Origin: Alphaproteobacteria bacterium
GTDB taxonomy: Bacteria > Pseudomonadota > Alphaproteobacteria > Rhizobiales > Beijerinckiaceae
Direction: 5' to 3'
Length of the DNA: 33,694 nucleotides
Assembly (NCBI GenBank): GCA_016869555.1
Contig: VGDY01000019.1
Location: 1 to 33,694, forward strand
Made by a program: the position numbers and the translations under genes. This document shows, piece after piece, positions 1 to 33,694 of this stretch; within the stretch, counting starts at the first letter, position 1, and every line of letters begins with the position of its first letter. The notes under the pieces are model-generated. The model saw nothing but the letters and a program-made list of their open reading frames with translations. It was not told where the DNA came from and ran no database searches.

Positions 1-31
1 GAATCGCGGTCGATGTGGTATGTTCCTGCAT
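1..31 (-). CDS. Start of a leftward gene cut by the window edge
   Basis: An ATG on the minus strand (bases 31-29) opens a frame that is still open at the edge of the window, giving only MQEHTTSTAI. Seven bases before the ATG lies a good Shine-Dalgarno sequence, AAAGGAAG (minus strand, about bases 46-39). That is the main reason to call a gene rather than a chance ATG. Function cannot be inferred from ten residues. The open, structured stretch upstream (32-391) fits a 5' leader and promoter region. Confidence 0.4.
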   Translation of the reverse strand, partial: MQEHTTSTAI

Positions 32-92
32 GGCGTTGCTTCCTTTCGTGGAATCAGCACCCCGAGCCTAACGGCTCAAGGCGAGCAACGCC
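32..92 (-). promoter_or_regulatory. Structured leader upstream of the edge gene
   Basis: Reading the minus strand, GGCGTTGCT (92-84) is perfectly complementary to AGCAACGCC (40-32). The second arm covers the end of the ribosome-binding site and the spacer before the ATG at 31. Inside the loop a second hairpin is possible: GAGCC, loop GTTA, GGCTC (77-64). Pairing of the outer 9-bp stem would partly hide the ribosome-binding site, so translational control is possible. The structure is seen in the sequence; the regulatory role is inference. Confidence 0.3.
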
Positions 93-391
93 GCTCCTCC
101 TTTTTCAACAATGATCGGGACATCCCCGAATTCCGGACGGGATATCAAAGCTGGCGAACGAGACGGTCGACGCCAAGAGTCGACTTTCATTCAAGAGCCG
201 CGCCTGCCGCGTTTCTAACTGAAAGCCGTGACAGCTTCGCGACGAAGTTCGCTAGTTTTTCAACAACATACTTATTAGCCGAGCTGAGGCCGCAGCACGA
301 CTGACGATTTAACTCACGGGCAGTTGAATAGTTCCCGGCGGCCAAATAATTCGTAGCTGCAGCGCAAAAAATTTGGGCGCCGAAGAACGGC
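93..391. other. Gene-free interval left of gloA
   Basis: About 300 bases with lower GC than the flanking genes. Short open frames exist on both strands, but their translations look like shadows, with no domain, no codon bias like the neighbours and no convincing ribosome-binding site. It probably holds the promoter of the leftward edge gene and the 3' flank of gloA. No clear -35/-10 pair was found. Confidence 0.4.
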
Positions 392-832
392 TCACCAACT
401 GCCGACATTGGGCGCCGAGGCCCAGGGTTCGGTCGGCGGCAGCGGCGCGCCCTTCTGAAGCAATTCGATGGAAATCATGTCCGGCGTTCGCACGAAGGCC
501 ATGTGGCCGTCTCGCGGGGGACGATTGATCGTCACGCCGGCCGCCTGCAGGCGGGCGCAGACTTCGTAAATATTTTCAACGGCGAAAGCGAGGTGGCCGA
601 AATTCCGCCCGCCGGCATATTCATGCTCGTCCCAATTATGGGTGAGTTCGATCGTCGGCGCGTGTTTTTCCTTGGCGTCAGCCAGGTCTTCGGGCGCCGC
701 GAGATAGACGAGCGTGTAGCGCCCCTTCTCATTCTGGGTGTGGCGGACCTCCTTCAGTCCGAGCACGTCGCAAAAGAAATTCAGCGATTGCTCGAGGTCG
801 CCGACCCGGATCATGGCGTGCAGAAACTTCAT
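392..832 (-). CDS. gloA: Lactoylglutathione lyase (glyoxalase I)
   Basis: Converts the methylglyoxal-glutathione hemithioacetal to S-lactoylglutathione in the cytosol, the first step of methylglyoxal detoxification. The 146-residue protein is a two-module VOC-fold chain of normal bacterial length. The four metal ligands of the family are visible at the expected spacing: His5, Glu62, His80 and Glu123. The short loop around residues 45-60 fits the smaller, Ni/Co-type bacterial enzymes rather than the longer Zn type; that last point is inference. The ATG start at 832 is supported by AGGAG six bases upstream on the minus strand. It is divergent from the cation exporter at 948. No glyoxalase II gene is nearby. 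Confidence 0.9.
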
Positions 833-858
833 ATGCGGCTCCTATCTGATGGTTCAGC

Positions 859-864
859 TATAAT
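859..864 (+). promoter_or_regulatory. Possible -10 box in the gloA/exporter divergent gap
   Basis: The hexamer TATAAT stands out in an otherwise GC-rich divergent gap between gloA (start 832, minus) and the cation exporter (start 948, plus). No recognisable -35 element sits 16-18 bases upstream, so the call rests on the hexamer and its position alone. Confidence 0.22.
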
Positions 865-947
865 TCTATCATTTAGGCGGCGCTGTTTGCGCCCGCATCG
901 GCCCCTTGCTAGGGCTGGGGCCTGCAAAATTAGAGTGGCGCGTTTAC

Positions 948-2348
948 GTGACCCAGACCAAGGCTCTTCCGAAAGCGGCGACGAGCGTCAAACTCGCAGC
1001 CGCCAAGGCTTCGATCGCCGCGAGCGCTGTTCTCGCGGTCGCGAAGCTCGCCGCCGGTCTGTGGTCCGGCTCGCTGGCGCTGTTGTCGGAATCCGGCCAC
1101 GCCTTCGTCGATACCGGCGCGACGGCGCTGACCTTTTTCGCGGTGCGCGAAGCGGAGAAGCCGGCGGACGAAGAGCATCACTACGGCCATGGCAAATATG
1201 AAGCGCTCGCCGCGCTGATCGAAACCGGCTTCCTCTTCGGACTTGCGTTGTTTGTCGTTGGCGAAGCCTGGCGACGCTTGCAGGAGAAGAATGTCGAAAT
1301 CGACGTGGGCTGGCCGGTCTACGGCGTGCTCGTCGTCTCCATCGTCATCGATTACGTGCGCTCCCGTCAGTTGAAACGGATCGCAAAGGCTGAAGGCAGC
1401 GACGCGCTCGCCGCCGACGCGTTGCATTTTGCAAGCGATCTGGTGTCGTCGGCGTTGGTGCTGGTCGGCCTCGTTGCAGCGCATTATGGGTTCGAGCGCG
1501 GCGACGCGCTTGCCGCCTTCGGCGTTGCAGCATTCATCGCGATCGCCGGTTTTCGGCTGGGCCGGCGCACCATCGACACCTTGCTTGACGCCGCCCCGCG
1601 TGAACTCGCGCCGCATGTCAGACGCGCGATCGCCGATGTGCCGGGCGTCATCGCGATCGATTCGCTGCGCCTGCGCACGATCGGTCCGGACATTGTCGGC
1701 GAGGCGACGATCGGCGTCGCGCGGGGGCTGCGCGTGGAGCAGGCGGCGCGGATCAAATCGGCCGTCACCGACGCGATCGCCGATGTGACGCCGCGCGCCC
1801 GCCTCACGCTGTCGGTCGAGCCTCAGGCGCTCGATGACGAGACGGTCGCCGAACGCATCCTCCTGGTCGGGTCGCGCCGACATATTCACGCCCATCATGT
1901 CATCGCTCAACAGATCGAGGGCCGCCTGTCGATCGGCGTCGACATCGAACTCGACGGCGCCATGCCGCTCGGCCGCGCGCACGCAATCGCCGACGATTTC
2001 GAAAGCGCATTGCGCGACGAATTCGGCGCCGACGCCGAAGTCGAGACCCATATCGAGCCGCTCGAAATGCAGCTGCTCGCGGCGCGGGCCGCGGACCCCT
2101 CAGTCGCTGGCGCGATCGAAGCGGCGCTCGCCAGCGTCGCCGCTCAGACTCGTCCGCTTGCGCGGATGCGGGACATTCGGGTCCGCCAAACCGCCGGCGG
2201 CTTCGTCGTCAATTTCCGCTGCCGAATTGACGCCGCCGTATCGGTGCAAAACGCGCATGACGCGCTCGACGAAATCGAGCGCCGCACGCGCGAGGAGTTT
2301 CCGCAGATTCTCCGCATCGTCGGCCGAGCCGAACCGGCTGACCGCTGA
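948..2348 (+). CDS. Cation diffusion facilitator with extended C-terminal region
   Basis: Inner-membrane divalent metal/proton antiporter of the CDF family, exporting Zn2+, Fe2+, Co2+ or similar from the cytosol; the exact metal cannot be read. The 466-residue chain has about six hydrophobic segments in residues 20-215. The paired metal motifs of TM2 and TM5 are both HxxxD: His51-Asp55 and His160-Asp164. A His-rich loop follows TM2 (HHYGHGKYE, 77-85). The C-terminal half is unusually long and looks like three consecutive ferredoxin-like ZT-dimer modules (about 220-295, 303-378, 395-462), each ending in a similar strand (LSVEP, HIEP, GRAEP). I chose the GTG at 948; a TTG at 906 in frame would add 14 residues, and neither has a strong ribosome-binding site. 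Confidence 0.85.
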   Translation: MTQTKALPKAATSVKLAAAKASIAASAVLAVAKLAAGLWSGSLALLSESGHAFVDTGATALTFFAVREAEKPADEEHHYGHGKYEALAALIETGFLFGLALFVVGEAWRRLQEKNVEIDVGWPVYGVLVVSIVIDYVRSRQLKRIAKAEGSDALAADALHFASDLVSSALVLVGLVAAHYGFERGDALAAFGVAAFIAIAGFRLGRRTIDTLLDAAPRELAPHVRRAIADVPGVIAIDSLRLRTIGPDIVGEATIGVARGLRVEQAARIKSAVTDAIADVTPRARLTLSVEPQALDDETVAERILLVGSRRHIHAHHVIAQQIEGRLSIGVDIELDGAMPLGRAHAIADDFESALRDEFGADAEVETHIEPLEMQLLAARAADPSVAGAIEAALASVAAQTRPLARMRDIRVRQTAGGFVVNFRCRIDAAVSVQNAHDALDEIERRTREEFPQILRIVGRAEPADR

Positions 2349-2394
2349 GCGCGCCGCATAGCCAAAAACGCGGGCTTGGTCTAAGAGAGACGTC

Positions 2395-2652
2395 ATGACG
2401 CAGAAGCCGGACGCCGCCGCAGACATCGCTTCGATGCCCTTCGAACAAGCGATGCAGGAGCTCGAGCGCATCGTCGGCGATCTGGAGAAGGGCGCCGTGT
2501 CGCTCGACGAATCGGTGAAGCTCTATGCGCGCGGCAAGGCGCTGCAGGCGCGTTGCGAGACTCTCCTCGCCGAGGCCGAAGCCCGCATCGAAAAAATTAC
2601 TCTTGGCGAAAACGGCCAGCCGACGGGAGTCGCGCCCTTCGACGTCGAGTGA
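2395..2652 (+). CDS. xseB: Exodeoxyribonuclease VII small subunit
   Basis: Small subunit of ExoVII, which binds the large XseA subunit and lets it degrade single-stranded DNA into short oligonucleotides during repair. The 85-residue protein shows the family core: an N-terminal FEQAMQELERIVGDLEKG helix (about 17-34), then SLDESVKLYARGKALQ and a C-terminal CETLLAEAEARIEKI helix, predicted to form an antiparallel coiled hairpin. Length is typical. The ATG at 2395 is preceded by a purine-rich AGAGAG about five bases upstream. It lies 46 bases after the CDF gene and may be cotranscribed with it; xseA is not in the window. Confidence 0.93.
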   Translation: MTQKPDAAADIASMPFEQAMQELERIVGDLEKGAVSLDESVKLYARGKALQARCETLLAEAEARIEKITLGENGQPTGVAPFDVE

Positions 2653-2697
2653 TAGTCTCAACCGTTCTCAATTTTGATTTGGACAGGGAATATTGCC

Positions 2698-3855
2698 ATG
2701 GCTAAGAAGCTGGTCATTTTATGCGACGGCACCTGGAATAAACTGGCCGCATGCGGCACCAACGTCCTGCGGACGTTGCAAGCCATCGAGAGCGGCGATG
2801 ACGCCGGCGGCGCGCCGCAGCTCGTGCATTACATCGCCGGCGTCGGCACGCGGAGCGGCGAAAAATTAAGGGGCGGAACGTTCGGTTATGGAATTTCAAA
2901 CAACGTCATCGACGCTTATTCCTTCCTCGTGAGCAATTACGAGGAGAAGGACGAAATCTTTCTTTTCGGCTTCAGCCGGGGCGCCTTCACGGCGCGGAGC
3001 ATCGCGGGCCTGGTGCATAATCTCGGCATTCTGAGGCGATGCAACATGCCGCAGGTGTCGATCGCCTACGGACATTACAAGGAAAAATCGGACGGCTGGC
3101 GGCCGAAAGGCGCGGACGCCGCGCAGTTTCGAAGCGACTACTGCCATCCCTGGCCGGTGAAAATCCGCTTTCTCGGCGTCTGGGACACTGTCGGCGCGCT
3201 CGGCGCGCCTTATGGCGAATTCCTCGGATATCTCGTCGACAAAATGTTCGGGTGCAGTTTTCATAATGTGACGCTGAGCGAGAGCGTCGACAGCGCCTAT
3301 CATGCCTTGGCCGCGGACGAGCGGCGCTGGCCGTTCCGTCCGACGCACATCGAATTTACGGATTATCACCGGCAGAGAAACGAGAAGAATTTGGCTGAGC
3401 GCGGATTTCCGCTTTACAAGCAAAAATGGTTTCCCGGCGTGCATTCTAATGTCGGCGGCGGCTACAGCCGATATGGGCTGTCGGATTGCGCCTTGGAATG
3501 GATGGTGGAATGCGCGCGCCTGAACGGGCTTAACATCGCGCCGCTGGACAAGGCGAAATTTTCCAGGGATCGCCTGTTCAGCAAGGATCATTCGCAGCCG
3601 ATCGAAAAGAGCCAGACGCTTTACTACCAATTGCTGACGGCGGCCTTTGTCAAAGCGCCCTCGCTTGTGGGGATGAAGTCGGTCTATCCCCGCGACGACC
3701 ATGAACTGGTCAAACACCTTACCTGGCGTGGCGAATATATTCGTCCGATCGGTCCGGATGAGGACATCGACGCCGTGCTCGAGAAGCGGAAGGTCGACAA
3801 GGAATACGACAAAATGTGGAGCGATCTCGAAGCAGGGCGAGCGCGCGGCGCTTAA
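2698..3855 (+). CDS. DUF2235 (Tle1-like) alpha/beta-hydrolase
   Basis: A 385-residue member of the DUF2235 family, which includes the Tle1 type VI secretion phospholipases but also many stand-alone proteins of unknown substrate. The N-terminus carries the family signature LVILCDGTWN (5-14). The nucleophile elbow is GFSRGA with Ser93, and candidate triad partners are Asp163 (GVWDTVG) and His249 (GVHSNVGGGY). There is no signal peptide or transmembrane helix, so it should be cytosolic unless exported by another route. The ATG at 2698 starts right at the conserved motif; a TTG at 2674 is possible but adds an atypical extension. No immunity gene, VgrG or PAAR partner is adjacent, so an effector role is not supported here. 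Confidence 0.8.
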   Translation: MAKKLVILCDGTWNKLAACGTNVLRTLQAIESGDDAGGAPQLVHYIAGVGTRSGEKLRGGTFGYGISNNVIDAYSFLVSNYEEKDEIFLFGFSRGAFTARSIAGLVHNLGILRRCNMPQVSIAYGHYKEKSDGWRPKGADAAQFRSDYCHPWPVKIRFLGVWDTVGALGAPYGEFLGYLVDKMFGCSFHNVTLSESVDSAYHALAADERRWPFRPTHIEFTDYHRQRNEKNLAERGFPLYKQKWFPGVHSNVGGGYSRYGLSDCALEWMVECARLNGLNIAPLDKAKFSRDRLFSKDHSQPIEKSQTLYYQLLTAAFVKAPSLVGMKSVYPRDDHELVKHLTWRGEYIRPIGPDEDIDAVLEKRKVDKEYDKMWSDLEAGRARGA

Positions 3856-3900
3856 CGAGCGCTGCAGGTCGATCCGCCGGCTTCTCCTCTGCCGCAATTC

Positions 3901-3955
3901 CACCCTCCCCTTGCGGGGGAGGGTCGAAGCGCGTAGCGCTTCGGGGTGGGGTGAG
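3901..3955 (+). repeat. REP-like palindromic element, family 1, copy A
   Basis: Constant hairpin ACCCTCCCC / GGGGGAGGGT, then a tip hairpin GAAGCGC-gta-GCGCTTC, then the tail GGGGTGGGGTG. The same design occurs inverted at 4017-4069 and again as an inverted pair at 19826-20036. It sits directly behind the DUF2235 gene in a non-coding gap. Confidence 0.8.
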
Positions 3956-4016
3956 CAGCGCTCGAAGCTCGAAGCGCGCGAGCAGGAAGGCTTTTCGACC
4001 GACTGGTTGTGAGCTT

Positions 4017-4069
4017 CACCCCACCCCGGACTGCTTCGCAGTCCGACCCTCCCCTTATAGGGGAGGGTG
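4017..4069 (-). repeat. REP-like palindromic element, family 1, copy B (inverted)
   Basis: Reverse-strand copy of the element at 3901-3955. It reads CACCCCACCCC, the tip hairpin GGACTGC-ttc-GCAGTCC, then CCCTCCCC-ttat-AGGGGAGGG. Copies A and B lie in opposite orientation 61 bases apart and form a REPIN-like doublet. Confidence 0.8.
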
Positions 4070-4455
4070 AATGCGCCGCCTGCCGCATCGAGGCGCATAA
4101 AGGCGTGTGACGAATTTGCGGCGCTCGGAAGGCGCACCGTCGCCGCGGTCGCCAAAAATATTACGCGCCGGGCGGGCCCGTTAACCTTCGAAACGGGCGT
4201 CAGTTAACCCAAGTTCCGCCAAGCTTAATCCGGGGCAGGGCGCGGGCGTCGGAGCCGCCGCGATGCGGCGATAATAGCCGTTTTATATCAATATGATATT
4301 CGATCACATCAAATTTTATTGGTTTTTGTAGGTCAAAATTATACTTACCGGAAAGCCGCGAAAATCTGAACGGTTTCGCGTAAAATGCAGCAGAATTACT
4401 TTCACAGACAGCAAAACAAGAAAACTAACTTCGCCTCATGTCACGGAGGCGGGTT
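4070..4455 (+). promoter_or_regulatory. AT-rich upstream region of the LapG-like protease
   Basis: No gene is seen here. From about 4270 the sequence becomes markedly AT-rich compared with the rest of the window. It contains the perfect interrupted palindrome ATATCA-ATA-TGATAT (4285-4299), which looks like an operator for a dimeric regulator. A possible -10 box TATACT lies at 4340-4345, and GCGAAA/TTTCGC arms lie near 4367-4380. Together these suggest the promoter and control region of the gene at 4456. The sites are read by eye; the role is inference. Confidence 0.4.
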
Positions 4456-5079
4456 ATGTTGGGCATCGTCAGCAAAGCGGTTATGGCTCTCGGGATGGCG
4501 GGCGCGGCGCTCGTCGCGATCAATGCGAAAAGCTTCGCCGGATCGGAGCCAGCGACTTTTGCGTCGATCGGCCAGGAAACGAGCGTGCCCTACGGCTGGG
4601 TGGAGTTCTGCCAGCGTTATCGCGGCGAGTGCCAGGACGACGAGACCGCGCCGCAGGACATCGAACTCACCGCCGCCGTCTTTCGCAAGATTGCGCGCAT
4701 CAACGCCTGGGTGAACAAGAACATCGATCCGATCGCGGATGTGGATCATTGGGGCTCGGTCGACCGGTGGGATTACCCCAGCGACGGCCAGGGCGACTGC
4801 GAGGATTTCGCCCTGCTGAAGCGCCGCATGCTGATCGAAGAGGGCTTTCCGCGCGAGGCGCTGCTGCTCACGGTGGTCAAGGAGAAGAACGGCGAGGGCC
4901 ATTCGGTTCTGACGGTCAAGACCAGCCGCGGCGAATTCGTGCTCGACAATCTCTCCGACGAGATGCGCCCCTGGACGCGCGCTCCCTATCGCTTCGTCAA
5001 GCGGCAGTCGCAGCACAATCAGAATGTCTGGGTGGCGATCGGCCCGCCGACCAGCGCCCCGCTCTATGTGTCGCGGTGA
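4456..5079 (+). CDS. Exported transglutaminase-like cysteine protease (LapG/BTLCP family)
   Basis: A 207-residue bacterial transglutaminase-like cysteine peptidase, probably periplasmic. Residues 1-28 form a signal peptide with likely cleavage after SFA. The catalytic triad is visible as Cys115 (GDCEDF), His149 (GEGHSVL) and Asp164 (FVLDN). An extra cysteine pair at 52 and 59 could form a disulfide. In LapG, the best-known relative, this fold cuts surface adhesins and is restrained by a c-di-GMP-binding receptor; whether that applies here is unknown because no adhesin or LapD gene is adjacent. The ATG at 4456 has a perfect GGAGG six bases upstream (4445-4449). The in-frame ATG at 4438 lacks one and would contain this site, so 4456 is preferred. 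Confidence 0.85.
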   Translation: MLGIVSKAVMALGMAGAALVAINAKSFAGSEPATFASIGQETSVPYGWVEFCQRYRGECQDDETAPQDIELTAAVFRKIARINAWVNKNIDPIADVDHWGSVDRWDYPSDGQGDCEDFALLKRRMLIEEGFPREALLLTVVKEKNGEGHSVLTVKTSRGEFVLDNLSDEMRPWTRAPYRFVKRQSQHNQNVWVAIGPPTSAPLYVSR

Positions 5080-5090
5080 GGCCGGCGCTC

Positions 5091-5621
5091 TCAGGCGATC
5101 AGCGTCAGCCCTTTCGCGTAGCGTTGGCCGTTCTCGACATAATGTTTCGCCGAGTCGAGATGGCGCGCGCGGGCTTCGGGCCCCAGCGTCCGGATCGCTT
5201 TGGCGGGCGCGCCGACAATCAGCGAATAGTCGGGAAATTCCTTGCCTTCGGTCACCAGCGCATTGGCGCCGACAAGGCAGTTCGCGCCGATCTTCGCCCC
5301 ATTGAGGATGGTCGCGCCCATGCCGATGAGCGTCGCCTCGCCGATGATGCAACTGTGCAGAATGACGCCATGGCCGATGGTGCAGTCGGGCCCGATGACG
5401 AGCGGAAAGCCCATGTCGGTATGGAGGACGCTGTTTTCCTGAATATTGGTGCGCGCGCCGACCGTGATCCATTCATTGTCGCCGCGCAACACGCAGCCGA
5501 ACCAGACATTGGCGTCCTCCTCCAGTTCGACCCTGCCGATGACATGCGCGCCGGGCGCCACATAGAACCGGCCGGGGGCCGGCAGGCGCGGCGCGATTGC
5601 GTCGATCGTGTAAAGCGGCAT
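5091..5621 (-). CDS. Gamma-class carbonic anhydrase family protein
   Basis: Left-handed beta-helix protein of 176 residues built from hexapeptide repeats, acting as a trimer. The metal-binding histidines His67, His84 and His89 have the spacing known from the Methanosarcina Cam enzyme. The conserved Arg46, Asp48 (LRGD) and Gln61 (NIQEN) are also present. Carbonic anhydrase activity is therefore plausible, but many bacterial relatives (YrdA/PaaY/CaiE-like) have weak or unknown activity. The ATG at 5621 has GGAGG eight bases upstream on the minus strand, so I prefer it to the ATG at 5636. It ends 11 bases from the convergent protease gene. Confidence 0.85.
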   Translation of the reverse strand: MPLYTIDAIAPRLPAPGRFYVAPGAHVIGRVELEEDANVWFGCVLRGDNEWITVGARTNIQENSVLHTDMGFPLVIGPDCTIGHGVILHSCIIGEATLIGMGATILNGAKIGANCLVGANALVTEGKEFPDYSLIVGAPAKAIRTLGPEARARHLDSAKHYVENGQRYAKGLTLIA

Positions 5622-5830
5622 TGGCGAAGCCTCCATGAAATGAGGCGCGACATTGCCATTTCCGGGCTTTCACAGGCAATGGCGCTGCGCCCAGGCCGGG
5701 CCGATCTCATTCGGAAGTCACGGAAATTTAGACTATAAGCGGAAGACGGGGTTTGATATTGCCGGCTGGCGCGCGGCTGGTGGGGAAATCGCGCGAACGC
5801 CGTAGTCGGAGGACGCCACTGAGCGCCATC

Positions 5831-7549
5831 ATGTTGCGGGATCGGGTGCGACTGGCTGGCGTCTCGGCGGCGCGGGCGGCGGGAGCCTTCGCGCGAGGCG
5901 CCGCCGCGCCTTACCACTTGATGAAATCCATGGCGATCGCGCCGCCGGAGCGGCTGCGGATCGCGCCGCCCGACATCAGAACCACCGACTCGACCGTCGC
6001 GGACCAGATTTACGCCGGCTATTTTTCCTTCGAAGGCAAAACCGTGCAGGCGAGGGGCGTATCGCCCTTTCTCGTGACGGCGCCTTCGGACGGCTGGCGG
6101 CGATCCCTCGCCGGCTTCTCCTGGCTGAGGCATCTGCAGGCCTTCGACAAGAAGGTGGCGCTCGCCAATGCGCAGGCGCTTGTCGCCGAGTTTCTCGCGC
6201 TCCCGAAGCTGCCACCCGATGATCCCGCGATGGAGCCGGCCGTCGTCGCCCGGCGCCTCCTTTCCTTTCTTTCGCAGTCGCCGACGCTGCTCGACGGCGC
6301 CGAGGCCGACTTCTACGACGCCTTCATGTTGGCGCTGGCGCGCAATGCGCGGGTGCTGTGGCGCGCCCTGGCCGGCGGCGGCGCGCTTGGGTCCGATCGC
6401 CTGTTCTGCGCCATCGCGCTTGCCGAATTCGCCGTTTGCGCCGACACCGGCCGCAAGATCGCGCCGCATGTGTCGCGGGCGCTCAGCGCGGAGCTCGACC
6501 GCCAGGTCCTCATCGACGGCGGCCATGTGAGCCGCAATCCGCAGGTCGCCGTCGACCTGCTTCTCGACCTTTTGCCGCTACGGCAGGTGATCGCGGCGCG
6601 CGGCCTGCAAACCCCGCCCGCCGTCCTGCGCGCGATCGACCGAATGATGCCGATGCTGCGGATGCTGCAGCATGGCGACGGCTCCCTGGCGCTGTTCAAC
6701 GGCATGGGCGCGACGGCGCTGGATCGGCTGGCGAACGCGCTCGCCCATGAGGACACGCGCGGCGCGCCGCCGGTCAACGCGCCTTACGCCGGCTATCAGC
6801 GCTTGGAGGCGGGCGACGCGCTCGTCATCGTCGACTCCGGCGGGCCGCCGCCCTTCGAATTCTCGCTTTCGGCGCATGCGGGCTGCCTGTCATTTGAATT
6901 TTCGATCGGGACCGAGCGCGTCGTCGTCAATTGCGGCGCTCCTTCGGCGCCGCATCTGGACGCCCGCGAACTGGCGCGGGCCACCGCCGCGCATTCGACT
7001 CTCATTGTCGGGGACCGCTCCAGCGCCCGCATCGCGCCGCAAGGCGGGCCGCGCCGGCGCGCCGGGCGCGTTCTCGCCGGGCCACGCAATGTTGGGGTCG
7101 AGCGCCGCCGCCTCGAAGGCGAAACGACGCTCATCTTGTCGCATGACGGCTATGCGCGCGATTACGGCCTCATCCACGAGCGCGAATTGGCCCTTGCGAC
7201 GGATGGCTCTGCGCTTCTTGGAGTCGATCGGCTCGTTGCTGCGGAAGGCGGCGGCAGAGAGGCGCAAGCAAAGGATTTCGCCCTGCGTTTTCACATTCAC
7301 CCGCGCGTCGGCGTTGCGCTGAGCGCCGACGGCGCGATCGAACTCACGCTCGCCAATGGCGAAATGCTCCTCTTTGAGGCGCAGGGCCTCGCTCCCGAAG
7401 TCGAAGACAGTATTTTTTTCGCCGCGCCCGGCGGCGCGCGCAAATGCGCGCAGATCGTCTTGCGCGGGACGGCGGCCGCCGGCGTCGAGATCGCCTGGAG
7501 ATTCCAGCGGCGGGCCGGCGGGAAGGTTTCTCCCGACGGCCAGGTATGA
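5831..7549 (+). CDS. Heparinase II/III family protein
   Basis: A 572-residue protein with an alpha-helical N-terminal half and a beta-rich C-terminal half (about 320-560) resembling the Hep_II_III lyase domain. Typical stretches are [14 protein letters not shown] and the block around [12 protein letters not shown] and VNCGAP. No signal peptide is evident, unusual for a secreted polysaccharide lyase, so the substrate is unclear. A gene of this family just upstream of purH is common in Rhizobiales, and purH starts 29 bases after the stop, suggesting one transcript. The start is uncertain. I use the ATG at 5831. A TTG at 5753 is in frame, and GGAGG at 5808-5812 lies too far from the ATG (18 bases) but well placed for an in-frame CTG at 5819. 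Confidence 0.78.
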
Positions 7550-7577
7550 TAAGCGCGGCGCGATTGAGGAGTATGTG

Positions 7578-9170
7578 ATGCCCGTCGATTTGCGCCGCGT
7601 GGCGCGCGCGCTGATTTCCGTTTCCGACAAAACCGGCCTTGTCGAATTTGCGCGCGTTCTGGCGGCGCATGGGGTGGAGATCGTCTCCACCGGCGGCACG
7701 CGCAACGCGCTCGCCGAGGCGGGGCTCCCGGTGCGCGACGTCGCCGATCTCACCCAGTTTCCGGAGATGATGGACGGGAGGGTGAAGACCTTGCACCCCA
7801 AGGTGCATGGCGGCCTTCTGGCGATCCGCGAGAATCCCCAGCACGAAGCGGCGATGCTCGCGCATGACATCCAGCCGATCGACCTTCTCGTGGTCAATCT
7901 CTATCCCTTCGAGTCGACGCTGGCGAAAGGCGCGCCATTCGAAGCATGCGTCGAAAACATCGACATCGGCGGTCCGGCGATGATCCGCGCCGCGTCGAAA
8001 AATCACGACGACGTCGCCGTCGTGGTCGATCCCGACGATTATGCCACGCTGACCGAGGAACTCGAGGCGACGAAGGGCGCGACGCGGCTCGCGACGCGTC
8101 GGCGGCTTGCGCAGAAGGCCTTTGCCCGTACGGCCGCCTATGACGCGGCGATCTCCAATTGGCTCGCGCAGGAACTCGCTGAAGCCTCGCCGCCGCTGCG
8201 CGCCTTCGGCGGCCGTCTCGCCGAGCCGATGCGCTATGGCGAAAACCCGCATCAATCGGCAGGTTTCTATCTCACCGGCGAGAAGCGGCCGGGCGTCGCC
8301 ACGGCGCGTCAACTTCAGGGCAAGCAGCTTTCCTACAACAACGTCAACGACACCGACGCGGCCTTCGAATGCGTCGCGGAATTTGACTTCGCGCGAATGG
8401 CGGCCGCCGTCATCGTCAAACACGCCAATCCTTGCGGCGTCGCCGAAGGGGCGACGCTCGCCGAGGCCTATGCAAAGGCTTTGCGCTGCGACCCGGTTTC
8501 CGCCTTCGGCGGCGTCGTCGCGCTCAATCGCCGGCTCGACGCCGAGGCGGCGCAAGAGATCGTGAAGATTTTTACCGAAGTGATCATCGCGCCTGACGCC
8601 GACGCGGAGGCGATCGCGATCATCGGCGCAAAGAAGAACCTGCGTCTGCTGTTGACCGGCGGTCTGCCAGATGCGCGCGCGCCGGGCTTGACCTATCGCT
8701 CGGTTTCGGGCGGATTCCTCGCGCAGTCGCGCGACAACGCCGTCGTTGGCGATATGAATTTGCAGGTCGTGACGAAGCGGCAACCCACGCCGCAGGAGCT
8801 TGCCGATCTCAAATTCGCCTTTCGCGTGGTGAAACACGTCAAGTCGAATGCGATCGTTTACGCGAAGGACGCGGCGACGGTCGGAATCGGCGCCGGGCAA
8901 ATGTCGCGCGTCGATTCCTCGCGCATCGCCGCTCATAAGGCGCAGGAGGCGGCGCGTGCGGCGGGGCTAACCGATAGTCTCGCGAAAGGCGCGGCCGTCG
9001 CCTCCGACGCCTTTTTCCCTTTCCCCGACGGATTGCTGGCCGCGGCCGACGCCGGCGCGACGGCCGTCATCCAGCCCGGCGGCTCGATTAACGATAAGGA
9101 CGTCATCGCCGCGGCGGACGCGCAGGGACTTGCTATGGTGTTGGCCGGCGTGCGCCACTTCCGGCACTAG
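7578..9170 (+). CDS. purH: Bifunctional AICAR formyltransferase/IMP cyclohydrolase
   Basis: Catalyses the last two steps of de novo purine synthesis: AICAR to FAICAR using 10-formyl-THF, then ring closure to IMP. The 530-residue length is standard. The N-terminal cyclohydrolase domain shows SVSDKTGL and the [15 protein letters not shown] signature. The C-terminal transformylase domain has [22 protein letters not shown] and the closing FPFPDG and [10 protein letters not shown] motifs. The ATG at 7578 has GAGGA seven bases upstream; a longer upstream frame exists but overlaps the heparinase-like gene and has no family similarity. Confidence 0.97.
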
Positions 9171-9225
9171 CAATGGCCGGGGCGCTCCGGTTAAACTGAC
9201 TCATGGATGCGGCAGGAGTTGAAAC

Positions 9226-9543
9226 ATGCGCAATTCTTTGAAACTGACGTTGGGTCTTGCTTTAGTATGTGCGCTGGCGGCTGGCCAAGCGTTCGCGAAG
9301 CAGCGCAAGCCTGTTGTTACTGGCGAGGTCGCGGCGCAGGGCGACGATTTCTCTCTGCCTCTGCCGCACAATCTCACGACCGGCAAGGACTGGCTTGACG
9401 ACGGCGCGGGTTCGGCGGCGCAGGGCAATCTGCAGCCCAATCGTTACGCCAACGACAACTACTTCCTCGAGCAGCAGGATTTCGCGCTTCAAGATCCGCA
9501 GCGCTACAACGCAATCGGCCAGTTTTTTGATTACGATTGGTGA
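9226..9543 (+). CDS. Small exported protein of unknown function (105 aa)
   Basis: I do not recognise this family. It has a clear Sec signal peptide (MRNSLKLTLGLALVCALAAG, cleavage probably after AFA at about residue 24) and a mature part of about 80 residues that is acidic and rich in Asn, Gln, Asp and aromatic residues. The mature part has no cysteine and ends in FFDYDW. It is predicted to be periplasmic or surface-exposed. The ATG at 9226 has AGGAG seven bases upstream. It follows purH by 55 bases and is convergent with the 87-residue gene at 9609, with a strong terminator between them. Confidence 0.75.
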   Translation: MRNSLKLTLGLALVCALAAGQAFAKQRKPVVTGEVAAQGDDFSLPLPHNLTTGKDWLDDGAGSAAQGNLQPNRYANDNYFLEQQDFALQDPQRYNAIGQFFDYDW

Positions 9544-9564
9544 GCTGCGCGTCCTGAATGAAAA

Positions 9565-9589
9565 AGGCCGGCGTGCGCCGGCCTCTTTT
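9565..9589 (+). terminator. Bidirectional intrinsic terminator
   Basis: Perfect 8-bp stem AGGCCGGC (9565-9572), loop GTGC, GCCGGCCT (9577-9584), followed by CTTTT on the plus strand and preceded by a run of five A that gives a T-run on the minus strand. It lies between two convergent small genes and can end both transcripts. Confidence 0.85.
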
Positions 9590-9608
9590 GACGCTTGGAT
9601 GTTTTGCG

Positions 9609-9872
9609 TTAGCAAGCGGGCACGGAGCGATAGCCGACCACGTCGCCCCAGCGATTGAAGATCGGACGGCGCTCGTAATAGCAGTCCGGGCCGCTCGCGG
9701 CGGCGGCCGCCATTGCGCCGAGAGCCAGAGCGCCGCCCACGGCGTAAGGCGCCCAGCCATAGCCGTGATGATGCCACTTGGACCAGGCGAAAGCCGGCGT
9801 CGCGCTGGCGACCGTTCCGGCCAGAACCGCGGCGGCGAGAGTGGCGGAAATGATTTTCTTTGAGTTCGACAT
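9609..9872 (-). CDS. Small exported protein of unknown function (87 aa)
   Basis: Signal peptide in residues 1-29 (cleavage after AFA), a His/Trp/Gly/Tyr patch (WSKWHHHGYGWAPY), an alanine/glycine-rich hydrophobic stretch (about 45-60) and a C-terminal module with two cysteines, CYYERRPIFNRWGDVVGYR...C. Small exported proteins ending in a Cys-x-n-WG-VVGYR-x-n-Cys module are widespread in Rhizobiales, with no established function as far as I know. The two cysteines (about 64 and 87) could form a disulfide in the periplasm. The ATG at 9872 has AGGAG six bases upstream on the minus strand. Confidence 0.75.
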   Translation of the reverse strand: MSNSKKIISATLAAAVLAGTVASATPAFAWSKWHHHGYGWAPYAVGGALALGAMAAAAASGPDCYYERRPIFNRWGDVVGYRSVPAC

Positions 9873-9950
9873 GACGCTCTCCTGAGCTCTGCTTCGCAGT
9901 TTTTCTCTCTGCGAATGGGCGCAATGTAGAGTGCGTCTCTCGGGCTGTTC

Positions 9951-9964
9951 GTGCGTCGACGCAC
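9951..9964. promoter_or_regulatory. 14-bp perfect palindrome, possible operator
   Basis: GTGCGTCGACGCAC is a perfect palindrome about 80 bases upstream of the start of the 87-residue gene and just downstream of prfA. Position and symmetry would suit a dimeric regulator site, but GC-rich palindromes of this length can arise by chance. Confidence 0.2.
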
Positions 9965-10005
9965 ACGCCGCGACGGGGCTTTCTCGCTGCGCTCCTCGCG
10001 GGGCG

Positions 10006-11076
10006 TTACGCTTCGCTCTGCGCGAGCAGCCTTTGCTGATGGTCGGTGATCAGCCCGTCGATGATCTCATCGAATTCGCCCTCCATCACCCGGTCGAGCT
10101 TATAGAGCGTGAGATTGATGCGATGGTCGGTGACGCGCCCTTGGGGGAAATTATAGGTGCGGATTCGCTCGGAGCGGTCGCCTGAGCCGACCTGCTGCTT
10201 GCGGTCGTCGGAACGTTCCTTGTCGAGCCGCTGGCGCTCGGCGTCGTAAAGACGCGACCGGAGAACGCTCATCGCCTTGGCTTTGTTGCGATGCTGCGAG
10301 CGCTCTTCCTGCATCATCACCACGATGCCGGACGGAATGTGGGTGATGCGAATCGCCGACTCGGTCTTGTTGACATGCTGGCCGCCGGCGCCTTGCGCGC
10401 GCATCGTGTCGATCTGCAGATCCTTGTCGTCGATGGCGACGTCGACATCCTCGGCCTGCGGCAGCACCGCCACCGTCGCCGCCGACGTATGAATTCGGCC
10501 CTGCGTTTCCGTTTCCGGCACGCGCTGGACGCGATGCACGCCCGACTCGAATTTCAGCCGTCCATAGACGCCGCGACCGATGATTTCCGCGACGATTTCC
10601 TTGAATCCGCCGAGCGCGCCGGGGCTTTCCGACACCATTTCGACGCGCCAGCCCTTGAGCGCCGCATATTTCTGATAGGCGCGGAAGAGATCGCCGGCGA
10701 ACAGCGCCGCTTCGTCGCCCCCGGTGCCCGCCCGGACTTCGAGTATCACGCTCTTTTCGTCCGCCTCGTCCTTGGGAAGCAGCGCCAGGCGCAGCCCGCT
10801 TTCGGCCGCTTCGAGCCGTTCGCGCGCGGCGACCGTCTCGCTCTCCGCCAGCGCCCGCATGTCGGCGTCGAGCGCCGCGTCGGCGAGCATGGCGGAAAGC
10901 TCGCCCGATTCCTTCTGCGCCGCGCGATAGGCGCGAATTCTGTCGACGACCTCGTCGAGCGCGGCGCGTTCGCGCGACAGGGCGACGAAGGCCTGTCCGT
11001 CGGCGCCGACGGCGAGCTTGTCGCCGATCTCGTCATAGCGGCGCAGAATGAGGTCGAGTTTGTCTTGAGCGAACAT
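10006..11076 (-). CDS. prfA: Peptide chain release factor 1
   Basis: RF1 reads UAA and UAG stop codons in the ribosomal A site and triggers peptide release. The 356-residue protein carries the universal GGQ motif at 231-233 ([12 protein letters not shown]). In the codon-recognition position it has a PxT-type tripeptide, Pro-Glu-Thr at 187-189, with the RF1-typical [11 protein letters not shown] following. This separates it from RF2, which uses SPF. The C-terminal [18 protein letters not shown] block is intact. It starts 54 bases after ptsP on the same strand and is probably cotranscribed. The methyltransferase gene prmC, which modifies the GGQ glutamine and often follows prfA, is not here. 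Confidence 0.97.
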
Positions 11077-11130
11077 GTGAAGGTTTCTTGAGAAAGGGTT
11101 GCGGCGACGGCGCGGAGAAAGAGAACGCCG

Positions 11131-13395
11131 CTACAAGGGCACGCCGCGCGCCTGCGCATATTCGCGCAATTGGTCGCGCACGGATGCGCCGCCGTCATCG
11201 GACGCGAGCAGAGAGGCGAGATAGACCTGCGCCTCTTCGAGATTGAGATTGAGGATCATGGTCTTGACCGGGCCGATGGCGGAAGCCGCCATCGACAGCG
11301 ATCGGTAGCCGATGGCCAGCAGCGCCAGCGCCTCGAGCGGGCGGCCGCCCATCTCGCCGCACAGCGTCACCGGCGCGTTGTGCCGCACGCCGGCGGCGAC
11401 GACGCGCTCGAGCGCGCGCAGCACTGGCCGGGAGAGGTTGTCATAGCGTTTCGAAACGCGCGTATTGTCGCGATCCGCCGCGTACATGTATTGCACCAGG
11501 TCGTTGGAGCCGACCGACAGGAAGTCCGCGCGCTTGGCGATGAGATCGATTTCCCACAGCAGCGACGGCACTTCCACCATGGCCCCGAACTCCACCCGGG
11601 TTGGCGGCGGATAACGGTGGCGCGTGATGTGACCGAACTCGCGCAGCGCGATCGCCTTCGCCGCGTCGAACTCGGCGACATTGGCGATCATCGGAAACAT
11701 GATCCGCAGATCGCGACCCGCGCCTGCCTTCAACATTGCGCGCAGCTGCATGCGCAGCAGGCCCGGCCTGTCGAGGCCGATGCGGATGGCGCGCCAGCCG
11801 AGCGCCGGGTTTTCCTCTTCGATCTTCGCCATATAGGGCAGAATCTTGTCGGAGCCGATGTCGAGCGTGCGGAAGGTGATCGCCTTCTCCGGCGCCCCGT
11901 CGAGCACGGCTTTGTAAAAGCGATATTGCTCGTCCATGCGCGGAAAGCGCGGCGCGAGCATGAATTGCAGCTCAGTGCGAAAAAGTCCGATCGACTGCGC
12001 GCCGGTCTCATGCAGATGCGGCATGTCGATCGCGAGGCCGGCGTTCATATGCAACGTGATCTCGACGCCGTCCTTGGTGATCGCCGGCACGTCGCGAAGC
12101 TTGGCGTATTGTTCCTGCCGTCGCGCCCGCAGCCGCGCCTTTTCGGCATAGGCGCTCTGCACGTCCGGCTGCGGGCGAACATGCACTTCGCCGGTCGTGC
12201 CGTCGACGATGATCGGATCGCCGGTTTCGACAATGTCGATCAGTCCGGCGACGAGCCCCACGGTGGCGACGCCGAGCGCCCGCGCGACAATGGCGACATG
12301 GCTTGTTGGCCCGCCTTCCTCCAGCACAAGTCCGCGCAGCCGCTTGCGGTCATAGTCGAGCAGCGCCGCCGGCCCCATTGTTCGCGCGACGATGATGGCG
12401 TTTTCCGGCACGCTGTCGCGGTCGGCGACATAGCTTTGGCCCGTCAACTGATGCAGCAGCCGGTTGGCGATGTCGTCGAGGTCATGCAGGCGGTCGCGCA
12501 GATAAGGGTCGGTCTGACGCTGCATGCGCGCCCGCGCGTCATTCTGAACCCGCTCGACCGCCGCCTCCGCGGTCAGGCCGGTCATCACCGCTTCGCGCAG
12601 TCGGCGCACCCAGCCGCGGTCATAGGCGACCATGCGCACGGTTTCGAGGATTTCGCGCGGCTCGCCGGCGGCGATGCGGTCGCTGTGCGCGACGAGTTCG
12701 TCGATCGACTGGCGCATCGCGTCGATGGCGTGTTCGAGCCTTGCGAGTTCGCCGGGCATGTCTTCGGCGACGAGCTGCTTGATGACGACGCGCGGTTCAT
12801 GCAGCAGCACATGGCCGAGACCGACGCCTTCCGCCATCGGCGCGCCCTTTAGCGAAGCCGGGCGATAGAGCGCGAGATCGCGCGGGTCTTCGATCGCCTG
12901 CAATTCGCCGGAGGCGATGAGTTCGGCGAGCAGCATCGCCGTCGTCTGCAGCGCCTCGATTTCTTCTTCCGAATAGACGCGGCGCACCTGGTTTTGCACG
13001 ACGAGCACGCCGAGCGTGTTGCCGCCGCGCAGAATCGGCACGCCCAAAAATGAGTGATAGGCCTCTTCGCCCGTCTCCGGCTTGTAGGAGAAGGAGGGGT
13101 GCTCCTGCGCTTCCGAAAGCGCAAGGGGCTCGGCGCTCTTCGCGATCAGGCCGACGAGGCCTTCGCCAGAGTGCATCGTGGTCAAATGGACGGCCTCGCG
13201 GTTGAGGCCTTCAGTGGCGTAAAGCTCCAAGCGCTGGTCGGCGCGCAGCACATAAACGGAACAAACTTCGGCGACCATATTGGCGGCGATTTGCACGACG
13301 ATCTTGTCGAGCCGCGCCTGGGCGCTGACCGGTTCCGCGCTGATTTCGCGGAGTCGGCGCAACAGAAGGCGAGGACCGCCTAGAGCGCTTCGCAT
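11131..13395 (-). CDS. ptsP: Phosphoenolpyruvate-protein phosphotransferase PtsP (EI-Ntr)
   Basis: First enzyme of the nitrogen-related PTS: takes phosphate from PEP and passes it to NPr and then EIIA-Ntr, which in alphaproteobacteria affects nitrogen, potassium and carbon regulation. The 754 residues hold an N-terminal GAF sensor domain (about 20-165), the EI N-domain, the swivelling domain with phospho-histidine His366 (GGPTSHVAI) and the C-terminal PEP-binding barrel. The barrel ends with the SNDLVQY motif and catalytic Cys679 (TLCGEMGG). The ATG at 13395 gives the usual family length; the in-frame start at 13551 would add 52 residues without similarity. It is upstream of prfA, as in many Rhizobiales. 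Confidence 0.95.
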   Translation of the reverse strand: MRSALGGPRLLLRRLREISAEPVSAQARLDKIVVQIAANMVAEVCSVYVLRADQRLELYATEGLNREAVHLTTMHSGEGLVGLIAKSAEPLALSEAQEHPSFSYKPETGEEAYHSFLGVPILRGGNTLGVLVVQNQVRRVYSEEEIEALQTTAMLLAELIASGELQAIEDPRDLALYRPASLKGAPMAEGVGLGHVLLHEPRVVIKQLVAEDMPGELARLEHAIDAMRQSIDELVAHSDRIAAGEPREILETVRMVAYDRGWVRRLREAVMTGLTAEAAVERVQNDARARMQRQTDPYLRDRLHDLDDIANRLLHQLTGQSYVADRDSVPENAIIVARTMGPAALLDYDRKRLRGLVLEEGGPTSHVAIVARALGVATVGLVAGLIDIVETGDPIIVDGTTGEVHVRPQPDVQSAYAEKARLRARRQEQYAKLRDVPAITKDGVEITLHMNAGLAIDMPHLHETGAQSIGLFRTELQFMLAPRFPRMDEQYRFYKAVLDGAPEKAITFRTLDIGSDKILPYMAKIEEENPALGWRAIRIGLDRPGLLRMQLRAMLKAGAGRDLRIMFPMIANVAEFDAAKAIALREFGHITRHRYPPPTRVEFGAMVEVPSLLWEIDLIAKRADFLSVGSNDLVQYMYAADRDNTRVSKRYDNLSRPVLRALERVVAAGVRHNAPVTLCGEMGGRPLEALALLAIGYRSLSMAASAIGPVKTMILNLNLEEAQVYLASLLASDDGGASVRDQLREYAQARGVPL

Positions 13396-13709
13396 CCAAT
13401 CCGTTCCCGTTTTCCCAATATTTCTGGGTGGCCTACCGCAAAAAAAACCGCCATGCGCCAGTAAATTGCGACGGTGGCTCTTAAGCAGCGTATATTGACG
13501 CCGTCGTCGCTCCGCAAGCGCGGCCAACAAGCTCAGGGACGCAAGGAACATACCGCTATTGCAAAGCTTGGCGAATCGGCTTGCGGGCAGGGCAGGAAGC
13601 CTCTACCACTGGTCGATCAAAGTAAGGCGATGACTGCCCACGCGCTTGGCGCCTGTCCGAGGCCGCGCGAAACGCGTTTTCCGAGCTTGCGGCATCGAGA
13701 AGAAGATTC
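13396..13709. other. Divergent gap between ptsP and the EAL gene
   Basis: About 314 bases with no supported gene. It must hold the promoters of leftward ptsP and the rightward EAL-domain gene. It contains an A-run (13440-13448) and a GGGACGCAAGG stretch near 13536, but no structure I can assign with confidence. A short rightward frame at 13474-13719 lacks any sign of being real. Confidence 0.4.
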
Positions 13710-16577
13710 GTGCGTCTGACAAAATATCTGATCGCTCTCTTTCTGCTCGTCGTATCCGCTCAGGCCGTGGCCATGGAGTCCGTCAGAGTGCCGCAAGGCG
13801 CGCGGGCGATCGATCTTACCAATGTGGTCGAGAAACATTCTTCGCAGGGCGACCGCCTGCAGGTTTCGACGGCGCCCGGACCGGACGGTATCGTTCGACG
13901 CATCGAGGTCGGCGCCAAGGAGGCGGGCAGCCAGCCCAACTGGATCGTTTTCGCGCTCACCAACGACACCGACGAGCAGATCGAGCGCCTCATCGTTGCG
14001 CCGCATTACCGTCTGCAAGGCTCGGGCGTCATCTGGCCCGATCTCGGCTCGACGCGGATCTCGGCGATCACGGCGAGCCAAGGGTTCCCGCCAGAAGCGG
14101 TAGACGCTTCGGACGCCGACATTTTCCGGCTGACGCTCGACCCCGGAACGACGGTCACCTATGTCGCCGAGCTGCGCGCGCCAAACCTGCCACAGCTCTA
14201 TTTGTGGGAGCCCTCGGCCTATAAGGACAAGGTGACGAGCCTGACGCTCTATAAGGGCATCGTCATCGGCATCGCAGGCCTGCTGGCGCTGTTCCTGACG
14301 ATCGTCTTCGTGGTGAAGGGCGCGGTCATTTTCCCGGCGGCGGCGGCGCTCGCCTGGGCGGTCCTGGCCTATGTGTGCATTGACTTCGGCTTCTGGGACA
14401 AGATTTTCGGCTTCGACGCCAACGCCAACAGCATCTGGCGCGCCGGCGCCGAGACCGTCCTCTCGGCGACGCTGGTGGTTTTTCTCTTCGCCTATCTGAA
14501 CCTCAACCGCTGGCATGTGCGCGCCTGGCATGTCGCGGCGCTGTGGCTCCTGATCCTTTTGGACCTCGTCGGCCTGGCGGTGTTCGATGCGCCGGTCGCC
14601 GCCGGCGTCGCGCGCATCTCGCTCGCGACGGTCGCCATCGTCGGCTTCGTGCTGATCCTCTACCTCGCGACGCACGGGTTCGATCGGGCGATCATGTTGA
14701 TACCGACATGGTTCCTTCTCGCCGTCTGGGTGGCGACGGCGGGATTTGCGGTCGCCGGCTGGATCACCAACGACCTCGTCTCTCCCGCGCTCGTCGGCGG
14801 CCTCGTGCTCATCGTGATGCTGATCGGCTTCACCGTGTTGCAAAACGCCTTCGCCGCCGGCGGTCTGTCGCATGGCGCGCTCAGCGACGTCGAGCGTAAG
14901 GCGCTCGCGCTCACCGGCGCCAATGAGATCGTGTTCGACTGGGACGTTCCCTCCGATCACATCTATGTCAGCCCCGAAGCGGAAGCGGCGCTCGGACTCG
15001 ACCGTGGCGGGCTCGAAGGCGCCGCCTCCTCATGGCTCGATCTGCTGCATCCTTTCGAGCAGGACCGCTATCGCGCCTGTCTCGACGCGATCCTTGAACA
15101 GCGGCGCGGACGCATCAATCAGGTGTTTCGGTTGCGCGCCGCGGACGGCCACTATCTTTCCTACCGGCTGCGGGCGCGGCCGGTGGTCGGCCCCGACGGC
15201 GAGGTGATCCGCGTCGTCGGCACGCTCAATGACGTGACCGACGAACGCAACGCCCAGGAACGGCTGCTACACGACGCCGTGCACGACAATCTCACGGGCC
15301 TGCCGAACCGTGAATTGTTCTTCGATCGCCTGGAAGCGGCGCTGGTTCTGGCGCGCATGGAAAAGGACGTGCGCCCGACGATTCTCGTCATCGACATCGA
15401 CCGCTTCAAACAGATCAATGAGCAGGTCGGCATGGCGATGGGCGACAGCATTCTGTTGACCGTCGCGCATCGCCTCACGCGGCTGCTACAGCCGCAAGAT
15501 ACGCTGGCGCGCCTTTCCGGCGACGTCTTCGCGATCATCCTCGTTTCGGAGACGCATGTCGACCATGTCATCTCGATCGCCGATTCGGTGCGCCGCGCGC
15601 TATCGACTCCGGTGCGCTTCACCGATCGCGAGATCGCGCTGTTCGCCTCGATCGGCATTGCGCTCTACGACCAGCAGACCCATCCCGGCGCCGCTGAAAT
15701 GCTGGACGACGCCGAACTCGCCATGCGCTACGCCAAGCGCTCGGGCGGTAACCGCATCGAAGTGTTCCGCCCGGCCATGCGCGCGCAGCGCTCGGATCGG
15801 GTGACGCTTGAAGCCGATCTGCGGCGGGCGTTGGAGCGCAGCGAGATCAAGGTGTTCTTCCAGCCGATCGTCCGGCTCGAGGACCGCACCATCGCCGGTT
15901 TCGAGGCGCTGCTGCGATGGGATCACCCGCGCCTTGGTCGGCTCGAGCCTTCCGAATTCATTCCCATCGCCGAGCAGACGGGCCTGATCGTCGACCTCGG
16001 GCTTCTCGCGCTGGAGCGCACGGCCCGCGAACTCGCGGCCTGGCAACGCGCGCTCGCCGTCGATCCGCCGATCTTCGCTTCCGTCAATCTCTCGTCACGC
16101 CAGCTCTTGCGGCACGACCTGCTGCGCGACGTAAAGAGCGTGCTGATGCGCAACGACATCGCCAAAGGCAGCCTCAAGCTCGAATTGACCGAGAGCCTGG
16201 TGATGGAGAATCCCGAATATGCGGCGCAGATGCTGATGCGCATCAAGGAGCTCGGCGCCGGTCTGGCGCTTGACGATTTCGGCGCCGGCTATTCGTCGCT
16301 CGCCTATTTGCAGCGCCTTCCGTTCGACACGGTCAAGATCGACCGGTCCTTCATCAAGCAGTCCGGCGCAGGCGCCCGCCCGATCATTCTGCGCTCGATC
16401 ATCGCGCTGGCGCAGGATCTCGGCCTCGACGTCGTCGCCGAAGGCGCGGAGACCGAGCAGGACGCCATCGAACTCTATCAACTGGGCTGCGGCTATGCGC
16501 AGGGCTACGCCTTCGGGCGCCCGATCAGCGCCCGGGACGCCCGCCGCCTCGTCGGCGCCGCGCCGGAAGCGGCATAG
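13710..16577 (+). CDS. Membrane PAS-GGDEF(degenerate)-EAL c-di-GMP phosphodiesterase
   Basis: A 955-residue inner-membrane signalling protein. In order: signal peptide or first helix (1-22); a periplasmic beta domain like 7TMR-DISMED2 (about 25-160); seven or so membrane segments (about 180-390); a PAS domain (about 405-525); GGDEF (about 530-690); and EAL (about 700-945). The GGDEF signature is replaced by SGDVF (603-607), so cyclase activity is very unlikely. The EAL site looks intact: EALLRW (732-737), VNLSSRQL, LELTES, DDFGAGYSSL, VKIDRSF and AEGAET supply the metal and catalytic residues. The likely job is c-di-GMP breakdown in response to a periplasmic or membrane signal, with the dead GGDEF perhaps sensing GTP. 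The GTG start has a weak AGAAGAAG upstream. Confidence 0.9.
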   Translation: MRLTKYLIALFLLVVSAQAVAMESVRVPQGARAIDLTNVVEKHSSQGDRLQVSTAPGPDGIVRRIEVGAKEAGSQPNWIVFALTNDTDEQIERLIVAPHYRLQGSGVIWPDLGSTRISAITASQGFPPEAVDASDADIFRLTLDPGTTVTYVAELRAPNLPQLYLWEPSAYKDKVTSLTLYKGIVIGIAGLLALFLTIVFVVKGAVIFPAAAALAWAVLAYVCIDFGFWDKIFGFDANANSIWRAGAETVLSATLVVFLFAYLNLNRWHVRAWHVAALWLLILLDLVGLAVFDAPVAAGVARISLATVAIVGFVLILYLATHGFDRAIMLIPTWFLLAVWVATAGFAVAGWITNDLVSPALVGGLVLIVMLIGFTVLQNAFAAGGLSHGALSDVERKALALTGANEIVFDWDVPSDHIYVSPEAEAALGLDRGGLEGAASSWLDLLHPFEQDRYRACLDAILEQRRGRINQVFRLRAADGHYLSYRLRARPVVGPDGEVIRVVGTLNDVTDERNAQERLLHDAVHDNLTGLPNRELFFDRLEAALVLARMEKDVRPTILVIDIDRFKQINEQVGMAMGDSILLTVAHRLTRLLQPQDTLARLSGDVFAIILVSETHVDHVISIADSVRRALSTPVRFTDREIALFASIGIALYDQQTHPGAAEMLDDAELAMRYAKRSGGNRIEVFRPAMRAQRSDRVTLEADLRRALERSEIKVFFQPIVRLEDRTIAGFEALLRWDHPRLGRLEPSEFIPIAEQTGLIVDLGLLALERTARELAAWQRALAVDPPIFASVNLSSRQLLRHDLLRDVKSVLMRNDIAKGSLKLELTESLVMENPEYAAQMLMRIKELGAGLALDDFGAGYSSLAYLQRLPFDTVKIDRSFIKQSGAGARPIILRSIIALAQDLGLDVVAEGAETEQDAIELYQLGCGYAQGYAFGRPISARDARRLVGAAPEAA

Positions 16578-16656
16578 CCGCGGCGCGGCGAAACGACTAA
16601 AGTCCGAACCCGAGTTTCCGCTGATTTGATATCCGATTGATCTGTTCGCCGGGTTT

Positions 16657-16762
16657 GTCATTCCCGGCAGGCCGAAGGCCTGACCGGGAATCCAGAGCCG
16701 ATCCGAAAAGTTGGCTTTGCTCTGGATTCCCGATCGCGCGCGTTGCGCGCGTCGGGAATGAC
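16657..16762. repeat. REPIN-like palindromic doublet, family 2
   Basis: Two inverted units joined back to back. Each unit reads GTCATTCCCG, a tip hairpin, then CGGGAATCCAGAGC. The tip hairpins differ: AGGCC-gaa-GGCCT in the left unit, CGCGCGC/GCGCGCG arms in the right. The outer ends (GTCATTCCCG and CGGGAATGAC) are perfect inverted repeats, and a central CCAGAGC/GCTCTGG pair closes a third hairpin. It occupies most of the gap before ligA. The ends do not match the family at 3901 and 19826, but the architecture does. Confidence 0.8.
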
Positions 16763-16792
16763 GCGCGAGCGGTTCGATCGGAAATTGCATGA

Positions 16793-19820
<3,028 letters not shown>

Positions 19821-19825
19821 GCGTT

Positions 19826-19874
19826 CACCCTCTCCCATAGGGAGAGGGTCGGTCCGCAGGACCGGGGTGAGGGG
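19826..19874 (+). repeat. REP-like palindromic element, family 1, copy C
   Basis: Constant hairpin ACCCTCTCCC-atag-GGAGAGGGT, tip hairpin GGTCC-gca-GGACC, tail GGGGTGAGGGG. It begins five bases after the WYL-BRCT stop codon and could act as that gene's 3' structure. It pairs with the inverted copy at 19987. Confidence 0.8.
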
Positions 19875-19986
19875 CAATCGCCGTCAGCAGTTACAGCGCT
19901 CGTGGATTGGCGCTGGACTGCTGGTCAGGTTTCGGTTTGGCGGGAATGGCGCGGTCCAAGGAAGCGGATCAGCGGAATCAGTATTT

Positions 19987-20036
19987 CCCCTCACCCGGCT
20001 GCTTCGCAGCCACCCTCTCCCTTTGGGAGAGGGTTA
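19987..20036 (-). repeat. REP-like palindromic element, family 1, copy D (inverted)
   Basis: Inverted partner of copy C: CCCCTCACCC, tip hairpin GGCTGC-ttc-GCAGCC, then CCCTCTCCC-ttt-GGGAGAGGG. Its outer edge abuts and supplies part of the TAA stop codon (20036-20034) of the leftward hydroxylase gene, so the element ends exactly at the lipid cluster. Confidence 0.8.
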
Positions 20037-20681
20037 CACCGCCCGTGTTCCCGGCGTGTCGTCTTTCCGATAGGCCGTGCCGAACACGTAGTCCCACCAG
20101 ATCGCGTGGACGCCGAAACCTTTCTCGGCGTCGCGGAAGTGATGCAGCATGTGCAGCCGCTTCACCATTCTGCCGAAGTCCGACTTCGGCTGGCCGTGAT
20201 GCGTCCAGAAATGCACGCAATCATAAATCACATAGCCACTGATGAAGCCGGCGAGCACCGGCCACGCGAAACTCGCGCCGAAGATCAGGCGGGCGCAGAC
20301 CAGCGCGATCAGCATGATCGGTCCCGAGAGCAGCGGCGGCATCACCAGCCGCAGCGGATCATTGGGATAGATGTGATGCACGCCGTGGATGAGGAACTGA
20401 AAGCGCGGCCCCAGTCCGAAGGGCAGCGCAAACACTGTATGAAAGAGATAGCGGTGGCCGAAATATTCGGTGAGCGTCCAGCCGATGTAGCCAATGGCGA
20501 CGCCCAGAAAGACAAGCGCCACACCGTTGAGCGCGAGCGAATAGATCACGAGGCCGAGAATGATCGGGCAATAGACGATCACCGGCGTCAGATGATGCAC
20601 GCGCGACAGCTTGTCGAGAAGGTCGCTTTCAAAGAGACGGGGCGAAGCGTCTAGCGCTTGTGTTCTTGCGTCCTGCGACAT
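20034..20681 (-). CDS. FA2H/Scs7-like fatty acid (ceramide) hydroxylase
   Basis: A 215-residue membrane di-iron enzyme of the sterol desaturase/fatty acid hydroxylase superfamily. The histidine clusters match those of the Scs7/FA2H ceramide 2-hydroxylases: His76 and His81 (GHRYLFH), His99/102/103 (HGVHH), His157/161/162 (HFWTHH) and His177/180/181 (HMLHH). Membrane segments lie at about 31-50, 54-70 and 115-155, and there is no cytochrome b5 domain, so an external electron donor is needed. Three bases separate it from the desaturase stop, making it the last gene of a four-gene operon. The predicted role is 2-hydroxylation of the amide-linked acyl chain; carotenoid or sterol relatives of this fold are less likely given the neighbours. 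Confidence 0.82.
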   Translation of the reverse strand: MSQDARTQALDASPRLFESDLLDKLSRVHHLTPVIVYCPIILGLVIYSLALNGVALVFLGVAIGYIGWTLTEYFGHRYLFHTVFALPFGLGPRFQFLIHGVHHIYPNDPLRLVMPPLLSGPIMLIALVCARLIFGASFAWPVLAGFISGYVIYDCVHFWTHHGQPKSDFGRMVKRLHMLHHFRDAEKGFGVHAIWWDYVFGTAYRKDDTPGTRAV

Positions 20682-20684
20682 GGG

Positions 20685-21677
20685 CTACTCCGCCGGCGAC
20701 AGGGCTTGCGCGTCGCGCGCGGCCTGCGTCACATTTTCCGATCGCGTTCCCAGCGAATAGGTCGGATCGAAGATGAAGGTGACGAGCAGCGCCGTCCAGG
20801 AGCGATGGCAGCGCAGATCGTCATAGAACTCCGGCGCCATCGCCTTCAGCTCGGGCAGACGGTTCCACGGGATTTCGTGAAAATCATGATGTTCGTTGTG
20901 ATAGCCGATGTTGAGCGCGAGCTTGTTCAGAGGACCGTAATAGTCGAACGTCCCCTGATCCGGCCCGAAGGCGAAATGCTCCTGCAGCCAGCGCGCGCTC
21001 AAGGGATGCAGGCCGCCGACCGAGAACCAGAAGGAAAAGAAAAGGTAGAGCAGGGCGTTCGGCCCGAATGCGAGCAGCACGAAGAGATCGAACAGGGCGA
21101 TGACGGCGATATTGATATAGGTCCAGGTTCCCCAGATCGGCACCGTTCCCTTGAGGCGCGACAGGCGCGCGAGCTGAATGACGGGAAAGAAGAAAATCCA
21201 CGCCGCCTTGCGCCAAGCGCTATTGCCGACCCATTCGACTTCCCACCGGCTCGGAATGTCGGCGTCGTAGTCATAGGCCGATAGATGCGAATGATGCTTG
21301 ATGTGATAGCAGCGAAAGCCCATCGCGGTCGGAAAGGCGTTGGGCAGATCGGCGAGGATCGCCGTCCATTTATTGGCGAGCGGGCTGTCGAAGACGCAAT
21401 TGTGAATCGCGTCGTGGATGATGACGAAATTGGCGTGATTGGCATAGGCGCCGACGCAGATCGCCATCACGAGCGACAGCCACCAATAGGAGAGGCCGAG
21501 CGAACCCAAAATCGCGGCGATGACGAGCTGACCGACGAAAATCGCCGCCGTGATCTTGAAGGTCAGCGGGTCCTTGCCGAACAATTCGCGCACCTGCGGA
21601 TATTTCTGAAGGATCAGCTTGCGCCGCTCGACATGCGAGCGGTCGGCGCCATTGGCCGTGACCGATATGCCGTTCAT
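20685..21677 (-). CDS. DEGS-like sphingolipid delta-4 desaturase
   Basis: A 330-residue integral membrane desaturase. The three histidine boxes are HDAIH (88-92), HIKHH (125-129) and HNEHH (260-264). Around them the sequence follows the eukaryotic dihydroceramide desaturase family closely: KYPQVRELFGKDP near residue 25, the NEHHDF-x-IP stretch at 261-270, PEL-x-MAPEFYDDL at 275-288 and a short tail with FDPTYS. General acyl-lipid or acyl-CoA desaturases do not share those blocks. Likely reaction: insertion of a 4,5 double bond in the long-chain base of a ceramide. Its ATG overlaps the upstream stop by four bases (ATGA), implying translational coupling. Similarity was judged by eye. Confidence 0.85.
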   Translation of the reverse strand: MNGISVTANGADRSHVERRKLILQKYPQVRELFGKDPLTFKITAAIFVGQLVIAAILGSLGLSYWWLSLVMAICVGAYANHANFVIIHDAIHNCVFDSPLANKWTAILADLPNAFPTAMGFRCYHIKHHSHLSAYDYDADIPSRWEVEWVGNSAWRKAAWIFFFPVIQLARLSRLKGTVPIWGTWTYINIAVIALFDLFVLLAFGPNALLYLFFSFWFSVGGLHPLSARWLQEHFAFGPDQGTFDYYGPLNKLALNIGYHNEHHDFHEIPWNRLPELKAMAPEFYDDLRCHRSWTALLVTFIFDPTYSLGTRSENVTQAARDAQALSPAE

Positions 21678-22891
21678 GACGTTGCATCCTGTAGCTGAAC
21701 TGCCCTGACGCCGTCGCGCATACGCATGGCCTCGCCGTCGCCGCCGCCGACCTTAAGCCGCTTTTCATAGATGCGATGAATCTTATCGACCTTGCCGCCG
21801 AACATTTCAATCGGCCGGCGCATGTCGGCGTTGCTCTCCAACACCCAGCCGGCTTCAAGATGCGGAACCGCGAATTTGGCGTAGCGCCGCCGCATCTCCT
21901 CGATCAGCGCGAGAAAAATCGCGCCGCCGGTCGCGCTTTTCTGCAGCGTCTTGCGTGTGCCAAGCAGCAGCAGCCGCGCCGATTTGAACTTATGCGTGCG
22001 GTATCGCTGAATTGCGCGCAGCCAACCGAAGGGGAACAGTCGGCCGTTGAGATCGTCGAGAATCTCGTTGAGATTGGGGAGCGCGATGGCGAAGGATTGC
22101 GGCACGCCGTCAAGCTCGACGACGATGCCGAAATCCTCGGTCACCAGAAATTGCAGCGCGTCGGCGTCGGAATCGAATTCTTCCTTGGTGAAGGGCACGA
22201 AGCCCCAATTGCCGCTCCAGCCGTCGTTGAACAATTCGGCCATCAGCGCGGTCTCGCCCTTCTTCAGGGCCTTCATGTTCAACGGCCGGAGCTTCAGGCG
22301 ATCGCGCCATTCGCGCCGCGTCGAAATGCGCGCCGGCTGCTCGATGTCCTTGCTTGAGATTTCGAAGCGATAGGACAAAAGATCTTGCGCCTTCTCATAG
22401 CCCAGCGCCTCGATATGGCGCGACAGATAGGGCGGATGCCAGGGCATGAAGAACATCGGCGTGGCGTCGAAGCCGTCGATGAGCACGCCGCACTCCTTGT
22501 TGACCGACGGCGAGAACGGTCCGTTGATCCGTTCGGCGCCCTTGGCGCGCAGCCAATCCTCGGCGGCCTGCGTCAGCGCGCGCACGACCTCGACGTCGTC
22601 GATCGCGTCGAGCGCGCCGAACTGCGCGTTGGAGGCGCCGACCGGCGTGATCCCCGGCTTATAGACCTGCGCCATGATCCGCCCGACCCATTGGCCGTCG
22701 CGGCGGGCAAGAAACTTCTGCTCCTCGACCAGCTTGTAATGCGGGTTGAGCTTATGCGCGAAGACGCTCCAGCGCTCGACGTCCAGCGGCGGCGCGAAAC
22801 CCGGCGCGCCGGCGTAGAGCAGCCGCGGCAGCCTGCAGAACGCCGCAAAACGCAGGGGGCCATCGACCGGAAGAATCTCGATCCGCGCCAT
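21674..22891 (-). CDS. GNAT-fold N-acyltransferase, ceramide synthase-like
   Basis: A 405-residue cytosolic protein of the large GNAT-like family with the block GPFSPSVNKECGVLIDGFD (about 125-143), followed by MPWHPPYLSRHIEALGYEK. Proteins of this type in Caulobacter were shown to act as bacterial ceramide synthase (bCerS), acylating 3-ketosphinganine on its amino group. Placement between an Spt-type gene and a DEGS-like desaturase supports the same job here. The ATG at 22891 has AGGA about nine bases upstream on the minus strand; a TTG two codons earlier is unlikely. The alternative is a generic uncharacterised acyltransferase. The ceramide role is inference from context and remembered family resemblance. 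Confidence 0.72.
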   Translation of the reverse strand: MARIEILPVDGPLRFAAFCRLPRLLYAGAPGFAPPLDVERWSVFAHKLNPHYKLVEEQKFLARRDGQWVGRIMAQVYKPGITPVGASNAQFGALDAIDDVEVVRALTQAAEDWLRAKGAERINGPFSPSVNKECGVLIDGFDATPMFFMPWHPPYLSRHIEALGYEKAQDLLSYRFEISSKDIEQPARISTRREWRDRLKLRPLNMKALKKGETALMAELFNDGWSGNWGFVPFTKEEFDSDADALQFLVTEDFGIVVELDGVPQSFAIALPNLNEILDDLNGRLFPFGWLRAIQRYRTHKFKSARLLLLGTRKTLQKSATGGAIFLALIEEMRRRYAKFAVPHLEAGWVLESNADMRRPIEMFGGKVDKIHRIYEKRLKVGGGDGEAMRMRDGVRAVQLQDATS

Positions 22892-22954
22892 ATGCAAGTC
22901 CTAGCGGCCGCAGGGCCTAATCGAAAGGGCCAAAGTGACGCGGGCGGCGGCCGC

Positions 22955-24193
22955 TCAGCCGCCCGCCATCGCCGCGGCGACGATCTGATGCGCCTCTTCG
23001 GTCACCGGCGGCATGTCGCGCAGCGTCTGGATCACGCCGCGAATCTCCGCCTCATTGTGATTGGCGGAGAAGAAGAAGCGCAATCTCGGCCCGTCCTTCG
23101 GCACGCCGATGCGCACCACCGGCGGCACGTAATAGCCGTTCTCCAGCAAATGCTGAGACGCCCACATCGTCTCGACGTCGCTCGAGAACAGGATTGGCAC
23201 GACGCCGCGACCGATCGCCGGACCGGTGGAGAATCCCGCCTCATGCGCGACGGTGCGGAAAAGTTCGGCGTTGCTCGCCAGTTTGGCGATGCGCCAGGTC
23301 TCTTCCTGCATCAGCCGCAGCGCGGTGCGCGCGGCGGCGAGAATCACTGGCGACAGGCCGACGCTGTAGACGAAGCCCGGCAGCGTATAGCGAAACCAGT
23401 CGATGACCTGCTTCTTGCCGCAGACATAGCCGCCGCAGGAGGCGAGAGTCTTCGACATGGTGCCGACGATGAGGTCGATGCGCGCCGGATCGACCCCCTG
23501 ATGTTCGGCGAGGCCGCGCCCCGTCTCGCCCAGGACGCCGAGCGAATGCGCTTCGTCGACCAGCAGCCAGACCTGATATTTTTCCTTGATATCGAGGAGC
23601 CGCGGCAGATCGGCGGTGTCGCCGTCCATGCTGTAGACGCCTTCGACGACGATCAGCACATTGCGATATTTCTCGCGATCGCGCGCCAGCAGATGGTCGA
23701 GATGGTCGAAGTCGTTATGGTTGAATTTCTCGACATGGGCCGGCGCGCCGTCGGCGCCGGCGACGATGCTGTTATGGGCGAGTTCGTCGATGAAGATCGC
23801 GTCGCGCTTGCCGCTCATCAGCCAGGCGATCGTCGTGACATTGGAGAGGTAGCCGGAGACCAGCGTCAGCGCACTTTCCATGCCGAGGAATTGGGCGATC
23901 TCCGCTTCGAACGGCCGATGGGTCGTGCGCTCGCCGCCGACGAGCCGCGAGGCCAGCGCGCCGATGCCGATGCCGTCGATCTCGCGTTTCGCCTCCTCGC
24001 GAATCCGAGGGTGATTCGCGAGGCCGAGATAGTCGTAATTGGCGAAGCTGACGAAATGCTTGCCCTGCGCTTCGAATTCGGCCCGCAATCTGTCGATCTG
24101 AGCGAAAAACGGATCGCTGAACTCCAGCAAGGCGTTGCCGGCGAAACGAAAGCGCCGCGCCGCGTAATCTTCCAGGCTCTTATGCTTCGTCAC
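22955..24193 (-). CDS. Alpha-oxoamine synthase, probable serine palmitoyltransferase
   Basis: A 412-residue PLP enzyme of the alpha-oxoamine synthase family (Spt, BioF, Kbl, HemA). Seen: His140 stacking position (ELAHNS), Asp213 and His216 (DEAHSLG), and the Schiff-base Lys248 (GTMSKTLAS). Condensation of serine with a long acyl thioester to 3-ketosphinganine is the best fit, because the three genes behind it look like ceramide-modifying enzymes and no biotin or heme genes are near. Motifs alone cannot exclude another oxoamine product. Length fits soluble bacterial Spt (about 400-420). The start is GTG at 24193 with GGA a few bases upstream. It is first in the operon and divergent from ccmA. 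No acyl carrier protein or ceramide reductase gene is in the window. Confidence 0.75.
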   Translation of the reverse strand: MTKHKSLEDYAARRFRFAGNALLEFSDPFFAQIDRLRAEFEAQGKHFVSFANYDYLGLANHPRIREEAKREIDGIGIGALASRLVGGERTTHRPFEAEIAQFLGMESALTLVSGYLSNVTTIAWLMSGKRDAIFIDELAHNSIVAGADGAPAHVEKFNHNDFDHLDHLLARDREKYRNVLIVVEGVYSMDGDTADLPRLLDIKEKYQVWLLVDEAHSLGVLGETGRGLAEHQGVDPARIDLIVGTMSKTLASCGGYVCGKKQVIDWFRYTLPGFVYSVGLSPVILAAARTALRLMQEETWRIAKLASNAELFRTVAHEAGFSTGPAIGRGVVPILFSSDVETMWASQHLLENGYYVPPVVRIGVPKDGPRLRFFFSANHNEAEIRGVIQTLRDMPPVTEEAHQIVAAAMAGG

Positions 24194-24430
24194 TTATTCC
24201 GCAGTCCCTAAAATCACGGGCGCGCCGCGCGCGATGAGCGAAGAACTCGGGCCCCAGGCGCCCAAGCATTGATCCGGCTGCTTATCATTCCCGCCCCGTC
24301 CGCGCCAGCGGCGGCCCCGGGCGGGCTGGCGCGCCGGGCGGAGGCTGGCGCATTCGATCGCAAAGCTCTATGCCCCAAGCGCATGTTGCGCGATGTCGCT
24401 CCACCCGCTCAGCCGCCCGTCGACGGCGCA

Positions 24431-25048
24431 ATGCGCCTTTGCGTCGATGATCTCCGCGTGTCGCGCGGGGGCCGGCTTGTGCTCGATCGCTTGAGCTTTT
24501 CGGTTTGCGCCGGTCAGGCGCTGGTGGTCACTGGCCCTAATGGCGCGGGAAAATCGACGCTGCTGCGGGCGCTGGCGGGTCTTCTTCCGCGCGCGAGCGG
24601 CGCCGTGGCGCTGGCGGGCGGCGCGCCCGAGGCCGAATTGGCGCAACAGGCCCATTATCTCGCGCATAGCGACGGGATGAAGGCGGCGCTGACGGTCGAA
24701 GAGAATCTTGATTTCTGGTCGCGCTATCTCGGTCAAGCGTCCGACCGCCGCAGCCGCTCGGTCGAGGCCGCGCTCGGGATCGTCGGCCTCGGCCATGTCG
24801 CCGGCGCGCCGTTCGGCGTGCTGTCGGCGGGACAGAAACGCCGCGCGGCGCTGGCGCGTCTTCTCGTCGCCTTTCGGCCGCTCTGGCTTCTCGACGAGCC
24901 GCTGACGGCGCTCGATAAAGCCTCCCGCGAAAAATTCGCCGCCGCCATGCGCGATCATTGCGCGCAGGGCGGACTGATCGTCGCCGCGACCCATGAGCCG
25001 CTGGGGCTCGACGAGGCGTCAACGCTCGCTCTGGGCGGCGCCTCGTGA
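24431..25048 (+). CDS. ccmA: Heme exporter ATP-binding subunit CcmA
   Basis: ATPase of the CcmABCD complex that releases heme-loaded CcmE for cytochrome c maturation. At 205 residues it has the family length. Walker A is GPNGAGKST (35-43), the signature is LSAGQKRR, and Walker B runs into LLDEPLTALD. The signature has the CcmA-type AGQ rather than the general SGGQ. The ATG at 24431 starts just before the conserved domain; an in-frame ATG at 24383 would add 16 residues and cannot be excluded. Its stop overlaps the ccmB start (GTGA). Confidence 0.92.
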   Translation: MRLCVDDLRVSRGGRLVLDRLSFSVCAGQALVVTGPNGAGKSTLLRALAGLLPRASGAVALAGGAPEAELAQQAHYLAHSDGMKAALTVEENLDFWSRYLGQASDRRSRSVEAALGIVGLGHVAGAPFGVLSAGQKRRAALARLLVAFRPLWLLDEPLTALDKASREKFAAAMRDHCAQGGLIVAATHEPLGLDEASTLALGGAS

Positions 25049-25716
25049 GCGCGCCGCTCGCCGAGCTTTTCCTGCGCGAATGGCGCGTCGCGCGGCGCAT
25101 CGGCGGCTCCGGCGCGATGGGCGTCGTCTTCTTCCTCACGCTCGTCGCGATCGTTCCTTTCGCGGTGGGGCCCGACCCCCATCTTCTCGCCCGGATCGGG
25201 CCGGCGATCCTGTGGATCGCGGCGCTGCTGGCGACGCTGCTCTGTCTCGATCGCCTGTTTCAGGCCGACGCCGAGGACGGCTCGCTCGACCTCTTCCATC
25301 TTTCCGAAACGCCGCTCGAACTCGCCGTGCTGGTCAAATGCGCCGCGCATTGGGCGGCGACCGGCCTGCCGCTCGTGCTCGCCGCGCCGTTTCTCGGCCT
25401 GATGCTGCAGCAGGAGACGATGGCGCTTCTCGGCGTCGTCGCGACGCTTCTCGTCGGCACGCCGGCGCTCACTTTGATCGGCGCCATCGGCGCGGCGGCG
25501 ACCGTCACCGTGCGGCGCGGCGGCCTGTTGATGGCGCTGCTCGTCCTGCCGCTGACCATACCGGTGCTGATTTTCGGCGTCTCCGCCGCCGAGGCGGCGA
25601 GCGGCGGAACCGTGCCCTTCTATGCGCCCTTCGCGATTCTCTGCGCGATCACGCTCGCCGCGCTGGCGCTTTGCCCCTTCGCGGCGGCGGCGGCGCTGCG
25701 TTACCTCGGGGAGTAG
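25045..25716 (+). CDS. ccmB: Heme exporter membrane subunit CcmB
   Basis: Membrane partner of CcmA with about six hydrophobic segments over 223 residues. Family features are the N-terminal FLREWRVARRIGG, the GPDPHLLARIGPAILWIAALLA stretch (in two parts here, with LL-RI-AILWIAALLATLL), LDRLFQADAEDGSLD and LPLTIPVLIFG. Translation starts at GTG 25045, overlapping the ccmA stop by four bases. ccmC, ccmD and ccmG, which usually follow in Rhizobiales, are not next; the following gene is convergent, so the rest of the set must be elsewhere. Confidence 0.92.
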   Translation: MSAPLAELFLREWRVARRIGGSGAMGVVFFLTLVAIVPFAVGPDPHLLARIGPAILWIAALLATLLCLDRLFQADAEDGSLDLFHLSETPLELAVLVKCAAHWAATGLPLVLAAPFLGLMLQQETMALLGVVATLLVGTPALTLIGAIGAAATVTVRRGGLLMALLVLPLTIPVLIFGVSAAEAASGGTVPFYAPFAILCAITLAALALCPFAAAAALRYLGE

Positions 25717-25728
25717 GCTCTCGCTTGC

Positions 25729-26532
25729 TCATCCGCCCCAGTTCGCCGGGCGCTTTTCCAGAAAGGCGGCGATCCCCTCCTTGGCGTCATCCGCCAGCAT
25801 ATTCTCGACCATCACGGCGCTCGCCAGATCATAGGCCTCGGCTAGCGGCTTCTCGCGCTGTTCGTAGAACGCCTTCTTGCCAAAGCGGATCGCCCGCGGG
25901 GATTTCCTGGCGATCAATTCCGCCAGCGTCCGCGCGTCGGCCCGCGCGCCGTCAGTTGCAATGCGGTTGACGAGGCCGATGCGCAGCGCCGCTTCGGCGC
26001 CGATCGGCACGCCGGTCAGCAGCATTTCCATCGCCTGTTTCGGCGCCACGTTGCGCGAGAGCGCCACTGCCGGCGTCGAGCAGAACAGGCCGATATCGAC
26101 GCCCGGCGTGCAGAAGCGCGCCCGCGGCCCGGCGACGGCGAGATCGCAGCTGGCGACAAGCTGGCAGCCGGCGGCCGTGGCGATTTCGTCGACGGCGGCG
26201 ACGACCGGCTGGGGCAGGTCGACGATTTTCCGCATCAGCGCCGAGCAGGCACGCATCGTCTTATCGAAGAAGGCGCGGCCGCGGTCGGGATCGTTGCGAT
26301 GCGCCGTCAGCTCCTTGAGGTCGTGGCCGGCGCAAAAGGCCGGCCCTTCCGCCTGCAGCACGACGACGCGAATGTCGTTCCGGCCGGCGATCGCGTCGAG
26401 CCTGCCCGAGAACGCCTCGATCATCGCGAGCGACAAGGCGTTGCGCGAGGCGGCGCTGTTCAGCGCGAGGATCGCGACCCCGGCCTCGCTCTCCAGCGTC
26501 ACGCGCGCGCTTGTTTCCGCGTCGAGGGTCAT
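25729..26532 (-). CDS. Crotonase-fold protein, ECHDC3-like
   Basis: A 267-residue enoyl-CoA hydratase/isomerase superfamily member. The CoA/oxyanion-hole segment AFCAGHDLKEL (about 65-75) and the AAGCQLVASCDLAVA segment are present. The two glutamates that act in true hydratases are replaced: Gln124 in GCQL, and Gly144 in TPGVDIG. This pattern (GCQLVASCD, TPGV-IGLFCSTP, KKAFYEQ) matches the ECHDC3-type group, whose reaction is unclear, so it should not be annotated as a plain beta-oxidation hydratase. It ends 12 bases from convergent ccmB and starts 60 bases after the mrcA stop on the same strand, so cotranscription with mrcA is possible. The ATG start lacks a strong ribosome-binding site. 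Confidence 0.85.
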   Translation of the reverse strand: MTLDAETSARVTLESEAGVAILALNSAASRNALSLAMIEAFSGRLDAIAGRNDIRVVVLQAEGPAFCAGHDLKELTAHRNDPDRGRAFFDKTMRACSALMRKIVDLPQPVVAAVDEIATAAGCQLVASCDLAVAGPRARFCTPGVDIGLFCSTPAVALSRNVAPKQAMEMLLTGVPIGAEAALRIGLVNRIATDGARADARTLAELIARKSPRAIRFGKKAFYEQREKPLAEAYDLASAVMVENMLADDAKEGIAAFLEKRPANWGG

Positions 26533-26591
26533 CGTTCAGGCATATAAAGCCGGCGGCCGGAAACCCAAAGGTCTCGGCCGCCGCGCTGAGT

Positions 26592-28997
26592 TTAATACAG
26601 GCCGCCGGTGCCGCTGCCGACCTGCTGATCCACGTCATGCGGCGTATCGAGCGCGCGCGGGCCGCCGCCGGACGAATAGGCGTCGGGCGGCGCCGTGCCG
26701 GGCTTGAACGCTTCGAGAATCGTGCCGGCTCCCGACGACCGCAGCCCCGAATGCACGTCGATGGAGATGAGCTTTATGCCGGGCGGCACGCGGAACGGCG
26801 TATCCGGCTTGTCCTTTAACGCCACCGTCATGAAGTCGCGGAAGATCGGCGCGGCGAATTGCGCCGCCTGGGCATGGCTGCCGAGCGAGCGCGGCCGGTC
26901 GTAGCCGATAAAGACGCCGACCGCGAGGTCGGGAGAGAAGCCGACGAACCAGAGATCCTTGGCATCGTTGGTGGTGCCGGTCTTGCCGGCGAGATGCTTG
27001 CCGACCGACCTGATCGACGCGCCGGTGCCGCGCTGGATCACGCCCTCCATGATCGAGGTGATCTGATAGGCGGTCAGCGGATCGAGCACCTGTTCGCGCT
27101 TGTCGACGAGTTTCGGTTCGAGCTGGTTTTCCCATTGCGCCGAATCGCAGCCGATGCATTGGCGCTCGTCATGGCGGTAGAGCGTCTTGCCCCAGCGATC
27201 CTGAATCCGGTCGATCAGCGTCGGCTTGATGCGCTTGCCGCCGTTGGCCAGCATCGAATAGCCGGTGACCATGCGCAACAGCGTGGTTTCGCCGGCGCCG
27301 AGCGCCATCGAGAGATAGGGGGTCATCTCGTCATAGACGCCGAAGCGCTTGGCGTATTCGGCGATGAGCGGCATGCCGACGTCTTTCGCCAGACGCACCG
27401 TCATCATGTTCTTCGAATGCTCGATGCCGTAACGCAGGGGATGCGCGCCGGTGCCGTGGCCGCCTTCGAAATTCTCCGGCGTCCAATAGGTGCCGTCCGG
27501 CTGCTGGATCGAGATCGGCTCGTCGAGGATCGACGACGACGGCGTATAGCCATTGTCGAGCGCCGTCGCATAGACGAAGGGTTTGAACGAGGAGCCCGGC
27601 TGGCGCAGCGCCTGCGTCGCGCGATTGAATGACGACTGGTCGAAGGAGAAGCCGCCGACCATCGAGAAGACGCGGCCCGTATGCGGGTCCATCGCCACCA
27701 TCGCGCCCGAGATTTCGGGAATTTGCCGCAGCCGATATTGGCCGGAGCGTCCGGCGAGCGGCTCGACATAGATCACGTCGCCGGCGCTAAAGACCGCGCG
27801 CGGACTGCGGCCGGCCCAGCGCATCCCTTCCGCGGTCAAAACGCCAGTCTCGCGTTCGCGCGCCACTTCGCCGGACTTTTCGCGTCCCGGCTGGAGGCCG
27901 ATGCGCGCCGAATCGCCGCTCACGTCGAGCACGACGGCGAGGCGCCATGGCTTGACGTCGCCGAGCGCCGGAAGGACGGCGAGCGTCACGCCCCAGTCGG
28001 ACGAAATGTCGATGTGGTTCATTGCGCCGCGGAAGCCATGCGCCTCGTCGAAGCGCACGAGACCGTCGGCCAGCGCCTTTCGCGTGAGGGCCTGCATCTT
28101 GGGGTCGAGCGTGGTGCGGACAGAGAGTCCGCCCTCATAGAGCTTCTTCTCGCTATGTTGCTCCAGGAGCTGACGGCGCACTTCCTCGGCGAAATAGCCG
28201 GCGACATAAGTGTTGGGCGAGAGAACGCGCGGATTGACGCCGAGCGGTTCGGCCTTCGCCTTGGCGCCTTCCTCGGCGGTCACATAGTCGTCGGCGATCA
28301 GGCGATCGATAACATAGTTGCGGCGCTCCATGGCGCGTTCGCGATTCTGAAACGGATGATAATTGCTCGGCGCCTTGGGAAGCGCCGCCAGGTAAGCGGC
28401 CTCGGCGAGCGTCAGCTCGTTGACTGATTTGTTGAAATAATTGAGCGCGGCGGCGGCGACGCCATAATTGCCGAGCCCGAGATAGATTTCGTTCAAATAA
28501 AGTTCGAGAATCTTGTCCTTGGGATAGGCCGCTTCGATCCGGAAGGCGACGAGCGCCTCGCGAACCTTGCGCTCGACCGAGCGTTCATTGCCGACTAGGA
28601 AGTTCTTGGCGACTTGCTGCGTAATGGTCGACGCGCCCTGCATGTGGCGGCCGCCCTGGGCGAGCACGCTCACGGCGCGCATTACGCCTTCCGGATCGAC
28701 GCCGATGTGATTGTAGAAATTCTTGTCTTCGGCGGAAATGAACGCCTGCTTGACCATTTGCGGAATGGCGGAGCTCGGCAGGAACAGCCGGCGCTCATGC
28801 GAATATTCCGCGAGGATCGAACCGTCGCCGGCGTGGAGCCTTGTCGTCACCGGCGGCTCGTAATTGCTCAGCTGCTCAGTGTCCGGCAGGTCCTTGGAGA
28901 AGTAGTAGATCAGCCCTGCGGCGGCGATCGACCCGATCAGGAAGACGATCGTCGAGGTCGCGAAGACGAAGCCCAAAAACCTTGCGAACATTCGCAT
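26592..28997 (-). CDS. mrcA: Penicillin-binding protein 1A
   Basis: Bifunctional peptidoglycan synthase: polymerises lipid II and cross-links stem peptides. The 801 residues begin with a cytoplasmic tip and one membrane anchor (about 8-32). The glycosyltransferase domain follows, with catalytic Glu90 in SAEDKNFYNH and QGASTITQQ. After a linker and OB-like insert comes the transpeptidase domain, with SSFK (nucleophile about Ser469), EHSKN and KTGTTND. The C-terminal tail is proline/glycine-rich and disordered. The ATG at 28997 is chosen; a second ATG two codons on is equally possible. It lies downstream of amiC on the same strand, the usual Rhizobiales order, but prfB does not follow. Confidence 0.96.
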   Translation of the reverse strand: MRMFARFLGFVFATSTIVFLIGSIAAAGLIYYFSKDLPDTEQLSNYEPPVTTRLHAGDGSILAEYSHERRLFLPSSAIPQMVKQAFISAEDKNFYNHIGVDPEGVMRAVSVLAQGGRHMQGASTITQQVAKNFLVGNERSVERKVREALVAFRIEAAYPKDKILELYLNEIYLGLGNYGVAAAALNYFNKSVNELTLAEAAYLAALPKAPSNYHPFQNRERAMERRNYVIDRLIADDYVTAEEGAKAKAEPLGVNPRVLSPNTYVAGYFAEEVRRQLLEQHSEKKLYEGGLSVRTTLDPKMQALTRKALADGLVRFDEAHGFRGAMNHIDISSDWGVTLAVLPALGDVKPWRLAVVLDVSGDSARIGLQPGREKSGEVARERETGVLTAEGMRWAGRSPRAVFSAGDVIYVEPLAGRSGQYRLRQIPEISGAMVAMDPHTGRVFSMVGGFSFDQSSFNRATQALRQPGSSFKPFVYATALDNGYTPSSSILDEPISIQQPDGTYWTPENFEGGHGTGAHPLRYGIEHSKNMMTVRLAKDVGMPLIAEYAKRFGVYDEMTPYLSMALGAGETTLLRMVTGYSMLANGGKRIKPTLIDRIQDRWGKTLYRHDERQCIGCDSAQWENQLEPKLVDKREQVLDPLTAYQITSIMEGVIQRGTGASIRSVGKHLAGKTGTTNDAKDLWFVGFSPDLAVGVFIGYDRPRSLGSHAQAAQFAAPIFRDFMTVALKDKPDTPFRVPPGIKLISIDVHSGLRSSGAGTILEAFKPGTAPPDAYSSGGGPRALDTPHDVDQQVGSGTGGLY

Positions 28998-29369
28998 GAA
29001 ATATCACCCTTAGAGCGGCCGGCGCCGGGCGTCGGCTAGCGTGTCCGATGTCGAATACCGTTTTGCGACGCCGGGGAACGATCCCGGCCGGCGCGCAGCC
29101 GGCGCCGCCGGCTCAGATATAGTGAGCGATCGCGCGTTTTGCGTCGCCTTCTTCAACAACGCCCCTTTGGATCATGCCGCCATTCGGCGCGTTCCAGCGT
29201 TGGCCGCCGGCCCAGTGTATGCGAACGAAGCGGGTCACGGATTGCTGCGACCGCGCAAGCGGATGACGGCAAACCTCTCACGCCGCGTTCGCGATTCTCG
29301 TTGTTCGGCGCGCGCGGCGCTCGGGCAGTCGAGCGTCGCGACCTTCTCCCTGTCCCGCAATTTTGTGTT
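28998..29369. other. Gap between the amidase gene and mrcA
   Basis: About 370 bases without a supported gene. A 150-residue rightward frame crosses it but overlaps the amidase and has no protein-like features. It likely contains the amiC 3' end structure and an mrcA promoter on the minus strand; no clear elements were identified. Confidence 0.4.
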
Positions 29370-30623
29370 TTATTGTGGGCGCGCCCCGCCTGAGGGATTA
29401 TCGGCGGGCGCTCGCGCCTCTCGGCTGCGCTCGCTGATAAAGACGTCGACGGCTTCGGCGGTTTTCTGCGCTGCGCGTTCGCGCCAGTCCTGAGAGGTCA
29501 GCCGGGCAAGATCCTTGTCGCTCGAGAGATAGCCGAGTTCGAGCAGGACCGACGGAACGTCAAAGGCTTTGAGAACGACGAAGCCAGCGGAACGATTGGG
29601 GTTTTTGTTAAGGGCGCCGACCTCCTTCCAGAAGGAGATCAGCGAATGGGAGAACTGCCGGCTGTAGGAGCGGGTCTCCCGCCGCGTCAGTTCGAACAAT
29701 ATGTCGCCGACCTCATCGGCGTCCGCCTTGCTTTCGAGGCCGGCGGCCTGATCGGCGAGATTCTCCTTCTCCGCCATCCGCGCCGCTTCGGCGTCCGACG
29801 CGCGCTCCGAGACGGTGTAGACGGTCGCGCCTTCGACATGGGCGGCGGCGAGCGTGTCGGCATGGACCGAGACAAACAGCGACGCATTGTTTTCCCTGGC
29901 GATTCGAACGCGCTCGGCGAGCGGCAGGAACATGTCATGGTCCCTGGTCAGCAGGACGCGCGCTCGGCCGCCCGCCTCGATCTTGTGCCGCAGCGCCCGC
30001 GCGAATTCGAGCACGACGTCCTTTTCGAGCTCTCCGTGCCTGCCGGTCGCGCCCATGTCGACCCCGCCGTGGCCGGGATCGATGACCACCATCGGCTTGT
30101 CCGTGGAGGGCTTCGCCGCCACTGGCGGCGGGGGCGGCGCCGGATCGGCGGGCTGGCGGCGGGCCTCTTCAGCGGCGGTCGCGGCGAAATAGGCGGCGCT
30201 GGTCGGGGCGAGTTCGATGACGAGCCGCGGTCCGCCGGGCGCGACTTCGCTGTCCGCCTTGAGAATTTTAGCCGGCCCCGTGAGATCGATCACAACGCGC
30301 GAGCGTCCCGGCGCGAATATGCCGTAACGGTATGATTTTATGAGCTTGTCGCCAGGAGATAGGCCGGCGTTCGCCTCCATGCGAAAAAGCACCTGGGGCA
30401 GATCGACGATGATGCGCGGCGGGTTCGCCACCGGATAGGCCGTCACCGGCGGCAGTCCCGTGAGGTCGAAGAGCAGGCGGGAGCGTTCGGGAAGCGCCTC
30501 AATTCGGGCGGTGAGCGCGGAGATTTCCGTTCGCCGGTCTTCGGCCGCAGCGGCCGGCGCGAGCCAGCCGACGACCGAGAGCGCCAGAACAAACAATCGT
30601 GTAGCCCCTGCGCGCAAAGCCAT
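29370..30623 (-). CDS. amiC: N-acetylmuramoyl-L-alanine amidase with AMIN domain
   Basis: Periplasmic zinc amidase that cuts peptide stems from peptidoglycan, chiefly at division. The 417 residues show a signal peptide (1-27, ending AAAA), an AMIN domain (about 30-150) for septal targeting, a proline-rich linker (about 160-175) and an Amidase_3 domain. In that domain the zinc ligands are readable: His in DPGHGG, Glu in ELEKDVVLEFA, His in SVHADT. The catalytic Glu lies in LLELGYLSS near the end. An insert between the second histidine and the C-terminal part resembles the helix that blocks the site in regulated AmiC-type enzymes (inference). The ATG at 30623 gives the best signal peptide; a GTG three codons earlier is possible. 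It is divergent from rne. Confidence 0.93.
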   Translation of the reverse strand: MALRAGATRLFVLALSVVGWLAPAAAAEDRRTEISALTARIEALPERSRLLFDLTGLPPVTAYPVANPPRIIVDLPQVLFRMEANAGLSPGDKLIKSYRYGIFAPGRSRVVIDLTGPAKILKADSEVAPGGPRLVIELAPTSAAYFAATAAEEARRQPADPAPPPPPVAAKPSTDKPMVVIDPGHGGVDMGATGRHGELEKDVVLEFARALRHKIEAGGRARVLLTRDHDMFLPLAERVRIARENNASLFVSVHADTLAAAHVEGATVYTVSERASDAEAARMAEKENLADQAAGLESKADADEVGDILFELTRRETRSYSRQFSHSLISFWKEVGALNKNPNRSAGFVVLKAFDVPSVLLELGYLSSDKDLARLTSQDWRERAAQKTAEAVDVFISERSREARAPADNPSGGARPQ

Positions 30624-31266
30624 ACTGCCCACATACGTCCTTGAAGGTCCGGCGATGCCCGATTTTGGAAGAGCGCCCTTAACGCATCGTTAGCTTATCT
30701 GAAAGCCGCCGAACCGGGGACCTTTCTCCGCGAATTTTTTGGTGAATAGCCGAGCCGGCGCTTGCGCAGGCCCGGTGCGATCGATATGTAAGGAGAAAGC
30801 TGCGAAATTCTGTGGCGCGATATCTGCCGCGCGGAGCGGCCGTCCAATCGGGCCAGCGGAATTTCGAGACAGTTGACATCTTTCCGTCGCGCCGCCCAGC
30901 GCAGGCCGCGAGGCCGCCTTAAAGGCGTCGCGAAAGGTTTTTTGACGATCTCATGGCGAGGACCGTGACAGGAGTCAGAACAGGTCTTTTCACCGAGCGG
31001 CTTGTTCGCGCGGCGGAGCGCGGGTTCGCCAAAATCACGGCCTTTCGGCTCGTTCGTCATTTCTCGGGGACGAGGCGTGACGCGTTTCGTCTTCCCGCCG
31101 GCGCGCGCGCCGGCCAGCGTATCGCAGGCCGCAGGCCTGTATCCCTTTTCCTCACAACAAGCGTTCGCGCCTTGAGGCTGCGCCAAAGAGCGGTCGCCGA
31201 GTCCCCACCAGGATTCAGGCTTGCCCCGTCGGCGTCGTTGCGCGCGGCGCTGCAGAAGAGTCCCCC
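30624..31266 (+). promoter_or_regulatory. Long amiC/rne divergent region, likely rne leader
   Basis: A 643-base gap between the amidase start and the rne start. Short frames on both strands look like shadows. It contains a perfect GC hairpin, CAGGCC-GCA-GGCCTG (about 31126-31140), and a near-perfect GCCGGCGCGC palindrome upstream of it (about 31096-31113). There is a TTGACA hexamer at 30873-30878 without a matching -10. Enterobacterial rne autoregulates through a long structured leader; a similar role here is only a suggestion. Confidence 0.35.
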
Positions 31267-33694
31267 ATGGCCAACAAGATGCTCATCGACGCCTCCCACC
31301 CGGAGGAGACCCGCGTAGTCGTTCTACGCGGAAACCGCGTTCAGGAATTCGATTTCGAGGCCGCTGACAAAAAACCCCTGCGCGGCAACATATATCTCGC
31401 GAAGGTCACGCGCGTGGAGCCGTCGCTTCAGGCCGCCTTCGTTGACTATGGCGGCAACCGCCATGGATTTCTGGCCTTCGCCGAAATCCATCCCGATTAT
31501 TACCAAATCCCCGTCGCCGACCGGCAGGCGTTGCTTGAAGAAGAGAGCCGCGCCCACCAGCAGGCCGAAGAGGAGGAGCGGGCGCCGCACGGCCGTGATA
31601 GCCGCGAAAGCCGCGACGGTCGCGATAGCCGCGGACGCCGTTCGCGCCGCCGTCAGTATGAGGGCGCCGAAAAGCGGGCCAACGCCGACGAGGCGGTGAC
31701 GAGCGAGCCCATCGACGACAGCGTCGCGCCGCCGTTTGTCGTCGAGGACCAGGCGGAGACCGGCTTCGCCGACGCGCCGGCCGCCGAAGCGGAGGCGGCT
31801 GTCGCAGCTTCGCCCGACCCGATCGAGACCGAAACGCCGACTGTGGAGGCTCTCGCGGAGGAGCCGGAGGCTCAGGTCGAACGCGTCGTCGGCGAGACCA
31901 AGGATGCGCCGAGCGAGGAGGGCGAACAGCCGATCCTCTCGGTGCAGCATGAGCGGATTTCCATCGATCCCGCCGGGTTTGGCTCGGTCGAGATCGGCGA
32001 GGCCGAGGAGTTCGCGCTGCAGGCCGCCGAGCCCGACCATGAGTCGAAAGCGCGCCGGCAGGACGAGCGCGATACGGCGCGTGAGCGCGCTCGCGCCGAA
32101 TCGCAGGACGAATCCACGGAAGTCCACGCCCGCGTCGAAGCTCCGGTTGAGGAGCACGATGAGGAAGAGCACGACGATGAGGAGGATCACGTCGAGCACA
32201 TCGGCGGCGACGCGATGGATGAAGCGCCCTATCGCGCGTCCCGTCCGCGCCGCCAGTACAAGATTCAAGAGGTCATCAAGCGCCGTCAGGTGCTGCTCGT
32301 TCAGGTCGTCAAGGAAGAGCGCGGCAACAAGGGCGCGGCGCTCACCACCTATCTCTCGCTCGCCGGCCGCTATTCGGTGCTCATGCCCAACACCGCGCGG
32401 GGCGGCGGCATTTCGCGCAAGATCACCGACGGCGCCGACCGCAAGCGCTTGAAGGAGATCGTCCATGATCTCGAAGTGCCGGAGGGGATGGGCGTCATTC
32501 TGCGCACGGCGGGCGCGACCCGCACCAAGCAGGAGGTCAAGCGCGACTTCGAATATCTGCTGCGCCTGTGGGAGAGCGTGCGCGAACTGACGCTGCGCTC
32601 ATCGGCGCCGACGCTCGTCTATGAGGAAGGCTCGCTCATCAAGCGCGCCATTCGCGATCTCTATGGACGCGACGTCGAGGAAGTGGTCGTTTCCGGCGAA
32701 GACGCCTATCGCGAGGCGAAAGACTTCATGCGGATGCTGATGCCGAGCCACGCCAAGAACGTGCGCCCGCATCGCGAGCCCTTTCCGATTTTCGCCGAGA
32801 GCGGCGTCGAGGCTCAACTCGACGCGATGTTCTCAAACCATGTCACGCTGAAATCGGGCGGCTATCTGGTCATCAACCAGACCGAGGCGCTGGTCGCGAT
32901 CGACGTGAACTCGGGACGCTCGACGCGCGAGCACAATATCGAGGACACGGCGCTTCGCACCAATCTCGAAGCCGCCGACGAAGTCGCGCGGCAGTTGCGG
33001 CTGCGCGATCTTGCCGGCTTGATCGTCGTCGATTTCATCGACATGGAAGAGAGCCGTAACAATCGCGCGGTGGAGCGGCGGCTCAAGGACGCGCTAAAGA
33101 GCGACCGCGCCCGTATTCAGGTCGGACGCATTTCGCATTTCGGACTGCTCGAAATGTCGCGTCAGCGCATCCGCGCCGGCGTCGTCGAAGGTTCGACCGT
33201 GCCCTGTCCGCATTGCGCCGGCGCCGGCCATGTGCGGTCCACCGCTTCCGTCGCGCTGCATGTGCTGCGCGTGCTGGAGGAGGCGCTGGTCAAGAGCGCG
33301 GCGCATGACGTGACGCTTCGCACCCGCGCCGTCGTCGCGCTCTATATCCTCAACCAGAAGCGCGCCCATCTGCAGGACCTGGAAAGCCGCTTCGGCGTGC
33401 ATATCACGGTGGCGGCCGACGATACGCTGACCGGCGCGACCTATCATGCGCTCGAGCGCGGCGAACTCGCGACCGGACCGCGCCTCCCGCAGCGCGATGC
33501 GCCGCTGCGCGTCGATTCGGTCCGCGCCGAACCTCTCGAAGAGGAAGCGGTGGAGGACGCCGCCGCCAGCGAAGACTTCGAGGCCGAAGAGGAAGGCACC
33601 GAAGCGAGCGGCGCGCCTCGCCGCCACGAGAACGGCGGCCGGTCGCGCTTTGCCGCGGAGGACGACGCCGCCGCGCGCGGCCGGCGTCGCCGCC
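31267..33694 (+). CDS. rne: Ribonuclease E, 3' end beyond the window
   Basis: Main endoribonuclease for mRNA decay and rRNA/tRNA processing, scaffold of the degradosome. 809 codons are present and the frame is still open at the edge. The N-terminal part and S1 start (about 39-93) match the family. Then comes a 237-residue acidic, Glu/Arg/Asp-rich insertion (about 94-330) before the S1 domain resumes at YKIQEVIKRRQVLLVQVVKE. Catalytic Asp546 (VAIDVNSG) and Asp589 (IVVDFIDM) are 43 residues apart, and the zinc-link CPHC begins at Cys647; these spacings equal those of the E. coli enzyme (303, 346, 404). The C-terminal scaffold begins, rich in Glu and Arg. The ATG at 31267 is preceded by AGAAG. 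Confidence 0.96.
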   Translation, partial: MANKMLIDASHPEETRVVVLRGNRVQEFDFEAADKKPLRGNIYLAKVTRVEPSLQAAFVDYGGNRHGFLAFAEIHPDYYQIPVADRQALLEEESRAHQQAEEEERAPHGRDSRESRDGRDSRGRRSRRRQYEGAEKRANADEAVTSEPIDDSVAPPFVVEDQAETGFADAPAAEAEAAVAASPDPIETETPTVEALAEEPEAQVERVVGETKDAPSEEGEQPILSVQHERISIDPAGFGSVEIGEAEEFALQAAEPDHESKARRQDERDTARERARAESQDESTEVHARVEAPVEEHDEEEHDDEEDHVEHIGGDAMDEAPYRASRPRRQYKIQEVIKRRQVLLVQVVKEERGNKGAALTTYLSLAGRYSVLMPNTARGGGISRKITDGADRKRLKEIVHDLEVPEGMGVILRTAGATRTKQEVKRDFEYLLRLWESVRELTLRSSAPTLVYEEGSLIKRAIRDLYGRDVEEVVVSGEDAYREAKDFMRMLMPSHAKNVRPHREPFPIFAESGVEAQLDAMFSNHVTLKSGGYLVINQTEALVAIDVNSGRSTREHNIEDTALRTNLEAADEVARQLRLRDLAGLIVVDFIDMEESRNNRAVERRLKDALKSDRARIQVGRISHFGLLEMSRQRIRAGVVEGSTVPCPHCAGAGHVRSTASVALHVLRVLEEALVKSAAHDVTLRTRAVVALYILNQKRAHLQDLESRFGVHITVAADDTLTGATYHALERGELATGPRLPQRDAPLRVDSVRAEPLEEEAVEDAAASEDFEAEEEGTEASGAPRRHENGGRSRFAAEDDAAARGRRRR

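Follow-up and report, generated by a model that had tools for sequence, protein, structure and literature searches.

A Methylocystis operon that may belong to a non-canonical bacterial ceramide pathway with eukaryote-type tailoring enzymes

A four-gene operon of Methylocystis, a type II methanotroph, is best read together with a second operon of the same genome as a non-canonical bacterial ceramide pathway with predicted delta-4 desaturation and 2-hydroxylation, the ceramide probably being glycosylated as well. Judging from the observed gene content, homology, neighbourhood conservation and co-occurrence, we consider it fairly likely that the two operons jointly serve the synthesis of a decorated ceramide. 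Ceramides that bear this double bond and this extra hydroxyl are usually associated with animals, plants and fungi. Within the window (the whole 33,694-nucleotide stretch that was analysed), the operon comprises four consecutive open reading frames running from 24193 to 20034, all on the minus strand:

Gene 1 (P0001), 22955..24193, minus strand, 412 aa with a GTG start: PLP-dependent alpha-oxoamine synthase (AOS)
Gene 2 (P0002), 21674..22891, minus strand, 405 aa from ATG: bCerS-like tandem-GNAT N-acyltransferase
Gene 3 (P0003), 20685..21677, minus strand, 330 aa: sphingolipid delta-4 desaturase-like protein (DES), DEGS type
Gene 4 (P0004), 20034..20681, minus strand, 215 aa: FA2H/Scs7-type fatty acid 2-hydroxylase-like protein (HYD)

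Gene order and the enzymes of genes 2 to 4

The coordinates of the operon and its successive spacings, a 63-base gap, a 4-base overlap and a 3-base gap, were confirmed on the open reading frames. An alternative in-frame TTG lies 6 bases upstream of the P0002 ATG. The order of genes 2–4 was conserved in all 32 other loci of the genus examined, with gene 1 preceding them in 28, while the remaining four loci (∼4 kb each) stop short of the gene 1 position; because the order is kept across the genus, the arrangement exceeds chance. Gene 3 is present in 36 of the 37 genus genomes, its own counted, and the sole miss is an 89%-complete genome. All four genes were seen in the records of Methylocystis rosea SV97 and Methylosinus sporium DSM 17706. 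A promoter scan yielded one match, on the opposite strand (0.9 expected), and eight terminator-like sites were counted versus 4.2 expected. Contamination of the assembly is estimated at 8.6%; both operons are nevertheless present in relatives.

Three of the four enzyme assignments of the original prediction, namely the GNAT acyltransferase, the desaturase and the hydroxylase, hold, the oxoamine synthase being the exception. For P0002, Pfam and NCBIfam profile searches gave no match. Genes 34–40% identical to it occur in 12 of the 20 canonical Spt regions (in two, the match is clipped by the end of the stretch), where CerS, like CerR, AcpR and AasR, was named by context and not by comparison with tested Caulobacter proteins. 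Foldseek with its predicted model (mean pLDDT 84.2) returned tandem GNATs as the top matches (best 2.8e-12), placing it in the GNAT fold, and window and canonical rows were intermixed in a 27-row CerS tree that lacked an outgroup and was weakly supported at its deep branches. Its identity to the CerS-like genes beside canonical Spt and the predicted tandem-GNAT fold bear out a bCerS-like acyltransferase.

P0003 joins an N-terminal Lipid_DES domain (PF08557, 36.3 bits, cut-off 23), described by Pfam as the sphingolipid delta-4 desaturase domain, to an FA_desaturase domain (PF00487, 81.4 bits, cut-off 29.7) with three histidine boxes whose histidines are invariant across 34 sequences. The Lipid_DES domain supports the DEGS type, and P0003 is a delta-4 desaturase-like protein with predicted dihydroceramide activity. 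Among PDB sequences no relative was found at E ≤ 0.1; the best fold matches were unnamed chains of the chloroplast FtsHi motor complex (4.4e-5 and 5.2e-4, TM 0.58), with AlkB as a weaker match (0.022). P0004 matches PF04116 (59.1 bits, cut-off 31) and the yeast-type Scs7 structure 4zr1 (2e-24), it has only two solved relatives at E ≤ 0.1, both of them Scs7 entries, and ten of its histidines, in the Scs7 pattern, are invariant across 19 sequences, in agreement with the predicted Scs7/FA2H type. On the Scs7 chain of 392 residues its alignment starts at residue 190, and a Pfam search found no cytochrome b5 domain; it is classed as the FA2H-type catalytic domain alone.

The same two proteins could tailor a ceramide backbone differently: the desaturase might be a DEGS2-like C4-hydroxylase or might modify the acyl chain, or P0004 might, like Sur2, hydroxylate the long-chain base instead of acyl C2. 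PF04116 includes several specificities. Moreover, PMC10499023, in the part available, ascribes both desaturase and hydroxylase activity to DEGS2. Weighed against the Scs7-only solved relatives and conserved histidines of P0004 and against the Pfam definition of Lipid_DES, such altered tailoring appears unlikely, and delta-4 desaturation with 2-hydroxylation is preferred.

Placement of the oxoamine synthase

P0001 carries the aminotransferase class I/II domain (PF00155, 2.7e-46) and the conserved family motifs GTMSK and RLRFF, which we take to be the catalytic lysine and the carboxylate arginine motifs, respectively, and so belongs to the alpha-oxoamine synthases. Against the PDB, Spt (207 bits) and Kbl (200 bits) scored highly, and among NCBIfam models bioF (339) and Spt (284), both below cut-off. 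In the AOS tree, the window AOS formed a separate clade (support 100/99) on the BioF side and outside Spt, with branches of 95/90, 98/91 and 99/95 standing between this clade and Spt; 3a2b, presumably the Sphingobacterium enzyme and the single Bacteroidota Spt included, grouped with proteobacterial Spt. The original identification of gene 1 as Spt was therefore not borne out by the tree. A grouping with BioF, Kbl or HemA, which that prediction had named as counting against it, was found in part: the position is on the BioF side, but in a clade of its own.

P0001 was rejected as a canonical Spt on its NF047603 score (195.9 bits versus a cut-off of 670) as well as its tree position; over 143 genomes of the class, 22 scored at least 450 bits with this model and the next best 263, and the best score in its own genome (213.5) belongs to HemA. 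It was likewise rejected as BioF (TIGR00858, 338.9 bits versus 426.45). The genome encodes a separate BioF-like protein, also below that cut-off (333.7 bits), and a clear HemA (622 bits). A CerS-like gene accompanies the window AOS clade in 30 of 30 genomes. For a second AOS paralogue, a neighbouring CerS gene was seen in only 5 of 23 genomes. P0001 is proposed as a long-chain-base synthase outside the canonical Spt clade.

BioF and Kbl use alanine or glycine, and an AOS that lies on the BioF side and scores best with bioF might do so too, in which case the ceramide would be of the 1-deoxy or 1-deoxymethyl kind, with no hydroxyl at C1. In favour of this, 1-deoxyceramide groups account for 2–8% of the lipids classified in euxinic water of the Black Sea, where a bacterial source is suggested (PMC11334938, in the part available). 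We regard such a substrate as distinctly improbable, given that a glycosyltransferase resembling ceramide glucosyltransferase, for which the C1 hydroxyl is normally required, accompanies the pathway; for Verrucomicrobiota, the CDP-alcohol transferase-like gene that separates AOS from CerS likewise points to a C1 hydroxyl. Serine remains the preferred amino acid.

The second operon and co-occurrence of the genes

The second operon encodes an ACP, a ketosynthase, two hotdog proteins, an SDR reductase, a GT21 and a GT2 glycosyltransferase. The ceramide reductase and ACP genes missing beside the four genes, expected to be elsewhere or replaced, are best accounted for as both elsewhere and replaced: an ACP and an SDR occur here, but no CerR orthologue was found in the genome with the context-named query P0005, whose best match (78 bits) was rejected as no better than generic epimerases. 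Elsewhere in the order, the same query scored 229 and 237 in genomes of other families, with a third, partial match at 127. Across 38 alphaproteobacterial desaturase loci, neither CerR nor AasR was detected at 1e-5. P0005 also weakly matches HpnA. The ACP is dedicated-looking, and the SDR and ketosynthase could serve ordinary fatty acid synthesis. The GT21 protein, P0011, matches PF13506 (154.8 bits, cut-off 21.7) and resembles a solved ceramide glucosyltransferase (PDB 26qf, 1.6e-34), consistent with GT21 membership. Its candidacy as HpnI was rejected (155 versus a cut-off of 310), another gene of the genome scoring higher at 190, also below the cut-off.

In 119 genomes of the family, strong matches were counted for AOS in 30, CerS in 31, DES in 28 and ACP in 30, with all four together in 27 and at least one in 34; these counts are not independent, because the genomes are related, and the thresholds (400 bits or more for AOS, 240 or more for CerS, 100 or more for ACP, and E ≤ 1e-20 for DES) were chosen post hoc from score gaps. 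Matches under threshold were scored absent for CerS in G251, G264, G278 and G292, and for ACP in G211, G222, G229, G260 and G309; AOS matched 64 genomes at 1e-50, those below 400 bits being left out. AOS occurred without a strong ACP match in three genomes and without the desaturase in two.

Alternatively, the second operon might serve glycolipid or fatty acid synthesis independently, the ceramide relying on a housekeeping ACP and an unlinked reductase. Its ketosynthase, reductase and dehydratase genes are like those of fatty acid synthesis, the ACP occurs without AOS in three genomes, and in Methylocystis the two operons are unlinked: where a single contig carries both, in ten genomes, 39–932 kb lie between them (39–168 kb in nine, 932 kb in one). 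However, it directly adjoins AOS-CerS-DES in eight related loci, and in G260 the AOS gene overlaps an SDR gene by 4 bases and adjoins CerS-ACP-KAS; with the 27 genomes of co-occurrence, this linkage makes independence rather improbable and favours a joint ceramide pathway.

Outside the family, loci of soil Verrucomicrobiota carry the desaturase, hydroxylase, oxoamine synthase and CerS-like genes in a different order. Acidobacteria were rejected as a third phylum, the single locus labelled as such nesting within Verrucomicrobiota in the desaturase tree and probably being misbinned. Such a desaturase stands without AOS, CerS or HYD on the examined stretch in all 14 Bacteroidota loci and in G055; this, and the non-canonical AOS, would also suit an amide lipid outside the sphingolipids, either an N-acyl aminoketone or an N-acyl amino alcohol, with DES and HYD modifying ordinary fatty acids. 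The CerS relationship, the Lipid_DES domain, the GT21 and the recurrence of the DES-HYD-AOS-CerS association in two phyla argue against such a product, which we hold to be very unlikely, and for a ceramide.

Proposed pathway and relation to known systems

From these genes we infer the reactions, the amino acid, the order of steps, the tailoring positions and the final lipid as follows. A long-chain acyl group on ACP, which the second operon's ketosynthase and dehydratases would provide or elongate, would be joined by the AOS to an amino acid, most likely serine, giving a 3-keto long-chain base. The second-operon SDR would reduce the ketone in a KDSR-like step in place of the periplasmic CerR, either before or after the GNAT CerS N-acylates the base. 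The desaturase would then introduce a double bond between C4 and C5, and the hydroxylase would place a hydroxyl on C2 of the N-acyl chain; both families require O2 and an electron donor, the latter presumably encoded outside the operon. Finally, a sugar would be added by the GT21, perhaps with the GT2 too.

Compared with the eukaryotic pathway (SPT, KDSR, CerS, DEGS1, FA2H/Scs7, UGCG), the desaturase, hydroxylase and GT21 match family domains or solved structures, and the SDR belongs to the KDSR superfamily. The differences are an ACP module, a hydroxylase without a cytochrome b5 domain, an AOS in another clade (in trees without eukaryotic sequences) and a GNAT as CerS, the eukaryotic CerS being a membrane protein and not a GNAT. 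With the Caulobacter-type pathway (aasR, cerR, acpR, spt, cerS), the operons share an oxoamine synthase, an ACP and a CerS relative, whereas the AOS lies outside the Spt clade, CerR was not found in this genome, and the desaturase has no counterpart in the 20 canonical regions (one only 3 kb long). Six of these 20 have a hydroxylase-family gene at most 213 bases from the CerS-like gene; in C. crescentus itself, acyl hydroxylation is assigned to the DesA-family gene CC_0202 (PMC11324152, partial text). The Bacteroides pathway, with the KDSR BT_0972, resembles the proposed one in its SDR-type ketone reductase but uses a Bacteroidota Spt (PMC9278070, in excerpt). Functional FA2H-like hydroxylases are reported from myxobacteria and, compared by description only, are bacterial relatives of FA2H, with no accompanying delta-4 desaturase mentioned in the portion of PMC10002949 at hand.

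Single parts of the operon have bacterial precedent. The earlier statement that no bacterial operon with both tailoring steps had been described was not contradicted among the matches listed from the open-licence literature, where, by title, no report of Methylocystis sphingolipids appeared either. A more specific and tentative reading has type II methanotrophs, together with related Beijerinckiaceae, producing glycosylceramides that are 2-hydroxylated and delta-4-unsaturated. In this pathway an independently recruited AOS, a dedicated ACP module and an SDR would replace Spt-AcpR-AasR-CerR, and the desaturase-hydroxylase pair would be shared with soil Verrucomicrobiota. If that reading holds, these lipids would be a bacterial counterpart to plant and animal cerebrosides.

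Methane oxidisers and soil Verrucomicrobiota would then carry the eukaryote-type double bond and hydroxyl, and perhaps the sugar, and searches based on Spt and CerR would, this suggests, overlook such producers. In the Black Sea, albeit in oxygen-poor to oxygen-free water, a single double-bond equivalent is present in the base of about half of the ceramide structures (PMC11334938, available part), and the pathway, if true, would be relevant to the attribution of unsaturated ceramides in nature. It would likewise bear on the lipid biomarkers of methanotrophy and on the origin of the eukaryotic DEGS, FA2H and UGCG, and would offer simpler models for these membrane enzymes.

Layout, host and conservation of the operon

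The ORF coordinates reproduced the layout originally noted, four leftward genes with 63 bases between genes 1 and 2, a 4-base overlap of genes 2 and 3, and 3 bases between genes 3 and 4. The window is contig C19 of a draft assembly (own genome; 3.95 Mb, contamination estimate 8.6%), and a second operon lies on another contig of it.

24193 to 20034, minus strand: four-gene operon
Gene 1, 412 aa: alpha-oxoamine synthase (AOS)
Gene 2, 405 aa: ceramide synthase-like protein (CerS)
Gene 3, 330 aa: desaturase (DES)
Gene 4, 215 aa: hydroxylase
Contig C4, about 46.5-52.2 kb: second operon, the whole block including GT21

Among the matches listed, eight public desaturases were 92-98% identical to gene 3 (7 Methylocystis, 1 Alphaproteobacteria); since seven of these eight bear the name Methylocystis, the source is regarded as a member of that genus of type II methanotrophs. 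Of 37 genus genomes (own counted), 36 carried gene 3, the sole exception, G023, being 89% complete; it was also found in 28 of 119 family genomes, spread over 9 of the 43 genera, in 1 of 24 genomes from other families of the order, and in 1 of 143 genomes of the class-wide sample, namely the own genome. The order of genes 2-4 was kept in all 32 other genus loci examined, with gene 1 seen in 28 and the remaining four stretches stopping short of it. Elsewhere in the window, 19152-19820 (plus strand) encodes a BRCT-domain protein (PF00533, 8.7e-13), directly after ORF 16814-19189, by eye a DNA ligase, whose C-terminus resembles a second copy of the BRCT domain.

Affiliations of the four proteins

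Gene 3 matched PF00487 and, N-terminally, PF08557 (Lipid_DES, the sphingolipid delta-4 desaturase domain per the Pfam description), each above the curated cut-off, bearing out the predicted DEGS type, and the histidines of its three histidine boxes were invariant in an alignment of 34 sequences. A PDB sequence search at E ≤ 0.1 gave no solved relative; the top fold matches of the predicted model (mean pLDDT 80) were two chains in chloroplast FtsHi motor complexes (4.4e-5 and 5.2e-4, TM 0.58; chain identities not given), followed by AlkB (0.022). Gene 4 matched PF04116 in Pfam and the ceramide fatty acid hydroxylase Scs7 in the PDB sequence search (2e-24), with ten histidines invariant in 19 sequences, as expected of the Scs7/FA2H-type hydroxylase proposed; it lacks the cytochrome b5 domain that Scs7 carries. 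Acyl hydroxylation in C. crescentus is ascribed to CC_0202, a DesA-family gene (PMC11324152).

Neither Pfam nor NCBIfam has a model that matched gene 2. A high-scoring Spt, at 450 bits or above, occurred in 22 of 143 class genomes, and the stretches around 20 of these 22 were compared as canonical, Caulobacter-type regions. In 12 of the 20, the stretch with Spt also carried a gene that shares 34-40% identity with gene 2 (two matches cut by the stretch end), and the gene 2 model, built from 44 sequences (mean pLDDT 84), had tandem GNAT proteins as best fold matches, both in agreement with a GNAT acyltransferase of bCerS type. One canonical region (L057) reads aasR-cerR-acpR-spt-hydroxylase-cerS, where spt alone passed a family model (634 bits, above the cut-off of 500), the other names being assigned by order and size per PMC11324152 and not by likeness to tested Caulobacter proteins. 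Window and canonical rows were mixed in the CerS tree (27 rows, no outgroup), with weak deep branches; gene 2 was the only such CerS match of the own genome at 1e-20.

The assignment of gene 1 to Spt did not hold. Spt and Kbl nearly tied in the PDB search (207 versus 200 bits), and among NCBIfam models bioF (339, cut-off 426) exceeded three Spt models (284, 269 and 196), all below cut-off. In the 51-row AOS tree, the window clade (100/99) and a second AOS group (100/99) were joined by BioF-like rows (95/90). HemA, Kbl and Spt lay elsewhere in this tree, the Spt rows, 3a2b among them, on a separate branch (99/95). None of the three BioF-like rows itself reached the bioF cut-off of 426, their scores being 333-419 bits. 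Besides gene 1, the own genome has two full AOS genes, a HemA (622 bits; its cut-off is 339) and one that is BioF-like. On this evidence, gene 1 is neither a canonical Spt nor the sole BioF candidate of this genome.

The second AOS group scored 297-343 bits in 23 family genomes, where a CerS relative directly adjoined it in five (G208, G239, G264, G274, G292) and none was adjacent at 1e-20 in the other 18. Loci of two of the five, L156 8746-11411 (G274) and L157 8222-11332 (G208), hold a paralogous second AOS (~43% identical) with a second CerS relative (~30% identical), near which a gene resembles, by eye, a CDP-alcohol transferase.

The second operon and co-occurrence in the family

The own genome yielded no CerR orthologue, its best match reaching 78 bits; elsewhere in the order, CerR scored 229 and 237 in two genomes, a third giving 127 for a partial match. 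At 1e-5, CerR, AasR and AcpR were detected in 0, 0 and 1 of 38 alphaproteobacterial desaturase loci, and in 17, 16 and 20 of the 20 canonical regions. Neighbour comparison revealed an opposite-strand block recurring beside AOS-CerS-DES in related loci, comprising an ACP, a ketosynthase of FabF type, a pair of hotdog proteins (one of them MaoC), an SDR, a GT2 and, in some loci, a GT21; AOS, CerS, DES and the block stand together in eight loci (L078, L084, L092, L094, L096, L097, L099, L103). In line with the original expectation that ceramide reductase and ACP genes lie elsewhere or are replaced, contig C4 encodes a dedicated-looking ACP and an SDR as candidate replacement for CerR.

All 19 genus genomes searched (own counted) gave a high score for the block ACP, and 5 of 12 others a weak one. 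In the ten Methylocystis genomes with both operons on one contig, the two were not adjacent, lying 39-168 kb apart in nine (G001, G002, G004, G005, G006, G007, G009, G010, G021) and 932 kb apart in G025. G260, which represents a remote genus within the family, shows a 4-base overlap between its AOS gene and an SDR gene, and has ACP and ketosynthase genes after CerS; near these, an ORF (L153 5953-7032) is by eye like myo-inositol-1-phosphate synthase. G223 has an SDR-like match between AOS and CerS on the opposite strand.

The own-genome SDR carries GxxxGxG and YxxxK, motifs given for ketosphinganine reductases (PMC9278070) and general to SDRs; PDB and NCBIfam alike gave unspecific SDRs as its top matches. 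In C. crescentus, Spt and bCerS are described as cytoplasmic and CerR as periplasmic (PMC11087976). The GT21 protein matched a solved ceramide glucosyltransferase (PDB, 1.6e-34). It was rejected as HpnI, scoring below the cut-off, with another own-genome gene matching HpnI better. Across the eight linked loci, GT21 and hydroxylase were both present in two (L078, L084) and both absent in six, a small but suggestive pattern.

Strong matches to AOS, CerS, DES and ACP were found in 30, 31, 28 and 30 of the same 119 family genomes, all four in 27 and any in 34. Every pair gave a one-sided Fisher p < 1e-18, which counts as support and not as a test because the genomes are related and the thresholds were chosen after inspection. 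The exceptions were ACP alone (G232, G269, G297), AOS without a strong ACP match (G223, G260, G299; a weaker ACP adjoins CerS in G260), AOS and CerS without desaturase (G223, G260), and CerS without AOS (G222).

Loci outside the family and the proposed pathway

The best 80 of at least 545 confirmed desaturase loci comprised 38 alphaproteobacterial, 28 Verrucomicrobiota and 14 Bacteroidota loci, phyla being called by record name or tree (2 of the 38 named only Proteobacteria, 1 of the 28 named Acidobacteria). The desaturase tree (34 of 81 sequences, window included) split alphaproteobacterial rows from all others (100/99). The Verrucomicrobiota loci, many on short contigs, held hydroxylase in 27, AOS in 23 and CerS in 18 of 28, and their AOS grouped weakly with Spt (93/78, 51-row tree). 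Compared gene by gene, four of five such loci share the order des-hyd-AOS-CDP-alcohol transferase-CerS, from which the fifth, L141, deviates. The CDP-alcohol phosphatidyltransferase-like gene between AOS and CerS (L106, L122, L129, L104) matched PF01066 in L122 and was recognized by eye in the others; since it lies there, and a myo-inositol-1-phosphate synthase (PF01658) adjoins CerS in L122, these gene contents suggest inositol-phosphoceramide in soil Verrucomicrobiota. Around the DEGS-type desaturase genes of Bacteroidota, AOS, CerS and hydroxylase were absent from the fetched stretch in 14 of 14 loci (L105, L110, L115, L117, L118 and nine more). They were likewise not found on the 14 kb stretch L032 (G055, another family), where a desaturase 52% identical adjoins RND-pump-like and acyl-CoA dehydrogenase-like genes (by eye).

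Among the matches listed, titles and abstracts of the open-licence literature gave no report of sphingolipids of Methylocystis and no description of an operon that combines the two tailoring steps in a bacterium, leaving the claim that none had been described uncontradicted. Four papers that mention both sphingolipids and Methylocystis bear titles on unrelated topics. From the homology, neighbourhood and co-occurrence observed here, we infer the reactions, the amino acid, the step order and the product of the pathway. On the best reading, the operon forms the core of a non-canonical ceramide pathway in bacteria, its desaturase and hydroxylase being of eukaryote type; the second operon, with its ACP, putative reductase and glycosyltransferases, would complete that pathway.
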